Assembly (NCBI RefSeq): GCF_000316195.1
Contig: NZ_JH994111.1
Coordinates: forward strand, 1,443,403-1,507,402
Direction of reading: 5' to 3'
Origin: Brachyspira hampsonii 30446
GTDB taxonomy: Bacteria; Spirochaetota; Brachyspiria; Brachyspirales; Brachyspiraceae
Length of the DNA stretch: 64,000 nt
Notes under the pieces: generated by a model
Told to the model about the DNA's origin: nothing
The model's database searches: none
What the model saw: only the letters and a program-made list of their open reading frames with translations
Shown: one piece after another, positions 1-64,000 of the stretch
Layout of the letters: each line of letters begins with the position of its first letter
How positions within the stretch are numbered: the stretch's first letter is position 1
Position numbers and translations under genes: made by a program

Positions 1-11
1 TTTAAATAATA

Positions 12-42
12 AAAAGAGACCTAAAACATTTAAGTCTCTTTT
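12..42 (-). terminator. Terminator downstream of serB
   Basis: A perfect 9-bp stem (AAAAGAGAC, 12-20, against GTCTCTTTT, 34-42) encloses a 13-nt loop. Read on the minus strand it is followed by a T-rich run, as expected for an intrinsic terminator 36 bases after the serB stop. It may also stop transcripts entering from the left. Confidence 0.75.
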
Positions 43-78
43 GTCAATAAACTTTTTATATAAACTATTAATTTTTAA

Positions 79-699
79 TTAAATATTATCCAATATAAGT
101 CTTAAATCTTTTTTATCTATTATAATATTAGCCTCTTTTTTAAGAACTTCTTTGGCACAGAAAGCTGCCCTATTTTTAGCATGCTTAAACATACTCAAAT
201 CATTAGCACCATCACCAACTACCAAAGTATCATCATAAGAAATATTAAGAAGTTTTTGAAGAGTTAAAAGCATATTGCCTTTGCTATCAGAAAACATCAT
301 CTCCCCTCCAACTTTTCCTGTAAGCACATTTTCTTTTACATGAAAAATATTTGCAAACTCAGCATCTAAATTAAGTCTTTGAGCAAACAAAACAGTGGCA
401 TTTTTAAACCCGCCGGAAAAGCATACACATTTATATCCTTTTTTATGAAGCTCTTCAATAGTTTCTTTAGCTCCATTCATTATAGGAAGAGAACTGCAAA
501 TTTCATTAACAGTTTCTAATTTTATTCCCTTAAGCAAAGATACTCTCATCTGAAGACTTTCAAAGAAATCAATCTCGCCTCTCATTCCTTTTGCTGTAAT
601 ATCAGAAATTTCATCAGCAAAATTTGTTTCTCTTGCAATAATATCTAAAGTTTCTCCGTCCATTAAAGTAGAATCAAAATCAAAAACTGCTAATTTCAT
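79..699 (-). CDS. serB: Phosphoserine phosphatase SerB-like (HAD family)
   Basis: A 206-residue haloacid-dehalogenase phosphatase expected to hydrolyse O-phosphoserine to serine, the last step of the phosphorylated serine pathway, in the cytoplasm. Visible motifs are HAD motif I DFDSTLMDGE near residue 7 (nucleophile and acid Asp), motif II around the SGG at about residue 96, and motif III/IV GDGANDLSM near residue 163. The length matches single-domain SerB proteins without the N-terminal ACT domain. It lies 18 bases downstream of serA on the same strand, so the two are almost certainly co-transcribed, and the neighbourhood fixes the phosphoserine assignment over other small-molecule HAD phosphatases. 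Confidence 0.9.
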   Translation of the reverse strand: MKLAVFDFDSTLMDGETLDIIARETNFADEISDITAKGMRGEIDFFESLQMRVSLLKGIKLETVNEICSSLPIMNGAKETIEELHKKGYKCVCFSGGFKNATVLFAQRLNLDAEFANIFHVKENVLTGKVGGEMMFSDSKGNMLLTLQKLLNISYDDTLVVGDGANDLSMFKHAKNRAAFCAKEVLKKEANIIIDKKDLRLILDNI

Positions 700-717
700 T
701 TTATTTGTCCTTATATT

Positions 718-2322
718 TTATAGAGTATACTCTGCTGTAAGTCTTACATATTTAGGCTCATGAACGCCTTCTATATTAGAAATTTTTGTTATAACATCAT
801 TTCCTATACTTCTATCAACATTTATAGCCATTATAGACATATTGCTTCCTTTGATATTTTCTGATACACTCATAGAACCAATATTAATGCCGTCTCCTGA
901 AAGCACAGTAGCAACTTTCGCTACCATAGCAGGCTGGTTTATATGAGGAACTACTAATATATGAGGCTGAGGCTTAATTATAACATCATAATCATTAAGT
1001 TTAACTATTCTAGCAATATTTTTAGCTATTAATGATACTGATACGCTTGTTACATCTTTATCGGTAGTTAATTTTACTTTTAATATGCCTGTAAATGTAG
1101 AAGGAGCTTCTGACTTAACAGTTTTTACTTCGATTCCTCTTTGCTTAGCAAGATAAGGAGCATTAACATAGTTAACATCTTGGAACATATAAGATAATGC
1201 ACCTTTTAGTATAGCTACTTCAAGAGGCTGAATATCCAAATCAATCAAATCTCCCTGAGCAGTTATTTCTAATGATTTTATTTTACCATTAGAAATTTGC
1301 ATTATCATCTCACCTGCATTCTCAGCTATTTTCATATAATCTTTAACAGGCTCTAATTTTTCTGGATTTAGAGAAGGTATATTAACTGCTGATTCTGTAT
1401 ATCCTCCAGAAAGCACCTGTTTTATCTGTTTAGCAACATCCAAAGCCACATTTATCTGAGCTTCTTTTGTACTTGCTCCAAGATGCGGAGTAAGTATTAA
1501 ATTATTATTCTTATACTGTGTTAAAGGGCAAGTTTCTATTTTAGGTTCATTTACAAAAACGTCCACTGCAGCTGCTGCTATAGTTCCATTTTCCAATGCA
1601 TTTTTTAAATCTTCTTCATTAACAAGTCCTCCTCTAGAACAGTTAATAATAATAGCAGTATTTTTCATTTTGCTCATATTATCTTTATTGATGATATTAT
1701 TAGTTTCTGGAGTTTTTGGTATATGAAGTGATAAATAATCAAGTTTTGGTAAAAAATCATCTAAAGAAGTTTCATAAATAGCTCCAGCCTTTTGTACAAT
1801 CTCTTCAGTAGCAAATGGATCATAAACTAATACTTTCATTCCAATAGCCAAAGCAATATGAACAACCTTTCTTCCTATTCTTCCAAATCCCATAACTCCT
1901 AAAGTTTTACCGAAAAGCTCATTACCTGTAAACTTATCTCTTTCCCATTTAGCTTCTTTAGTTGACACAGCAGCTGGCACTATATTTCTTGATATGGCAA
2001 GCATTAAAGCTATAGTATGTTCTGATGCCGCAATAGTATTTCCATCTGGGGAGTTTACTACTATTACACCTTTTTCTGTAGCAGCTTCTACATCTATATT
2101 GTCTACTCCTACACCAGCACGTCCTATAATCTTTAAATTTTTTCCAGCTTCTATAATCCTTTTTGTAACTTTAGTCTGACTTCTTACCATTAAAGCATCA
2201 TACTCACCTATAACCTTTACTAGTTCATCTTCACTCATTGTAGGAAGAAATACAGCCTCAGAAACATCAGCTATTATATCCTTTACGCATTCATTTACCT
2301 TATCAGTTATTAAAACCTTCAT
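718..2322 (-). CDS. serA: D-3-phosphoglycerate dehydrogenase SerA
   Basis: Oxidises 3-phosphoglycerate to 3-phosphohydroxypyruvate with NAD, the committed step of serine synthesis. The 534 residues fit the long SerA type: a substrate/NAD core to about residue 310, then an intervening ASB domain, then an ACT domain from about 455 (the [16 protein letters not shown] stretch) for allosteric control. Visible motifs are the NAD-binding GFGRIGRKV near 145, the SRGG arginine near 230, the NEP glutamate near 259 and the TPHLGAST histidine near 281. An AGGAGAGG ribosome site precedes the ATG. The gene is separated from the upstream aminotransferase by a repeat cluster of 665 bases and is followed closely by serB. 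Confidence 0.95.
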
Positions 2323-2392
2323 ATATCCTCTCCTATTATTGTTATGCTCGCCTTCGCTTAAAATAGCAAATAAATAAATTTATTTGCTGCTT

Positions 2393-2905
2393 CGGCTCGC
2401 TTTGTTGTTGTTATGCTCGAAAAAGCCTATAAGATCCTCGATAATGACTTTGTCCGCCTTAGGCGAATTATCGAGGCGGCTTTTTCTCACTATTGTTGTT
2501 ATCTCGCTTTTGCCTATAATAATCTGCCAAACGAGTTTGCCAGATGGCTCGGCTCGCTTTGTTGTTGTTACGCTCGAAAAAGCCTATAAGATCCTCGATA
2601 ATGACTTTGTCCGCCTTAGGCGAATTATCGAGGGGCTTTTTCTTTCTTATTATTGCTATGCTCGAAAAAGCCTAGAAATCCCTCAATAATTTATTATCGA
2701 GGGGCTTTTTCTCGCTATTGTTATTGTTATGCTCGCCCACCTGTAAGGTGCCTAATCGGTTTGCCTATAATCATCTGCCAAACAAATTTATCATATGGTA
2801 CCTACTTGGTCGGCTCGCTTTGTTATTACTATTCTCAAAAAAGCATATAATCCTTCGATAATGACTTTATCCGCATTAAGCAAATTATCAATACAGTCTT
2901 TATAG
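2393..2905. repeat. Cluster of large hairpin repeats between serA and the aminotransferase
   Basis: This fills most of the 665-base gap 2323-2987. Two 84-bp copies (2393-2476 and 2550-2633) differ at one base. Each carries a long inverted repeat in which AAAAAGCC pairs with GGCTTTTT and CCTCGATAAT pairs with ATTATCGAGG (hairpins 2420-2485 and 2577-2641), with a smaller CGCCT/AGGCG stem in the loop. A short version lies at 2665-2710 and a decayed one at about 2835-2905. The separating sequence also repeats a 'GGCTCGCTTTGTTGTTGTTA' phrase and an ATCTGCCAAA...TTTGCCAGAT stem (2522-2545). The stems end in T runs on both strands, so they could act as terminators or processing sites. There are no uniform spacers, so this is not a CRISPR array. 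Confidence 0.8.
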
Positions 2906-2987
2906 CTTCATTATTATTACTAAAAAATAAAATATTCTAATATAATTATTAATAACTATATTAGAATATTAAAATCAAAACTATTTA

Positions 2988-4133
2988 TTATTTATTTAAT
3001 TCTTCTATTAACTTTTTAACTCCGCTTCCTAATTCAAACTTGTAGCCAAGTTTAACTAAACTAGCTTCTAAAGAGCCAACTGCCATTATCAAATCGCGTT
3101 CGCAAACATATCCCAAAGTACCTATTCTAAATATTTTATTTTCCAAAGCACCCTGTCCGTTTGCTACAATAATATCATAATCATCTTTTAGAGTTTTTCT
3201 TATGTCTGGAACACTTATTCCTTCTGGAGGAAGTATTGAAGTTATAGCATAGCTTGCATTACTATCATCTTCAACAAGAAGTTTTAATCCTATAGCTTTA
3301 ATAGCAGCTCTTAAAGCAAGTGAAAACTTTTTATGTCTTTTATTAACATTTTCAATACCCTCTTCTTTTATCATTTTTAAAGCGGTATGAAGAGATGCTA
3401 TCAAATTAACTGCTGGTGTAAAAGGTGTAGTATCTTTAGCTATAGATTTTTTATGTTCTGCCCAATTAAAATAAAAGCTAGGATATTTACATTTTTCATG
3501 CATTTTGAAAGCATCTTCACTTGCAGTTAAAAAAGAAAGTCCAGGGGCTATCATAAAACCTTTTTGAGAACCTGATATGGCTACATCAATATTCCATTCA
3601 TCAGTTTTAAACTCCATAGCGCATAAACTAGTTATTCCATCAACAACAGATACAGCTCCATGTTTTTTTATAATTGAACATAAAGTTTTAATATCATTAG
3701 CAGCACCTGTAGAAGTTTCACTATGAGTAAGCGTTACAATTTTGATATCTTTATCCTTATTTAATGCCTCTTCAAGCATTTCAGCTGTTATCACTTTACC
3801 TGCTTCAACCTCTATTTTTGTTACAACAGCTCCTCTGCTTGCAGCAATCTTAGCCCATCTTGAACCAAAATTACCAATGGATAAACATAATACTTTATCA
3901 CCTTCATTGATAAGATTTTCCAAAGCAGCACACATTGCACCTGTTCCGCTTGCTGTGAATAAAAATACATCATTCTTAGTTCTAAACACATATTTTAAAT
4001 CTTCATACACTTCTTTTAATATGTTTGAAAATTCTTTGCTTCTATGTGCCATAGGATGCTTTGCCATTTCTACTAATGCTGATTCTGGTACAGGTGTAGG
4101 ACCTGGTATCATCAAAAAAGTTTTATCTTTCAT
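2988..4133 (-). CDS. Class V aminotransferase (alanine-glyoxylate/phosphoserine type)
   Basis: A 381-residue PLP enzyme of fold type I, class V, in the serine-pyruvate/alanine-glyoxylate aminotransferase group. It opens with the typical PGPTPVP signature (residues 10-16), has the SGTGAM cofactor-phosphate loop near 63, the D-G-I region near 165 and the Schiff-base lysine in SGSQKGFM near 190. Classical SerC has a different signature, but class V enzymes of this group replace SerC in some organisms. Placement upstream of serA and serB suggests that it transaminates 3-phosphohydroxypyruvate here. A GGAG ribosome site precedes the ATG. Glyoxylate or pyruvate as natural amino acceptor remains possible. 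Confidence 0.85.
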   Translation of the reverse strand: MKDKTFLMIPGPTPVPESALVEMAKHPMAHRSKEFSNILKEVYEDLKYVFRTKNDVFLFTASGTGAMCAALENLINEGDKVLCLSIGNFGSRWAKIAASRGAVVTKIEVEAGKVITAEMLEEALNKDKDIKIVTLTHSETSTGAANDIKTLCSIIKKHGAVSVVDGITSLCAMEFKTDEWNIDVAISGSQKGFMIAPGLSFLTASEDAFKMHEKCKYPSFYFNWAEHKKSIAKDTTPFTPAVNLIASLHTALKMIKEEGIENVNKRHKKFSLALRAAIKAIGLKLLVEDDSNASYAITSILPPEGISVPDIRKTLKDDYDIIVANGQGALENKIFRIGTLGYVCERDLIMAVGSLEASLVKLGYKFELGSGVKKLIEELNK

Positions 4134-4183
4134 TACTGAAGTCTCCTTAAAAATAACAATACAAAATAAAAAATATTTTCTAC

Positions 4184-4211
4184 ATTATAGTACATATCTT
4201 ATTTTTTACAA
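4184..4211 (-). promoter_or_regulatory. Sigma70-like promoter of the aminotransferase gene
   Basis: On the minus strand, TTGTAA (4206-4211) and a perfect TATAAT (4184-4189) are separated by 16 bases, about 50 bases before the start codon at 4133. Confidence 0.55.
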
Positions 4212-4445
4212 TACTGTATCTAGTAATATTATATATAAAAATTAATTTTATATATAAAAATAACTATTTTATATATAAAATGCTTGTTTTTTAGAATTTA
4301 TTTAATAAAGTTAAAATGCCATTATATATAAAAAAGCTAAAAACAATGAAAAATTATTTTAATTACTATACTAAATATATGCTGCTTTAATGCTGAAAAA
4401 AATGCAAAATAGTATAAAAATTGCAAATAACAATATGCACAAAAA

Positions 4446-4597
4446 ATAACTTCTTTTGTCAATGAAAATAATGATAATCCTAATTGGAATAATTTACCTA
4501 ATATGACAGAAATGATATAAATACAAATACTACTATAGATATTAAAGATAAAATATGGTCGTATTGTGGATATTTTGGAGCAAATATAGTGAGATAA
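4446..4597 (+). pseudogene. Possible frameshifted remnant of a small gene
   Basis: In the 661-base gap 4134-4794 the plus strand shows two coding-like stretches in different frames. One is 4446-4520, reading ...NENNDNPNWNNLPNM... to a TAA. The other is 4514-4597, reading DINTNTTIDIKDKIWSYCGY and ending at TAA 4595-4597. Together they read like one protein tail broken by a one- or two-base shift, and they are followed by a terminator-like hairpin. An upstream start is not resolvable and the family is unknown. An opposing frame over 4337-4618 is open but reads like low-complexity, hydrophobic AT-rich sequence and was not called. Confidence 0.3.
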
Positions 4598-4616
4598 TTT
4601 ATTTAATAGAAAACTC

Positions 4617-4653
4617 AAAAGGTATTAGCTTAATTTAAAGTTAATACTTTTTT
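4617..4653 (+). terminator. Terminator-like hairpin after the 4.5-kb remnant
   Basis: GTATTA (4622-4627) pairs with TAATAC (4642-4647). It is extended by AAAA (4617-4620, with one bulged G) against the first Ts of a six-T run (4648-4653). No intact plus-strand gene precedes it, which supports the idea that a decayed gene once ended here. Confidence 0.5.
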
Positions 4654-4794
4654 ATTTAATACAAAGTATACATAAAATATTTTAATACAAAACTTCTTGA
4701 CAATACATTATCTTTTATATATTATTTAATATCTGATTTTTTATTTATCATAATTACAATTATATAAGTTACTTTAATTTAAGGAAAACAAATA

Positions 4795-7359
4795 ATGAAA
4801 TCACTAAAAAAAGAAATTATATATCCTATTATATTTGCATTGCTCTCTATATTATTTTTCTACAGCAATTTAACATTTTCATACCTTCAAATGGGAGATG
4901 TTATTCTTTGGGATATTAAAAATATTAAAGATGCCATATTAAATGGAAATTTATATTTTTGGAATAATGCCTATTTCACAATAGCTTCTTCTTCAACAGT
5001 ACCTATTCACCCAAAATCTTTACTTATAGCATTATTACCTAATAATATATATCCTCAAGTAAGTATAATGTTTCATATAACTGTTATGGGATATGGTTTG
5101 TTCTTATTTTTGAGAGAAAAGAAATTATCAATAAATGCTTCTATGTTTGGTGCTGTTGCTTTGATGTTTTCTAATGCTATTATAACATTAATACTTCCCG
5201 GACATTTAGGTAAATTTGAAACTTACTGTTATTTTCCATTAGTATTATATTTTCTTTCAAAAGCTATGAATACTGAAAAATGGATTCATTTCTTTTTTAC
5301 AGGGGCATTTTTAGGCATAGCATTTTTAGGCGGAGCTTTAGATGTGGCTATGTACTTCGCTTTATTTTTATCATGTTATTTTTTATATTTACTTTACAGT
5401 AAAAAAAATGATAAAAAACTAATGGATTTTATAAAAACAGATATTAAAAAAATAATTCTTTTATGTGTAAAATTTGCATTAGTTGCTGTATTTTCTTTTT
5501 TAATGTCTATACAAATAATAATGATTACAAGAAATACTCAAGATATGGGGGCAGCCGGAGTTACAGATAAAAATCAGTTATGGGAGTGGGCTACAAGATG
5601 GTCTTATCCTCCTGAAGAAGTATTAGGTTTCTTTATTCCTGGATTTTTCGGATACTACTCTGGAAGTGAAACTCATCCTTATTGGGGAAGAATAGCCAAT
5701 ATGCCCGGAGAGCCTAAAACTTCAAACTTCTCTTTAACTTCTGCCAATATTGGGTATATAACTTTCATCTTCATAATATTTGCCATATTTATAAGCAGAA
5801 AAAAATACAGTGAAAAACATTTTTGGATTGGTACTGCTTTATTCTTCTTAATAGCAAGTTTCGGAAGATATTTCCCTGTTATATACGGAGCTTTATTTCA
5901 AATACCAATATTCCAAGATGCAAGAAATCCTAATAAATTTATAGAAATTATACCTATTCCATTTGCAATACTATCATCATTTGCATGTGATTATATATTT
6001 AAAGCATTTGAGGCTAAAAAAGAAGATAAACTATTAAAATATTTGGAAGATGATTATAAATATATAAATATAGCCCAAAAGATTATGTACATAATAACAA
6101 TAGCTTCTGTTATATTAGCATTAATAACAATACTAACAAATGGAATGATATATAACAATTTTGTTTCAGATTGGAAAGAAGCTAATGCTGCATTAATATC
6201 AAAAAATATATTTATGTCATTTATAAGATTGGCATTAATATCTTCTGCTGTGCTTCTCTTAATTAATAATACAATTTCATTAAAAGAATTAACTATAAAA
6301 GATAAATTTCTTGTAATAGTACCGTTAATAGGATTTATATTATTTTCTGTATATGATTTAGGTCATATAGGTTTTCTCATTATAGGAAGTATTATAGTAT
6401 TTTTATATATTGTAATAGTAAATAAAGATGAATTATTCTATAAATATTTGCCTTATATGTTTATTGCTGTTTTATTTTTAGATTTAACCCAAAGCGGAAA
6501 CATGTTTATAGTAAAATCAAATTATGATCAGATGTACAATTCTACTCCTATAGTAGATCATATATTAAATGAAAAAGGCAATGAAACAACAATGCCTATA
6601 TTGATTCCTTATTTATACAGATACACTACTCATACAATGCCTTACTATAAAATACCTTTAACAGAACCGCCAGCAGCAAGCCGATTATCAAAAGATATTA
6701 CAGATGTATTTTCAGCATTTAGAATAAATGATTATGTAGGTTATCAGCCTAGACTTATGGATTTACTTGGTGTAAGATACATTCTAAGTCCTACATATTT
6801 GGATCAGTCTGTACTTTCAAATGATTTAACAAAAATAACTGAATATCAGGATCAATTCTCTGCTGCTGTTTTATACGAGCTTAAAGGCTATAGAAATAAA
6901 TATGAATTTGTTAACAATGCTTATAATGCCGTAGATTTCAATGATGGTCTTGGCAGAATTACAATGCCTAATTTTAATTTAGCTAATGAGGTTGTTTTAT
7001 TAAATAACTCAAATAATAATATTACATTAAATAATGGAAATGCAATATATACAGCCGAATTACTTGAAGAAACAGATAATAAAATAATTCTGAATGTAAA
7101 AACTCCTGAAGCTGGTATTCTAGTATCTAAAGAACGTTACAATACTGACTGGTCGGTTACTGTAAATGGAGAAAAGAAAGAGTTATTAAATGCCAATCTG
7201 CTATTTAGAGGTGTTTATATTGATGCTGGAGATAATAATATAGTTTTTGAGTTCACACCGGCAATGAAATATTTGTACAGTACAATAATTTGCTGGATAA
7301 TATTTATAGCTTTATCTATTTTTAATATAATTATATATTTCAAAAAACAGGATAATTAA
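4795..7359 (+). CDS. YfhO-like polytopic membrane protein
   Basis: An 854-residue protein with a hydrophobic first half and middle that predict roughly 13-14 membrane segments, a luminal/periplasmic stretch from about residue 600, and a final membrane helix near 825-845. The domain order resembles the YfhO/GT-C-like family, known from modification of cell-surface polymers such as lipoteichoic acid in Gram-positives. In a Gram-negative-like spirochaete the acceptor would be a different surface glycan or lipid, which is inference. It stands alone, with its own terminator and without co-directional neighbours. The exact substrate cannot be read from the sequence. Confidence 0.7.
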   Translation: MKSLKKEIIYPIIFALLSILFFYSNLTFSYLQMGDVILWDIKNIKDAILNGNLYFWNNAYFTIASSSTVPIHPKSLLIALLPNNIYPQVSIMFHITVMGYGLFLFLREKKLSINASMFGAVALMFSNAIITLILPGHLGKFETYCYFPLVLYFLSKAMNTEKWIHFFFTGAFLGIAFLGGALDVAMYFALFLSCYFLYLLYSKKNDKKLMDFIKTDIKKIILLCVKFALVAVFSFLMSIQIIMITRNTQDMGAAGVTDKNQLWEWATRWSYPPEEVLGFFIPGFFGYYSGSETHPYWGRIANMPGEPKTSNFSLTSANIGYITFIFIIFAIFISRKKYSEKHFWIGTALFFLIASFGRYFPVIYGALFQIPIFQDARNPNKFIEIIPIPFAILSSFACDYIFKAFEAKKEDKLLKYLEDDYKYINIAQKIMYIITIASVILALITILTNGMIYNNFVSDWKEANAALISKNIFMSFIRLALISSAVLLLINNTISLKELTIKDKFLVIVPLIGFILFSVYDLGHIGFLIIGSIIVFLYIVIVNKDELFYKYLPYMFIAVLFLDLTQSGNMFIVKSNYDQMYNSTPIVDHILNEKGNETTMPILIPYLYRYTTHTMPYYKIPLTEPPAASRLSKDITDVFSAFRINDYVGYQPRLMDLLGVRYILSPTYLDQSVLSNDLTKITEYQDQFSAAVLYELKGYRNKYEFVNNAYNAVDFNDGLGRITMPNFNLANEVVLLNNSNNNITLNNGNAIYTAELLEETDNKIILNVKTPEAGILVSKERYNTDWSVTVNGEKKELLNANLLFRGVYIDAGDNNIVFEFTPAMKYLYSTIICWIIFIALSIFNIIIYFKKQDN

Positions 7360-7377
7360 TACTAAATATTTATATTA

Positions 7378-7423
7378 TTTAAAAAACAGTTTTAATAATT
7401 TTACATTAGAACTGTTTTTTAAA
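7378..7423 (+). terminator. Terminator after the YfhO-like gene
   Basis: A perfect 14-bp stem: TTTAAAAAACAGTT (7378-7391) pairs with AACTGTTTTTTAAA (7410-7423), and the 3' arm supplies the T run. It lies 19 bases after the stop codon. Confidence 0.8.
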
Positions 7424-7511
7424 TTTATAGATAATATGTACGATAATATGTAAGTAATAATTATAAAAATAATAAACTTGTAAATGAGAAGTAAAATATT
7501 TGTAAAAAATA

Positions 7512-7540
7512 TTGACATATAATAATAAACATGATATACT
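7512..7540 (+). promoter_or_regulatory. Consensus promoter of the PepSY-like gene
   Basis: TTGACA (7512-7517) and TATACT (7535-7540) are separated by 17 bases. A very strong ribosome site AAGGAGGAGG (7551-7560) follows before the ATG at 7567. The short leader implies high constitutive expression. Confidence 0.75.
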
Positions 7541-7566
7541 AATAATATAAAAGGAGGAGGTTATTT

Positions 7567-7995
7567 ATGAAAATATTAAAAGTAATATTAATTATTATTA
7601 TAATCTCTTCCTCTGCTTTATTTGCTGATGATTGGATTGTTTCTCCTGACTATTTACCTGAAAGAGCCAAGCAATTTGTGGCACAAGTATTTCCTGATGC
7701 ACAAATATGGTATGTTGAAATGGATGACGGAAAATATGAAGTTGAGCTTTCAAATGGTATAAAAATAGATTTCTTAGGCAATGGAGATTGGAAGGAAATA
7801 GAAGCAGAATATATAGGTATACCATATAATGTATTTCCTGCCAATGTTGCAAACACAATAAGAAATACATATCCGCAAACCGTTATAATAAGTGCCGAAA
7901 AGAAATGGGGTACTTATGAGATAAAGCTTAATAATATGATGGAGCTTTATATATCTTCTGACGGTCAGCTGATAGGACAAAAATTCGACGATTGA
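7567..7995 (+). CDS. Exported PepSY-like (DUF2874-type) protein
   Basis: A small 142-residue protein with an N-terminal signal peptide (hydrophobic core to about residue 18, ending in A-L-F-A-D, cleavage near 20). The mature part is two similar PepSY-like halves: residues 25-80 (pattern P-x-x-A-x-x-F...F-P-x-A...G-x-Y-E-V-x-L-x-N-G) and 83-140 (P-x-x-V...Y-P...G-T-Y-E-I-K-L). This is typical of the PepSY-like family found in periplasmic proteins of Bacteroidetes and spirochaetes, whose function is not established; protease inhibition has been proposed for relatives. It has its own strong promoter and terminator, so it is monocistronic. Confidence 0.8.
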   Translation: MKILKVILIIIIISSSALFADDWIVSPDYLPERAKQFVAQVFPDAQIWYVEMDDGKYEVELSNGIKIDFLGNGDWKEIEAEYIGIPYNVFPANVANTIRNTYPQTVIISAEKKWGTYEIKLNNMMELYISSDGQLIGQKFDD

Positions 7996-8018
7996 TTTAC
8001 TTTCCATCCCATATACAA

Positions 8019-8058
8019 TGCAGGGTATTAGATTTTTATCTATGCCCTGTAATTTTTT
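8019..8058 (+). terminator. Terminator after the PepSY-like gene
   Basis: CAGGGTAT (8021-8028) pairs with ATGCCCTG (8042-8049), including one G-U pair, and is followed by AATTTTTT (8051-8058). Confidence 0.75.
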
Positions 8059-8196
8059 AGCGGAACTTCATTATCATAAAATAATAAACTTATACCAAAC
8101 TAATTTTATTTATCATTACGAAACGAACAATCATTGAAAAAAAGTCTGATAGGTGAAATAAGAAGATATTTATATATAAAAAAATAAGAAATAAAC

Positions 8197-8443
8197 AATA
8201 GACTTGTTTTAAAACTACTTTACAGGATTGTATATAAAAATTTCATAATTTTATAATTTATAAAATAATGTTTCATAAATTATTATTTTTAGTATATAAA
8301 TGTACAGTCTTTCACGAGAATATCCGGGCTTGTCTAGGATATAGCTTCTCCCCTGCCAAAGGCACGCTTCCTTAGGCATAAGAGCATGCTTTATATGGTA
8401 GTACCTATGAAATTACTAAAATTAATTTTGAAGCAAGTCTATT
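8197..8443. repeat. MITE-like element with terminal inverted repeats
   Basis: AATAGACTTGTTTTAAAA (8197-8214) is matched 16 of 18 by the reverse complement of 8426-8443, bounding a 247-bp non-coding segment. The interior holds successive small stems: ATATCC/GGATAT near 8320, TGCC-AAA-GGCA near 8358 and GCAT/ATGC near 8380. A third, partial copy of the end sequence lies at about 8557-8575. No transposase is present. This accounts for the centre of the 665-base gap 7996-8660, and the rest is featureless AT-rich sequence. Confidence 0.45.
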
Positions 8444-8660
8444 AAAAAAAGTCAATTTAGATTTAATAATCCAAAGCTTGAAAAACAATTAGAAATTATA
8501 TATAATTTGTAAAATAGCAGCTTTTTTAGTTATCTATTACAGCTCCAATAAAAATAATTTTGAAATAAGTCTAATAATTTGTTTTAATAAAAGTCAATTG
8601 TAAAAATATTAATATTATATTATAATTAACATAATATATTTATAGTAAATAGGACTATCA

Positions 8661-9620
8661 ATGGAAAATATATTGAAAGTAGAAAATTTAAAAATGTACT
8701 ATCATACCTCAAAAGGTTTAGTAAAAGCAATCAATGATATAAGCTTTCAAATAAAGAAAGGCGAAACTTTAGGTATTGTCGGAGAATCAGGATGCGGAAA
8801 AACTAGTCTTGGCACATCTCTTTTAAGAATGCCTTCTATACCTGGAAAATATGAAGGCGGAAGAATAATACTTGATAATGAAGATATTATACCTCTTAAA
8901 GAAGAGTATGTAAGAAAGAACATAAGGTGGACTAAAATATCTATGGTTTTTCAAGGAGCTATGAATTCTCTCACTCCTGTGTATACAATAGAAAAGCAGA
9001 TGATAGAAACTATAAACCGACATGTTGATATAAGTAAATCGGATGCCGGCAAACTTATAGAAGAATATTTGGGATATGTAGGTCTTCATGCCGATGTCGC
9101 TAAAAGATATCCTCATGAACTTTCAGGAGGTATGAAGCAGAGAGTTGTTATAGCTACTGCATTATTTTTAAAGCCTAAACTTATTATACTTGATGAGCCT
9201 ACTACTGCATTAGATGTTATAGTTCAGGCACAGATTATAAATTTATTAAAAAAACTAAAGAAAGATTTTGATTTGTCATTTATTTTTATCACTCATGATT
9301 TAGCATTGGAAGCTGAAATTGCAGATAAAGTATGCGTTATGTATGGAGGAAAAATATTAGAACTTGCAGACAATAAAGATATATACGAAAACTCTAAACA
9401 CCCATATACAAAAAGACTTTTAAAAGCTACTCCTAGATTAAATAAAGCTGTAAGTAAATTGGAGTTTATAGAAGGAACGCCTCCTGATTTGCTTAATCCT
9501 CCTAAAGGCTGTATGTTTTATGACAGATGCAAAGAAAGAATAGATGAATGCAAAAATGATGAACCTATATTAAAAGATATAGGAAATGGGCATTTATGTG
9601 CTTGTCATTTGATTAATTAG
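8661..9620 (+). CDS. oppD: Oligopeptide/dipeptide ABC transporter ATPase, OppD/DppD type
   Basis: A 319-residue ATP-binding subunit powering uptake of peptides or similar solutes through an inner-membrane permease pair that is not in this window. It shows Walker A GESGCGKT (near 44), Q-loop at VFQGAMNSL, signature LSGGMKQR (near 156), Walker B LIILDEPTTALDV (near 175) and the H-loop ITHD. The C-terminal oligopeptide-type extension with spaced cysteines (CMFYDRC...C...C) near 284-316 is diagnostic of OppD/OppF rather than of other ATPases. It converges with, and overlaps by 8 bases, the opposite-strand gene that follows. Its usual partner oppF lies 1.8 kb further on. Confidence 0.9.
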   Translation: MENILKVENLKMYYHTSKGLVKAINDISFQIKKGETLGIVGESGCGKTSLGTSLLRMPSIPGKYEGGRIILDNEDIIPLKEEYVRKNIRWTKISMVFQGAMNSLTPVYTIEKQMIETINRHVDISKSDAGKLIEEYLGYVGLHADVAKRYPHELSGGMKQRVVIATALFLKPKLIILDEPTTALDVIVQAQIINLLKKLKKDFDLSFIFITHDLALEAEIADKVCVMYGGKILELADNKDIYENSKHPYTKRLLKATPRLNKAVSKLEFIEGTPPDLLNPPKGCMFYDRCKERIDECKNDEPILKDIGNGHLCACHLIN

Positions 9621-11142
9621 TAATTTCTTCTTTGTATGTTATATATTGTTCATTACTATAGATTATAGGCATATTATTATATTGTGAGTTTATATTTTTA
9701 GTTCCTATGATATTGTATTTTATATTTGAATTAGTATCTAATTTGAAATTTGGATTTTCAATTTTCATTAATACATACGAATATTGATCTGAGTCATACA
9801 AATTAAAAGAATTAGTATTTGAGTCTTTAATTATATTTTCTATATGAGGCTGCATAAATCCCCATCCAAATTTCCCTCTATTTTTATATACTTCATATAT
9901 CTGTATATTAACAGCAAATAGATTCATTACCGCAAATATTAGTATAAAGTTAAAAATCTTTTTATATTCTATTTTCTTTATAAAATAAATTATAGGTATG
10001 AAAGTTAAAGGAAATATATTATAAAAATATCTAGGTCTTGCAGAACCTAAATTTAATAACATAAATAAAACTATAGTTGCTATTATATATATAAAATATA
10101 ATAATGCTGATTCTTTGAATACTAAATCATCATCATTATTCAATTTCTTTCTAAAAAAATCTGAAATAAAAAATATAAAAGATAATAACCCAATAAGTAC
10201 AGATATTATATAAAATATAAAACTAAAAATTAATTTAATATCTCCATTAAACCATCGTGTAAATATTACAGATATTTTATTGCCATAATTATAATTAGGC
10301 TCATCTGTTGGAAAAAACAAAACAGACCATATCTGAGGCGGCTGTATTATGGATTTTACTGAATTTTTCATATTAATAACATTCATCAAATTTGGAAATC
10401 CATTTGAAATTTCATACACAATATAAGGAACATACAATAGAAAAGATATCAAAACACCTATAGATAGCGGTACAATATATTGCTTAGTTCTTTTTATCCG
10501 TATTATTAAATATATAATAAATGCAGGTACTATACTGAAAAATACAGCAATATGACACATAGCCTCCAATGCTAAAATAGGAAATATAAAAATACTTGCA
10601 ATATACGAATATTTATTGTCAGATGATATATATATTAATATTAAAGTTATTGAAATAAATGATAAAATAAAAACTGTATCCGGATTATATATTTCGTTTT
10701 GAAAATGTAAAAATGTAGCATTTACAAATAGTATAGAAGTAATTATTGACATTATTTTCAAACCAAATTTTTTTAATATAAAAATTAAAAATACCAAAGG
10801 TGATATGGTAATCAATATATAATTTAATAATCTAGCTATATCAATATTTTCACCTGATAAAAAATATAATACTAAATATTGTAAATAAAATAAACCGCCT
10901 GGTATTCTCGGAACATTTTCTTCATATACATTTTCAGAGCCTATTAATAATCCTGGAGATACTAAGTAAACACCCATAACAGGAAACTCTTTATTATCAT
11001 AATATTTCCTCATATTATAATAATGCTCTAAAGTATCTCCGCTTGCCACATTATATTTATCATATAATTGAATTCTTGTTAAAAGCCCTACGAATATTGA
11101 TAGAATAATGATTAATATATAAATAAAAGATTTATCTTTCAT
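9613..11142 (-). CDS. GT39-like polytopic glycosyltransferase/membrane protein
   Basis: About 509 residues with roughly 11-12 predicted membrane helices. After the first helix there is an extracytoplasmic loop with acidic residues and a PRIPGGLFYLQY segment that resembles the first loop of GT-C enzymes (ArnT/PMT, GT39), which transfer sugars from polyprenyl-phosphate donors. A longer frame starts at 11172, but the ATG at 11142 has a GAGG ribosome site six bases away and directly starts the membrane protein, so it was chosen. Inserted on the minus strand between oppD and oppF. Acceptor and sugar are unknown, and the family assignment is by overall character only. Confidence 0.65.
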   Translation of the reverse strand: MKDKSFIYILIIILSIFVGLLTRIQLYDKYNVASGDTLEHYYNMRKYYDNKEFPVMGVYLVSPGLLIGSENVYEENVPRIPGGLFYLQYLVLYFLSGENIDIARLLNYILITISPLVFLIFILKKFGLKIMSIITSILFVNATFLHFQNEIYNPDTVFILSFISITLILIYISSDNKYSYIASIFIFPILALEAMCHIAVFFSIVPAFIIYLIIRIKRTKQYIVPLSIGVLISFLLYVPYIVYEISNGFPNLMNVINMKNSVKSIIQPPQIWSVLFFPTDEPNYNYGNKISVIFTRWFNGDIKLIFSFIFYIISVLIGLLSFIFFISDFFRKKLNNDDDLVFKESALLYFIYIIATIVLFMLLNLGSARPRYFYNIFPLTFIPIIYFIKKIEYKKIFNFILIFAVMNLFAVNIQIYEVYKNRGKFGWGFMQPHIENIIKDSNTNSFNLYDSDQYSYVLMKIENPNFKLDTNSNIKYNIIGTKNINSQYNNMPIIYSNEQYITYKEEITN

Positions 11143-11409
11143 CTGCTGCCTCATATAATGCCGAAGCAGCATATATATTTATTATAATATTTTTTGCAAC
11201 AAAGATAAATTTGTTTAAGAGAATAAAACTTGAAGTTTGTTTGTTTATTTGTTTCATAAATATGCTCATAATTCTGATTAAATAATTATACTATTATAAA
11301 CATAAATAGTCAAATTAATTTCATTACTTATCATTATAAAAAATAAATACTTGATTTATGAATTATAATATATTACTATTATAAAAAATAAAATGATTAA
11401 GAGTTATAA

Positions 11410-12405
11410 ATGGATAATGATATAATATTAAAACTTGAAAATGTAAAAAAATATTTTAATCCTCATGCCAACATTATAGAAAGTTTAATGAAAAAGTCTA
11501 AAGAGATTAAAGCAGTTGATGATGTTAGCTTTGAACTAAAAAGAGGAAAAATACTTGGGATAATAGGAGAATCAGGAAGCGGAAAAACCACTATAGGCAA
11601 ACTTGTAATGAAATTAATAAACCCTACATCAGGAAATATTATATTTGAAAATGAAAATATTAATAATTTTAATAAAGAAGAAACTGCAAAATATAGAAGA
11701 AATGTACAGATGATATTCCAAGATCCTTATGCTTCTATGAATCCAAGATTTAAAATAAAAGATGTATTAAAAGAGCCTTTATATATTCATAATATTGAGG
11801 GAGATGAAAAAGTTTATGATGAGATGGTTATTAAGGCTTTAAAAGATGTAAAAATCAATCCTCCAGAAGAGTTTATGGAAAGATATCCTCATATGCTTTC
11901 AGGAGGACAGCGTCAGAGAATAGCAACTGCAAGAGCTTTGATACTTAACCCTAAATTAGTTGTTGCTGATGAGCCTGTTTCTATGATAGATTTATCCACA
12001 AGAGCAGAAATTCTTTATATGATGAAAGAACTTCAAATAGAGAAAAATTTAAGCTATATATACATTACCCATGATTTATCAACAGCAAGATATTTTGCCG
12101 ATATGGTAGCAGTTATGTATTTGGGAAGTATTGTAGAAATTGGAGATGCTGATGAAATAATAGATAATCCTAAGCACCCGTATACAAAGGCATTAATAGC
12201 GGCAGTTCCAGATGCTTCTTCAGGAAGAGTTAATATAATAAAAGAACTACCTATCAAAGGAGAAATACCTAATGCCTCTGATATACCTTCAGGATGCAGG
12301 TTCCATACAAGATGCATATATGCTAAAGAAGAATGCAAAAATAATATTCCTAATGCTGAAAAAATTTCAAAAAATCATTTAGTTTCATGCCTGTTTGCAA
12401 AATAA
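11410..12405 (+). CDS. oppF: Oligopeptide/dipeptide ABC transporter ATPase, OppF/DppF type
   Basis: A 331-residue ATPase that should pair with OppD to form the heterodimeric motor of a peptide-type importer. It shows Walker A GESGSGKTTIGK (near 56), Q-loop IFQDPYASMNPR (typical of OppF), signature LSGGQRQR (near 164), Walker B VVADEPVSMIDLS, and H-loop YITHD. The C-terminal cysteine-containing oligopeptide extension (SGCRFHTRC...C...C) ends the protein. The start ATG lies in an AT-rich leader with a weak GAG ribosome site. It is followed after 68 bases by yqeK. Permeases and binding protein must lie elsewhere. Confidence 0.9.
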   Translation: MDNDIILKLENVKKYFNPHANIIESLMKKSKEIKAVDDVSFELKRGKILGIIGESGSGKTTIGKLVMKLINPTSGNIIFENENINNFNKEETAKYRRNVQMIFQDPYASMNPRFKIKDVLKEPLYIHNIEGDEKVYDEMVIKALKDVKINPPEEFMERYPHMLSGGQRQRIATARALILNPKLVVADEPVSMIDLSTRAEILYMMKELQIEKNLSYIYITHDLSTARYFADMVAVMYLGSIVEIGDADEIIDNPKHPYTKALIAAVPDASSGRVNIIKELPIKGEIPNASDIPSGCRFHTRCIYAKEECKNNIPNAEKISKNHLVSCLFAK

Positions 12406-12473
12406 ATAATATTGAAATTACAAAATAATTTCAGTATAATAAAATAACTAATTATAAATAGGAATGAATTATT

Positions 12474-13043
12474 ATGAAAGAATTTAATGATAAAGAAAAA
12501 AAAATAGCTGAATATATAGAAAAATATTTACCTTTCAGAGCAAAACATATATTTTCCACAAGAGAGCTTTCTATTAAAATAGCAGAAAAATATAATATAG
12601 ATACAAATAAAGCATCCATTGCAGCATTATGCCATGATTTGGGAAAGAGATATAAAGATGATGAAATGCGTAAAATAATACTTGAAAATGATAATAAAGA
12701 ATACCCTAATTATATAACAGGTGCTTTACTGCATGCAAGGGTAAGTTCCATAATCGCAGAAAAAGAATTCTCAATAAATGATAAAGAAATTTTAAATGCA
12801 ATAGAAAGTCATACTGTAGGACATGGAAATATGACTATGCTTGAAAAAATAATATACGCCTCAGATTATCTTGAGCCTACAAGAAATATTCTAGCTGCAG
12901 ATAAAATAAGAGAGAATATTTTTACAGATTTTGATAATGCATTTTTAGAAGTAGTATTGCAATCTATAAATTTTGTTTTGAGTAAAAAACAATATTTATC
13001 AGACAAAACAATAGAACTTTATAATTCATTAGTTATCAAATAA
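12474..13043 (+). CDS. yqeK: HD-domain hydrolase YqeK
   Basis: A 189-residue HD-domain protein of the YqeK family, members of which cleave diadenosine tetraphosphate symmetrically to ADP. The metal site residues are visible: H near 39 in the RAKHIFSTREL segment, ALCHDLGKRY (HD), the LLHARV histidine and ESHTVGH. The family signature MLEKIIYASDYLEPTR is present near 122-137. In many bacteria yqeK sits beside nadD and rsfS. Here it precedes hflX by 21 bases, which suggests a two-gene stress/nucleotide operon. Ribosome site AGGAA precedes the ATG. Confidence 0.85.
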   Translation: MKEFNDKEKKIAEYIEKYLPFRAKHIFSTRELSIKIAEKYNIDTNKASIAALCHDLGKRYKDDEMRKIILENDNKEYPNYITGALLHARVSSIIAEKEFSINDKEILNAIESHTVGHGNMTMLEKIIYASDYLEPTRNILAADKIRENIFTDFDNAFLEVVLQSINFVLSKKQYLSDKTIELYNSLVIK

Positions 13044-13064
13044 TAATATTGGGTAAAATTTTTT

Positions 13065-14177
13065 ATGAATAATAATCAAATAAAAAAAGCATATATAATA
13101 TTTGTAACCGACAGCAGACAATACAGAAACACTAAAATAAATATAGATAATATACTTAATGAGCTTGAAATGCTATGCGGCACTGCAGGTTATGAAGTTG
13201 CAAATAAATATTCATTCATACAGCCAAAAATAACAGCCGGAACTTATATTGGTACAGGTAAATTAGAAAGTTTAAAAGAAAGTGCTGCTATTGATAATGT
13301 AGAATATTTTATATTTGATAATGAGCTTAGCGGTTCTCAGGTAAATGCTATAGAAGAAGGTTCTAATATAACAGCACTTACAAGAACAGAAATAATATTA
13401 GAAATATTTGCTTTAAGAGCTAAAACTATGACTGCTAAAATGCAGGTGGAATTAGCCTTTTTAGAATTTGAATACCCAAGACTAAAAGGTAAAAGAACTA
13501 ATCTAAGTCAAATAAAAGGCGGTATAGGATTAAGAGGAGGAGCAGGAGAAAAACAGCTTGAATATGATAGAAGAAGAGCAAGAGAGCGTATACATAAATT
13601 AAAATCTCAATTAAGCAAAGTAGAAAAATCTGCAAGCACAGGTAGAAAAGGAAGGGAAAATACTTTTAGAATAGCAATAGTTGGATATACAAATGCCGGA
13701 AAAAGTACATTATTTAATCTACTTTGTAAAGAATCTGTTTATGTTGAAGATAAATTATTTGCTACGCTAGATACCCATACAAGAAAATTATATTTAAGTG
13801 ATGATACTCCTGTAGAAGTAATAATAAGCGATACTGTAGGGTTCATAGACAGACTTCCTCATACTTTAGTAGCTTCATTTAAATCTACATTATCCGAAGT
13901 TGTTGAAGCTGATTTACTTTTACATTTATCTGATGCAAGCGATGAAAATATAGATGAAAAACTTTTGCATGTAGAAAGTATAATAAAAGAGATAGATGCC
14001 TCTCATATAAAAAGAATAGTTATATTTAATAAATCTGACTGCATAGATGAAGTACAAAAAAATAGAATATTAACCTCTTATGATGATGCTGTGTTTATAA
14101 GTGCAAAAAATAATACTAATATAGAAACTTTAAGAAAGAAAATATTGGATATCATATTGGAATTAAATAGTAATTAA
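13065..14177 (+). CDS. hflX: Ribosome-associated GTPase HflX
   Basis: A 370-residue GTPase that splits or rescues stalled 70S ribosomes under stress. The N-terminal HflX domain contains the GTYIGTGKLESL nucleotide-associated motif (near 64). A coiled-coil linker with KGGIGLRGGAGEKQLE and RERIHKLKSQL follows, then the G domain with G1 GYTNAGKST (near 212), G3 DTVGFIDRLPH and G4 NKSD (near 325). Length is normal for bacterial HflX without a long C-terminal extension. It is translated from an ATG 21 bases after yqeK and converges tail to tail, one base apart, with the CAP-domain gene. Confidence 0.95.
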   Translation: MNNNQIKKAYIIFVTDSRQYRNTKINIDNILNELEMLCGTAGYEVANKYSFIQPKITAGTYIGTGKLESLKESAAIDNVEYFIFDNELSGSQVNAIEEGSNITALTRTEIILEIFALRAKTMTAKMQVELAFLEFEYPRLKGKRTNLSQIKGGIGLRGGAGEKQLEYDRRRARERIHKLKSQLSKVEKSASTGRKGRENTFRIAIVGYTNAGKSTLFNLLCKESVYVEDKLFATLDTHTRKLYLSDDTPVEVIISDTVGFIDRLPHTLVASFKSTLSEVVEADLLLHLSDASDENIDEKLLHVESIIKEIDASHIKRIVIFNKSDCIDEVQKNRILTSYDDAVFISAKNNTNIETLRKKILDIILELNSN

Positions 14178-14178
14178 A

Positions 14179-14631
14179 TTATCTTCTTAGTTGGGCAAAT
14201 ATAACTACCCAGAAATCCTCACCATTAATGGAATAATGCGAGACACCGATATGAGTAAATTTATCGCTTATAATATTTACTTTATATTTATTAGAATTCA
14301 TCCAATAACTAACAACAGTTTCGGCATTCTTAAATCTATAAGCAATATTCTCATTCGATGAGTAAACAATTATTCTATTTTCATAAAGCAATTCATCATA
14401 CTTTGTATTATTAGGCCTAATATGAGAAAAACTTATAGCAAGCTCTTTTGCTCTGATATCTGCAATATTATTTAATTTATCATCAATTTCAAATGGGTAT
14501 AAATTTTCATTATCTCTTATTTCATTAAATGTTTTCAGCATAGTATTAATATCATCATTATAATCCTGAGCATACAAAAAGCTGGCAGAAGCTATGATGA
14601 CAAATATCATTTTTATTATAATATTAACCAT
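14179..14631 (-). CDS. Secreted CAP-domain (SCP/PR-1-like) protein
   Basis: 150 residues with a signal peptide (cleavage near 20 at LYAQ) and one CAP domain. Conserved pieces are the SFSHIRPN histidine-containing helix near 70, the ENIAY motif near 94, and the HIGVSHYSINGEDFWVVIFAQ closing strands. Bacterial CAP proteins are exported and their substrates are mostly unknown; in sporulating bacteria some act at the cell surface. The protein is compact with no additional domain. It ends one base from the hflX stop. The upstream gap is short and AT-rich with no clear promoter. Confidence 0.8.
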   Translation of the reverse strand: MVNIIIKMIFVIIASASFLYAQDYNDDINTMLKTFNEIRDNENLYPFEIDDKLNNIADIRAKELAISFSHIRPNNTKYDELLYENRIIVYSSNENIAYRFKNAETVVSYWMNSNKYKVNIISDKFTHIGVSHYSINGEDFWVVIFAQLRR

Positions 14632-14702
14632 ATATTTTCACTTAATTAATAATTATACTATTACAATAGTATTTTCATACAAATAAATATAATATTTTTT
14701 AA

Positions 14703-16457
14703 TTATTTTTCAAGCCTAATAAGTAATTTATTTTTATTAAATTCGGAAATATTTGAATGTTTTATATTATAAATTATCCTCTGTTTTATTTTAGAAATAA
14801 TGCTTATCTCAGAATTATAATATGATAAAATATCTAAAATGCTATTAGTAATATCTATAAGGTATTCATTAGATTTTGATGAACATAATCTGCTGTAAAT
14901 TTGAAGTATATATTCCCCAAAATATTTTATAAGTCGTATATCATTAGAAAGTATGGCAGCATTAATATGATAAGAATAAATTTTCAATGCATTAATATTA
15001 TCATCTTTAATATACTTGTCCAAAAACATAGAGAATACTTTTATATATTCCAAACTTTTATCTTTAAGTTTGCTGCATATCTCATCTTTATTTATTATAT
15101 GAACAGAATATTTTAAATTTAATACTATAATATCATCTTTATCATAATCAAATATTATATTGTCTTTAGAACAATCCAAAGGATTATCCATTTTTAATCT
15201 GATATTATCTATATACCTTAATTTTTTATTAATGCTGCTGTAATTTGTTTTTGAAGTATCAATTACAAATAAATATTCTATGTTTTTAGTTTTATTAACT
15301 ATAGATCTTTTAGCACCTCTGTATTTAGTATATTCAGAAGTAACAATATCTAACTTACCTCTATTTTCAAGTATTGATATTAAATCATCATACTCTATTA
15401 TACCATCTGTAGAATAACTCATCACTATATGTTTAGAATCTATATTATCCAATAAATTTATTAAAGTATCCTTAGCAGTTTTTTTATAGCAGTACATAGA
15501 TCTAGTTTTTATCCAATCTTTTCTTATACCGCCTTTGTCTGTTTTCTTACCATTTATATATATATTTTTATTAATTACAGGCTTATCCCACAGAGCTATA
15601 GTATTAAGCAAATGATAATTGCTTCCGTATTGATGCTGATTATAAGGAGGATCTAAATATACTAAATCAAAATGCTTATTTCTATTTTTTATAACAAACT
15701 CATTAGCATCAATCATACTCACATGGCATTTTTTACCATTATATAAAGGTATTTGCTTTAATGATATAGGAGCCATGATTCTATGCAAGGCATCTTTATT
15801 TCTTCCGCCGAAACCTGCATGAAAAGCTTTAAAAACTCCGGAAGTATTTGTATGAGTAGCTGATTCATATATAATAGAAGCTATAAGATAATAATATTCC
15901 TTTTCATTTATTACATTATTTTTATAAAGCATTTCTATATTATGCCTTATAATATCAATTCTCTCGGCATTGTAATGAGTATAAAAAAGTCTTTCATTTA
16001 TTAAGTCAGGATTTTCATCGCTTGAAGGAGCATAATATTTTGATATATATCTGTCCTCATCATCAATATATCTAATATCATTAATCATCTTTATTGTATT
16101 CTCTGCCCCGCCTGTATGAATAAACATATTAGATAAGTCTTCTTCATTTATACATAAATGAGCATAGTTTAGAATATAAGAATAATATTCCCAATCATTA
16201 GAATAAACTTCCAAATCTAAAGTTTTAAAAAGTCTTGAAACGCTTCCGCTTCCTGCAAATAGATCCAATGCCGTTTTTATATTACTATCTTCCTGCAATA
16301 TTGCTGAAATAGTATTTTTTATAAATGAAAGCAATCTTCTCTTATTTCCAATATATGCTATTAAATTTTCTTTTAAATATTTATCTTTAACATTATCTTC
16401 AGTATTAGTTATCATAATCTTATTATCATAATATAGTTTACATAATAATATTAACAT
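14703..16457 (-). CDS. D12-class DNA adenine-N6 methyltransferase with C-terminal extension
   Basis: A 584-residue methyltransferase of the alpha (D12/Dam-like) class: motif X IAYIGNKRR near 33-41, SAM-binding LDLFAGSGSV near 65-74, a target-recognition insert, then the catalytic DPPYNQHQYGSNYH near 269. After the core (about residue 400) come some 180 residues rich in I, N, K and Y with no recognised domain. There is no restriction endonuclease or specificity gene nearby, so it looks like an orphan methyltransferase for epigenetic marking, or a type II enzyme whose partner is lost. A second ATG at 16415 is also a possible start; neither has a good ribosome site. Confidence 0.85.
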   Translation of the reverse strand: MLILLCKLYYDNKIMITNTEDNVKDKYLKENLIAYIGNKRRLLSFIKNTISAILQEDSNIKTALDLFAGSGSVSRLFKTLDLEVYSNDWEYYSYILNYAHLCINEEDLSNMFIHTGGAENTIKMINDIRYIDDEDRYISKYYAPSSDENPDLINERLFYTHYNAERIDIIRHNIEMLYKNNVINEKEYYYLIASIIYESATHTNTSGVFKAFHAGFGGRNKDALHRIMAPISLKQIPLYNGKKCHVSMIDANEFVIKNRNKHFDLVYLDPPYNQHQYGSNYHLLNTIALWDKPVINKNIYINGKKTDKGGIRKDWIKTRSMYCYKKTAKDTLINLLDNIDSKHIVMSYSTDGIIEYDDLISILENRGKLDIVTSEYTKYRGAKRSIVNKTKNIEYLFVIDTSKTNYSSINKKLRYIDNIRLKMDNPLDCSKDNIIFDYDKDDIIVLNLKYSVHIINKDEICSKLKDKSLEYIKVFSMFLDKYIKDDNINALKIYSYHINAAILSNDIRLIKYFGEYILQIYSRLCSSKSNEYLIDITNSILDILSYYNSEISIISKIKQRIIYNIKHSNISEFNKNKLLIRLEK

Positions 16458-16494
16458 AATACTGAGAAAATATCAATATTATATGTATAAATAT

Positions 16495-17688
16495 TCATTT
16501 AGATAAATATTTATACATACTATAATTATAAAAATCATATATAGCAACAGAAGAAGCAGCATATATTTCTATATCTTTAAAATTATTAATAAAATTTATT
16601 TCAGTAAGGAAATCATAAGAATTATATTTATTTTTTATATTATTTTTTATTTCATTAATAAAGCCTTCACCTAAATAAAGCATCTCTCCGCCTATAAATA
16701 TAGTTTCAGGGTCAAAAGTATTAACTATATTGTATATTCCTATAGAAACCCAATAAGCTGAAAAGTTATTATAAGTATCAATAACAATATCATCATTAAT
16801 ATGATTTTTTATAATTTCATTATAACTTATATTTTTATATTTATTATCTCTGTTTCTAAGTTCATTCATAAAAGCATCAATGCTCGCAACAGATTCCCAG
16901 CATCCTTTTTTTCCGCACATACATATATAATTAGAGTCTGTTACTATAGTATGAGAATAATTAGCTGCTGTGTCATGCGTACCATATAAAATTGCTCCAT
17001 TGCTAGATACCGATACTCCAATCCAATTACCTAAATAAATATATACAGATGAAGTTCGTATAGGCATAGATTTTTTCATCTCTTCAAGCATACTATATGT
17101 AAGCATAGCACATGCATATCTGTCAATGATAACATCAGTATTAGTATTCTCTTCTATATATTCTTTTAATGGTATATTTTTCCATTCAGGTATTCCCATA
17201 CAATCTACAAGGATATTATTATTTTTTTTGCTTATCTTACCTGGTACAGATATTCCTATAGAAAATATCTTTTTATCTTTATATTTATTTTTTAAATCTT
17301 TAATTTTTTTTATTATAGGATTAAATGTTATTCTATAATCATCATTTATATTCACTTTTAATGAACATTCTTCTATGATTTCATTTTCCAAATTAACAAT
17401 AGCTATATTGCATAATTCACTTCTAAAATGTACAGCTATAAAATATCCTAAGTTTTTATTTATATCTAATAATATAGGTTTTTTACCGCCTAAAGATGAT
17501 GACTCACCATCACATTTTTCATATACTATACCCATATTAATTAAATCATCTACTAGTACAGATATACTAGCCTTGCTTAATTCTAAATTATAAGCCAAAT
17601 CAGCTCTTGAATAATGACCTATTTTTAATAATTTTACTATATCAATATAATTTTGTTCTTTGATATTTTTAGCTTTTAATCTCTTCAT
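16495..17688 (-). CDS. ROK-family transcriptional regulator (NagC/XylR type)
   Basis: 397 residues: an N-terminal winged helix (YNLELSKASISVLVDDLINM near 30-49), followed by a ROK sugar-binding domain. The zinc site is intact as CMCGKKGCWES near 255-265 with the upstream histidine. The ATP-binding glycines of ROK kinases are poorly conserved, which fits a repressor rather than a kinase. It is transcribed in the same direction as the six-gene transporter operon upstream but separated by 144 bases and a terminator, so it is probably expressed independently. NagC/Mlc-type members sense phosphorylated or free sugars. Here the natural candidate target is the operon controlled by the 23.7-kb palindrome. 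Confidence 0.85.
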   Translation of the reverse strand: MKRLKAKNIKEQNYIDIVKLLKIGHYSRADLAYNLELSKASISVLVDDLINMGIVYEKCDGESSSLGGKKPILLDINKNLGYFIAVHFRSELCNIAIVNLENEIIEECSLKVNINDDYRITFNPIIKKIKDLKNKYKDKKIFSIGISVPGKISKKNNNILVDCMGIPEWKNIPLKEYIEENTNTDVIIDRYACAMLTYSMLEEMKKSMPIRTSSVYIYLGNWIGVSVSSNGAILYGTHDTAANYSHTIVTDSNYICMCGKKGCWESVASIDAFMNELRNRDNKYKNISYNEIIKNHINDDIVIDTYNNFSAYWVSIGIYNIVNTFDPETIFIGGEMLYLGEGFINEIKNNIKNKYNSYDFLTEINFINNFKDIEIYAASSVAIYDFYNYSMYKYLSK

Positions 17689-17770
17689 TTTTATATATCA
17701 ATTTACCTTTAAGAATAAAAAATATACGGTTTTTTATTATATTATAAAGTTATGATTTGCAAAAAGTGCT

Positions 17771-17813
17771 AATAATAATAAAAAATGATGCATATATTTT
17801 TATACGCATCATT
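17771..17813 (-). terminator. Terminator of the sialidase-like/ABC transporter operon
   Basis: AATGATGC (17784-17791) pairs perfectly with GCATCATT (17806-17813). On the minus strand the stem is followed by TTTTTATTATTATT, just 19 bases after the stop of the last binding-protein gene. Confidence 0.8.
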
Positions 17814-17832
17814 GTTATTTTAGATTAATATT

Positions 17833-18843
17833 TTATTCGAATAAATTATTAATTAATTCAAATTGAACATAATTATTAACATCCACAGGATCTGTTATAA
17901 CTTTAGAGTTTATAAATATTTTTTGCTGAGATTCATACCATTTAGCAGCAGTACCATCAGAATAATTATTTTTTATATCTTCTCCTGTAAGCCATACAGC
18001 AGTTTCTTTTTCTGAAGATACAGATTCTGCAGGAGTTCCATTTACCTTAGCAACTATTTCAACAGCATCATCTATATTAGCTCCCCTATAATCCATAGCT
18101 TTTAATATAGCTTTTGAAAATCTATTAACTATATCAGGATTATTTTTTTGATACTCAGGAGTAACTACCCAGCTGCTAGGGAATACACCTTCATCAGAAT
18201 AATCAATTATAGTTGCAATAGACTCTACTTGATCTCCAAGCTGTTTAGTAATTTCAAAAGTATAAGGTGCCCATACAGATACAGCATCAACTTTTTTACC
18301 TATCATAGATGATACTATTCCGCTTACATCCATATTAACAACATTCAAATCTGCTCTATTTACTCCTGCCTTATTTAAAGCCAAATCCAATAAAATTTCT
18401 CCTGAAGTTCCTAGCTGTGTACCTACTGTTTTACCTTCTAAATCAGAAATACTATTAATATTAGCCCATTTTCCAACCAGAATTTGTTCAGATTTGCTTA
18501 ACCCATTAGGAAATAATACATTAACTTTACCTTGAATAGCTAAAGAATGAGCCCCATGTCCTATATAGGCAAATTGTATATCTCCTGAAAGCATAGCAGC
18601 GACCTCAGAAGGTCCATTTAAAAATTTAACTAATTCAACATCCAAATTTTCTTCTTTAAAAAAACCTTTTTCCTGAGCAATAGCAGCAGCAGAAGTACCT
18701 GAAAAATCTGCCATATATGCTACTCTTATTTTGTCGAGTGCACCATTTGTTTGAGAAGAAGAAGTATTGTTTCCTCCTGAACATGATATTATCAAAGCTA
18801 TTAATGCTATTGATAAAATAGAAACTAACATAGTTTTTTTCAT
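17833..18843 (-). CDS. NMT1/SsuA-type substrate-binding lipoprotein (second copy)
   Basis: 336 residues. A lipoprotein signal ends in IISC near residue 21, so the protein should be lipid-anchored facing the periplasm. The mature part follows the SsuA/TauA/NrtA fold: GFFKEENLDVELVKF near 64, GDIQFAYIGHGAHS near 94, TQLGTSGEILLD near 140 and AVSVWAPY near 180. It closely resembles the other binding protein of this operon (21570-22550), sharing blocks such as KVDAVSVW and TQLGTSGE, so the two arose by duplication. The ligand is not identifiable; aliphatic sulfonate is only the family archetype. This is the last gene of the operon. Confidence 0.85.
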   Translation of the reverse strand: MKKTMLVSILSIALIALIISCSGGNNTSSSQTNGALDKIRVAYMADFSGTSAAAIAQEKGFFKEENLDVELVKFLNGPSEVAAMLSGDIQFAYIGHGAHSLAIQGKVNVLFPNGLSKSEQILVGKWANINSISDLEGKTVGTQLGTSGEILLDLALNKAGVNRADLNVVNMDVSGIVSSMIGKKVDAVSVWAPYTFEITKQLGDQVESIATIIDYSDEGVFPSSWVVTPEYQKNNPDIVNRFSKAILKAMDYRGANIDDAVEIVAKVNGTPAESVSSEKETAVWLTGEDIKNNYSDGTAAKWYESQQKIFINSKVITDPVDVNNYVQFELINNLFE

Positions 18844-18926
18844 TTTTGTTCTCCTTTTTAATTATTTTTTTATTAAAACTTATTTACATCAAAAAGAATT
18901 TATAAATTCTGAACAATATATCTTTA

Positions 18927-19874
18927 TTATCTTCTCAAAGCCATTCTTCTATATGTATGCACCTCTCCCCTTAATACCAATGATATAGCCATAGCATTCA
19001 TAGGACTTGATATACCGCCTACTCCTGCATCTCCTATATGCATTATATCCGCTCCCGCCATTTTAGACATTAATGCAATTTGTTTTATTGTATCTATAGG
19101 TGCCCCTTCCTGAGCAGTTCCTATAGCCGTTTTTGTAAGCATACCAAGACTTTTAGCTTCATCTATAAGCTCATGAACTTTCTCTACTGTATAACCTGGT
19201 AAAGTTCCAGGAGCCCCAAACATTATAACATCAGCACCAGCATCTGCAATTTGTTTTACTGTACTTAAAGTATCGGTATTGCCGGCACCTGCTCCATGCA
19301 TTTTACCTGCAATAATCATCATCTTACCTTTGGCAATAGATGCTAATTCTTCAGCTGCTTTTGCTATAGTATCTACAGAAACTTTTGTATGAGGGTTGCC
19401 TGTTAATACTATATAATCTATTCCAAAATCTAATGCCCTTTTATAATTATCTTTGGTAGCTTTTAAACCTTCAGGATAATCCACCCCTTCTCCTACAGGT
19501 TCTAAATTTATACCTATAAATCTTCCTGTATACTTTTTTATTCTTTGTATATGATCATTTCTTTTTCTTGAAGATTCATATAATTTAAGCTGACCTTTAA
19601 AAGTTCTTTCTACCATAGGCATAGAATTATCACCTTCAGCTTCATCTAAATCATATATGAAAGGATTAAGTAAGTCAAATATATTTAATGTAATTAAGTC
19701 AACCCCCATAGCAGCCAAAATTTCAGGATCTGTAACTTTTTCTATTAATGGTCTTTTATATATTAAGGATTCTGCCATTAATGTTCTTCCCTCAGAATTT
19801 CTTATGGTTTCTATCAATGTATTAGTATCCATATTAAATGTATCTGTATAATTTAATTCAAATATTCTCTTCAT
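18927..19874 (-). CDS. Uncharacterised TIM-barrel-like protein (DUF7916-like)
   Basis: 315 residues, no signal peptide, so cytoplasmic. The sequence has the rhythm of a beta/alpha barrel with glycine-rich strand ends: VDLITLNIFDLLNP near 39, GINLEPVGEG near 115, DYIVLTGNPHTKVS near 154, GADVIMFGAPG near 214 and ADIMHIGDAGVGG near 275. I believe it belongs to a poorly characterised family found beside sugar-type genes (DUF7916-like), sometimes labelled phosphoenolpyruvate phosphonomutase-like; the label is from memory. It sits inside the transporter operon, 15 bases after the ATPase gene and 83 before the second binding protein, which implies an enzyme acting on the imported compound. Confidence 0.6.
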   Translation of the reverse strand: MKRIFELNYTDTFNMDTNTLIETIRNSEGRTLMAESLIYKRPLIEKVTDPEILAAMGVDLITLNIFDLLNPFIYDLDEAEGDNSMPMVERTFKGQLKLYESSRKRNDHIQRIKKYTGRFIGINLEPVGEGVDYPEGLKATKDNYKRALDFGIDYIVLTGNPHTKVSVDTIAKAAEELASIAKGKMMIIAGKMHGAGAGNTDTLSTVKQIADAGADVIMFGAPGTLPGYTVEKVHELIDEAKSLGMLTKTAIGTAQEGAPIDTIKQIALMSKMAGADIMHIGDAGVGGISSPMNAMAISLVLRGEVHTYRRMALRR

Positions 19875-19889
19875 TATTAATTTACTCCC

Positions 19890-20681
19890 CTATTTTTTAG
19901 CCTCTAAATATTCATGATATACCAGCTGCCATAATTGATTTTTGATATCATTGAATTCTTTTGATAATTTAGTCTCAGGTACTCTAGGATATGCTATAGG
20001 CACCTCTACTATACTTTTAATTCTTCCGGGTCTTGGACTCATTATAACAACTCTCTGAGCTAAAAATACGGCTTCATCTACATCATGAGTAATAAAGAAA
20101 CAAGTTTTCTTTTCATTATCCCAAGTATTTAAAAGTTCTGTTTGAAGCTGTGCCCTAGTCTGTGCATCTAAAGCTCCGAAAGGTTCGTCCATAAGAAGTA
20201 TATTGGGATTAACAGCATAAGCCCTAGCTATAGCCACACGCTGCTTCATGCCTCCTGAAAGTTCCTTAGGATAAGCATTTTTAAAATCTATTAATCCTAC
20301 AGCCTTAAGATAATGATCTACTATATCATTTATTTCAGACTTAGATTTTTTCTGAAGTTCAAGTCCGAAAGCTACATTTTTTGCCACAGTAAGCCAAGGA
20401 AATAAAGCATACTGCTGAAATACTACACCTCTGTCAACGCCTGTGCCTTCTATAGGTTTGCCGTCTATTTCTATACTGCCTGAATTCGGAGTATCAAGTC
20501 CTGCAAGTATATTAAGTAATGTACTTTTTCCGCAGCCTGAAGAACCTATTACACATACAAATTCATTTTTATATATATCTAAATTTACATTATCTAAAGC
20601 ATGAACATCTTTAGTTGTACCTTTATATATTTTACTAACATTAGAAATTTTTACTTTTACTTCTTTATTTGACATATTCAA
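19890..20681 (-). CDS. ABC transporter ATPase, SsuB/TauB/NrtD type
   Basis: 263-residue cytoplasmic ATPase of the nitrate/sulfonate/taurine class. It shows Walker A GSSGCGKST (near 42), Q-loop FQQYALFPWLTV (the PWLTV run is typical of this class), signature LSGGMKQR (near 142), Walker B ILLMDEPFGALDA and H-loop ITHDVDEAV. It begins 32 bases after the permease stop and ends 15 bases before the TIM-barrel-like gene. It must serve both binding proteins, because no other ATPase is present. Substrate specificity cannot be told from an ATPase. Confidence 0.9.
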   Translation of the reverse strand: MNMSNKEVKVKISNVSKIYKGTTKDVHALDNVNLDIYKNEFVCVIGSSGCGKSTLLNILAGLDTPNSGSIEIDGKPIEGTGVDRGVVFQQYALFPWLTVAKNVAFGLELQKKSKSEINDIVDHYLKAVGLIDFKNAYPKELSGGMKQRVAIARAYAVNPNILLMDEPFGALDAQTRAQLQTELLNTWDNEKKTCFFITHDVDEAVFLAQRVVIMSPRPGRIKSIVEVPIAYPRVPETKLSKEFNDIKNQLWQLVYHEYLEAKK

Positions 20682-20713
20682 TCTCTTTTATATAATTTTT
20701 TATATATAGCTTA

Positions 20714-21484
20714 TTATCTTTTTTTCTTTTCCTGCCATACAGTTAACTTGTTTTCTATTATGCTTACTATAAAATTTAATATCAATCCTGTAATACCAAT
20801 AAGTATTATACCAAGCATAACTATATCCATTCTAAAGTAAAGACTTGCCTCCTGAATCATCTGTCCTAATCCTGAACTAGATCCTGTTAATTCAGCAGCA
20901 ATAAGAGTTGTAAGTGAAGCACCCAATCCTAAACGCATACCAACCAATATATAAGGTACAGAAGCAGGTATTACAACCTTTAAGAAAATATCTTTATCTT
21001 TAGCACCAAGAACTCTGGCTGCTTTTATTAAAGTTTGATCAACCTCTCTTACCCCTTGATAAACTGTTATAATCATTACCAAAAAAGTAGATATAAATAT
21101 AACTGTAATTTTAGCACTTTCTCCAACTCCCTGAGCAACTACAACCAAAGGTATATATGCTAATGCCGGTATATTCCTAACAAATTGTATTATAGGTTCT
21201 ATTAATAATTGTACAGGCTGATACCAACCCATTAAAAATGCTATTGGTATTGAAACAACAAAAGCTAATCCGAAACCAGACAATACCCTAAATAAACTTA
21301 TACCTATATGATTTAATAATTTACCATTAGTAATCTCTCTTATAAATGACTTTAATACATCAGCAGGGCTTGCAATAACGGCACCTGCCACGGAAGATGA
21401 TACTAGCTGCCATACTAATAAAGCTATAATAATGGAAGCTGCAGTAAATATATATTTCTTTTTCCCCATAGGTTTACTATTCAT
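20714..21484 (-). CDS. ABC transporter permease, SsuC/TauC type
   Basis: 256 residues with about six membrane helices and the BPD_transp_1 pattern. The cytoplasmic EAA-like loop reads AARVLGAKDKDIFLKVVIPA near 155-174, followed by IPYILVGMRLGLGASL, typical of nitrate/sulfonate/taurine permeases. This family forms homodimers, so one gene is enough. The gene lies 85 bases after the first binding-protein gene, and a strong hairpin fills that gap. An N-terminal KKKR patch and the C-terminal EKKKR agree with both ends on the cytoplasmic side. Confidence 0.9.
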   Translation of the reverse strand: MNSKPMGKKKYIFTAASIIIALLVWQLVSSSVAGAVIASPADVLKSFIREITNGKLLNHIGISLFRVLSGFGLAFVVSIPIAFLMGWYQPVQLLIEPIIQFVRNIPALAYIPLVVVAQGVGESAKITVIFISTFLVMIITVYQGVREVDQTLIKAARVLGAKDKDIFLKVVIPASVPYILVGMRLGLGASLTTLIAAELTGSSSGLGQMIQEASLYFRMDIVMLGIILIGITGLILNFIVSIIENKLTVWQEKKKR

Positions 21485-21526
21485 TTTTATCCCTCTTAAT
21501 AAAAAATCTAAGCATATAACTTAACC

Positions 21527-21563
21527 GTTTACAGTTAAAACTATATTTGTTTTAGCTGTAAAC
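21527..21563 (-). promoter_or_regulatory. Intercistronic hairpin between binding-protein and permease genes
   Basis: GTTTACAGTTAAAAC (21527-21541) pairs 14 of 15 with GTTTTAGCTGTAAAC (21549-21563) around a 7-base loop. No T run follows on the minus strand, so it is not a good terminator. Its position suggests protection of the upstream binding-protein message and lower permease expression, as hairpins do in other binding-protein operons. Confidence 0.6.
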
Positions 21564-21569
21564 TATAAT

Positions 21570-22550
21570 TTAATAGTTTAATGCTTGTTTTATAATGTCA
21601 ATTCTCACATATTTATCTACAGCAACAGGCTCAGAATTTAATCTGTTGTTTTGCAAAAAATAATCTATTTGTTTTCTGTAAATATTGCTTATGCTTCCAT
21701 CATCTATTCTGCTTTTCATTGTCTGAGAATCCATCCAATCAGAACTGTATTTCTCCTGAGCAACTGTAGCTATATCCAAACCTATAAGATTTGATACATT
21801 TGTAATAGCTTCATCTAAATGCTCTTTTCTATAATCCATTGCTTTATACAATGCTCTTGTAAACTTTATAACAGTATCAGTATTAGACTCTAAATAGGCA
21901 GGTGTTACTATCCAGCTTGCAGTAGAATCAACGCCGACATCCTGAGGTTTTATAATATTCAAATTCTCTAATCCTATTCTATTGTCTATCTCAACAGTAT
22001 AAGGAGGCCATACAGATACAGCATCAACTTTATTAGCCAAGAATGAAGCAACAGCACTTGAAACTTCAGCATTAAGTATATTTATATCTGATTTATTAAC
22101 GCCTGTTCCTGCTAATACCTGATCTATAATAGTTTCTCCAGATGTACCTAACTGTGTTATTAAAGTTTTTCCTTTTAATTGTTCTACAGTAGTTATACCT
22201 GAAGACTTTAATGTTCTAATACCTTCTACAACAGCTATTCCGTCAGTAGCTATTATCTGAACCTTTCCTTCGGCTGCCAATGTATGTGCACCAAAACCTA
22301 TATAACCTATCTGTATATCTCCTGAAACCATAGCTGCTATTTCTGTAGGTCCGCTTGTAAATTTTACTAGCTCTATATCCAATCCTTCATCTTTAAAATA
22401 ATTCTGATGTATTCCTGTAATGATTGCAGAAGCTCCGCCTACATTAGGATGATATGCCACTCTTATTTTACCTGAATTTTCATTGGTATTTTTACCGCAT
22501 GAAATTAAAAAACTAAATAGCAAAACAAAAATTAATAATATTTTTTTCAT
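21570..22550 (-). CDS. NMT1/SsuA-type substrate-binding lipoprotein (first copy)
   Basis: 326 residues with lipobox LISC near residue 18, so a lipid-anchored periplasmic-side binding protein. Conserved blocks are YFKDEGLDIELVKF near 52, GDIQIGYIGFGAHT near 82, TQLGTSGETIID near 130 and VDAVSVWPPYTVEI near 174. It is a paralogue of the protein at 17833-18843 but clearly diverged outside these blocks, which suggests that the two bind related but different ligands for one permease. The gene begins 22 bases after the sialidase-like gene and is followed by the 21.5-kb hairpin. Confidence 0.85.
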   Translation of the reverse strand: MKKILLIFVLLFSFLISCGKNTNENSGKIRVAYHPNVGGASAIITGIHQNYFKDEGLDIELVKFTSGPTEIAAMVSGDIQIGYIGFGAHTLAAEGKVQIIATDGIAVVEGIRTLKSSGITTVEQLKGKTLITQLGTSGETIIDQVLAGTGVNKSDINILNAEVSSAVASFLANKVDAVSVWPPYTVEIDNRIGLENLNIIKPQDVGVDSTASWIVTPAYLESNTDTVIKFTRALYKAMDYRKEHLDEAITNVSNLIGLDIATVAQEKYSSDWMDSQTMKSRIDDGSISNIYRKQIDYFLQNNRLNSEPVAVDKYVRIDIIKQALNY

Positions 22551-22572
22551 ACTCTTACTCCATTTAATATTG

Positions 22573-23661
22573 TTAATTTAATATATCTTCTATCTCAGAA
22601 TTGCTTAAGAAATTCATAACTAAAGGCTGAGATTTATTATCCTGAGACTGCTGCCAAGTAGCATACATTCCGTCTTTTGTTCTAAGTACATCTACATATC
22701 TTGAACAGCCTGTACCATAAGGACTTACAAATAATGGAAGCTCTTTACTTATTCTTTCAATATGTGCAAATGAACCATTCTCTATATATGCAGCTCCTCC
22801 TAATTCTTCGCATGAATATCCTCTAGGTCTTTTTACAGCTTTTTCATGCTCATCTAAATTTCTTACGCATTCGCCTCCGTCATAGAAAAATAAGCTTATT
22901 CTTTTATTTCTCAATATTCCAACCTGAGGCATATCAATAATGCAAGTTCCCCTAGTCATAGCTATATCCCAAGTATGACCTTTTTCAAAGAAATAAAATA
23001 CAGGTGCTTCAAAATTGAGTTTATCTCCTCTTCTAAGCATATATCCTGTATTTGAACTAGTCCAATTATATGGGTGAGTACAGAACAATAAATACTTTTC
23101 TCCGTTATAACTGTCATATACAAAAGGGTCTTTCAAATGTATAAATCTTGAATCCTCACCTTTAATAAGTTCTTTAACATTGGAAGCATTTAAATTTTCA
23201 ATTTTATCAGCTACTATAACATCAATATCCCATACCCCTGTTCCCGGTTTTAAATATTCTTTAAGATGATCCGGATACTTATTTTCAGATTTCTCAGAAG
23301 ATATATAAAGCTCAACTTCATTATCATTATTAAATCTCAAAGCTGTGCCTTCTATAGATAATACGCCTCTAGGAAGTTCTTTTTTTAATATGCTTTTTAT
23401 TTTTGTCCAAGTATTTCCTTTGTCTGAAGATTTAAATATTGCAAGTTCTGCTCCCCTATCTCCTAAATCAAGCCCCGTTCTAGAATCTCCAGAATTTCTG
23501 TATCTTCCTGAAATATATAAATTACCGTCTTTATCCTCTACCATATTTCCGCCGCCGAACCAATATCCTGTTTCTGCTGTTACAGGTACTATAATTTTAG
23601 CCTTTTTTTCATCTATTAATCTAAGAGAAAATTCCATTAACTTTTTTTCTAAATTTGTCAT
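22573..23661 (-). CDS. Cytoplasmic sialidase/BNR-like beta-propeller protein
   Basis: 362 residues without signal peptide. The pattern YWFGGGNMVEDKDGNLYISG and an Asp-box-like AIFKSSDKGNTWTKI (near 80 from the chosen start) point to a sialidase/BNR beta-propeller, or a related glycosidase propeller. Later blades show FIHLKDPFVYD and YDGGECVR. A slightly longer frame starts at 23676, but the ATG at 23661 has the ribosome site GGTGGAG just upstream and was chosen. As the first gene of the ROK-linked operon it may process an imported glycoconjugate in the cytoplasm. I cannot assign the catalytic residues, and true sialidase activity is doubtful since classical sialidases are exported. Confidence 0.65.
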   Translation of the reverse strand: MTNLEKKLMEFSLRLIDEKKAKIIVPVTAETGYWFGGGNMVEDKDGNLYISGRYRNSGDSRTGLDLGDRGAELAIFKSSDKGNTWTKIKSILKKELPRGVLSIEGTALRFNNDNEVELYISSEKSENKYPDHLKEYLKPGTGVWDIDVIVADKIENLNASNVKELIKGEDSRFIHLKDPFVYDSYNGEKYLLFCTHPYNWTSSNTGYMLRRGDKLNFEAPVFYFFEKGHTWDIAMTRGTCIIDMPQVGILRNKRISLFFYDGGECVRNLDEHEKAVKRPRGYSCEELGGAAYIENGSFAHIERISKELPLFVSPYGTGCSRYVDVLRTKDGMYATWQQSQDNKSQPLVMNFLSNSEIEDILN

Positions 23662-23694
23662 GATACTCCACCTCATATTTAATTAGTATATTAA

Positions 23695-23711
23695 TTAGTA
23701 TAGTAAACTAA
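23695..23711. promoter_or_regulatory. Candidate ROK operator in the operon promoter
   Basis: A 17-bp near-perfect palindrome: TTAGTATA, central G, TAAACTAA, with one mismatched pair. It resembles the inverted-repeat operators of NagC/Mlc-type ROK repressors in size. It contains a TATACT (minus strand, 23697-23702) that could be the -10, 34 bases before the first start codon of the operon. A second ATTAGTATA half lies at 23682-23690. The rest of the 361-base gap 23662-24022 is AT-rich with no further feature seen and must also hold the promoter of the divergent recombinase gene. Confidence 0.5.
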
Positions 23712-24022
23712 CTAACTAAAATCAATTATTTTAACAAAAAAATATTTTTCACAAATATAATTTTTATCATAAAAAATAGGCTTATTTTAAAAATAATTTT
23801 ATTTATTAATTCTTGTACTCTATACACAATAAAAATATCAAGTACTCCTTTGCTATTATCATACGACAGAATATTTATATAACAAAAAAGATATACTAGT
23901 ATATAGTATAAATAGGCAATAAAATTTAATTAATTTTTTATATCAAGTTAACATACTTCATAAATTTATAATTTAAACTTTCGATAATAATTTAAAAAGA
24001 TATATTGTTATAGGATTTTATT

Positions 24023-24952
24023 ATGAATATGAAAAGTGATTATGTTTTCAACGATGATAATATATATGTTTTATTAGAAGAATTCAGTGATTATTTACAA
24101 ACTCTAAATTTTGCAGCTCATACTATTAATAGCTATAATAAAGATTTAAAAGAATATTTCCAATTTCTTCATAGTAAAAATATTTCATTAGATGAAGCTA
24201 ATCATTATACAGTAAGAGATTATTTAACTTTTTTAAAAGGAAAATCTTTAACCAATTCCACAATGTCAAGACATTTATCATCTATAAAAAAATTCTATAA
24301 ATATTTAATAAGAAACGGCTACTCAGATAAAAACAGAATAGTAGATATGAAAAGTCCCAAAAGAGAAGAACATATAGCCAAATTTTTATCTATAGAAGAT
24401 ATAGACAATATATTAGCCATAGATGATGAAGGAGACTTCACACTCATTAGAGATAAAATGATGGCTCTGTTTATGTATGCCATAGGGTTAAGAGTATCAG
24501 AACTTGCTTCATTAAAACTAAGCATGATAAAAAAAGGCTCTGAAACATTAAGAATATGCGGTAAGGGTTCAAAGGTAAGAGATATACCTATACTGCCTAT
24601 CGTATATGAAAATTGGGATATATACATGGAAAAAAGAAGAATAATTCAAAAAGAATATTCTCAAAATAATGACTATTTATTTATAAACAGATTCGGAAAA
24701 CCAATAAGCGACAGAAGTATAAGAACATCTATGAAGCGTTTAATAAGAAATTCAAATATATCTATAGATTTTTCTCCACATACATTAAGGCATACATTTG
24801 CTACTCATTTGCTTAATAATGATGCTGAAATAAGAGGTGTTCAGGAATTATTAGGGCATGAAACTATAGCTACAACTCAAAGATATACTCATGTTACAAA
24901 TTCAAGATTATTTGAAGTATATAATAAATTTCACCCTCATTCTAATAATTAA
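24023..24952 (+). CDS. Tyrosine recombinase XerC/XerD type
   Basis: 309 residues, close to the usual Xer length. The N-terminal SAM-like DNA-binding domain (about 15-100) is followed by the catalytic domain with every active residue in place: R157 (GLRVSEL), K181 (CGKGSKVR), H253 and R256 (HTLRHTFATH), H279 (LLGHET) and nucleophile Y288 (QRYTHV). It is likely to resolve chromosome dimers at a dif site. No integrase-associated attachment site or other phage gene lies nearby, so a housekeeping role is favoured over mobility. Whether it is XerC or XerD cannot be decided from this copy alone. Confidence 0.9.
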   Translation: MNMKSDYVFNDDNIYVLLEEFSDYLQTLNFAAHTINSYNKDLKEYFQFLHSKNISLDEANHYTVRDYLTFLKGKSLTNSTMSRHLSSIKKFYKYLIRNGYSDKNRIVDMKSPKREEHIAKFLSIEDIDNILAIDDEGDFTLIRDKMMALFMYAIGLRVSELASLKLSMIKKGSETLRICGKGSKVRDIPILPIVYENWDIYMEKRRIIQKEYSQNNDYLFINRFGKPISDRSIRTSMKRLIRNSNISIDFSPHTLRHTFATHLLNNDAEIRGVQELLGHETIATTQRYTHVTNSRLFEVYNKFHPHSNN

Positions 24953-24972
24953 ATTTTTATATTTAATAATAA

Positions 24973-25641
24973 TTATTTTCTTATTTTATTAGACCTTTTT
25001 ATACTTCTAAGATGTAAGTATACTGTATGATGTGAAATATTTAAATAATTAGCAACTAGCTGAACAGATTCTTTAAACTCAAATATCCCTTGAGAATATA
25101 ATTTTTTTATTATTGTCTTGTTGTAAACAGAAGGACCTACTTCATCTTTATCTACAGAGTCTATAACTTTTTGAAGAACTTCTATAATAATATCTTCTGA
25201 TTTGCTGTTTTTATTTTCTTTTACATCAGAATTTACATTATCCGGTATAAACACTTTTAATGTATTAATTAAAGAAACATCAAATTTCCAATCTATAACC
25301 ATCATAGCTATAGGAACGGCATTAGAATTTTCTATAATGGTATAATTTTTTTTATGATATTCTCCTGTAACAGTTTCAATAAAATTATTTTTAAAAAAGC
25401 TATTATTATGTTTATCTATCATTTCATTTAATATGCTTCTATCTTTATCGGAAATAGCATCGCCAATATTTTTATTATGCATATATTCATTAACCATAAA
25501 AACTATAGGGCAATTCTCATTCTCAAAAGAATATATCACTATCTCAACATTATCTCCAAGGTATTTTCCTAATGATATAGAAATATTTTTATAGCTATTT
25601 AATATGCTGAAATCTTCTTGGGTGTATATATAATTATACAT
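24973..25641 (-). CDS. YheO-type PAS/HTH transcriptional regulator
   Basis: 222 residues: an N-terminal YheO-like PAS domain (about 8-130, with LGKYLGDNVEIVIYSF and the conserved P-I-A-M-M-V-I-D strand near 112), a flexible asparagine/serine linker, and a C-terminal helix-turn-helix (about 180-215, VANYLNISHHTVYLHLRSIK). This architecture is the DauR/YheO group, some of which control D-amino-acid or small-metabolite catabolic genes. It converges with xer and reads away from the HD-type gene at 25781. A GGAG site lies 5 bases from the ATG. Target genes are not evident in the neighbourhood. Confidence 0.8.
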   Translation of the reverse strand: MYNYIYTQEDFSILNSYKNISISLGKYLGDNVEIVIYSFENENCPIVFMVNEYMHNKNIGDAISDKDRSILNEMIDKHNNSFFKNNFIETVTGEYHKKNYTIIENSNAVPIAMMVIDWKFDVSLINTLKVFIPDNVNSDVKENKNSKSEDIIIEVLQKVIDSVDKDEVGPSVYNKTIIKKLYSQGIFEFKESVQLVANYLNISHHTVYLHLRSIKRSNKIRK

Positions 25642-25721
25642 TGCTTCTCCAATTCTTATTCTTAATACTGTTATAATATAATAATTTTTTTATATTTTCC
25701 AAATTTTTTTAACTAAAATAT

Positions 25722-25749
25722 TTGTTTTATTATTTTATATGTGTATAAT
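25722..25749 (+). promoter_or_regulatory. Promoter of the HD-domain-like gene
   Basis: TTGTTT (25722-25727) and TATAAT (25744-25749) with a 16-base spacer, 31 bases before the ATG at 25781. Confidence 0.5.
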
Positions 25750-25780
25750 TATAACAACAATAACTAATATAGGTAATTAA

Positions 25781-27187
25781 ATGGGAATTAATTTAGATAA
25801 TTATGTAACAATATCTTTAGAAAAAATAAAATATTATAAAGAAGTAATACTAAAGGATAAAATAGACATTATTTCTAAAAATGAAAATGGTATAGTTAAT
25901 GTTATACCTTATAATAAAATAGATTATTTATTTAATAATAATTTAGAAGAAAATCCTCTATTTAATAAAGCCCAATATTATATATATAAATCCTATTTGG
26001 ATATGATAGAGTTTTTTATAAACCCTGATGAATTAAATAACAAAGATTATTTCTATTCTATTTTTACGAACTGTAAAGACCCTATAGAATATACAGGAAA
26101 AGCTCAGGAAGCTATACTTGAAAATATATTATCTATGAATGAATATCAAAGGGTTGAAAAGATAAAAAACTTAATCATAGAATTAGAGATAGAAGAAAAT
26201 AGAGACAAATTCACATCTAAAGCTGCAATTATACTAGGAGAAATATTGGTAAGATTGGGACTTATGATAAGAATAAATGTGATAGGAAATATATCTGAAA
26301 ATAATGAAAATCTTAAATACAAAAACTACAATACAAACTATGACGAATTAATGAAAAGCATTGCTGAAAGTGCATTTGTATTGCTAAATAAAAATTATGA
26401 AAAGCCGGATATATTCAGCAATGTAATAGGATTTACAGGGTGTAATATAATAGATCATAGCAATAGATTATTTATTAATACAATAGAATTTATGATATTC
26501 TATAATAAAAATATAAGCATGGGAATACTGTCAAAAATAAGAGCTAAATGGAAACATGATTATATGCCTTATTATGAAAAAGTATCAAAGAAAAATAAAT
26601 TTATAAAAGATATATCGAAATTAGATAATATATTCAAATTGGGAATAAGACAATTTGACTATAGTGAAATTATAAATATGTCTATAGCAGCATTTCTCCA
26701 TGATATTACATTAACAGAAATAATTAATTATTTACCTACACAAAATGTTAGTATAAATAATGAACTATACTCTCATTCCATTAAATCATATAATTATATA
26801 AAATATTCAATATCAAATAATCAGGATATAAATTTAGCAGTAGGAGTTCATCATGAATACTACGGATACGGAGACGGACTTGCCATTACAATATGCGAAG
26901 CTATGAGAAGTAAAAGACCTAATTTTGAATATCCATATTTAATTAGTTTTGATTCTAAAGATATATTTAATTTCACAGCTTTCATATATTATCCTGTTAA
27001 AATTATAGAAATATTGGATTTATACGATTTTCTAAAATATAAACATGATATTTGTATAAATGAAATCAATACTGATATAGAAATAATAGATTATATATAT
27101 GATAACTTTTTAAAAGATGAAGTAAAAATAGATTATATAATATTTTCAATTTTTAAAGACTATTTATCTAATAAGTACAAAGTATAA
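25781..27187 (+). CDS. HD-domain protein, degenerate HD-GYP-like
   Basis: 468 residues, soluble, rich in I, N, K and Y. The N-terminal 280 residues match nothing I recognise. The C-terminal part looks like an HD domain: AAFLHDI with an HD pair near 307, a following SHS histidine near 328, and GVHHEYYGYGDG near 355, which recalls the HHE-G-Y-P region of HD-GYP c-di-GMP phosphodiesterases but lacks the proline of GYP. Spirochaetes use c-di-GMP, and a GGDEF protein lies 5.7 kb away, so a phosphodiesterase or a degenerate c-di-GMP sensor is plausible but unproven. It is monocistronic, with a 197-base AT-rich gap downstream. Confidence 0.55.
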   Translation: MGINLDNYVTISLEKIKYYKEVILKDKIDIISKNENGIVNVIPYNKIDYLFNNNLEENPLFNKAQYYIYKSYLDMIEFFINPDELNNKDYFYSIFTNCKDPIEYTGKAQEAILENILSMNEYQRVEKIKNLIIELEIEENRDKFTSKAAIILGEILVRLGLMIRINVIGNISENNENLKYKNYNTNYDELMKSIAESAFVLLNKNYEKPDIFSNVIGFTGCNIIDHSNRLFINTIEFMIFYNKNISMGILSKIRAKWKHDYMPYYEKVSKKNKFIKDISKLDNIFKLGIRQFDYSEIINMSIAAFLHDITLTEIINYLPTQNVSINNELYSHSIKSYNYIKYSISNNQDINLAVGVHHEYYGYGDGLAITICEAMRSKRPNFEYPYLISFDSKDIFNFTAFIYYPVKIIEILDLYDFLKYKHDICINEINTDIEIIDYIYDNFLKDEVKIDYIIFSIFKDYLSNKYKV

Positions 27188-27384
27188 TTATAAAATTTAT
27201 TTAAGTATTTTCTGATAAAATAATTCAAATAATAGAGTTATTTCAATAAAAAATACAAATTATGAAAAGCAGATAATCTATACTATACTTTATATACTAA
27301 AATACGATGAATATTTAACAAATTTATTTATATTTTATATATACCGCATACATTTAAATAAAAAACAATATAAAAAATAAATAC

Positions 27385-28311
27385 TTAACTAAGTAAAACA
27401 ATATTAATTTTTGGATTAAAAGCATAATGCTGTTCTATTTTTTTTCTCGTATCCTCTATCAAATTAATAACATCTTCAGCCGTACTTTCATTTTTAGAGT
27501 CATATAATGATTCATTGATAATATAGTTTGGAAATCTTCTATGCCATCTCATAGCTCCGAACTTCATATCAAGTCCTCCTACCCTTTCAACCATCTCATA
27601 AGCCTTAACATCATAAAAATCTTCAAATACAGGACCTATACTAGCCTCAGTAGGAGCGACAGAACCCCTTATATATCTAAACCAATCTATTCTGTTATCA
27701 ATACTTTCAGGACTATCTTTTTCCAATACTAATACCGCAGATAATATGATTATAAACCTTTTTTCTTTATCAGTTAAAGCTGAATATTCATCTTTACTCA
27801 ATTCTGTTACAGTACAATCCTGCTTATTAAATAATCTTACAGATTTAACAAAATTAAGCAGTGATATTCCAAAAGATTCAAATTTATCATATATAGCAGC
27901 ACCTATTCTAGTATTAACTAAAGCCGCAAATTCTAATCCCGACAAATTTCTAATTCTTGATTCATGAGAAAGTCTCTCTAAAATAGCAGAACTATTGGAT
28001 TTTAAAACACCATCTTCCAAAAACTCAAAAGATTCAAATTCCCCCTCCAATGAAACTATTATGCCGTTATAACCATTATCAGAAACTATAACCTTACTAG
28101 TATCTCCCATTACAAAATAATCAATAACATTTTTATAAAAGAAATCAGCAAGTTCTAAAAAATCAGATATTTTTTTTATGATAATATATAAATCAATATT
28201 TCCTCCAACATTAAAACTGCTGAATTTACTAAAAGCTTGATTTCTATAATATTCTATATTTTTTTCTTTGAGAAATCTCTCAACTATTTTGTAATTTTCT
28301 TGCATATTCAT
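27385..28311 (-). CDS. MurB-like protein with degenerate catalytic motifs
   Basis: 308 residues, last gene of the murG-murC operon and overlapping murC by 32 bases. Overall layout follows UDP-N-acetylenolpyruvoylglucosamine reductase: N-terminal FSSFNVGGNIDLYI (the family's T-x-x-x-G-G region), a FAD-domain middle and a C-terminal RWHRRFPNYIINE resembling the H-A-N-F-I-V-N motif. Key motifs are altered, however. The GGGSN flavin loop reads MGDTSKV (68-74), the GIPGTVGG loop reads GLEFAALV (125-132), and the catalytic G-S-x-F serine region reads GPVF (226-229). The protein may therefore be inactive, regulatory, or a very divergent enzyme. An alternative ATG lies two codons inside. Confidence 0.7.
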   Translation of the reverse strand: MNMQENYKIVERFLKEKNIEYYRNQAFSKFSSFNVGGNIDLYIIIKKISDFLELADFFYKNVIDYFVMGDTSKVIVSDNGYNGIIVSLEGEFESFEFLEDGVLKSNSSAILERLSHESRIRNLSGLEFAALVNTRIGAAIYDKFESFGISLLNFVKSVRLFNKQDCTVTELSKDEYSALTDKEKRFIIILSAVLVLEKDSPESIDNRIDWFRYIRGSVAPTEASIGPVFEDFYDVKAYEMVERVGGLDMKFGAMRWHRRFPNYIINESLYDSKNESTAEDVINLIEDTRKKIEQHYAFNPKINIVLLS

Positions 28312-29668
28312 TACTAATCCTTACTATATTGCCTGCTCCCAAAGTTAATATTATATCTCCGTCTTTTTTCATATCATCAAGTACCGGCAATACATCTTCT
28401 ATATTTGGAACATATCTTATATGATCATTTTGTCTTCTCACTACATCGCATATAATTTCACCGCTTATTCCTGCTATAGGCGTTTCACCTGCTGCATAAA
28501 TATCGCTAATAATAACTTCATCAGCATCATTAAATGCAGACTCAAAATCATTAAGAAGAAGTTCTGTTCTGCTGTATCTATGAGGTTGGAATACTGCTAT
28601 TATTCTTCTGTTTTTATAAGCATTTTTTACAGATGAAAGTGTAGCTTTTATCTCTGTTGGGTGATGAGCATAATCATCAAATAAAGTTATCTCTTTATCA
28701 TAAAGCTTATTTAATCTTCTTCCTACACCCTCAAAAGTTTTTAATCCTTCTTTTATATCATCAATATCTATACCCAAATGAATACCTACACCTATTGAAG
28801 CTAAAGAATTCAATACATTATGAATACCTATAAGCGGAACAGAAAACTCTCCCAAACATTTGTTATCATAATAAGCAGTAAAATATGTTATAGGAGCTTC
28901 TACCCTAATAGAATCTCTATCAACATAAAAATCATAATCCTTTGAAAACCCATAAGAATAATATTTTTTATTGGCACTCTTTGATAAATCTTTTACAACA
29001 TTATCCTCAAAACATAAAAATGAACATCCGTAAAAAGGAACTTTATTAATAAATTCTAAAAAAGCAACTCTCAAAGCCTCAACATTTCCATAATAATCCA
29101 AATGATCATTATCAATATTAGTAACTACATTAATAACAGGCGAAAGCCTTAAAAAACTTCCATCGCTCTCATCTGCTTCGCATACCATATATTCACTGCT
29201 TAAATCATTACAAGAAGCATTGCTTTTCAAATTAAAATGATTTCCTCCTATTATACAAACAGGATTAAGTCCTGCATGCATCATTATCTGGCTTATAAGA
29301 GAAGTTGTTGTAGTTTTACCATGAGAACCGGATATTGCTATGCCGTATCTTAAACGCATGAGTTCTGCAAGCATTTCTCCCCTAGGTATAACTGTTATCT
29401 TTTTTGCTTTTGCCTCTATAATTTCTTCATTAGTAGGGCTTATAGCCGATGAAGTTACAACTGCAGTAACATCATCTTCTATATTTTGAGCTTTATGTCC
29501 ATAATATACTTTTATTCCAGAAGATTCCAAAGATTCTGTTTTCGCTGTCTTAGCTAAATCACTTCCTGTTACCGTAAAACCTATAGCATTTAATACACTT
29601 GCTATAGCACTCATTCCAATTCCGCCGATTCCTATAAAATGTATCTTTTCTTTTCTTTTTGTAAACAT
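28280..29668 (-). CDS. murC: UDP-N-acetylmuramate--L-alanine ligase MurC
   Basis: 462 residues, normal for MurC. Adds L-alanine to UDP-MurNAc in the cytoplasm using ATP. The N-terminal Rossmann motif GIGGIGMSAIASVL starts near residue 13, the ATP-binding loop GSHGKTTTTS lies near 110, ESDGSF near 163, TNIDNDHLDYYG near 182, and DDYAHHPTEI near 333. All Mur ligase landmarks are present. It is 18 bases downstream of murG and overlaps the MurB-like gene, so all are one transcript. Confidence 0.95.
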   Translation of the reverse strand: MFTKRKEKIHFIGIGGIGMSAIASVLNAIGFTVTGSDLAKTAKTESLESSGIKVYYGHKAQNIEDDVTAVVTSSAISPTNEEIIEAKAKKITVIPRGEMLAELMRLRYGIAISGSHGKTTTTSLISQIMMHAGLNPVCIIGGNHFNLKSNASCNDLSSEYMVCEADESDGSFLRLSPVINVVTNIDNDHLDYYGNVEALRVAFLEFINKVPFYGCSFLCFEDNVVKDLSKSANKKYYSYGFSKDYDFYVDRDSIRVEAPITYFTAYYDNKCLGEFSVPLIGIHNVLNSLASIGVGIHLGIDIDDIKEGLKTFEGVGRRLNKLYDKEITLFDDYAHHPTEIKATLSSVKNAYKNRRIIAVFQPHRYSRTELLLNDFESAFNDADEVIISDIYAAGETPIAGISGEIICDVVRRQNDHIRYVPNIEDVLPVLDDMKKDGDIILTLGAGNIVRISNEYARKLQNS

Positions 29669-29686
29669 ATATTCCTCAATATTTAA

Positions 29687-30760
29687 TTATTTTTTTCCTA
29701 AAACTTCAGTTATATCATCAACTATTGAAGATACTGCTCTTGCACTCCAATTACTTTTAATATTTTCCCTCATCTTATTTAATCTTTCATCATTATTCAA
29801 ATTATTTATAATAACATTTTCTAATTTTTCTTTATCCAAATCGGATTCTTCTATCAAATATGCCATATCCTTATTAAGCAAATCTAAAGCATTGAAATAC
29901 TGATGATTATCTGTCGCATAAGGAAATGGTACTAATAATGAAGGAACATTAACAGCTAATATCTCACTGATAGAACTGCTTCCTGCTCTTGATATAACAA
30001 AATCCGCAGCATGAAGTAAATTTGCCATATCTTTATAATAGCCATGTACAAAAACATTTTCAAATTTAGCATTATTTACCTTGGCAATCATATCATTAGC
30101 CCATTTAGGTCCCACAAGCCATACTATATACAAATTATTAACCTTAGCTTTTATATCTTTTATGCATTCAAAAAATAATTCATTTAATTTCAAAGCCCCC
30201 TGAGATCCTCCCATAACAACTAAAAGTTTATCATCTTCTTTTAATTTCATAACAATTCTAGCACTTTCTCTATGAACTACAAAGAAATCATTTCTCACAG
30301 GATTTCCAAAAACTTTTCCATTAGGCATAAACTCTAAAGTCTTTGAAAAAGTTAAATATGCTCTTTTAGCATCTTTATAAAATATTCTATTAACTTTACC
30401 GGGTATAGAATTTTGTTCGCATAAAAATATAGGTATATTTTTAGTCTTAGCAGCATAAAGCATGGGAAATGATACAAATCCACCCATACCTATTACACAA
30501 TCAGGATTATGCTTTCTTATTATACGATAAGATTTTAATAAAGCAGGTATAAATTTTAATGCAAATATTATTTTCTTAAAGAAATTACCCGGAGAATTAA
30601 TATTTATAGTATTAAAATCATAATTTCCCGGTATCAAATGATAATCCTTTTGAGCAACAACAAGTCTAGGTTTATGTCCTTCTTTTTTCATATAATCATA
30701 TATAGAAATAGCAGGAGTTATATGTCCGGCAGTTCCGCCTCCGCATAAAATTACATTCAT
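29687..30760 (-). CDS. murG: Lipid II-forming GlcNAc transferase MurG
   Basis: 357 residues. Transfers GlcNAc from UDP-GlcNAc to lipid I on the inner face of the cytoplasmic membrane. Recognisable motifs are the glycine loop GGGTAGHITPAI near 7, MGGFVSFP near 93, GGSQGALKLNE near 187 and the UDP-binding SRAGSSSISEILA near 260 with NHQYFNA after it. Start and stop overlap ftsW by 4 bases, the classic translationally coupled arrangement. Length and motif spacing are normal. Confidence 0.95.
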   Translation of the reverse strand: MNVILCGGGTAGHITPAISIYDYMKKEGHKPRLVVAQKDYHLIPGNYDFNTININSPGNFFKKIIFALKFIPALLKSYRIIRKHNPDCVIGMGGFVSFPMLYAAKTKNIPIFLCEQNSIPGKVNRIFYKDAKRAYLTFSKTLEFMPNGKVFGNPVRNDFFVVHRESARIVMKLKEDDKLLVVMGGSQGALKLNELFFECIKDIKAKVNNLYIVWLVGPKWANDMIAKVNNAKFENVFVHGYYKDMANLLHAADFVISRAGSSSISEILAVNVPSLLVPFPYATDNHQYFNALDLLNKDMAYLIEESDLDKEKLENVIINNLNNDERLNKMRENIKSNWSARAVSSIVDDITEVLGKK

Positions 30761-31857
30761 TGTTCTCTCCTTTGAGTTATTTTTAATAAGATACCTATCA
30801 TTATCATATTAACAACTAAAGCATTTCTACCATAACTAATGATAGGAAGTGTCATACCTGTAGTAGGAAGCATAAGTGTAGCCACCATTATATTTAAATA
30901 TGCCTGCACACTAATGAACATCGTAATAGCAAATGAAAGATTTTTTAAAAACAGATCCTTAGTGCGGGACGATATTATAAATCCCCTAATAGTAAATGAT
31001 AAAAATAAAAGCAGTATAATCAAATTCCCTACCAATCCGTACCTTTGTGATACAGAAGCATATATAAAGTCAGTTAAAGCAGCAGGTAAATGCGTACTAA
31101 CATCAGCTATATAATCATCAGGAATTCCTGTAACCCCTCCATAATTAAATGCAAGCTTAGCCCTTCTGATTTGATAAACTTCTTCTTCAGGCTGACTCTG
31201 AGGATCTAAATATGATACAACTCTGCTTCTCATATACGGTGTATTAAAAATAAAAATGGCAAAAAGAATCAATAAAAAAACACCTGAAAGCAATATGGAT
31301 CTTAAAGGTATGCCGCCGTAAAAGAATATAGAAAAACCAACTATAGCAAATAAAAGTGCTGTTCCGGAATCAGGTTCTATCAAAATAAGTCCTGACACTA
31401 TTATTAAAATCAAAAGCGGTGGAAATAATCCTCTTTTTATATCAATTAATTTCTCTCCTTTCTTGCTTAAAACACTAGCAAAATATATACTGCATGTTAT
31501 TTTAGCAATTTCTGAAGGCTGTATAGTAATGCCTAAAGGAAGAAGAAGCCATCTTTTTGCATAACTGCCTGCCACTGTTATACCAAATAAACATACCCAT
31601 ATAAGAAGCACCAAAGTAAAAATCAGAATAAGAGGAACCATCTTATCTAAAAAACTAAAGAAATCAGGAACTATCATCATAATAATAGTAAGAACAAACA
31701 TAAATGATAATAGTTTCAAATGATTAGAAAAATATGCAGTATTTGGCTCATGTATTGTCTGTGCTCCATATATGGAAACCAAACCAGCTACAAGTAAAGC
31801 TATATATATTATTAATAAATATTTATCAGGAAACAATTTTCTATTTATCATAAACAC
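30757..31857 (-). CDS. ftsW: SEDS-family peptidoglycan polymerase FtsW
   Basis: 366 residues with about ten membrane helices. SEDS landmarks are PLGITIQPSEIAK near 117, the EPDSGTALLF segment near 168 (the glycan-polymerase Asp region) and LPTTGMTLPIISYG near 327. FtsW and RodA are hard to separate by eye; the position directly before murG, murC and a murB-like gene supports the division-specific FtsW. It overlaps murG by 4 bases and lies 10 bases after the outer-membrane-like gene, so the latter is part of the same operon. Confidence 0.85.
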   Translation of the reverse strand: MFMINRKLFPDKYLLIIYIALLVAGLVSIYGAQTIHEPNTAYFSNHLKLLSFMFVLTIIMMIVPDFFSFLDKMVPLILIFTLVLLIWVCLFGITVAGSYAKRWLLLPLGITIQPSEIAKITCSIYFASVLSKKGEKLIDIKRGLFPPLLILIIVSGLILIEPDSGTALLFAIVGFSIFFYGGIPLRSILLSGVFLLILFAIFIFNTPYMRSRVVSYLDPQSQPEEEVYQIRRAKLAFNYGGVTGIPDDYIADVSTHLPAALTDFIYASVSQRYGLVGNLIILLLFLSFTIRGFIISSRTKDLFLKNLSFAITMFISVQAYLNIMVATLMLPTTGMTLPIISYGRNALVVNMIMIGILLKITQRREQ

Positions 31858-31867
31858 TCTTTTATTT

Positions 31868-32752
31868 TCATAGTATCTTATAAGCTAAAGACATCTTCAA
31901 TTCTATAAATGTAGTATTATTATAATGGGGAAGTCCTACATGCAGTCCTGCCGATGCTCCTATATTTAACATTAAAGTTTCTTGTAAAAATTTAAAGTTT
32001 ATAATACCAGCCATGCCGAATTTATGAGATAAATGTTTTGAATTAATTAAATAAGTAAGCCCATAATATCCTCCTATATAGAACATACTTATTCTTCCTA
32101 AAAGGAAAAAATCATTGATTAATTCAAATTCACTTTTAGCATGCAATATTGAAGTTCTAGGATCATAATAATATTTTTTATCCCCAACATTCACATAAGA
32201 CATATTAAGATTATTTATTAAAATAAAATTATCAAATTTAAATATAAAATACGGAGAAATATTTATGATATATCCAAAAGCATCCCCCTTTGACATACCA
32301 TATAATTCATCAAAAGAATAGCTGACATCTTTACTATCAAATCCTGCATAACCAAAATTCATAGCATTAAACATAAAATCAGCATATCCGCTCACCCTAA
32401 CGCCTAAAAAAGATAATGGCTTCACATCCGCATACAGCCCAATCATATCAGAAGACAATGAAAAATTATTCTCTATACCAAAATCAACTCTCGTATCTTT
32501 AAACAAGAAATTTGTAGCATTCTTATAAAAATATAATCTATAATATAATCTAGTCTCTAAATTAAATTTTATGTGGTTATATCCCCCCAAAGCCGTTTGT
32601 TCTATAAAAAGTTCATTACTGTAAATACCCGTATTAGTATTAATTGGTAAATTCCTTTCATATATATCCATATTAAAAATAGTACTTATATCTGCAAAAA
32701 TAATCTTTGAAAATATAAATACTAACACTATAAGAATATTTATTTTTCTCAT
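31868..32752 (-). CDS. Putative outer-membrane beta-barrel protein
   Basis: 294 residues with a clear signal peptide (cleavage near residue 20, IIFADIS). The mature sequence alternates short amphipathic strands rich in Y, F, G and N with turns, and ends in a strand AYKIL, as expected for a spirochaete beta-barrel. No named family is recognised. It is the first gene of the operon that continues with ftsW, murG, murC and the MurB-like gene (10-base gap), a surprising partner for division genes. A role in envelope assembly is inference only. Confidence 0.55.
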   Translation of the reverse strand: MRKINILIVLVFIFSKIIFADISTIFNMDIYERNLPINTNTGIYSNELFIEQTALGGYNHIKFNLETRLYYRLYFYKNATNFLFKDTRVDFGIENNFSLSSDMIGLYADVKPLSFLGVRVSGYADFMFNAMNFGYAGFDSKDVSYSFDELYGMSKGDAFGYIINISPYFIFKFDNFILINNLNMSYVNVGDKKYYYDPRTSILHAKSEFELINDFFLLGRISMFYIGGYYGLTYLINSKHLSHKFGMAGIINFKFLQETLMLNIGASAGLHVGLPHYNNTTFIELKMSLAYKIL

Positions 32753-32934
32753 TCAAATCTCAAAAATTATGAAAACTTTTTAATATGATACTTTATAAAA
32801 TAAAAAAATCAAGATAAAAAAATATCATTTTACTATTTTAATACACTATAGATCTATATAAAAACATATTGAAATAAAAGCCTATATATGATAATATAAG
32901 ACATATTTTGTATATTATACAAGGTCATTTTTTA

Positions 32935-33957
32935 ATGTATAAAAATATTATAAAATCAGTAATGGAAAATAGAATTGAAGTTATAAAAAAAGACTCTACT
33001 CTCTTAGAGGTGGCTTCTCTTGTATCTAAATCCTCGAATAAAATATTAGCCGTTATTAATGATTTTGATAAAATAGTTGGAATTATTAATTATAATGAAC
33101 TATTAGTAAATATATTAAAAAATATCAATAAAAAAGATTCCAAAAACATTTTTAATAAATCGATATCAGTTTTTATGAATAAAAATCTTGTAATAGCACA
33201 TCCGGAAGATGATATTACAGTTGCTTTCGATATAATGAAAGAAAAAAAAATGGATTATCTAATAATAATAAATAATGATAATTATCCGATTGGGATTATT
33301 AATATATATGATATATATGAAAATATAATAAAAATAAGAATGCGTAGTATGAATATCGCTATTAATGAAGTAGAAAAGAAATCTTCTATAGAAAAAGATA
33401 AAGTAATAAAAAAATTAATGAAAGAAATTGACACTTTGCATGCCCAGTCAACTATAGATCCTTTAACGGGATTATTCAATGTTAGATATTTTAACAAAAT
33501 AATAGAAGAAGAAGTAGAAAGGGCTAAAAGATATAAACATAGCATATCTATTATATTTATGGATCTTGATCATTTTAAGGATATTAACGATATATACGGA
33601 CATGACTGCGGTAATATAGTTCTTCATGAAATAGGCAGATTATTAAGCAATAGTTCTGATAATATGAATATACTTAGAAAAAGCGATATAGCTATTCGTT
33701 ATGGAGGTGAGGAATTTATTGTTATATGTCCTAATACTAAGAAAGAACAAGCCTATATAGTAGCAGAAAGAATAAGAAAAACAGTAGAAAAGAAAAGATT
33801 TAATTATGAATCTGCTGTTATAAATGTGACGGTAAGTATAGGTATTGCCGAACATAAAGGAAGATCTAAAAAACCTATAGCAGAAACGATAAAAAATGCT
33901 GATACCGCAATGTATGAAGCAAAACATCTCGGAAGAAATAAAGTAATATTACACTAA
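32935..33957 (+). CDS. CBS-pair diguanylate cyclase (GGDEF)
   Basis: About 340 residues, cytoplasmic. Two CBS motifs occupy roughly residues 1-130, with MNKNLVIAHPEDDITVAFDI in the second, and probably bind an adenine nucleotide. A coiled-coil linker (145-170) leads to the GGDEF domain (170-340). The active site reads GGEEF (257-261), and an intact inhibitory site R248-K-S-D251 lies upstream, so product feedback by c-di-GMP is expected. A TTG at 32908 extends the frame, but the ATG at 32935 behind AAGG is the better start. A bidirectional terminator follows. Confidence 0.9.
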   Translation: MYKNIIKSVMENRIEVIKKDSTLLEVASLVSKSSNKILAVINDFDKIVGIINYNELLVNILKNINKKDSKNIFNKSISVFMNKNLVIAHPEDDITVAFDIMKEKKMDYLIIINNDNYPIGIINIYDIYENIIKIRMRSMNIAINEVEKKSSIEKDKVIKKLMKEIDTLHAQSTIDPLTGLFNVRYFNKIIEEEVERAKRYKHSISIIFMDLDHFKDINDIYGHDCGNIVLHEIGRLLSNSSDNMNILRKSDIAIRYGGEEFIVICPNTKKEQAYIVAERIRKTVEKKRFNYESAVINVTVSIGIAEHKGRSKKPIAETIKNADTAMYEAKHLGRNKVILH

Positions 33958-34009
33958 TTAATTTTATAAAATATTAATACAATCTAAAATAAAATATCAT
34001 TATATAATA

Positions 34010-34035
34010 ATGGCTGCCAATTAATTGACAGCCAT
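34010..34035. terminator. Bidirectional terminator between the GGDEF gene and pta
   Basis: ATGGCTG (34010-34016) pairs with CAGCCAT (34029-34035), with an AATTAATT palindrome in the loop. It is flanked by AT-rich sequence on both sides and serves converging genes. Confidence 0.7.
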
Positions 34036-34060
34036 CAATAATAATAATATATTAAATTAA

Positions 34061-35068
34061 TTATTTAGCTTGTAAAGAAGTTATAACTGCCAAATCAGCG
34101 ATATCCTGAGCAGAACATCCCCTTGAAAGGTCATTGGCAGGTTTAGCTATACCTTGAAGCATAGGACCTATAGCAGTACATTTTCCTACTCTCTGAGCTA
34201 TTTTGTGCCCAATATTTCCTGAATTTAATTCTGGGAATATAAATACATTAGCATCACCTTTAATAGGAGAGCCAGGAGCTTTTTGAGCAGCAACTCTTTC
34301 AATCATAGCAGCATCTAACTGCATTTCGCCGTCATAAACAAAATCAACATCTTGAGAATCTAGTATTTTTTTAGCTTCTCTAACTCTAGTAATAGATTCA
34401 TGCTCTGCAGAACCTTTAGTAGAAAATGAAAGTAAAGCAACTTTAGGTTCATTTCCTGTCATAATTCTGTAAGATTCAGCTGTAGCTTTAGCAATATCAG
34501 CTAGCTGTTCAGGTGTAGGCTCAGGTATAACGGCACAGTCAGCAAAACAAGATATACCATTTGTAAATAAAGATTTATCAGGGCTTTCAAGGAAGAATGT
34601 AGATGATAAAGTTTTAATCCCTTTTTTAAGTCCGATTAAAAATAAAGCAGCTCTAAGCATTTCGCCTGTAGAATAAACAGCTCCTCCTACCATACCGTCA
34701 GCAGCATCATCAGAAATCATTGCAGCAGCAGCATATATAGAATGATTTGTAATTAAATCCTTAGCATGATCCTTAGTCATACCTTTCTTTTCTCTGGCTT
34801 TAAAAAGCATTTCAATATATTGTTCTGTTTTAGCTTCTTTAGCAGGATCGAAAATTCTTACAAAGCCGTCATCTAATTTCAAAGAATTTTCTTTAGCTAA
34901 ACTTTGTATTTTAGCAGTATCCCCTACTAATATAATTCCTTTAACTAACTGTTCTTTTTCAAGTATAGCAGCAGCCTTAACATGTCTTTCATCATATCCT
35001 TCTGCTAATATTATAGTTTTTGGATTAGATTTTGCTTTTTCTTTTAAATTATCCATAAATGATGCCAT
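34061..35068 (-). CDS. pta: Phosphate acetyltransferase Pta
   Basis: 335 residues, the short single-domain Pta. Converts acetyl-CoA and phosphate to acetyl phosphate, the first step of the acetate/ATP-forming pathway with AckA (not in window). Conserved regions are the N-terminal KSNPKTIILAEGYDERHVKA, the central GMVGGAVYSTGEMLRAAL, the FADCAVIPEPTPEQLADIA segment near 172 and the C-terminal IGPMLQGIAKPANDLSRGC, all typical of the enzyme. It is monocistronic: a 264-base AT-rich gap lies upstream and a strong hairpin downstream. It is typical of the fermentative metabolism expected here. Confidence 0.95.
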   Translation of the reverse strand: MASFMDNLKEKAKSNPKTIILAEGYDERHVKAAAILEKEQLVKGIILVGDTAKIQSLAKENSLKLDDGFVRIFDPAKEAKTEQYIEMLFKAREKKGMTKDHAKDLITNHSIYAAAAMISDDAADGMVGGAVYSTGEMLRAALFLIGLKKGIKTLSSTFFLESPDKSLFTNGISCFADCAVIPEPTPEQLADIAKATAESYRIMTGNEPKVALLSFSTKGSAEHESITRVREAKKILDSQDVDFVYDGEMQLDAAMIERVAAQKAPGSPIKGDANVFIFPELNSGNIGHKIAQRVGKCTAIGPMLQGIAKPANDLSRGCSAQDIADLAVITSLQAK

Positions 35069-35332
35069 AATAAAAACCTCTTAAAAAATAAAATTATGTT
35101 TATATATTTTAATACATAAATTAGAATTTTGCAAACATATACTAGGCATCAGTATAATTTTTACTAAAAATAATTAATTTTAATTAGTATTAAGTGATCT
35201 TTTAGTATTGATTAAATACAAAATTTGAAATTTACACTTTTACTTTATAAGACTTACTATAAAATTATACATGCATACAGCACTAATCATACTAGATTAT
35301 AATTATACAAAATAAACATATATGAAATAGAT

Positions 35333-36211
35333 TTATGCTTCTTTTTTTACGCTGCTTCCTATCTCACATATAAATACTGCTGCTATCATACAACTGCCCC
35401 CTATAACAAAATTGACAGTAACAGGGTCTTTCATAAAAATAACTCCTCCCAAAGCCCCCAAAAATGATTCCAAACTAAGTATAATTCCAGCCTTACTAGG
35501 ATTTACATACTTTTGCGATACAGTTTGAAGTAAATAAGCAATTCCTGTAGCTCCTATAGACAAATAAATAAGAGAGTAAATAGATTCACTAGAAACATTA
35601 TTAATATTGAATGGAGTTGAAGTTAATGCTCCTACAGAAAGAGATACTATTCCAGCTATAATAAGCTGCAATGCTGCCATTATAATACCATCTACATATT
35701 CGAGTATTTTATCTATAAGCATTAAATGAATGGCAAATACAACGGCACAGAGCAAAGCAAATAAATCTCCAGACTCTATACTAGAAAAGCCTTCAAAAGA
35801 ACTTAATAAATATAAACCTGCAACTGTAATAACTGCCGCTATAAAGGCTGAAATATGAGGACTTTTCTTATACACTATCCAAGAAAAAAACGGTATAAAT
35901 ATAACATAAGAACCCGTAAAAAATGCTACCTTTGAAGCTGTTATAAATTTAGAACTCATAGTCTGCAAAAAGAAGCCTAGAAATAATGCTATCCCTACAG
36001 GTATTGATAATATTATATCCTTTTTAGAAACATTTTTAATTTTTTTGAAAAATACAAGAGATAAAAAAATACCTCCTGCTAAATTTCTAATACCTACAAG
36101 ATAAAAAGGTTCTATTTCTCTCACTACCACCTTAACAGCAACAAAACTGTACCCCCAAATTAATGCTGTTAAAAATATACCTATAGTACCTAATCTTTCT
36201 TTATTAGCCAT
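35333..36211 (-). CDS. EamA/DMT-superfamily transporter
   Basis: 292 residues with ten predicted membrane helices in two EamA repeats (about 8-135 and 148-280). The first repeat has the usual IWGYSFVAVKVVVREIEPF start and the second has PSKAGIILSLESFLGALGG. The family exports or imports amino acids, nucleotides and other small metabolites. No substrate can be assigned. It sits alone between pta and an ankyrin gene. The ATG is preceded by a weak AGG. Confidence 0.85.
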   Translation of the reverse strand: MANKERLGTIGIFLTALIWGYSFVAVKVVVREIEPFYLVGIRNLAGGIFLSLVFFKKIKNVSKKDIILSIPVGIALFLGFFLQTMSSKFITASKVAFFTGSYVIFIPFFSWIVYKKSPHISAFIAAVITVAGLYLLSSFEGFSSIESGDLFALLCAVVFAIHLMLIDKILEYVDGIIMAALQLIIAGIVSLSVGALTSTPFNINNVSSESIYSLIYLSIGATGIAYLLQTVSQKYVNPSKAGIILSLESFLGALGGVIFMKDPVTVNFVIGGSCMIAAVFICEIGSSVKKEA

Positions 36212-36289
36212 ATATCAACCTAATAATTAAATTTATTAGTATTAGATAATATAATATTTAAATTAAAATGTCAAAGTATGTTAATTAAA

Positions 36290-37927
36290 TTATGATTTAA
36301 GTTTATTATTAAATAAATTTATAATACTAATATAGCCCTTTTCTTTAGCAATATCATATTCTTTTTCAAACACATTATTATTAACATCATTTATTTCATA
36401 ATATTTAACTAATTGTTCGCATATTTCAAAATAACCTTTTGAAGAAGCTATATACAAAGCAGTATCTCCATTCATATTCTGCTCTTTTATAGAAGCATTA
36501 TTTTTTAGCAGATGCTCCACTATCTTTGTTTTTCCATTATCTGCAGCTATCATTAAAGCTGTTTCTCCAAATTTATTTTTATTATTAATAATATCAGGAT
36601 AAAGCTCTAAAATATATTGAACTATATCATCATATCCCTTGGCACATGCAAACATAAAGCAATTCCAGCCATTAATATCTGTCTGATAAATATCAGCACC
36701 TTTTTCTATTAAATATTTCACAGACTTTAAATTATCATATATAACCGCCCACATCAAATATGTAATAGATTTTTCATCTCCTTTTAAATCCATTCCATAC
36801 ATTAATAGAAGTTCAACAATATCTATATTTCCTGCTATTATAGCATGAACAATAGCATTTCTTTCTATGCTGTCAAAAGCATAAATGTCAGCATCATTAT
36901 CAAGCAAAGTTTTTACTATCTCAATATTTCCAATATAGCATGCATACATAAGAGGAGTAACATAATCATCATCAGTCTGATTAACATTAACATTATGCTT
37001 TATTAATAACTCTATAATTTCTTTATTTTCTATTTCTATTGACAATATTAAAGCAGATTTCCCATTATCATTAACTCCGTCAGGCTGTACTTTATTCATA
37101 AGAAAATACTTAACTATATCTTTATGACCAGCAGATGCCGCTATAGCTAATGCTTTAGGAGCTTTCTTTCTTGAATTATCAAAAAAATATCTTACAACAT
37201 CTAAATGCCCATTATAAGCGGCAGATATAAAAGCACTTGAAAATACATTATGTTTATTTAAGCCCAATTTTGAATGTATATAATGAACTAATGATAAATT
37301 ACCGCTAATTGCTGCTATTGTTAAAGAATATTTTGGTATTTCTATATCGCCTCTATTGAGTATATACTCTACTATATCTATATTGCCGCTTGATATTGCA
37401 TAGGATAATACTGTTTCCTCATATATATCAACATCATCTAAATTAGCCTTATTATCTATTAAAAATTTAACAGCCTCAAAATTTGATTTCTGACATGAAT
37501 ACATCAAAGGAGTTATATTAATATCTGTTTTCGCATTAACATCAGCCCCATTTTCTACAAGTAATTTTATAATATCAAAATGATTCTCCGAACATGAATA
37601 ATGCAAAGGAGTTTCACTATTACAATTACTCAAATTTACAGAAGCATTATTTTTTATTAATATTTCCGCTATATCTCTATGTCCATTAGCACATGCTGTC
37701 ATTAAAGGAGTTATACATAATTGATCCGCTTTATTAGGATCTGCACCTGCCTTTAATAGTAATTCAACTATTTCTTTATATCCACCTTTACAGGCATGCA
37801 TTAATGGAGTTAAGCCCAATATATTACTTAAATTAACATCTATATCTTTATTTTTTAATAATATTTCAACAGCCAATATATTATTTTTGGCAGAAGCCTC
37901 ATGTAATTCTATCTCAATTTCTCTCAT
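36290..37927 (-). CDS. Cytoplasmic ankyrin-repeat protein
   Basis: 545 residues made almost wholly of about 15-16 ankyrin repeats of 33 residues, with repeated phrases such as TPLMHACKGGYKEIVELLLK, TPLMTACANGHRDIAEIL and TPLHYSCSENHFDIIKLL. Repeats 6-8 are more divergent. There is no signal peptide, so the protein is intracellular, probably a protein-protein interaction scaffold. The last 30 residues lack the pattern. Ankyrin genes are numerous in Brachyspira, and function is unknown. Confidence 0.9.
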   Translation of the reverse strand: MREIEIELHEASAKNNILAVEILLKNKDIDVNLSNILGLTPLMHACKGGYKEIVELLLKAGADPNKADQLCITPLMTACANGHRDIAEILIKNNASVNLSNCNSETPLHYSCSENHFDIIKLLVENGADVNAKTDINITPLMYSCQKSNFEAVKFLIDNKANLDDVDIYEETVLSYAISSGNIDIVEYILNRGDIEIPKYSLTIAAISGNLSLVHYIHSKLGLNKHNVFSSAFISAAYNGHLDVVRYFFDNSRKKAPKALAIAASAGHKDIVKYFLMNKVQPDGVNDNGKSALILSIEIENKEIIELLIKHNVNVNQTDDDYVTPLMYACYIGNIEIVKTLLDNDADIYAFDSIERNAIVHAIIAGNIDIVELLLMYGMDLKGDEKSITYLMWAVIYDNLKSVKYLIEKGADIYQTDINGWNCFMFACAKGYDDIVQYILELYPDIINNKNKFGETALMIAADNGKTKIVEHLLKNNASIKEQNMNGDTALYIASSKGYFEICEQLVKYYEINDVNNNVFEKEYDIAKEKGYISIINLFNNKLKS

Positions 37928-38030
37928 AAATAATAACCCTCATACTATATATTAAATGTAATATAAAAGCATAAATAGTCAAATATATTTTACTTTCAAA
38001 TATAACATATTAATAATAATTTAACAATTA

Positions 38031-39389
38031 TCAAAAAAATATTATAAAAGCTATTGTAGCTATAGAACAATATAAAGCCGTACCAACTATATCGCATATA
38101 GAAGTAAGCATAGGTGCTCCGCTTATAGCAGGATCTATATTAAATTTGGTAAGTATAAAAGGCAGACAAAGCCCTATAACACTTCCAATAAATACTATAC
38201 TAAACATTGATATAGAAACAATAGCCGCTATTTCTAATCCGCTCCTTATTAAACCTAATATATATGCCCCAGCAGCCATACTCAAACCTAACATAGAGGC
38301 AACTAATATTTCTTTTGAAAGCATATAAAACCAATCTTTTAACACCACATCTCCAATAGCCAAAGATCTTATAACAAGTGTAGCAGACTGACTTCCTGCA
38401 TTACCTCCGCTTCCTATAAGCAAAGGAAGAAAAACGACTAAAACTATATGCTTTTGAAGAGTATTTTGAAATATACCTATGACACCGCCTGAAAATATAT
38501 TAATAAATACTAATATTAAAAGCCATAATATCCTCTGCTTATAAAGAGTTGATATAGGTGTAATTTTCAAATTATCATCAAACTGATCCTCACTTGAAGT
38601 TATCCCTGCCATTTTATGAAAATCATCTGTATATTCTTCTTCTGCTATATCCATTATATCATCTACTGTAACTATCCCTATCATAGAATGTCTGTCATCA
38701 ACAACGGCAAGAGAATGGAGATTATATTTTTTTATTATATCAATAGCATTTTCCTGATCTTCATAAGCTGATATATAAGGACAATTATTAGTTATTTCTG
38801 ATATTAATGTATCTTTATCTGTAAAAAATAATTTTCTCAAAGCAATAGAGCCAATCAATGTTCTTTTTGCATCTATAACATACAAAGTAGTATATGTTTC
38901 TGATTCTTCTATATTACTTCTCACATATTCAAATGCTTCATTTACTGTCCAATCCGGTTTGATACTTATATATTCAGGGGTCATCAAACGACCTATGCTT
39001 CCTTCAGGATATGCTAAAAGCCATGAAGCTATTTCCCGCTCTTCACTTCCTAAAAGTTTTAGTATATTTTCAGACATAGTTTCAGGAATAGATGCCAAAA
39101 AATATGTTCTGTCATCAGGATTAATATTTTCCAGCAAATCTTTAATATCTAATTCCTGCATATCCTCTATGATTCTCTGCTGATCTATAGGTGCAAGTTC
39201 AGGAAATACTTTATAATAATAATCTTTTGGAAGTATACTAAAAACTTTATATTTATCATCATTTTTTAGAGAAGTGATGAGATTGGCTGTCTCTACCTCC
39301 TGCCATAAAGTAAGTATATCTCTTAATGCTTCCCATTCTTTTTCTTCTATTAGGTCCTCAATTTCCGGCTGTAAAAGTTCTTTAAGCAT
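38031..39389 (-). CDS. mgtE: Magnesium transporter/channel MgtE
   Basis: 452 residues. The domain order is typical: MgtE N domain (about 15-125), two CBS motifs (about 140-255, with PEYISIKPDWTVNEAFEYV and VVDDRHSMIGIVTVDDIMD) acting as Mg2+ sensor, then five membrane helices (about 285-450). The pore signature LLIGSGGNAGSQSATLVIRS near 330 matches the family's P/S-G-G-N-x-G-x-Q region. Imports Mg2+ when cellular levels fall. It lies 47 bases after the OMP gene. No M-box riboswitch or other leader is visible. Confidence 0.95.
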   Translation of the reverse strand: MLKELLQPEIEDLIEEKEWEALRDILTLWQEVETANLITSLKNDDKYKVFSILPKDYYYKVFPELAPIDQQRIIEDMQELDIKDLLENINPDDRTYFLASIPETMSENILKLLGSEEREIASWLLAYPEGSIGRLMTPEYISIKPDWTVNEAFEYVRSNIEESETYTTLYVIDAKRTLIGSIALRKLFFTDKDTLISEITNNCPYISAYEDQENAIDIIKKYNLHSLAVVDDRHSMIGIVTVDDIMDIAEEEYTDDFHKMAGITSSEDQFDDNLKITPISTLYKQRILWLLILVFINIFSGGVIGIFQNTLQKHIVLVVFLPLLIGSGGNAGSQSATLVIRSLAIGDVVLKDWFYMLSKEILVASMLGLSMAAGAYILGLIRSGLEIAAIVSISMFSIVFIGSVIGLCLPFILTKFNIDPAISGAPMLTSICDIVGTALYCSIATIAFIIFF

Positions 39390-39436
39390 ATTTTTTATCC
39401 TATTTATTAATAATATAAAATAAGTATGATAATAAA

Positions 39437-40105
39437 TTAATAGCTAGTTCCAACCAAATAAGTACCTATTTGTACTCCAAAATCAAAAGAATGTATATTA
39501 TATCTTGAATAATTAGGATTTTTGTAATTCATAGCAAAATCATAATTAAAGTATAAACCTGCTGCAATAGCGGCAAAACTGCTTAAATTATACTTAAAAT
39601 CTATGGTAAACTTGAGATATGGTATAACAGCAGATGTAAATGATTTTTTTATTTCATCAGCATTTAATTTAGAATTATAATCTCCATCCTGCAAATTGGC
39701 AGCCAATGGTATTTTCGCCCCTGCTCCTATACCCAAAGAAAGAACTAAAAAAGTAACTCTAAACATAGCACCTGTATTTAAAGTATCAAATGTATAAGAA
39801 ACTATTCCGGCATCTTGAGAGTTTATATATTTATAAGAACTTCTATAATATCCTATATCAGCTAAGACATCAAACCCCAATAATCCTCCGAAATCATAAA
39901 AATATCCCGGCTGAAGTAATACTCCGAAATCAAAAGAACTGCTTCCTTTTAATATATCAATTTTACTATTATCTAATCCTCTCAAATCAGCAAATGCAAA
40001 ACTTCCTGTTAATGGAACAAATAAAGCAACACCGCCTCCATGCTGAGAAAATGCATTGATGCTAAAAAATACTATAAAAAATAATGATGCTGTTAATTTT
40101 TTCAT
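39437..40105 (-). CDS. Putative outer-membrane beta-barrel protein
   Basis: 222 residues with a signal peptide (cleavage near 20, INAFSQHGG). The mature protein has alternating hydrophobic strands with glycine/aromatic turns (for example GFDVLADIGYYRSSYKYI and TFLVLSLGIGAGAKIPLA) and ends in SFDFGVQIGTYLVGTSY, suggesting a small barrel of about eight strands. This is a common type of predicted outer-membrane protein in Brachyspira; no specific family name or ligand can be given. It lies just upstream of mgtE and could be co-transcribed with it. Confidence 0.65.
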   Translation of the reverse strand: MKKLTASLFFIVFFSINAFSQHGGGVALFVPLTGSFAFADLRGLDNSKIDILKGSSSFDFGVLLQPGYFYDFGGLLGFDVLADIGYYRSSYKYINSQDAGIVSYTFDTLNTGAMFRVTFLVLSLGIGAGAKIPLAANLQDGDYNSKLNADEIKKSFTSAVIPYLKFTIDFKYNLSSFAAIAAGLYFNYDFAMNYKNPNYSRYNIHSFDFGVQIGTYLVGTSY

Positions 40106-40184
40106 AATGTTCTCTCTTAAATTTCTTATTTAGAATATATGTTTAATAATTATAATATAGAAAAAGCAATATAATGTCAAATAA

Positions 40185-40943
40185 TTAAATTTCTATACTA
40201 AGCCCATCATAAGCAGGATACATATTTTTAGGCAGTTCTTTTTCCAAATGTCTATGCAAAACATCATGCGTCATATGAGTAAAATAAGCTTTTTTTACGC
40301 CTAATTTATCAGCTATATTTACAGATTCCTGCAAAGATAAATGGGTATGATGCTGCCTGTATCTTAATCCATTTAAAACTAAAACTTCAGTTCCTTCAAT
40401 CAATTTCAAACTCTCATCGCTTATATGGCTTGCATCTGTTATATATGTAAAATTATTGAATCTATAACCAAGTATATTAAGAACCCCATGTTTTACAGCA
40501 ATAGGAGTAACTTTAATATCATCAAAAATCATTTCATTTTCTATATGATGAAAAACTACCTGAGGAAGTCCGCCTCCTACTTGAACAGGATTAAAAAAGA
40601 AATCGTACTTCTCTCTCAAATTATCCATAGTATCTTTATTGCCATAACAATCTATTGCTGAATGCATTATAAAATTTAATGATCTCAAATCAACTATGCC
40701 GGAAGTATGATCTGCATGCTGATGCGTATAAAATACTGCTTCTAAACTATCAACTTTTTCTCTTAACATCTGAGCTCTAAAATCAGCGGAAGTATCTACT
40801 ATATAATTTTTATCATTATGTCTTATCAGTATCGATGATCTTGTTCTCTTATCTCTTTTATCTTTGCTTCTGCATACTTTACATTTGCATCCTATCATAG
40901 GAACGCCGTCAGAAGTACCTGTACCCAAAAAAGTTATTTTCAT
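40185..40943 (-). CDS. Metallo-beta-lactamase-fold hydrolase, PhnP-like
   Basis: 252 residues. The N-terminal GTGTSDGVPMIGCKCKVCRSKDKRD has the cysteine cluster of PhnP-like phosphodiesterases. The metal-binding signature THQHADHTSG occurs near 74-83, further ligands in TPIAVKHG, ITDASH and THMTHD. Expected activity is hydrolysis of a cyclic phosphate or another phosphodiester. The phn operon is absent here, so carbon-phosphorus lyase duty is unlikely and a generic 1,2-cyclic phosphodiesterase is more cautious. It follows the heptosyltransferase gene by 45 bases. Confidence 0.85.
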   Translation of the reverse strand: MKITFLGTGTSDGVPMIGCKCKVCRSKDKRDKRTRSSILIRHNDKNYIVDTSADFRAQMLREKVDSLEAVFYTHQHADHTSGIVDLRSLNFIMHSAIDCYGNKDTMDNLREKYDFFFNPVQVGGGLPQVVFHHIENEMIFDDIKVTPIAVKHGVLNILGYRFNNFTYITDASHISDESLKLIEGTEVLVLNGLRYRQHHTHLSLQESVNIADKLGVKKAYFTHMTHDVLHRHLEKELPKNMYPAYDGLSIEI

Positions 40944-40988
40944 GATATACCTCCTCTTTATAATATTATATAATTTATATTTTTTATA

Positions 40989-42032
40989 TCAATACTTAAT
41001 CTTTTCTATAAATCTTTTTGCTAAAAATGCAGCATCTATATTTTCCATACATATATGATTATTAGGACAGTTCTTTCTTTTGTAGCATCTTGCACATTCT
41101 AGTCCTTCTACTCTTATAGTTTCAGAATTTTTTGCAATTGGACCTACCCTCACCTCACTTGTAGGACCAAATATTGCTATAAGAGGTTTTTGAAATGCAC
41201 ATCCTGTATGCATAGGAAAAGAATCAACTGTAATCATTCCTTTAGAATTTCTTATCAAATATGCTAATTCAGGCAAATTAAAAAGTCCTGAAGTATTAAC
41301 TACATTATCAAAACCATTAACTATCTCAGAACATTTTTCATTATAATCGGATGTAGCAGAAACTATTATTTGTATATCTTTTAATTTTTGTATTTCTCTT
41401 ATTATTTCTCTTGATTTATTAACAGGCAAATCCTTAGTATCCCATCTTGAAAATGGAGAAAAAACTATATATTCACTATTTATATTAAAATTACTGTTTA
41501 TAGAATACTTTATCTTCTCTATCCTTTCAGCAAAATCTATATCTATGTTCTTAGGCAAAAAATAGTCTAAATCTGTACCATCATCTGGGCAGTCTATAAA
41601 CTTCAAAAAAGACAATAACCCTACTATCGCATTTATATCTTTATAGTAATTGCTCTTTACTCCTAACCATTTACCTTTGGCATATTTCTTTTTTGAATGA
41701 CATAAATACAAAAATATAATACTCCTTTCAAGTCCCTGCAAATCCATAGCTATATCATAATGCTCTTTCCTTACATCTTTTATATGTGAAAAAAACTCCC
41801 TTATAGTAGAAAAAAACAATAAGGGAGATTTGAATATCTCGGTTTCATATCTGTATATATCCAAAACATACAATTTATTTATATAAGGATTATTTTCTAA
41901 TATTCCTAAAGCTCTCTTATCTGTAACAACATCTATAGTGCAATCCGGCTTCCATTTTTTTAATGCCCTTATAACCGGAGTAATATGCAAAACATCTCCC
42001 AACGATGTTTGTTTTATTAAAAGTATCTTCAT
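40989..42032 (-). CDS. Glycosyltransferase family 9 (heptosyltransferase-like)
   Basis: 347 residues. Begins MKILLIKQTSLGDVLHITP, the GT9 signature, so the ATG at 42032 was preferred to the longer frame from 42068. The second domain holds the ADP-heptose-type motif SKGMITVDSFPMHTGCAFQKPLIAIFGPT and a C-terminal CARCYKRKNCPNNHICM cluster typical of heptosyltransferase II. It likely adds heptose to the lipo-oligosaccharide core at the inner membrane. gmhA, the first enzyme of heptose synthesis, lies 1.3 kb away, which supports this. Confidence 0.85.
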   Translation of the reverse strand: MKILLIKQTSLGDVLHITPVIRALKKWKPDCTIDVVTDKRALGILENNPYINKLYVLDIYRYETEIFKSPLLFFSTIREFFSHIKDVRKEHYDIAMDLQGLERSIIFLYLCHSKKKYAKGKWLGVKSNYYKDINAIVGLLSFLKFIDCPDDGTDLDYFLPKNIDIDFAERIEKIKYSINSNFNINSEYIVFSPFSRWDTKDLPVNKSREIIREIQKLKDIQIIVSATSDYNEKCSEIVNGFDNVVNTSGLFNLPELAYLIRNSKGMITVDSFPMHTGCAFQKPLIAIFGPTSEVRVGPIAKNSETIRVEGLECARCYKRKNCPNNHICMENIDAAFLAKRFIEKIKY

Positions 42033-42132
42033 TATAGCAATGCCCTTATTAGATAATAATACAATCATATATATTTTTTTATAATAATCAATAAAAAATA
42101 ATAAAAATACACAAAAAATACCGCAAACAGTA

Positions 42133-42176
42133 TTGACAAAATTACTTTATATAGTAATATTACTATATAAAGTAAT
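42133..42176 (+). promoter_or_regulatory. Promoter with a 36-bp perfect palindromic operator
   Basis: TTGACA (42133-42138) and TAATAT (42155-42160) with a 16-base spacer form a consensus-like promoter. A perfect 36-bp palindrome spans 42141-42176: each half reads ATTACTTTATATAGTAAT and its complement, so it covers the -10 and the start region. It is far too symmetric for chance and lacks a T run after it, so a dimeric repressor site is favoured over a terminator. The TrpX-like gene starts 40 bases later. Confidence 0.75.
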
Positions 42177-42216
42177 TAACAATAAAATTAAAAATTAAAT
42201 ATAAAAGGATTGAAAA

Positions 42217-43200
42217 ATGAAAAGAAATAAAACTATAATTTTTACATTGATAATAATATTTGTATTGGTATCATCATTCACTATAAGCAAAAAGTATTTA
42301 TATCCAAAAACTGAAACTGATGAAGTGATAACAATAGGAATAAGTCAGATGATAGAGCATGATGCATTAGATTTAATATATAAAGGCATAACAGATGAAT
42401 TAAATAAATATTACAAAGACAGCAATAAAAAGATAAATATAGATTATAAAAATGCCCAAGGGGAACAGGCAAACTGCAATACGATAGCACAAAAGTTTGT
42501 TAATGATAAAAAAGACATAATAATAGCAATAGGCACACCTTCAGCACAATCGGCTGTTAATTTAACCAAGGATATACCAATAATAGTTTCAGGCATAGGA
42601 GATCCTATAGGTGCAAAGCTAGTAACTAATTTAAATAAACCGAATGTAAATGTAACAGGTGTTATAAATCTCCCTCCTATAGAAAAACAAATAGAACTCA
42701 TGCATACACTATTACCAAATGCTAAAAAAATAGGACTTTTATACTGCTCAAGTGAAATTAATTCTGCATATCAAATAAAATTAGCGAAAGAAAAATTAGA
42801 TTCTCTTGGAATTGAGTATGTTGATTTAACTGTTGCTAATGCCAATGAAATACAGCAAATTATGTTAAGTGCTGTAAATAAAGTAGATGCTATATTCTCT
42901 CCTACAGACAATATAATAGCAAACAGCATGGCTAATGTTGCTATGATAGAAGAAAGCACAAAAATTCCTGTTGTATGTGCCGATGCCAGCATGACAAAAA
43001 TAGGAGGCACTGTTACATATTCAGTTGATTATTATGATATGGGAATACTTACAGCTAAAAAAACAATAGAAGTATTAGAAGGTATAAATGATATAAAAAA
43101 CATACCATTAGAACCGTCTCAAAATCATGACTTTGTTGTTAATACTAATATGATTGATAAATTGGGACTTACAATACCAAACAATATTTATAATAATTAA
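42217..43200 (+). CDS. TrpX-like ABC substrate-binding protein (orphan)
   Basis: 327 residues with an N-terminal hydrophobic signal/anchor (about 7-27) and no clear lipobox. The mature domain matches the TrpX/ABC_sub_bind family: ITIGISQMIEHDALDLIYKG near 43, IGTPSAQSAVNL near 100, IVSGIGDPIGAKLV near 121, PTDNIIANSM near 225 and VCADASMTKIGGTVTYSVDYYDMG near 255. Family members bind tryptophan or other amino acids and usually travel with permease and ATPase genes (TrpYZ), both missing here. Strong promoter and operator lie upstream, and a terminator downstream makes it monocistronic. Confidence 0.85.
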   Translation: MKRNKTIIFTLIIIFVLVSSFTISKKYLYPKTETDEVITIGISQMIEHDALDLIYKGITDELNKYYKDSNKKINIDYKNAQGEQANCNTIAQKFVNDKKDIIIAIGTPSAQSAVNLTKDIPIIVSGIGDPIGAKLVTNLNKPNVNVTGVINLPPIEKQIELMHTLLPNAKKIGLLYCSSEINSAYQIKLAKEKLDSLGIEYVDLTVANANEIQQIMLSAVNKVDAIFSPTDNIIANSMANVAMIEESTKIPVVCADASMTKIGGTVTYSVDYYDMGILTAKKTIEVLEGINDIKNIPLEPSQNHDFVVNTNMIDKLGLTIPNNIYNN

Positions 43201-43252
43201 TACTATAATAAACAATAATAGTTCCTTTTTTTATATTACTACATAATAGATA

Positions 43253-43288
43253 GGCTTGCATTATATAATAATTGCAAGCCCTCTATTT
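43253..43288 (+). terminator. Terminator after the TrpX-like gene
   Basis: GGCTTGCA (43253-43260) pairs perfectly with TGCAAGCC (43273-43280), followed on the plus strand by CTCTATTTTT. It may also stop gmhA transcription, which ends at 43296. Confidence 0.75.
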
Positions 43289-43295
43289 TTAACAT

Positions 43296-43922
43296 TTATC
43301 TGTTTTCCTTAAAAAAATGTTCTTCCACTCTTATACAAATTTCATGATATATAGCTTCATGAAATTCCTGAGATATATGAGTTTCTTTTGCCGGAGCTTT
43401 AATAGCAATATCAGCCATCTCAGCAAGTTTTCCTCCGTTTTCATTGGTAAAAGATATAACTTTTATTCCCATAGCCTTAGCAAGTTTAGCAGCATAAATA
43501 ATATTTTTGGCATTTCCTGATGTGCTTATAGCAAAGAATATATCTCCTTTATCTCCGAATCCTAATAATTGCTGAGCAAATACTAAATAAGGCTCTTTAT
43601 CATTAAGGTAAGCACTTGAAAGTCCTAAATGCGAAGTTAAAGCAACAGCTCTCAAAGGCGATTCCAAATTATCAGCAATATACTCTCCATCATCAAATTG
43701 TAAAAGACCCTTTCTTATCTCTTCATTAATAGGACGCTTCTTTAAAAAACTCTTTAATAACTCTCCTGCTATATGCTCACTATCACAGGCACTTCCTCCG
43801 TTTCCTGCTATTAAAACTTTATTTCCTCTTTCATAGCATTTTATAGTTTCATCTATAGCAGATTCAATATTCGATTTTATATTCTCCAATTTTGGAATTC
43901 TTTTTATTAATTCTTCTATCAT
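43296..43922 (-). CDS. gmhA: Sedoheptulose-7-phosphate isomerase GmhA
   Basis: 208 residues, one SIS domain. Converts sedoheptulose 7-phosphate to heptose 7-phosphate for ADP-heptose and the lipo-oligosaccharide inner core. Motifs seen are GNGGSACDSEHIAGELLKSF near 40-59, FAISTSGNAKNI near 131 and the C-terminal SQEFHEAIYHEICIRVEEHF with the metal/active site His and Glu residues. Compare the heptosyltransferase-like gene at 40989. It is a single gene on the minus strand; the leader contains no strong promoter. Confidence 0.9.
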   Translation of the reverse strand: MIEELIKRIPKLENIKSNIESAIDETIKCYERGNKVLIAGNGGSACDSEHIAGELLKSFLKKRPINEEIRKGLLQFDDGEYIADNLESPLRAVALTSHLGLSSAYLNDKEPYLVFAQQLLGFGDKGDIFFAISTSGNAKNIIYAAKLAKAMGIKVISFTNENGGKLAEMADIAIKAPAKETHISQEFHEAIYHEICIRVEEHFFKENR

Positions 43923-43970
43923 TTAATATTCCTTAAAATAAATTATAATTAATGAAAAATTTATAAAATA

Positions 43971-44639
43971 TTATTCAGAAGCACCATATTCTGTTAAAAA
44001 TGATATCAAAGTATCAGGCTTTTTATAATTATTCTTAACATAAGTAAGAGCAGTTCTTCCATTTTTATCTCTTGCATTAATATCTATTCCATTGTCGCAA
44101 AGAATCTTAGCAACAGGAAGCATATTCTCACTTTTATCAGCCGACATAAAAACCATTATTAATGCATTATCTCCATCATTATTAACAGCATTTATATTAA
44201 CTTTATAATCAATCAAAGTCTGAACTATATCAGCATACAACTTATATGAAGCTATATGCAAAGCAGTTTCACCATAACTATTGGCAGCATTAACATCAGC
44301 TTTTGCCTTTAATAAAATCTTTATAATATCATGATATCCGCCTGCAGCAGCCATTAATAAAGCAGTATATCCCACTTTGTCAGCAATATTCGGATCCGCT
44401 TTAGAATTAATCAAAAGCCTTACAATAGCAGTATGTCCATGATGTGAGGCAAGCATCAATCCTGTAACTCCGTCCTCTGATACAGTATCAATATTAACCT
44501 TTTTATTGATAAAAGATACAACCGCATCATATTTACCCTCTTCACAGGATTTTAAAAATTTGCTTTCATTATCAGTCAAGCCATAAGATACATTAACCAA
44601 TAGTGCCAAAATGAAAATAATATTTATTAAATTTTTCAT
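43971..44639 (-). CDS. Exported ankyrin-repeat protein
   Basis: About 222 residues. The ATG at 44639 directly starts a signal peptide (MKNLINIIFILALLVNVSYG), so it was preferred to the longer frame from 44678. The mature part carries five to six ankyrin repeats (for example TGLMLASHHGHTAIVRLLIN and TALLMAAAGGYHDIIKILLK). It is periplasmic or secreted, in contrast to the cytoplasmic ankyrin protein at 36290. A GAG site lies six bases from the start. It lies 90 bases after the end of the aryl-polyene-like operon and may or may not be co-transcribed. Confidence 0.85.
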   Translation of the reverse strand: MKNLINIIFILALLVNVSYGLTDNESKFLKSCEEGKYDAVVSFINKKVNIDTVSEDGVTGLMLASHHGHTAIVRLLINSKADPNIADKVGYTALLMAAAGGYHDIIKILLKAKADVNAANSYGETALHIASYKLYADIVQTLIDYKVNINAVNNDGDNALIMVFMSADKSENMLPVAKILCDNGIDINARDKNGRTALTYVKNNYKKPDTLISFLTEYGASE

Positions 44640-44729
44640 AAACAACTCAATATATATAACTATTATATATAATATCATTAAAATAATATTTGTAAAATAT
44701 TTTTTTAAATTATTAATACATTTAAATTA

Positions 44730-45458
44730 TTAATACATTCCGCCATCAACGCTTATAACTTGTTTAGTAATATAATTAGAATCATCAGACAATAAAAAAT
44801 TTACAGCATTAGCAACATCTTCAGGTTTTCCTATTCTTTTCAAAGCTATCATATTTTTAGCATGCTCTATTATTTCATCATTTATCATCTCGCTTTCAAT
44901 AATACCCGGAGCAATACAATTTACAGTAATATTTCTTTTACCTAATTCTATAGCTAAAGATTTAACAGCACCTATTAGTCCCGCCTTAGAAGCAGCATAA
45001 TTAACCTGCCCCCTATTACCAATAATACCTGATATTGAACTTATTGCTATAATTCTTCCGCCTTTTCTTGCTCTTATTATATGCATAATAATAGGATTAA
45101 CTACATTATAAAAACTTTTAAGATTAACATCCATAACATTATCCCATTCATCTTCAGTCATAGCAGGAAAAGCATTGTCCATAGTTATTCCAGATGAAAG
45201 CACTATGCCGTAATAAGAACCGTTTTCTTCTATATCTTTAACAAGAATATTTTTAACCTCTTCTCTGTCTGTAATATTCATTTTCAAAAATCTTATATTA
45301 ACATCATAATCTTTTGCAAAACATTTTATTTTTTCTATAAAAGAATCATTTTTATTGTAGCACATTACAGCATCGTATCCGTTTTCTATAACTTTTTTTG
45401 ATATAGCAAATCCGATACTTCCTGAAGCACCTGTTATTAAAATAGATTTATTTTTCAT
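44730..45458 (-). CDS. 3-ketoacyl-ACP reductase, ApeQ/FabG-like
   Basis: 242-residue short-chain dehydrogenase that reduces the beta-keto group of an ACP-bound chain with NADPH. The TGASGSIG cofactor loop is at residues 9-16, and catalytic S141, Y154 and K158 (ISSISG...YAASK) are intact. It ends with SDDSNYITKQVISVDGGMY, typical of FabG. A frame from 45491 is longer, but ATG 45458 has GGAT upstream and starts the Rossmann fold, leaving a 16-base gap to the dehydratase gene. Last of eleven genes in the operon. Confidence 0.85.
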   Translation of the reverse strand: MKNKSILITGASGSIGFAISKKVIENGYDAVMCYNKNDSFIEKIKCFAKDYDVNIRFLKMNITDREEVKNILVKDIEENGSYYGIVLSSGITMDNAFPAMTEDEWDNVMDVNLKSFYNVVNPIIMHIIRARKGGRIIAISSISGIIGNRGQVNYAASKAGLIGAVKSLAIELGKRNITVNCIAPGIIESEMINDEIIEHAKNMIALKRIGKPEDVANAVNFLLSDDSNYITKQVISVDGGMY

Positions 45459-45474
45459 TTTATATCCGTTTATA

Positions 45475-45966
45475 CTATATTTTAAAAGCATCTGCCAAAC
45501 TTTCCATAACCATTATAAAACAGTCCATAATTTTATTGCCGTCATTAACTATTTTTTTATATTCATCTAAAGTATTTATATCATCATTATAAAGAACAGT
45601 CTCTGCATCATAATAAGCGATTTTTTTATCATTAAAAGTTTCTTTCACAAATATATAAACTCTATTATCAGATCTTATCTTTTGTATATAACAATCAGCT
45701 TTTTTTATATTTAAAATAAAACCTATTCTTTTATTATCATCATTATCAGATAAAGCACCATTATAAGCAGCAGCAGTCTGTGCTGCATATTCAGTAAATA
45801 TATAAGAATCTATACCTTCAGGCTCTGAAATATCATAAAAAATATTATCTTTCTTAATATCAGAAAAAGAAAGTATCTCTTTATCATCAAAATTAATGTC
45901 CGCAATGCCATCTATTAAAAGCATTTTTCCTTTATGCGGTATATTCAATTTATATTTATTTTTCAT
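45475..45966 (-). CDS. 3-hydroxyacyl-ACP dehydratase subunit, ApeP-like
   Basis: 163-residue hot-dog-fold protein. The opening IPHKGKMLLIDGI matches the L-P-H-x-x-P-M-L-L-x-D motif of ApeP-type dehydratases, with the catalytic-type histidine, and IFTEYAAQTAAAYNGA near 58-73 matches F-x-E-x-x-A-Q. In known systems ApeP forms a heterodimer with ApeI (here 51502-51840). It is translated after an 18-base gap from the ketosynthase gene. Function as a dehydratase is inferred from fold, motif and context, because sequence similarity to standard FabZ is low. Confidence 0.75.
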   Translation of the reverse strand: MKNKYKLNIPHKGKMLLIDGIADINFDDKEILSFSDIKKDNIFYDISEPEGIDSYIFTEYAAQTAAAYNGALSDNDDNKRIGFILNIKKADCYIQKIRSDNRVYIFVKETFNDKKIAYYDAETVLYNDDINTLDEYKKIVNDGNKIMDCFIMVMESLADAFKI

Positions 45967-45984
45967 AATATTATTAATACAAAA

Positions 45985-47157
45985 TTATTTTCCCACTATC
46001 AAACAAGTATTGCTTCCTCCAAAACCAAAGGATACGCTCATACAATTTTCAAGTCTTTCGGCCTTAACTTTAGCTGTAACCAAATTTATTTTATCCAATG
46101 TATCATCATACTCCCCATCATATAAATGCGGAGGAAGTATTTTTTCTTTATTAATATCAGAAAGTGCAATATAGCAAACTCCAAGCTCCATAGCAGCTGC
46201 AGCCCCTATAGTATGACCGAATGATGTTTTACTAGAACTGCAGTATATATTAGCAGCATTAACTATATTGAGAGTAGTGCTTTCCATTTTATCATTTATT
46301 GAAGTGCCTGTGCCATGAAGATTAATATAATCTATATCATTTATATTCATATCAGCATGTTTTAAAGCATCATTGATACATTTGCTTGTAGTAGTGCCGT
46401 TTATATCAGGACTAGTCATGTGATGAGAATCTGAATTACTATTATAGCCTTTAAGATATAAAGCATTTTTTGAATCAATTAAATTATCTTTGGCAAGAAC
46501 TGTAAAAGCAGCACCTTCTCCTAAATTTATACCTTTTCTGTTTTTTGAAAAAGAATTAGTTTTATTATAATCAACCACTTCAAGCGAATCAAATCCGTAA
46601 ACGACAGTGTCAGTTACAACATCAGCTCCTCCAACTATAGCAGCATCTATCACACCGCTTCTTATAAGCTCATCTGCCGCTATTATGGCATTTGCACTAG
46701 AAGTACATGCAGTAGATACAGTAAATGATATGCCTGAAACATCAAAATATTTCTTTAAAAAATCACAGCATATATTAAGGCTTTGCATAATCAATATTTT
46801 TTTCTCATCAATTACACTTCCTTTTAATATATAATCCTTAGTTTCATCGCTTCCATTCTCGCAAGTACCTACTATAACGGATATTCTATTTTTTCCGTAT
46901 CTCTTTTTAGCCTCATCTATTATAGGCTTTAATTGATTAACCGCATGCAAAGCCATTTTATTTATTTTATTATTATAAGGGTTATCAAGCTCAAAATTAA
47001 AAAAGTCATTATCTATTTTTCCTAAGAAAAATTTTTTGGCATAATCATTATTTTCTTTTAAACCGTATTCTCCGTTTAAAAAATATCTATTATATAATTC
47101 TTCCTTATTCCTAGCCAAACAATTAATAATTCCGAAATCTAATAATACATTACTCAT
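45985..47157 (-). CDS. Beta-ketoacyl-ACP synthase, ApeO/FabF-like
   Basis: 390-residue ketosynthase that extends the ACP-bound chain with malonyl-ACP. The catalytic triad is complete: C151 in VSTACTSSANA, H281 in NLHGTGTS, and H315 in KTSFGHTIGAAA, with K310. It ends with SFGFGGSNTCLIVGK, as in FabF. In aryl-polyene systems ApeO is the active partner of the chain-length factor ApeC, and a matching CLF-like gene heads this operon. The N-terminal 60 residues are somewhat divergent from FabF. Housekeeping FabF is less likely given the company. Confidence 0.85.
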   Translation of the reverse strand: MSNVLLDFGIINCLARNKEELYNRYFLNGEYGLKENNDYAKKFFLGKIDNDFFNFELDNPYNNKINKMALHAVNQLKPIIDEAKKRYGKNRISVIVGTCENGSDETKDYILKGSVIDEKKILIMQSLNICCDFLKKYFDVSGISFTVSTACTSSANAIIAADELIRSGVIDAAIVGGADVVTDTVVYGFDSLEVVDYNKTNSFSKNRKGINLGEGAAFTVLAKDNLIDSKNALYLKGYNSNSDSHHMTSPDINGTTTSKCINDALKHADMNINDIDYINLHGTGTSINDKMESTTLNIVNAANIYCSSSKTSFGHTIGAAAAMELGVCYIALSDINKEKILPPHLYDGEYDDTLDKINLVTAKVKAERLENCMSVSFGFGGSNTCLIVGK

Positions 47158-47204
47158 ACAATACCTCAGAGTCGAGTATATAATTCTATAACAAAAAAGT
47201 CAAA

Positions 47205-49517
47205 TTATTTAATATTATTATTTTTTATCAATTTATTAAAATTAAATAATACAGGAGAAATTATAAATGATGATAAAATTCCAATAAATAAAAATAATCC
47301 GAAAGATTTTACAGGTATAAAACTGCTGAATGCTAATGTGCCAAATGATAATACAGTTGTCATCATAGACAAAAATACCGCTAAAAATGTAATCTCTTTA
47401 TCTGCCGCACTATTTGAGAAAAATATAGAATAATCTATTGATATTCCTATTGACAGTATCAAAGCAAATATAGAAAATATATTTATATTAATACCAAATA
47501 TAGAGTGTATTGATAAATTTATTAATACAGACATTAACTGTACAATTATTATAGCTATAGCCTTGCTAGTTTCAAAAAATATTATCATAGCTATAAATAT
47601 TATAATATAGGCAATTACAGCCATTTTTACAGCAGTTTTTGCCGTATTATCCAAAGCGTCATTAATTTCCTCATTTATATTGAATATTTTTACATCATTA
47701 TTATCTGATTTTATTATATTATTTGTATCATAATCACTTGTTGCTATAATAAAATATTTATTATTATTAGTAACTATAACTTTATTTAAATCATTGAAAT
47801 TTGTATTTTCAAGTATTTTATTTATATCAAGAACTTCATCTTTAGTGTCTTCAAATTCTGATTTTATTTTATTATAAGAATAAAAATCTAAATTCAGAGC
47901 ATCGGTCTGTTTTTTTAATATAGGAATTAATTTATCATTTACTAACTTAATATTATCTCTTTGCCTCTCTTCTGAATATAATATTTTAGATATAGCTGTG
48001 TAATTATTATTACTAAAATTATCTTCTATACTCTCTTCTGCTGATAATGCATCTGAAAGAGTATCCCCTCTTGAAATAATAATATTTTTTGCAAGAGATG
48101 TATTCAATCTATTATAAACTTCTCTTTCGCTATTAAATAAAAAGTCAGGTGTATTATAAAGCTGATTAGCAGAGAAATTTATTTTTATTTTAGGTATGAA
48201 TATTATAGAAACTATAATAACTGCTATCAATATAATTAATACATTTCTTATGCTTATTATTTTTACATAATCATTCAATATATTCTTACTTCTATTAAGT
48301 ATAGACTTATTTATAACACTTTTATCATTCTTAAATAATACAGGATATATTATGTTTACTGTGAGAAAAGAACTTAAAAGTCCGAATATGGAAAATACTG
48401 CTATCTGTTTCAACAATATAAGAGAAGTTAAAGATAATGATAAATAACTCACTATAGTAGTTATAAATCCCAAAAGCATGCTTGGAAATATTTTTCTCAA
48501 TACTTCTTTTTTATCTTCTTCATTATACCATTCAGTTATAAAATGTATAGAATGATCTATTGATATACCTATAAGGCTTGTTCCGAATACAAATGTAAAT
48601 ATATGAATGGAATCAAAAAATACAGATGAATATAAAAATGCTGATAATCCGGATAATAATATAGTACACATTGAAATTATATAAGGCTTCAAAGATTTGA
48701 ATATAAAAATAAATATAAGACAAATAACAATAAATGACACTATAGATATAATAGTAATTTCAAACTTGGCACTTTTCTGACTATAATAAGTATGCACTGG
48801 TACGCCTGAAATATATGTATTTACATTTCCTTCTATTTCTAATATTTTTAAATAATCTGTAATATCATCAAAAAACTTTTCGTTATCAATACTTTTAGGC
48901 ATATCAATATTAACAAGAATATTATATTTATCATTATAATTTATAAACTGTATTGAATCTCTGGACTGTAAATTATTTTCTGAAGAGAGAATATCATTTA
49001 TTTTTGAATTAACAGTTAAAAAAGGATCATCTTCAATATTATCTACTATAGGTATAAAAAAAGGAGAATAAAAATTTGCTAAGGCATTTTTAGCAACAAT
49101 ATACGCCTCATCATTCAATAAATAATTTCTTATCTCTTTTGAAAGAAGCTGATATTTATATTTTATCATTATAGTTAAAATATCATCATAATTTCTGGAA
49201 TATAAATTGACTGAAACATTACTATAAGACTGTTTTATATATTCATCTAATTTTAATGCATTATATTTTGCATCATCAAAATTTTCACTTTCTATAAATA
49301 TTTTTACACTGCTTGAATTTTTATAAAAGAAATCTTCCAAAGGTTTTTGAAAATCTTTATCTTCTAAGAACTTAGGTGTTATAGATAAAAAATTAGTATC
49401 TATTTTTGCTGTTTTTTCAAATCTTACTAAAAATAATATAACTGCAAATAAATGAAAAATTATCCAAATAATCGTAAAAATGGTTCTTCTATTATTATTC
49501 AGAATAGTTTTATTCAA
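47205..49517 (-). CDS. MMPL/RND-family lipid exporter, ApeM-like
   Basis: 770 residues with the RND double-repeat layout: a first helix (about 13-30), a large extracytoplasmic loop (about 35-250), five helices (about 255-400), a helix near 425, a second loop (to about 635) and a final five-helix set (to 760). It contains IGISIDHSIHFITEWYNEED and the second-half equivalent LILSIGISIDYSIFFSNSAA, the paired G-x-x-x-D-Y/H signature of MMPL proteins. Expected to move the finished lipid product, or its LolA-bound form, from the inner membrane. It overlaps the LolA-like gene by 8 bases. Confidence 0.85.
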   Translation of the reverse strand: MNKTILNNNRRTIFTIIWIIFHLFAVILFLVRFEKTAKIDTNFLSITPKFLEDKDFQKPLEDFFYKNSSSVKIFIESENFDDAKYNALKLDEYIKQSYSNVSVNLYSRNYDDILTIMIKYKYQLLSKEIRNYLLNDEAYIVAKNALANFYSPFFIPIVDNIEDDPFLTVNSKINDILSSENNLQSRDSIQFINYNDKYNILVNIDMPKSIDNEKFFDDITDYLKILEIEGNVNTYISGVPVHTYYSQKSAKFEITIISIVSFIVICLIFIFIFKSLKPYIISMCTILLSGLSAFLYSSVFFDSIHIFTFVFGTSLIGISIDHSIHFITEWYNEEDKKEVLRKIFPSMLLGFITTIVSYLSLSLTSLILLKQIAVFSIFGLLSSFLTVNIIYPVLFKNDKSVINKSILNRSKNILNDYVKIISIRNVLIILIAVIIVSIIFIPKIKINFSANQLYNTPDFLFNSEREVYNRLNTSLAKNIIISRGDTLSDALSAEESIEDNFSNNNYTAISKILYSEERQRDNIKLVNDKLIPILKKQTDALNLDFYSYNKIKSEFEDTKDEVLDINKILENTNFNDLNKVIVTNNNKYFIIATSDYDTNNIIKSDNNDVKIFNINEEINDALDNTAKTAVKMAVIAYIIIFIAMIIFFETSKAIAIIIVQLMSVLINLSIHSIFGININIFSIFALILSIGISIDYSIFFSNSAADKEITFLAVFLSMMTTVLSFGTLAFSSFIPVKSFGLFLFIGILSSFIISPVLFNFNKLIKNNNIK

Positions 49518-50088
49518 AATATTTTATCTCCTCAGAAGTTATTTTATTAGATTTAGATAAAACTTCCATTATATATTCAGTAGTGCTGTTATTAGAAGAA
49601 TACATTTTTATTTTTTCTATATATCCGGAAGTAGAAAAAGTTACTTCTATCTTTTCTATTATTTTTTTAATCTCGCTAGTTTTGGGGCTATAAACTGCAG
49701 TATTTCCATTCATACTTTGATTGAATGATTCATTTATAGTTTTCTCATCATAAGTAAAAATTGATTTTATTATATTAGCTATCTGAGCAAACATAGCATT
49801 ATTAGAATCAGCCATAACTTTCTTTTTTCCGTCAGGCATTATCTGAACTACATTTTTTTCCCCCATTACCGTTACAGACTCTTGAGGAGTTTTAGTAAAC
49901 CAGCATATACCATAACCATTTACTATAATAAAATCCCCTGAAGATTCAAAACTTCTTCCCTTCTGAGTTACTATTTGAGTATAATTGCCTTTCAATAGTT
50001 TTGCATTTTTATATTCATCTTTAACTTGAGTAAACAAAACAGATGTAAATATAAAGCAAGTCATAATTATAAAATAAATATTTTTCAT
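49510..50088 (-). CDS. LolA-like periplasmic lipid carrier, ApeL-like
   Basis: 192 residues with a signal peptide (about 1-20, VLFTQ). The mature protein shows LolA-like strands: LLKGNYTQIVTQKGRSFESS near 34-53, FIIVNGYGICWFTKTPQESV near 58-77 and later SEIKKIIEKIEVTFSTSGYI. Such carriers take hydrophobic molecules across the periplasm; ApeL is proposed to do so for aryl polyene lipids. It overlaps the following MMPL gene by 8 bases, so the two are translationally coupled. It is separate from the housekeeping LolA expected elsewhere. Confidence 0.8.
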   Translation of the reverse strand: MKNIYFIIMTCFIFTSVLFTQVKDEYKNAKLLKGNYTQIVTQKGRSFESSGDFIIVNGYGICWFTKTPQESVTVMGEKNVVQIMPDGKKKVMADSNNAMFAQIANIIKSIFTYDEKTINESFNQSMNGNTAVYSPKTSEIKKIIEKIEVTFSTSGYIEKIKMYSSNNSTTEYIMEVLSKSNKITSEEIKYFE

Positions 50089-50093
50089 ATTGA

Positions 50094-50525
50094 TTATCCA
50101 TTATTATTAATTTTTTCTATTCTATCTACAAAATCTTTAGGATTATTCAAAAAACCTTTTCTAGTTTCTGAATCTATAGGCATTTGCAATGTGCTTGATT
50201 TAGATATGATTTTATTATTTTCATCATAAAAAGTATATTCCACTCTCATGCCATTTAAATATTCGGTAATAGCTGTATGTATCCTAATTTTTTGATTTAA
50301 TTTAATAGAATTTATATATTTAATTTCTAATTTTACTATAGGCCACATAATACCTTTAGCAGTCATAATATCATAATTATAATCTATAATTTCAAGCATA
50401 GCCTCCCTAGCCTGCTCCATAAACTTTATATAATTTCCATGCCAAACAACACCCATAGGATCCAAATCATAAAAAGACGGCTTTATATAATAATCATTTT
50501 CTAAATAATATTTTTTATTTGACAT
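50094..50525 (-). CDS. 4HBT-type thioesterase, ApeK-like
   Basis: 143-residue hot-dog thioesterase. The catalytic region DPMGVVWHGNYIKFMEQARE near 21-40 carries the Asp and Tyr positions of the 4-hydroxybenzoyl-CoA thioesterase family. It likely hydrolyses stalled or finished acyl-ACP/acyl-CoA. The gene is 3 bases after the acyltransferase gene and 5 before the LolA-like gene, so it is firmly inside the operon. The last 20 residues are divergent. Confidence 0.85.
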   Translation of the reverse strand: MSNKKYYLENDYYIKPSFYDLDPMGVVWHGNYIKFMEQAREAMLEIIDYNYDIMTAKGIMWPIVKLEIKYINSIKLNQKIRIHTAITEYLNGMRVEYTFYDENNKIISKSSTLQMPIDSETRKGFLNNPKDFVDRIEKINNNG

Positions 50526-50528
50526 AAA

Positions 50529-51491
50529 TTAATCCCCTTTATACCAAAAATCATGAAAATTATACCACTGATATGGATATTCTATAGCTTTTTGTTCTAT
50601 AATAGAAGCAAACTCTTTTGTTAATTCTAATATAACCTCATTTTTCTTTTTTCTATTTTTTAATTCTTCATCATTCAGTTTTATTTTTGAAGGATATATA
50701 TAAAAATTATATTTCTTTGAAAGTATTTTATCATTCTCTCTCAAAGCAAAGAAATAATAAACAGGATATCTAAGCAAAATAGGTATCAAAAAAGCTCCGC
50801 ATGGGAAAGGTGCTTCTTCTCCTAAAAAATTTATATAATTAACTTTATCAGTTTTATTGCTTGTTCTGTCTCCTGCTATCGCTACTATCTCACCATTATT
50901 CAATTTATCCTCAATACTTATTATAGTATGCGGTCCTATATTAGAAGCATCTATAAAGTCTATAAAAGAATTATTTTTACTCTCACTAAGAACTATATTA
51001 ACATTTTTATTAACCTTAGGATCTATTATTATATTTATTTTATAGTTTTTTATAGGATTACCTTCATTAATAGCTGCTAATCCTTTTAAAAGCTCAATAT
51101 TTCCTATATGAGAAAATAATATTATCATTCCTTTTTTTCTATTAAGCAGATCAATAACTTCATTATAACTATCTTTAGTTTTTATTACCAAATCAGTTAT
51201 AGGTATATCTCCATTCCAAGCTGAAAATTTTTCTGAAACAGATACTACAAATGAAAGTAAATGCCTATAAGAACTAATAAAATTCGACTTGATTTTTTTA
51301 TTATATTTAGACATTTTTTTTAAATACTCTCTGGAAGCCTGCATTCTAGTTCTTGAATAAAAGAAATAAAATATACTTATAGGAATAAGATAAAGTATTA
51401 CAAAAGTTCTTCCTAAAATTTTATAAACAGATATAGAAAATAATGCTTTCCATCTCTTACCTATCTCTTTTTCTTCCGTCCAATGAGCCAT
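50529..51491 (-). CDS. LpxL/HtrB-like acyltransferase, ApeJ-like
   Basis: About 320 residues beginning MAHWTEEKEIGKRWK, the characteristic entry of the APE-cluster acyltransferase, so the ATG at 51491 (AAAGG ribosome site) replaces a longer frame from 51548. One N-terminal membrane helix (about 15-45) precedes a lauroyl-acyltransferase-like domain. The acyl-transfer motif HIGNIE (H-x4-E) is present, as is the later VAIAGDRTSN segment. Probably esterifies the polyene chain to a lipid at the inner membrane. Substrate not established; homology to LpxL-type enzymes is weak but clear in motif order. Confidence 0.8.
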   Translation of the reverse strand: MAHWTEEKEIGKRWKALFSISVYKILGRTFVILYLIPISIFYFFYSRTRMQASREYLKKMSKYNKKIKSNFISSYRHLLSFVVSVSEKFSAWNGDIPITDLVIKTKDSYNEVIDLLNRKKGMIILFSHIGNIELLKGLAAINEGNPIKNYKINIIIDPKVNKNVNIVLSESKNNSFIDFIDASNIGPHTIISIEDKLNNGEIVAIAGDRTSNKTDKVNYINFLGEEAPFPCGAFLIPILLRYPVYYFFALRENDKILSKKYNFYIYPSKIKLNDEELKNRKKKNEVILELTKEFASIIEQKAIEYPYQWYNFHDFWYKGD

Positions 51492-51501
51492 AGAAAAACC
51501 T

Positions 51502-51840
51502 TTAAGAAAAATACAATTTACCGTCTGAATATTTTTTATTATCATCATACATTTTAAATGAAATAATATTATCAGAAAAATGAGATTCTATAAAAATATT
51601 TGTATTTGGAAGAATCATATTTGTAAATTTTAATTTTAATAATTTACTTATTATTAACTTTTTATTAGAAATATCTTTAAATATATCAGCAAGCATTTTT
51701 ATTTGAGCTATAGCAGGAAGAATTTTAAAATTATCAAAATGTCCGTCAAAATAAATTAAATCTTCACTTATAAATACTTTAACTCTAAACATATCAGGTG
51801 TATGTTCTTCTATAGTATAATCTATAAAAAAATCAGACAA
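51502..51840 (-). CDS. Small dehydratase subunit, ApeI-like (FabZ fold)
   Basis: 112-residue hot-dog protein. It carries YFDGHFDNFKILPAIAQIKM near 31-50, a variant of the F-x-G-H-F-P-x-x-P-x-x-P-G-V-x-Q motif of FabA/FabZ, with the catalytic-type His. The usual acidic residue further along the helix is not evident, which fits a subunit needing a partner (ApeP-like, 45475-45966). It begins one base after the synthetase stop and is followed by the acyltransferase after 10 bases. Confidence 0.8.
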   Translation of the reverse strand: MSDFFIDYTIEEHTPDMFRVKVFISEDLIYFDGHFDNFKILPAIAQIKMLADIFKDISNKKLIISKLLKLKFTNMILPNTNIFIESHFSDNIISFKMYDDNKKYSDGKLYFS

Positions 51841-51841
51841 T

Positions 51842-53188
51842 TTAATTTCCTTCCATTATAGCATCAAGAGCCTCTCTGTCAATTTTACCAATTTCATTTC
51901 TAGGTATAGAATCAACAAAATATATTTTTTTAGGCAATACTATCGTTTCAAAATAATCTTTTAAATAATAAATAACATATTTCTTCATATCTTCCAAATT
52001 TCTATTTTTGTTATTCATTACTATAAAAGAAGCAATATATTCTCTTTTATCAGATTTACAGTATATAGTATAACTGTCTTTAAAATGCTTATCCATCAAT
52101 ATTTGTCTGTCTATCTGCTGTACGCTTATTCTTTTACCCTCTATTTTTACTATTGAATCTTCTCTGCCTAAAAGTTCAAACTCATCATCATTTTTCATAT
52201 TCACAACATCGCCCACATGTATCCAAACATCATCACCTGTATATCCTGAACAGCATTCTATACTTCCATTTTCATCAACTTTAATTTTTACAACACTAAG
52301 TCTTGTCCATAATTTATTTTCACTTCTTCGTCTGTATCCAATAGCACCAGCCTCAGTACTTCCATAAATTTCTGTAACATCACTACCAAATACATCTTTG
52401 CAAAGATCATTAATTTTCTCTTCAAGCATTCCTGTAGAAGAAAATAAATACCATTTAGATTTTATTTTTAAAGAAGATGCATCTATTCTCTTTAAAAAAG
52501 CAGGCGTAGTAACCATAGTAATTTTGTCATAATCTGAAAAATTATTAGCAGTCTCTAAATAATTTATTCTATTATTTATACATCTAACTTCAAGCATAAA
52601 AGGAACTAATACTGCAAAAACAAAACCATAACTATGATAATGAGGAACTGTATACAAAAATAAAGAATCTTTAATACTATCTGTAAATTGATTAACTATT
52701 TTAACCGCCTCAGCTTCAAACTGCTTTAAAGTTTTTTCTATAAGTTTAGGATATCCTGTAGAGCCTGAGGTATAAAAATTTATATATACATTTTCATCTA
52801 TTATCGTTTCTTTAAGTACATCAAACCATTTATCATTACACTCGCTTTCAAAAACTTCATCTAAATTTAAATCTGATTTTTCTGTATCTGATATATAAAC
52901 CATAGTATCATTTATTATGCTTTCAACATATTTAGGACTATTATTGTTTAAAACATTTACTCTTTTTTTAAGAATAAATCCGGCAGTAATAACTGAAATA
53001 AATCTATAAGCATTTTCAATAAATACTGTAATAGTATCTTTTTCAAATTTAGAAATATATTCTAAACTTTTAACTATATCAGAAACAAACTCTTTATATT
53101 TTATAAAATTCTTATTTTCTTTATGAATAAGAAAAATATCCTCTGAATCTTTTAATGAATAAAAATTTGTATTGCTTAATTTTCTCAT
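51842..53188 (-). CDS. AMP-dependent acyl-ACP synthetase, ApeH-like
   Basis: 448 residues of the adenylate-forming family, activating a carboxylate as acyl-AMP and passing it to the ACP. The P-loop reads YTSGSTGYPKLIEKT near 130-144, the A5 region EIYGSTEAGAIGYR near 275-288, the A7 D-D-V-W-I-H-V-G-D region and the hinge LLGREDSIVKIEGKRIS follow. The C-terminal lysine motif RNEIGKIDREAL is present. It is somewhat short, as in ApeH-type enzymes. It directly follows the ACP gene (7 bases), which supports loading of a starter acid. Confidence 0.85.
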   Translation of the reverse strand: MRKLSNTNFYSLKDSEDIFLIHKENKNFIKYKEFVSDIVKSLEYISKFEKDTITVFIENAYRFISVITAGFILKKRVNVLNNNSPKYVESIINDTMVYISDTEKSDLNLDEVFESECNDKWFDVLKETIIDENVYINFYTSGSTGYPKLIEKTLKQFEAEAVKIVNQFTDSIKDSLFLYTVPHYHSYGFVFAVLVPFMLEVRCINNRINYLETANNFSDYDKITMVTTPAFLKRIDASSLKIKSKWYLFSSTGMLEEKINDLCKDVFGSDVTEIYGSTEAGAIGYRRRSENKLWTRLSVVKIKVDENGSIECCSGYTGDDVWIHVGDVVNMKNDDEFELLGREDSIVKIEGKRISVQQIDRQILMDKHFKDSYTIYCKSDKREYIASFIVMNNKNRNLEDMKKYVIYYLKDYFETIVLPKKIYFVDSIPRNEIGKIDREALDAIMEGN

Positions 53189-53195
53189 AATATTT

Positions 53196-53456
53196 TTATT
53201 TATTATCTGAATTTTCCCTTATATATTTTGCCAAAGTTGCAACAGAATAAAAATACTGTTTATTATTTTCTTCTATATCAGAAAAAGTAATGTTAAACTT
53301 TTTTCTAATAGCAACACCTATTTCCAAAGCATCTATAGAATCAAGTCCTAATTCATCTCCGAATAAAGGAGCATCTGTATCTATATCTTCTATGGATACG
53401 CCTTCCAAATTTGCCGATTCTATTACAATTTGCTTTATTTGATCTTCAATACTCAT
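53196..53456 (-). CDS. Acyl carrier protein (ApeE/F-like)
   Basis: 86-residue ACP. The phosphopantetheine serine is S40 in ELGLDSIDALEIGVAI, preceded by acidic helix I. The long acidic first half and the F-N-I-T-F-S-D-I-E-E tail resemble the specialised ACPs of aryl-polyene and similar clusters more than housekeeping AcpP. Aryl-polyene clusters usually carry two ACP genes; only one is present. Start ATG follows a GGAG site (minus strand AAGGAGAAAACTATATG). Confidence 0.85.
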   Translation of the reverse strand: MSIEDQIKQIVIESANLEGVSIEDIDTDAPLFGDELGLDSIDALEIGVAIRKKFNITFSDIEENNKQYFYSVATLAKYIRENSDNK

Positions 53457-53506
53457 ATAGTTTTCTCCTTAATTATAATTTCACATAAATCTATCAATAA
53501 AATATA

Positions 53507-54211
53507 TTATTTTTTTATTAATTTTATTTTTCCTAATTCTAAATCGGAAGTATCAGTTGATATAAATTTAATAAAATCTATAATTGAATTTTCATCTTTA
53601 TCTGCATCGCTGTCAATTGAATCAATATAGATATTTGGATCTTTTTTAGAAATAAGACAGGAAAATGCAAATGAATAATTACCATCTGCAGATATCTCTT
53701 CATAACTCTCTGGTAATTTTTCATCGGCTATTAATATAAGAGCTTTATCATCATCAGAAGTTTTTAAGAAAGCAATGGCCTGTATAAGAGCTGTATCTAT
53801 AAAATTATTGTAGCATGTAACTGCAATAGCTCTTTTATAATTTTTATAAAAAATAGTAAGCTGTGCTACTGCTGTGTTAAAAACAGAAAAACTAAAAAGT
53901 GCAGGAGATACCTCATGTTCTGTAACTATCTTTTTTGACATATTATACTGCTGTTTTATTTCTCCGTATTTAGATACAAAAAAAAATGGTATCTGATCAT
54001 TTGCATTTAAAATATTTTTAACTGATTCAAAAGAAAATTTAGTTATTTGGCTTAATCTTCTTTTTTGAGCTTTTGGTATGAAATCCAATTCAGGATTAGA
54101 ATCTCCATAAGTAATTTTTATATCATTATTTATATTTTCCAATATAATTTTTTTATCCATATTAGGAGCAAAAAAATCCCAATCCAACACTCTAAAACTT
54201 AAATCCAGCAT
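53507..54211 (-). CDS. Chain-length-factor-like ketosynthase fragment, ApeC-like
   Basis: 234 residues of the short beta-ketoacyl-synthase-like family (Ketoacyl-synt_2). FIPKAQKRRLSQITKFSFES near 45-64 matches the typical ApeC beginning. There is no active-site Cys motif like TACxSS, as in chain-length factors that form a heterodimer with the active synthase (here ApeO-like, 45985-47157). It begins the operon, directly behind a promoter at 54251-54278 and an AGGAAG site, and is 50 bases ahead of the ACP gene. A 234-residue length agrees with ApeC. Confidence 0.8.
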   Translation of the reverse strand: MLDLSFRVLDWDFFAPNMDKKIILENINNDIKITYGDSNPELDFIPKAQKRRLSQITKFSFESVKNILNANDQIPFFFVSKYGEIKQQYNMSKKIVTEHEVSPALFSFSVFNTAVAQLTIFYKNYKRAIAVTCYNNFIDTALIQAIAFLKTSDDDKALILIADEKLPESYEEISADGNYSFAFSCLISKKDPNIYIDSIDSDADKDENSIIDFIKFISTDTSDLELGKIKLIKK

Positions 54212-54250
54212 AAACTTCCTAAAACAAAAATTATAATTTCACTTTTTTTT

Positions 54251-54278
54251 ATTATACAAAATTATCCTATAAAGTCAA
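54251..54278 (-). promoter_or_regulatory. Promoter of the aryl-polyene-like operon
   Basis: On the minus strand TTGACT (54273-54278) and TATAAT (54251-54256) with a 16-base spacer, 40 bases before the first start codon. The divergent merR promoter lies 140 bases away. The rest of the 267-base gap is AT-rich without other visible elements. Confidence 0.65.
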
Positions 54279-54419
54279 CTATAATATACTTACTTAATAA
54301 ATCAATATAACAAAAAACAGACTATAAAATATAATACTTTATAGTTATAGACAATCATAATATATAAGTATTTGATATAATTATATAATAAATTAAACTA
54401 AATAATTATAAAAACAATA

Positions 54420-54450
54420 TTGACATTGGAGTGCACTCTAATGCTATAAT
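54420..54450 (+). promoter_or_regulatory. MerR-type promoter/operator in front of merR
   Basis: TTGACA (54420-54425) and TATAAT (54445-54450) are separated by 19 bases, the long spacing characteristic of MerR-activated promoters. The spacer holds the dyad TTGGAGTGCACTCTAA (54426-54441), perfect in its central ten bases. It drives merR itself and the following gene. Confidence 0.85.
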
Positions 54451-54478
54451 ATAGAAAAATAAAGGAGGTAATTAATAC

Positions 54479-54871
54479 ATGACAATAGCAGAAGTTAGCA
54501 AAAAAACTGAGTTATCTGCTGATGCTTTAAGGTATTATGAAAGAATAGGAATAATACCAGAAGTAGAAAGAAGTGAAAGCGGAATAAGAAATTATACTGA
54601 TTATGATTTGGGCTGGATAGAGTTTTCAAAATGTATGAGAAATTCTGGTATGTCTATAGAATCGATAATAGAATATATTAAGCTCTATAATAAAGGCGAT
54701 GCTACATTGGAGGCTAGAAAACAGCTTTTAGTAAGTCAAAGAGATGCTATGCAGGAAAAATTAAATGAACTTCAGGCTACTTTAGATAAACTAAATAAAA
54801 AAATAGAAAATTATGGACATCAAATGTCAGTTCATGAAAAAGATATGCTTAAATCTAAAAATAATGATTAA
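54479..54871 (+). CDS. MerR-family transcriptional activator (AdhR/YfmP-like)
   Basis: 130 residues. A winged helix-turn-helix spans about 1-70 (MTIAEVSKKTELSADALRYY, then the wing with RNYTDYDLGWIEF) and a long dimerisation coiled coil follows (about 80-120). It has no metal-binding C-terminal cysteines; the only cysteine is C50. The type is therefore more like carbonyl/electrophile-sensing AdhR or related regulators, consistent with its reductase neighbours. Strong site AAGGAGGT precedes the ATG. It probably binds two sites, at 54426 and 55381. Confidence 0.85.
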   Translation: MTIAEVSKKTELSADALRYYERIGIIPEVERSESGIRNYTDYDLGWIEFSKCMRNSGMSIESIIEYIKLYNKGDATLEARKQLLVSQRDAMQEKLNELQATLDKLNKKIENYGHQMSVHEKDMLKSKNND

Positions 54872-54883
54872 GGATAAATATTT

Positions 54884-55354
54884 ATGAAAATAAAAAAATA
54901 TTTTTTAAGTTTATTAATTTTTTCTATTATGTCATCTATAGCATGCAATTCAGTTTACGGAGATAATACAACTATGGAAAATTTAAATACTTTAAATACT
55001 TCAATTAATGTAAAAATAAAAGATAAAGAATACAAATTAAAATTATATGATAATCAAACAGCGAAAGATTTTTTAGCTCTTCTTCCTTTAACTGTTAATA
55101 TGAACGATTTAAACAGCAATGAAAAATATTATAATTTAAGTAAAAATCTCACAACTAAAACTGAAAATATAGGCAGTATAAAAACAGGCGATTTTTTACT
55201 ATATGGTAATAACTGCATAGTATTATTTTATGAAAGTTTTAGAACTTCATACAGTTATACGAGACTTGGATATATAGAAAATACCAAAGGTTTAAAAGAA
55301 GCACTTGGAAGAGGAAGCGTAGAAATAATTTTTAGTGCCTCTAGTGAAAATTAA
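54884..55354 (+). CDS. Cyclophilin-like lipoprotein
   Basis: 156 residues with a lipoprotein-like signal ending in SIAC (Cys near 21). The rest is a cyclophilin-like fold (Cyclophil_like family): INVKIKDKEYKLKLYDNQTA near 40, FLALLPLTVNMNDLN, TGDFLLYGNNCIVLFYESFR and RLGYIENTKGLKEALGRG with VEIIFS at the end. Homologues are common beside flavodoxins and aldo/keto reductases in MerR-type clusters; activity is unknown. It lies 12 bases after merR and is surely co-transcribed. Confidence 0.8.
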   Translation: MKIKKYFLSLLIFSIMSSIACNSVYGDNTTMENLNTLNTSINVKIKDKEYKLKLYDNQTAKDFLALLPLTVNMNDLNSNEKYYNLSKNLTTKTENIGSIKTGDFLLYGNNCIVLFYESFRTSYSYTRLGYIENTKGLKEALGRGSVEIIFSASSEN

Positions 55355-55374
55355 AAAAATTATAAAAATAGCTA

Positions 55375-55405
55375 TTGACATTGGAGTGAACTCTAATGCT
55401 ATAAT
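55375..55405 (+). promoter_or_regulatory. Second MerR-type promoter/operator
   Basis: TTGACA (55375-55380), 19-base spacer with TTGGAGTGAACTCTAA, TATAAT (55400-55405). It differs from the first site in only one base of the dyad. No full-length gene starts directly after it, only the aldo/keto reductase remnant; the downstream reductase at 55675 could still be driven from it. Confidence 0.85.
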
Positions 55406-55452
55406 TTGAAAATAATTGATAAATAAAAAGTAGTTAACAATAAAAACTTTAA

Positions 55453-55578
55453 TTGTTTGATTTTGAATTAGATAATAATGATATGAATGAAATATCAAAG
55501 CTCGATACAAAAAAGAGTTTATTTTTATCGCATACTGATATTGAAACTGTAAAATATTTATGCAATTATAAAATTTGA
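55453..55578 (+). pseudogene. C-terminal remnant of an aldo/keto reductase
   Basis: An open stretch of 41 codons to TGA. Its sense, FDFELDNNDMNEISKLDTKK then SLFLSHTDIETVKYL, matches the C-terminal end of typical aldo/keto reductases (F-x-L-x-x-x-D-M-x-x-I-x-x-L-D-T-G-K-S-L-F-x-x-H-x-D). The next gene has the comparable YDFELSDDDMKKISELN. The ATG lies inside the motif, and no ribosome site or N-terminal 260 residues exist, so the gene has lost its front by deletion while keeping the MerR promoter. Confidence 0.7.
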
Positions 55579-55674
55579 TAGTTTGTAATTTAATTATAAA
55601 TTTCTTCCATAAGAAATAAACAAATATTGTAATGCATTATAGGTGTATAGTTTATAAATTAATAAAAAGGATAA

Positions 55675-56598
55675 ATGATGAAAAAAATATTTTTTAGTTT
55701 TTTATTTACTTTCATTTTAATTATCACAATATTTTTATTAAATAAAAAAGCAGAGGCAAATACTAATATGGAAAACAATAAAGTAGTTTTTAATTTTAAT
55801 ACAAAAATAGCAAAATTAAACAGCGGATACGAAATACCATTAAACGGAATAGGTACATACAGTCTATTAAATGATGAATGCTACAATTCTATACTTTTCG
55901 CTTTACAAAATGGAGTTAGATTAATTGATACTGCCTATATATACAGAAATGAAGAAGAAGTAGGAAGAGCTATAAGAGATTCAAAGGTTGATAGAAAAGA
56001 CATTTTTATTATTACAAAATTATATCCTAATCAATACAGCGATGCAGAAAATGCTATAAATGAGGCATTAAAAAAGTTAGATATTGAATATATTGACATG
56101 ATGCTTCTTCATCACCCAGGACAAAATGATGTTGAAGCATACAAGGCTATAGAGAAAGCAGTAAGAGAAGGAAAGATTCGCTCTATAGGACTTTCTAATT
56201 GGTACATAAAAGAATTAAAAGAGTTTCTTCCTAAAATAAGTATAATGCCTGCTTTGGTTCAGAATGAAATACACCCTTATTATCAGGATACTGATGTTAT
56301 AGAGTATATTCAAAGTTTGGGAATAGCAGTTCAAGGCTGGTATCCTTTGGGAGGAAGAGAACATCAAAGAGAACTTTTAAATGATAAAGTATTAAAAGAC
56401 ATTGCTCAAAAATATAAAAAGTCTGTTGCACAAATTATATTAAGATGGAATTTGCAAAGAGAAGTAATTGTAATACCGGGTTCTAGTAATAGAGATCATA
56501 TAATAGAAAATACAGAAATATATGATTTTGAATTAAGTGATGATGATATGAAAAAAATATCAGAATTAAACCGCAATGAAAAACATGATTGGTATTAA
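55675..56598 (+). CDS. Aldo/keto reductase with N-terminal export/anchor segment
   Basis: 307 residues. An N-terminal hydrophobic stretch (about 5-22, followed by KKAEANT) predicts a signal peptide or membrane anchor, unusual for a NADPH enzyme. The reductase domain follows with the complete tetrad D85, Y90, K115 and H146 (LIDTAYIY, IITKLYP, MLLHHPG), and the NADPH-binding IPGSSNRDHI near 270. It ends in KKISELNRNEKHDWY. Weakly defined RBS AAAAAGG. It probably reduces aldehydes or ketones; which cellular compartment is open. Closest to class II/4 AKRs such as diketogluconate reductases. Confidence 0.85.
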   Translation: MMKKIFFSFLFTFILIITIFLLNKKAEANTNMENNKVVFNFNTKIAKLNSGYEIPLNGIGTYSLLNDECYNSILFALQNGVRLIDTAYIYRNEEEVGRAIRDSKVDRKDIFIITKLYPNQYSDAENAINEALKKLDIEYIDMMLLHHPGQNDVEAYKAIEKAVREGKIRSIGLSNWYIKELKEFLPKISIMPALVQNEIHPYYQDTDVIEYIQSLGIAVQGWYPLGGREHQRELLNDKVLKDIAQKYKKSVAQIILRWNLQREVIVIPGSSNRDHIIENTEIYDFELSDDDMKKISELNRNEKHDWY

Positions 56599-56700
56599 AA
56601 ATTAATTGATATGTGATTTATATATAGAGTTTTTAAAGTACATATTTTTTAAGCAAATAAAAAAGTATATAGAGGGTTTTGGTTAATAGTTAATTTTTAG

Positions 56701-56871
56701 GTGAGTTTATTGACAGCAGCAAATATAAAATTTAGGGTGTCTTTTAAGAGCCTTTAATCCATAATTTTTTATTAGCAACAACTATAAAAATTGCGAGCAT
56801 CTGCTAAATTTATTTGGCAGATACTTTGCCAAAGGCACGCAAAGCGAGCGAACAATTTTTATTAGCAACAA
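56701..56871 (+). repeat. Repeat copy 1 (about 171 bp)
   Basis: First copy of a recurring segment beginning GTGAGTTTATTGACAGCAGC and ending GAACAATTTTTATTAGCAAC. It contains an AGCCTTTAAT phrase, the stem ATCTGC(TAAAT..ATTTG)GCAGAT (56799-56822) and TTTGCCAAAGGCACGCAAAG (56825-56844). No coding capacity. With copy 2 it fills the 485-base gap 56599-57083. Confidence 0.8.
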
Positions 56872-56900
56872 TGAAATAAACGAGCTTCTAGAAATTTTAA

Positions 56901-57072
56901 GCGAGTTTATTGATAGCAACAAATATAAAAATTTCGGGCGCCTTTTAAGAGCCTTTAAGCCATAAATTTTTATTAGCAACAAATATAAAAATTGTGAGCA
57001 TCTGACAAATTTATTTGGCAGATACTTTGCCAAAGGCACGCAAAGCGAGCGAACAATTTTTATTAGTAACAA
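56901..57072 (+). repeat. Repeat copy 2 (about 172 bp), runs into the next ribosome site
   Basis: Second copy, close to copy 1 throughout, with the same ATCTG...CAGAT stem near 56999-57023 and the same TTTGCCAAAGGCACGCAAAG segment near 57027. Its 3' end runs into AATAGGAGCAATT and the ATG of the aldo/keto reductase at 57084, so the repeat boundary lies directly at the gene's leader. Confidence 0.8.
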
Positions 57073-57083
57073 TAGGAGCAATT

Positions 57084-58061
<978 letters not shown>

Positions 58062-58079
58062 AGAACTAATTAAAAACAA

Positions 58080-58230
58080 GTTTATTTATAAGAGTAAATA
58101 TAAAAATTTTTGGTGTATTTTAAGAGCCTTTAAGCCAAAAATTTTTATTAGCAACAACTATAAAAATTGTGAGCGTCTGCTAAATTTATTTAGCAGATGC
58201 TTGAGGCGAACAATTTTTATTAATAATAAT
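58080..58230 (+). repeat. Repeat copy 3 (about 151 bp, internally shortened)
   Basis: Third copy, sharing TTTTAAGAGCCTTTAAGCC, TTTTTATTAGCAACAACTAT and the GTCTGCTAAAT/ATTTAGCAGA stem (58176-58199), but missing the TTTGCCAAAGGCACGCAAAG part. Like copy 2 it ends at AATAGGAGCAATT and the ATG of the flavodoxin gene, so the two genes share an almost identical leader. Confidence 0.8.
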
Positions 58231-58240
58231 AGGAGCAATT

Positions 58241-58750
58241 ATGAAAATATTAATAGCATATTATTCTCATTCAGCAAATACTAAAAAACTTGCTGAGCTT
58301 ATAGGAAAAGTTTTAAAATCAGAATTTCAAAATGTAAAAACAGACTTCTTTTATACTGAGCCAGAAAAACAATACTCATCAAACTATAATAAAGTATTGG
58401 ACGAAGCCAAAAGAGATATAAAAAATAATCATAAACCAAAATTAAAAAATAATATTGGAAGCATAGAGGATTATGATGTTATATTTATAGGAAGCCCTAA
58501 TTGGTGGAATACTATAGCATCTCCTGTAGCTTCTTTTATAAGCAGTTTTGACTTTTCTAATAAAATTATTATGCCTTTCTGTACACATGGCGGAGGCGGA
58601 GCTGGTATAATAAGAACAGATATAGAAAAATTGACTAAATCAAAACAGGTTGGAAAAATATTAAGCGTATACGGAAGTACAAGCAGTATAAATAATTCAG
58701 AAAACGAAATAAAAAAATGGATTAAAGATATAAAAATAAATGTAAAATAA
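58241..58750 (+). CDS. Flavodoxin
   Basis: 169 residues. FMN-phosphate loop near the N-terminus reads YYSHSANTKKLAE (residues 7-19), the mid-loop GSPNWWNTIASPVASF near 86 supplies the flavin-stacking aromatics, and FCTHGGGGAG near 113 closes the site. This is the long-type flavodoxin usual in electrophile/oxidative-stress clusters with aldo/keto reductases and cupins. It likely delivers electrons in the cytoplasm. The leader comes from repeat copy 3. The cupin gene follows after 30 bases. Confidence 0.9.
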   Translation: MKILIAYYSHSANTKKLAELIGKVLKSEFQNVKTDFFYTEPEKQYSSNYNKVLDEAKRDIKNNHKPKLKNNIGSIEDYDVIFIGSPNWWNTIASPVASFISSFDFSNKIIMPFCTHGGGGAGIIRTDIEKLTKSKQVGKILSVYGSTSSINNSENEIKKWIKDIKINVK

Positions 58751-58780
58751 AAAATTAAATAAAAATAAAGGATAAATAAA

Positions 58781-59224
58781 ATGTCAGATTATGAATACCA
58801 AAAAGCACCAGAAAAAACAATATTTATAAAAAAAGGAGAAGGAAAAAAATTCAAAGGCTCAAAAGAATGTTTTACAGGCGATGTTGAAGTAGAATTATTG
58901 ACAGATGCTAATGAAGATTCTCATTTCTCTGTAGCCTATGTAACATTTGAGGCAGGGGCAAGAAGTGCATGGCATACTCACCCATGCGGTCAACATTTAA
59001 TAGTAGTTGAAGGCATAGGACTTACTCAGGAAGAAGGCGGAGAGATTTTAGAGTTTCATGAGGGAGAAGCACTTTACTGCCCTAAATATAAAAAACATTG
59101 GCATGGAGCATCTCCAGACTGCAGAATGAAGCACATTGCAATAACAGGTGATAAAGACGGTAATAATGTTACTTGGTTAGAACATGTTAGCGATGAAGAG
59201 TATAATGCTTATAAAAAGAAATAA
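58781..59224 (+). CDS. Cupin-domain protein
   Basis: 147 residues, one cupin barrel. The metal-binding motif is WHTHPCGQHLIVVEG near 66-80 (HxH...Q-x-H form) followed by ALYCPKYKKHWHGASPD near 104-120, which supplies the last His. It resembles the small cupins that accompany carboxymuconolactone-type and flavodoxin genes in MerR clusters. Function is usually unknown; peroxide or quinone detoxification is suggested by context only. Last gene of the module, followed by a terminator. Confidence 0.85.
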   Translation: MSDYEYQKAPEKTIFIKKGEGKKFKGSKECFTGDVEVELLTDANEDSHFSVAYVTFEAGARSAWHTHPCGQHLIVVEGIGLTQEEGGEILEFHEGEALYCPKYKKHWHGASPDCRMKHIAITGDKDGNNVTWLEHVSDEEYNAYKKK

Positions 59225-59258
59225 TTTATTTAATTAACTGCACAAAACTTATAAAAAA

Positions 59259-59290
59259 TATGAGTGCCTTTTATAAATAAGACACTCATA
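59259..59290. terminator. Bidirectional terminator between cupin and lipoprotein genes
   Basis: TATGAGTG (59259-59266) pairs with CACTCATA (59283-59290). The minus strand continues with TTTTTTATAAG after the stem; the plus side is AT-rich. Confidence 0.7.
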
Positions 59291-59337
59291 ATAAAATTTA
59301 CTATACACTTATAGTAAATAAAGTTTCTATACTATAT

Positions 59338-60816
59338 TTACTTTTCAATTAGCCATTCATCACCATATTTTTTTACTTGTAAAATTACAGCCTCTCCTGC
59401 CTCATTACTTATGCATAGAGAATCTCCATCATAATTTACTATATCTTTAAGCGTCATTTCATTAGTTATAATATTAAGATAATAATCAATTTCCTGAGTA
59501 GCTAAAAACCAGTCTGCTTCCATACCCTCAACAGCTCCGTCATTTTGTTTATTTTCTTCCAAATGCTTTTTTATTTCTTCAAAACTATTTTCTAAATTTT
59601 TAATATAATTGTCAGAGAAATATCCTGAGTTCTCAAATTTGGATATATATAGATAAACATTTTCCATATTAATCTCATAATATCCGCCGCCCTCAAAATC
59701 AAAATCTACAGTTTTATTAAAAATATCATCTAATTCACTGTAATTTTCAGCATACCATCTGCAAGCATTATAATACGCTTTTTCTCTAGTGCTTTTATCA
59801 TCAGCATTTATTATTTCAGGAGATTTTTTATATATACCAGTAAATCCATAGCTTCCGTTAGGCTCTGTTACCATAATAGTATCAGCACTTATAGGTTGAA
59901 TAGATACAATATAACCTCCATCAGCACCTACAACCTCTTCATAATCTAAAGTCTGAGAACCTATACCGCAATAAGGTTCAACATACTGATTTTCTTGTAA
60001 TACCATTTTACTAACATCTGTACTTTGAATATTAGTTACTGTTTGTCCGTTTTCATCTGTAGTTATATTAATAGCATAAAAATAGAATGTTCCGTCATCA
60101 TTTTTCTTTAATTCTATAGAAGAATTATTATTTGAATATATACCGTCAAAATTATAAGTATTAATATCCCCTACTTCTTCTGTTCTGTAGTCTGATTTTG
60201 ATATTAATATACCTTCAAGTCTTTGATTATATTTCTGAAAAGTTACATCTGCTTTATTATCATAAGGGAAATTATCAAAATTAGGATTTTCTTTTACTTC
60301 TCTATAATAGTAATTAGAATAATAATTTTCTTTTTCCCATTTACTCATTATAGTTTCATTGGGATCGCCTTCATAACCTTGATAATTATCTTCATAAAGA
60401 ATTCCGTTTTTTACTGAAAAGCCTTTATAATTTGTAGCAATATTACTTGGTCCTTTTTCGTACTTATCCTGTATATTATAAAGTTCATAATAATAAGCAT
60501 TAGTTCCATCTTTTGAAGATTCAAAGATATAATTTTTATCCTCTCTATAACTTCCATACTCAAATACATACTCTATATCACCGTTATCTTTGAAAGTGTA
60601 TTTAGCATTGCCGCTTATAATTATTTTATTTTTTACCTTATCCAAAAATGCTGCATCTTCTTTTGATAATATTTTTTCTGCTGGTATAGTTTCATTTGAC
60701 TGTACTGCTTCATTTGTATTAACATTGTTATTAGAAGTAGTTTGATTATCCGTTTTACTGCCGCACTGAATTATAATTAAAGACATTATTGTAATTAATA
60801 AAAATATTTTTTTCAT
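59338..60816 (-). CDS. Large lipoprotein of unknown function
   Basis: 492 residues. The ATG at 60816 with GGAG 7 bases upstream starts a lipoprotein signal ending in IIQC (Cys near 18); a frame from 60894 is longer but starts in the spacer and overlaps the upstream gene. The mature protein is rich in N, Y, E and D and has two halves: a beta-rich part (to about 330) and a helical C-terminal part (YNACRWYAENYSELDDIFNK, then LENSFEEIKKHLEEN). No recognised family. It lies 61 bases after the SpoIIE-type gene, with a TATAA pentamer repeat (60836-60860) in the gap. Confidence 0.65.
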   Translation of the reverse strand: MKKIFLLITIMSLIIIQCGSKTDNQTTSNNNVNTNEAVQSNETIPAEKILSKEDAAFLDKVKNKIIISGNAKYTFKDNGDIEYVFEYGSYREDKNYIFESSKDGTNAYYYELYNIQDKYEKGPSNIATNYKGFSVKNGILYEDNYQGYEGDPNETIMSKWEKENYYSNYYYREVKENPNFDNFPYDNKADVTFQKYNQRLEGILISKSDYRTEEVGDINTYNFDGIYSNNNSSIELKKNDDGTFYFYAINITTDENGQTVTNIQSTDVSKMVLQENQYVEPYCGIGSQTLDYEEVVGADGGYIVSIQPISADTIMVTEPNGSYGFTGIYKKSPEIINADDKSTREKAYYNACRWYAENYSELDDIFNKTVDFDFEGGGYYEINMENVYLYISKFENSGYFSDNYIKNLENSFEEIKKHLEENKQNDGAVEGMEADWFLATQEIDYYLNIITNEMTLKDIVNYDGDSLCISNEAGEAVILQVKKYGDEWLIEK

Positions 60817-60835
60817 ACTATATCTCCATAACAAA

Positions 60836-60860
60836 TATAATATAATATAATATAATATAA
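60836..60860. repeat. Pentanucleotide tandem repeat (TATAA x5)
   Basis: Five perfect tandem TATAA units, 20 bases before the lipoprotein start codon (counted from 60836). In the minus-strand direction this reads as TTATA repeats in the leader/promoter region. Slippage could change spacing of promoter or ribosome elements, though AT-rich genomes also produce such runs by chance. Confidence 0.6.
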
Positions 60861-60877
60861 TAAGAAATATATCAATA

Positions 60878-62650
60878 TTACAATAATCTAGCAACTAAAA
60901 GAGTAATATCATCAAATTGAGGAGTTTTATCTCTAAACGAAATTGTTTCATTAACTATATCATCAACTAATTCTTTAGCATTATCATAATCATTTTTAAG
61001 AATATTTTTGAGTCTTTCTTCACCGTATTCTTCTTCATCTTTATTGAAAGTTTCAGTAATACCATCAGTATATAAGATAATAGTATCTCCATTAGAATAA
61101 GAAATCTGCTTATTTTGATATGAAGCATTTTCAATAAAACCAAGAGGCTTGCCATGCGTATGCATTTCAAGTATGGAGTCTAAAGTGCTAATTTCATATT
61201 TTTTTAGTAAATACTGAGTTAAATGTCCGGCATTGGAATATGTAAGAGTTTTATTTTCGGTATCAATAACAATCAAAAAACAAGTAACAAACATACCATT
61301 ATTAGAATCTTTATATATATGTTTATTAGATAATTCCAATATTTTTGAAGGATCGTCCATCTCAGAAAAATACACTCTAAGTATAGAACGAGTCATAGTC
61401 ATAAAAAATCCAGCACCCAAACCTTTTCCTGATACATCGGCTATAACTAGAGCATATTTAGTATCGCTTATCTTTATATAGTCGTAGAAATCTCCGCCAA
61501 CATTTTTACTAGGTATGCTCACAGCAGCAATATCAAATAATCCATTGCTTGGAAACTCTTTAGGAAGTACGCTTTTTTGAAGCTGCTCTGTAAAATTAAT
61601 TTCTTCTGTAAGAGATTCTTTTATTTTAGACTCCTCAGACAAAAGTATATGCATATAATTTTCACCTATTTGCTGAGCAAGCATTTCTAATAGCGATAAA
61701 TTACTTAAATTATATGCCTTATCAATATTTCTCTCAGTTGCTGAAAGAAAACCTATTATTTCATCTTTAGCCATTATCGGAGCTACCATAAAACTATTTC
61801 TAGTATATCTAAGATTTTTATTAGGTCTGAATCTTATATCTTTATCCACATTAAAAGAATAAACAGGTTTTCCTGTGCGAAGAACTTCTGAAAGTACATT
61901 ATCATCTACAGTTACAACTCCGTATTTAAGAACATCTTCATCAATGCCAATTCCAGCCTTGAATTTGAAAACTCCATTCTCTTTTAATATAACAGATACC
62001 CTATGTGCTTCAAATGCCTCGCAAACTATACTTATATTATCATTAAGTATTTCTTCTATAGTTTCGCATTTATTAATAGATATAGACATTTGATACAAAG
62101 CACCAACCTCATAAGCTCTGGACTGTGCTCTGTCATATACCATTTTATTGACTAAAGCTAAAGATACAAGATTGGCAAATAATGACATTACAACGGTATC
62201 TTTCTCTATAAACTTACCATTCTTTTTATTGATTAAAAATAAAGAACCTATATTTTTCTTTCTTACTTTAAGAGGTACAAATAATATATTTTTAAGATCT
62301 TCTCCCAATACTTCTTTCATAGGTATAAAAGCAGAATCTTCCTGAGGATCATTAGAATATAATGAACATGATGTGGTATATGCCCTAACAGACAAAGGTT
62401 TCTCACTATCTATTATATTTCCAAAAAATTTGCTTCCAAGAGGTCCTATGGACATTTCATAATGCAAATTATATAATTCCTGATCTACTAAATATAATAG
62501 TATAGAATCTGTATACATTATAGTTTTGATTTCAGATATAATAGTAATTAAAGTTTCATCATGATCATTACTTGAATTCATTCTTTTAATAATTCCGGAA
62601 AATACTTCCAACTGTTTTTCCGGATCGTCAACTATATCATATATATCCAC
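60878..62650 (-). CDS. GAF-GAF-SpoIIE (RsbU-like) PP2C phosphatase
   Basis: 590 residues. Two GAF domains (about 15-165 and 185-340, with RVSVILKENGVFKFKAGIG), a coiled stretch, then a SpoIIE/PP2C phosphatase (about 365-590). Metal-binding parts are GGDFYDYIKISDTKYALVIA (near 395), ADVSGKGLGAGFFM and TDGITETFNKDEEEYG with a final DDITLLVARL. Such proteins dephosphorylate anti-anti-sigma factors in partner-switching; no such partner is in the window. GTG start with GAGG six bases upstream. The 62-kb divergent neighbour is dusB. Confidence 0.9.
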   Translation of the reverse strand: MDIYDIVDDPEKQLEVFSGIIKRMNSSNDHDETLITIISEIKTIMYTDSILLYLVDQELYNLHYEMSIGPLGSKFFGNIIDSEKPLSVRAYTTSCSLYSNDPQEDSAFIPMKEVLGEDLKNILFVPLKVRKKNIGSLFLINKKNGKFIEKDTVVMSLFANLVSLALVNKMVYDRAQSRAYEVGALYQMSISINKCETIEEILNDNISIVCEAFEAHRVSVILKENGVFKFKAGIGIDEDVLKYGVVTVDDNVLSEVLRTGKPVYSFNVDKDIRFRPNKNLRYTRNSFMVAPIMAKDEIIGFLSATERNIDKAYNLSNLSLLEMLAQQIGENYMHILLSEESKIKESLTEEINFTEQLQKSVLPKEFPSNGLFDIAAVSIPSKNVGGDFYDYIKISDTKYALVIADVSGKGLGAGFFMTMTRSILRVYFSEMDDPSKILELSNKHIYKDSNNGMFVTCFLIVIDTENKTLTYSNAGHLTQYLLKKYEISTLDSILEMHTHGKPLGFIENASYQNKQISYSNGDTIILYTDGITETFNKDEEEYGEERLKNILKNDYDNAKELVDDIVNETISFRDKTPQFDDITLLVARLL

Positions 62651-62805
62651 GAATTACCTCTAATATATTAGTTAGTACACACAATTTTATTATATCATAG
62701 AGTATTTTATAGTCAACATATATTTAATCTTTTTATACTCTTGAAGTTTTTCAGTTAATTGTTTATATTATATCAAAATTTTAATGCTTTTAATTCAAGG
62801 AAAAC

Positions 62806-63777
62806 ATGAAAAAAAATATATTAATAGAAGGTGTGAATATACCATCAAGATTCTTCCTAGCCCCTATGGCAGGATATACAGACTATGTATTTAGAAGATT
62901 ATCAAGAAGATTCGGAGCAGGACTTTTAATAACAGAGCTAGTAAGTGCGGCTGCCTTAGCAAGACAGGTAAAAAAGACATACAGATATATGGAGCATAAA
63001 GAAGATGAATACCCTATATCGCTTCAGTTATTTGGAGCAAATGAAGATGATTATAAAAGAGCTATAGAAATAACAGATTTGAAAGGCTTTTCTTTTATAG
63101 ATATAAATATGGGCTGCCCTACAAAAAAAGTAGTAAAAAATAATGGCGGAGCAGGACTTTTAGAAGATACTGATAAGATGATTTCAATATTAAATGCTGT
63201 AAAAAGCGTATCTCCTCTGCCTGTAAGCGTAAAAATAAGATTGGGGCTAAAAAGAGGTGAAGGCGGAGAAATAGAAAGAGCCTTAGCTATGAAAGAAAAC
63301 GGAGCTTGCTTTCTAGCACTGCATGGAAGATATGCAAGCGATATGTACAGAGGAAGTGCTGATTGGGAGGCTATAGCAAAAGTTAAAGAGGCATTAGGTA
63401 AAGATTATATCTTAATAGGAAATGGAGATATAAAAAATAAAGAAGATGCCATAAAAGCATTCAATATCTCTAAAGTTGATGGAATAATGGTAGGACGCGG
63501 TGCTATTGGAAATCCTTGGATATTTGCAGAACTCAATACTATATTTGAAGATAATAATGAATACAAAACAAAAGAAGAAGATAAATTAAAAAATATAATA
63601 AAAGAGCATATAAACGGCTGCTGCGAACTCTATGGAGAAGTAAGCGGAATACATTTTATGCGTAAGTTTGTCATGAAATATCTAACAGGATACAAAATGG
63701 AAAACAAAATAGAACTTATGAAATGCGAAAGCAAAGAAGAGCTATTTAAAATATTAGATAAAATTATAATAGAATAA
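62806..63777 (+). CDS. dusB: tRNA-dihydrouridine synthase, DusB-like
   Basis: 323 residues. FMN-dependent reduction of uridine to dihydrouridine in tRNA. MAGYTDYVFRRL near 21, the catalytic Cys in NMGCPTKKVVKNNGGAGLL near 101-119, SVKIRLG near 142 and GNGDIKNKEDAIKA with GRGAIGNPWIFAEL near 228-241 are all present. The start ATG has GGA upstream. The C-terminal helical part (about 250-323) is standard. Members DusA, B and C are distinguished by detail; length and motif wording fit DusB. Confidence 0.9.
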   Translation: MKKNILIEGVNIPSRFFLAPMAGYTDYVFRRLSRRFGAGLLITELVSAAALARQVKKTYRYMEHKEDEYPISLQLFGANEDDYKRAIEITDLKGFSFIDINMGCPTKKVVKNNGGAGLLEDTDKMISILNAVKSVSPLPVSVKIRLGLKRGEGGEIERALAMKENGACFLALHGRYASDMYRGSADWEAIAKVKEALGKDYILIGNGDIKNKEDAIKAFNISKVDGIMVGRGAIGNPWIFAELNTIFEDNNEYKTKEEDKLKNIIKEHINGCCELYGEVSGIHFMRKFVMKYLTGYKMENKIELMKCESKEELFKILDKIIIE

Positions 63778-63792
63778 TATTATAATAAATAA

Positions 63793-63831
63793 AAAAATAA
63801 GTTCCTGTTATAGCAGCAAGAACTTATTTTT
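63793..63831. terminator. Bidirectional terminator between dusB and the following gene
   Basis: AAAAATAAGTTC (63793-63804) pairs perfectly with GAACTTATTTTT (63820-63831), giving T runs on both strands between the converging dusB and ABC ATPase genes. Confidence 0.85.
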
Positions 63832-63846
63832 ATATTATTTATTTTG

Positions 63847-64000
63847 TTACTGTTCTATTAAAATATTTTTCTGCGTATCTTTATCAAATATATGAAGTTT
63901 ATTTAAATCAAAATTCATAAATGCACGCTGATCTCTTTCATAATCATCACTTGTATTGATTCTTATTGTAACTTGCAAATCTCCGAAATTCATATACAAA
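63847..64000 (-). CDS. C-terminus of an ABC transporter ATPase, UgpC/MsmK-like (partial)
   Basis: The last 51 codons of a minus-strand gene that runs past the window edge; the stop is TAA at 63847-63849. The readable end includes FGDLQVTIRI and AFMNFDLNKLHIFDKDTQKN. The F-D-x-x-x-x-H-x-F-D-x-x-T-x-x-N/A pattern is the typical end of the TOBE domain of UgpC/MalK/MsmK-type sugar transporter ATPases. It is too short to name the sugar. A terminator follows directly. Confidence 0.65.
   Translation of the reverse strand, partial: LYMNFGDLQVTIRINTSDDYERDQRAFMNFDLNKLHIFDKDTQKNILIEQ

Follow-up and report, generated by a model that had tools for sequence, protein, structure and literature searches.

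A reduced aryl polyene (APE)-type gene cluster in Brachyspira, predicted to make an outer-membrane polyene lipid

What product is made by a compact run of eleven genes in the gut spirochaete Brachyspira hampsonii 30446, and what primes its synthesis? The window analysed in this study is a stretch of 64,000 nucleotides (contig NZ_JH994111.1, positions 1,443,403 to 1,507,402), in which the genes occupy positions 44730-54211. All eleven reading frames are open, and the catalytic motifs are intact. An earlier note on this DNA had guessed the genus Brachyspira, which was right, and had described eleven adjacent minus-strand genes with gaps of at most 50 bases; coordinates and strand were correct. 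The start of ApeQ was moved to 45458 and that of ApeJ to 51491, both conserved downstream ATGs, because relatives align only from these ATGs onward. After this correction, the gaps were 16, 18, 47, -8, 5, 3, 10, 1, 7, and 50 bp. The features are shown in Table 1. The residues given there for the ketosynthase (KS), the ketoreductase (KR), and the acyl carrier protein (ACP) are those that the earlier note had quoted accurately, and the KR numbers count from Met12 of the listed reading frame.

Table 1. Features of the cluster, in window coordinates.
Feature	Position	Strand	Details
ApeC-type chain length factor (CLF)	53507..54211	-	234 aa, single thiolase-fold half; PF13723, 5e-34
ACP, ApeE type	53196..53456	-	Ser40 in DSL motif; NF006617
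ApeH, acyl/aryl-ACP synthetase	51842..53188	-	AMP-forming; motifs intact
ApeI, hot-dog dehydratase subunit	51502..51840	-	GHF histidine; TTG start
ApeJ, acyltransferase half	50529..51491	-	HX4E 'HIGNIE'; no glycosyltransferase half; PF03279
ApeK, 4HBT thioesterase	50094..50525	-	TIGR00051, above cut-off
ApeL, LolA-like periplasmic carrier	49510..50088	-	PF03548, 9e-13
ApeM, RND/MMPL-type exporter	47205..49517	-	E 1e-44 to ApeM of two clusters
ApeO, KS	45985..47157	-	C151/H281/H315
ApeP, dehydratase subunit	45475..45966	-	'EYAAQ' glutamate, by alignment; no Pfam match alone
ApeQ, KR	44730..45458	-	S141/Y154/K158; 50% to Moellerella ApeQ
Operon promoter	54251..54278	-	TTGACT-16-TATAAT; sigma-70-like; 40 bp upstream of CLF start

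The genes follow the Ape order C-E-H-I-J-K-L-M-O-P-Q, which is collinear with the E. coli set (Table 1 of PMC8253772). Among 37 proteins from two proteobacterial APE clusters, the same-letter Ape protein was the best match for each of the eleven proteins, and identity to the same-letter proteins of Moellerella (L090) and Pseudoalteromonas (L091) was 20-58%. The letter order claimed in the earlier note agrees with both results; collinearity of eleven genes would arise by chance in about 1 in 11 factorial cases. The features of an APE cluster were present: an ApeO KS with a half-size ApeC CLF, an ApeE-type ACP with an ApeH synthetase, an ApeQ KR, an ApeI/ApeP dehydratase pair with its His and Glu, ApeK, ApeL, and ApeM.

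The ApeO-ApeC structures 6qsp (Xenorhabdus) and 7f28 (Acinetobacter) were the best PDB matches of the window KS, with XdApeO (6qsp_A, 1e-62) at the top, so that its best solved relatives are the ApeO proteins of these two genera. However, similarity to them is remote at the sequence level, and the window KS has a shorter loop ahead of its active-site cysteine. The only PDB matches of the CLF were the ApeC chains 7f28_A and 6qsp_B. In the KS tree, whose outgroup was taken from plasmid records and genomes of the phylum, the window KS grouped with ApeO, outside ApeR and FabF. A pattern scan of genome contigs returned only Brachyspira and two unrelated Flavobacteriaceae ketosynthases, the patterns being very specific. 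The ACP was 58% identical to Moellerella ApeE compared to 34% to Moellerella ApeF. ApeI was 34% identical to its Moellerella counterpart (E 1e-14), and its GHF motif was kept in every aligned homologue. ApeP was 32% identical to Pseudoalteromonas ApeP (E 6e-14), ApeJ 30% over 321 aa to a Pseudoalteromonas acyltransferase, and ApeK 36-37% to ApeK proteins. The top NCBIfam model of ApeL was flexirubin LolA2, below cut-off. ApeH had no PDB match at a strict cut-off.

We compared the cluster with known systems. It has 11 of the 18 letters of the E. coli CFT073 ApeA-R set, in the same order (PMC8253772). The letters A, B, D, F, G, N, and R, counting one of E/F, are missing, and ApeJ has only its acyltransferase half; the earlier note had left out both differences. 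The operon contains no ApeG, ApeN, ApeD, glycosyltransferase, or methyltransferase. ApeR and the second ACP, ApeF, are also absent, and the only other full-length KS and ACP of the genome are both housekeeping. The Moellerella and Pseudoalteromonas clusters have D, F, G, N, and R, unlike that of Brachyspira, and the latter of the two also has an ammonia-lyase. The closest relative outside the genus was the full APE cluster of a spirochaete of another family in the same phylum (G330; loci L122 and L180). It shares C, E, and H with I, J, K, L, M, O, P, and Q in the same order, its KS is 51% identical, and the clade support is 100/100. In contrast to Brachyspira, its H and I are fused, and it carries B, D, F, a glycosyltransferase, an ammonia-lyase, a phosphopantetheinyl transferase, ApeR, and two further genes. 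Clusters called 'arylpolyene' by antiSMASH are reported for Treponema_D sp900541945 in PMC8863827 and PMC10904984; they belong to the same class and phylum as that of Brachyspira and to a different family.

Several of the missing genes are dispensable elsewhere. In E. coli, APE-related metabolites are still formed when A, B, D, F, or R is deleted singly (PMC8253772), and the ApeO-ApeC pair of Acinetobacter needs no ApeR to build a polyene of full length (PMC8358021). For the Xenorhabdus system, PMC8253772 cites a requirement for ApeR in initiation. ApeG and ApeN belong to the proposed transport set of the E. coli cluster (PMC8253772). ApeR and ApeF are usual parts of APE clusters, but because the loss of either does not abolish APE metabolites in E. 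coli, they were not counted as APE-defining. ApeG, ApeN, ApeD, and the glycosyltransferase, which serve anchoring and transport, are likewise usual and were not treated as defining. Judged by its gene content, the Brachyspira cluster is a reduced APE cluster that has kept the core. As E. coli mutants can dispense with five of the seven letters that it lacks, it marks a near-minimal APE pathway.

The homology of all parts, the gene order, the catalytic residues, the promoter, purifying selection, and distribution together suggest, with a probability of about 0.8, a type II polyketide pathway of reduced APE type whose product is a polyene lipid of the outer membrane; this figure applies to the polyene-lipid pathway and excludes the aryl starter. 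From the sequences, we infer its reactions and lipid anchor as follows. ApeH would adenylate a carboxylic acid starter and attach it to the phosphopantetheine arm of ApeE. In the absence of ApeF, the malonyl units with which the ApeO-ApeC pair would then extend the chain would ride on ApeE or on housekeeping AcpP. ApeQ would reduce the keto group after every round, and the ApeI-ApeP heterodimer, with His from I and Glu from P, would remove water, so that double bonds accumulate. ApeK may release or proofread the chain, ApeJ may move the polyenoyl group onto a lipid acceptor, and ApeM and ApeL would take the product to the outer membrane. The genome also encodes an Sfp-type phosphopantetheinyl transferase, 36% identical to the one within the G330 cluster. 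Against the pathway count the lack of ApeG and ApeN in the operon, the need for ApeR in the Xenorhabdus system, the failure to detect any known aryl-starter enzyme, and, to our knowledge, the lack of any report of yellow Brachyspira.

The APE-family assignment of the earlier note is upheld by gene order, profiles, PDB matches, and the KS tree. As compounds, aryl polyenes are marked by an aryl head, 6-7 conjugated double bonds, and absorbance at 400-450 nm; such a product is putative here, as no known aryl-starter enzyme was found: UbiC and an Rv2949c-like lyase were not detected in the window genome, nor an aromatic ammonia-lyase in the 26 Brachyspira genomes. Chorismate synthase is present in the genome. 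These results suggest that the starter is scavenged, made another way, or non-aryl. The gut commonly contains phenolic acids. We lean towards a starter that is still an aryl acid, supplied by uptake from the gut or by an enzyme not found here. A minimal eleven-gene machine without its own starter synthesis, using gut-scavenged phenolic or cinnamic acids or a non-aryl starter, has a little under an even chance. It is rather unlikely that the same machinery uses a non-aromatic starter, with ApeH loading a short or branched fatty acid to give an alkyl-capped polyene lipid. The failure to find the three enzymes above, one of which, the ammonia-lyase, the sister cluster has, would agree with such a starter, as would the loss of the aryl-ring-modifying methyltransferase from the cluster. 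However, strong selection maintains ApeH, 4-coumarate-CoA ligase is still the curated model that fits it best (TIGR02372, the top NCBIfam model, with a score below cut-off), and the protein is 38% identical to the ammonia-lyase-linked ApeH of G330. The pocket residue His138 of AbApeO was rejected as an aryl-starter test; the loop is variable among APE ketosynthases.

We examined the cluster across the genus. The cluster was found in 16 of 26 Brachyspira genomes and the CLF in 17, and most KS-bearing genomes retain the full gene order. B. innocens and B. alvinipulli are among the cultured species that carry it. Between Brachyspira species, dN/dS was 0.00-0.28 for ten genes and 0.00-0.09 for the ACP. 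Purifying selection acts on the cluster, and its distribution fits inheritance with losses. The promoter has 11 of 12 consensus bases, and both hexamers are invariant across 11 Brachyspira loci. A degenerating relic without a product is very unlikely. One genome has a lone CLF without KS, one a clean absence, and one a rearranged locus, as decay might leave them, but the order retained in most KS-bearing genomes, the eleven open genes in the window, dN/dS values far below 1 (about 0 for the ACP), and the invariant promoter argue against it.

The divergent MerR gene is NmlR-like, and an operator-like palindrome sits at its own promoter, separate from that of the operon; no direct control of the operon by this gene is claimed. 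The downstream ank, SIS, and GT9 genes were rejected as cluster members because GT9 is non-adjacent in several genomes and ank-SIS persist at the empty site.

Brachyspira haemolysis has long been tied to an ACP gene, hlyA (PMC4917944, PMC2897892), and a membrane-active polyene haemolysin like granadaene could be imagined as the product. We rejected this highly improbable reading, since hlyA is a housekeeping ACP gene between fabF and fabG, separate from the cluster ACP, and the cluster occurs in species without strong haemolysis, namely B. innocens and probably B. murdochii (described as weakly haemolytic). The negligible chance that the genes are duplicates from fatty acid synthesis draws on a KR score above the cut-off of the general FabG model, but is refuted by the KS tree and gene order: the KS and CLF belong to the ApeO/ApeC type (the KS, in the ApeO clade, is 27-30% identical to Brachyspira FabF), LolA, MMPL, and ApeH share the operon in Ape order, and the cluster does not fit a housekeeping set with a FabF/FabB-type KS beside acpP and fabG, as fabF-acpP-fabG lie elsewhere, at C4:641 kb, where the sole other full-length KS and sole other ACP of the genome adjoin each other. 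The earlier note had named profile matches placing these genes in ordinary fatty acid synthesis, or a full separate APE cluster elsewhere, as findings that would overturn its reading; a check found neither.

The best known APE producers are Proteobacteria and Bacteroidota. No report of an APE cluster in Brachyspira was found in the literature consulted. APE pigments shield E. coli from oxidants and aid biofilm formation (PMC8253772). The predicted function of the reduced polyene-lipid pathway is probably protection from oxidants. The compact, selected cluster makes an envelope antioxidant plausible for Brachyspira, on which the literature, as far as searched, is silent. Some Brachyspira species cause disease in pigs, and the loss of the cluster in some species provides natural controls. 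The missing starter gene poses a direct question, namely what primes the chain. If the starter is a scavenged phenolic or cinnamic acid, the pigment would depend on diet; if it is non-aryl, the product would be a new class of ApeO/ApeC polyene lipid.

An earlier note on this DNA had proposed an aryl polyene (APE)-like cluster of eleven adjacent minus-strand genes. All eleven ORFs were found in the sequence, and the gaps, stated to be at most 50 bases, measured -8 to 50 bp. Their letter order, C-E-H-I-J-K-L-M-O-P-Q, agreed with the E. coli cluster listed in PMC8253772 (Table 1). A sequence check confirmed the catalytic residues that the note had given. Comparison with relatives suggested that J and Q begin at 51491 and 45458 instead of their longest-ORF starts. 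The profile search of the eleven proteins, which the note had called for, was performed against Pfam and NCBIfam. The table gives the domain types; the second dehydratase, P, had no Pfam match of its own. The proteins were also compared with those of two annotated proteobacterial APE clusters, from Moellerella (L090) and Pseudoalteromonas (L091). The top match was the same-letter protein for all eleven (11/11), including ApeP for the second dehydratase (E 6e-14) and ApeI for the small dehydratase (E 1e-14).

Features of the APE-type cluster, its surroundings and related loci (domain types from Pfam/NCBIfam)
Feature	Position	Strand	Type or description
Eleven-gene operon	44730-54211	minus	C-E-H-I-J-K-L-M-O-P-Q
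C (chain length factor, CLF)		minus	ketoacyl-synthase N-terminal domain type 2
E		minus	ACP
H		minus	AMP-binding enzyme
I	51502-51840	minus	ApeI-like dehydratase, weak
J	likely start 51491	minus	lipid A acyltransferase family
K		minus	4HBT thioesterase
L		minus	LolA
M		minus	MMPL/RND
O		minus	ketosynthase; top model PRK09185, under its cut-off
P		minus	
Q	likely start 45458	minus	FabG-like reductase
Operon promoter	54278-54251	minus	TTGACT-16-TATAAT; both hexamers invariant in 11 loci
MerR-gene promoter	54420-54450		TTGACA, 19-bp spacer, TATAAT; nearly invariant in 11 genomes
MerR gene, divergent	54479-54871		NmlR-like
Self-repeating ORF	56782-57081	minus	translation VRSLCVPLAKYLPNKF
G330 cluster			B-C-D-E-F-H(I fused)-glycosyltransferase-J-ammonia-lyase-K-L-M-phosphopantetheinyl transferase-O-P-Q-R, with methyltransferase and membrane protein
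G021 fusion gene	L038:14385-15365		ApeP homologue in frame with ChrA-like transporter
G005 lone CLF	L033:3468-4193		intact, beside ChrA-like pair
G038 gene set	L047:1-11306		APE-like, highly divergent

The alternative that these genes belong to ordinary fatty acid synthesis was examined and did not hold, since the genome has a separate FabF and ACP site. Only two ketosynthases matched above the family cut-off over a long stretch, FabF (C4:641 kb) and the cluster ketosynthase; two more matches were weak and short. Likewise, two ACPs were found, one in the cluster and one that adjoins a FabG-like gene as well as FabF, as described for the haemolysis-linked hlyA (PMC4917944). Among PDB structures, the cluster ketosynthase came closest to the ApeO chains of Xenorhabdus (6qsp_A, 1e-62) and Acinetobacter (7f28_B), and the CLF matched only the two ApeC chains of the 6qsp and 7f28 complexes. 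In a tree of ApeO, ApeR and FabF-type proteins, the cluster ketosynthase grouped with ApeO.

Pairwise comparison of the window with the copies in three other Brachyspira genomes (G023, G003 and G022) gave dN/dS values of 0.00-0.28 for ten genes. ApeI was the exception at about 0.5, which is due in part to the different ancestry of its two halves. The 5' half of the gene resembles the G003 allele (L041) and the 3' half the G023 allele (L042), and it looks like an intragenic recombinant. Promoter-like matches are frequent in the AT-rich region around the operon promoter. Given the dN/dS values and the invariant promoter hexamers, the operon is probably functional. These results indicate that the Brachyspira cluster is a real, intact, selected APE-family cluster of reduced form. 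The divergent MerR gene has a textbook MerR-type promoter, which overlies a palindrome with the consensus CATTGGAGTGCACTCCAATG, from which the window copy differs at one position. The repeat in the nearby self-repeating ORF suggests a short repeated DNA element, and comparable unusual sequence was also seen between K and L at loci L040 and L041.

Seven letters of the E. coli cluster are missing from Brachyspira: A, B, D, one of E/F, G, N and R. APE-related metabolites were still detected in E. coli mutants of A, B, D, F, J, K and R (PMC8253772), so E. coli can form the polyene acid without five of these seven. The other two, G and N, were also not found in the G330 operon, from another spirochaete family, using profiles built from two sequences. 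Of the genes in the G330 cluster, B, D, F and R are missing from Brachyspira, as are the glycosyltransferase and the ammonia-lyase. G330 carries its phosphopantetheinyl transferase inside the cluster, whereas in Brachyspira this gene is elsewhere; the window's genome has one Sfp-type enzyme, 36% identical to that of G330 over 147 residues.

The pathway would proceed by the steps established in Xenorhabdus, Acinetobacter and E. coli (PMC8253772, PMC8358021). Loss of ApeR may be tolerable, since Acinetobacter ApeO-ApeC alone yields full-length polyene (PMC8358021); for Xenorhabdus, PMC8253772 cites ApeR as needed for initiation. ApeI and ApeP subunits would form one common dehydratase site, and the GHF histidine of ApeI and the glutamate ahead of the AQ pair of ApeP in aligned homologues are consistent with this. 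The E. coli starter is 4-hydroxybenzoate from UbiC (PMC8253772). In the window's genome, chorismate synthase was present, and no UbiC family member, Rv2949c-like chorismate lyase or aromatic ammonia-lyase was found. An ammonia-lyase lies within the operon in G330 and Pseudoalteromonas but not in Brachyspira, where 0/26 genomes had one. ApeH retained all AMP-ligase motifs, its top curated model being 4-coumarate-CoA ligase, under the cut-off. The starter may be an aryl acid from the gut, the product of another enzyme family (e.g. XanB2-type), or non-aryl.

Other spirochaete families have APE-type CLFs as well: the Brachyspira CLF profile found them in 39 genomes (E <1e-16). Several of these loci were inspected and held full or partial APE clusters with varied gene sets. 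Such CLFs and clusters are common across these families (L122, L123-L136). APE in spirochaetes is not new as such, because gut Treponema_D clusters were reported earlier via antiSMASH (PMC8863827, PMC10904984); among the papers searched, none joined Brachyspira with aryl polyene. The nearest cluster outside Brachyspira was that of G330, whose ketosynthase was 51% identical and formed a 100/100 clade with Brachyspira. The ketosynthase tree included no Bacteroidota clusters, and transfer may have run in either direction. In G038, a spirochaete of another family, the ketosynthase sits on a long branch and the CLF-like match lies within a 608-aa frame.

Within Brachyspira, 17 of 26 genomes carry the CLF and 16 the cluster ketosynthase, and nearly all carriers retain the gene order. 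G010 has O-P-Q on a separate contig, and the G021 locus is rearranged, with O-P divergent and without K or Q; here the ApeP homologue is fused to a ChrA-like transporter. The cluster ketosynthase was not found in the G005 assembly (<90% complete), and its lone CLF is a relic or a reused CLF. The empty site in G011 is clean, with a cyclophilin-like gene and about 230 bp followed by ank-SIS-ABC-GT9 ordered as in the window. On a FabF tree of limited resolution, in which the G005, G007, G013 and G020 assemblies are <90% complete, absence comprised one six-genome clade and scattered cases, requiring 4 changes versus 8 with shuffled labels. This pattern fits one old acquisition with losses afterwards. 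The APE class is widespread and known in spirochaetes, and its minimal form in Brachyspira, together with the missing starter supply, poses a clear experimental question.
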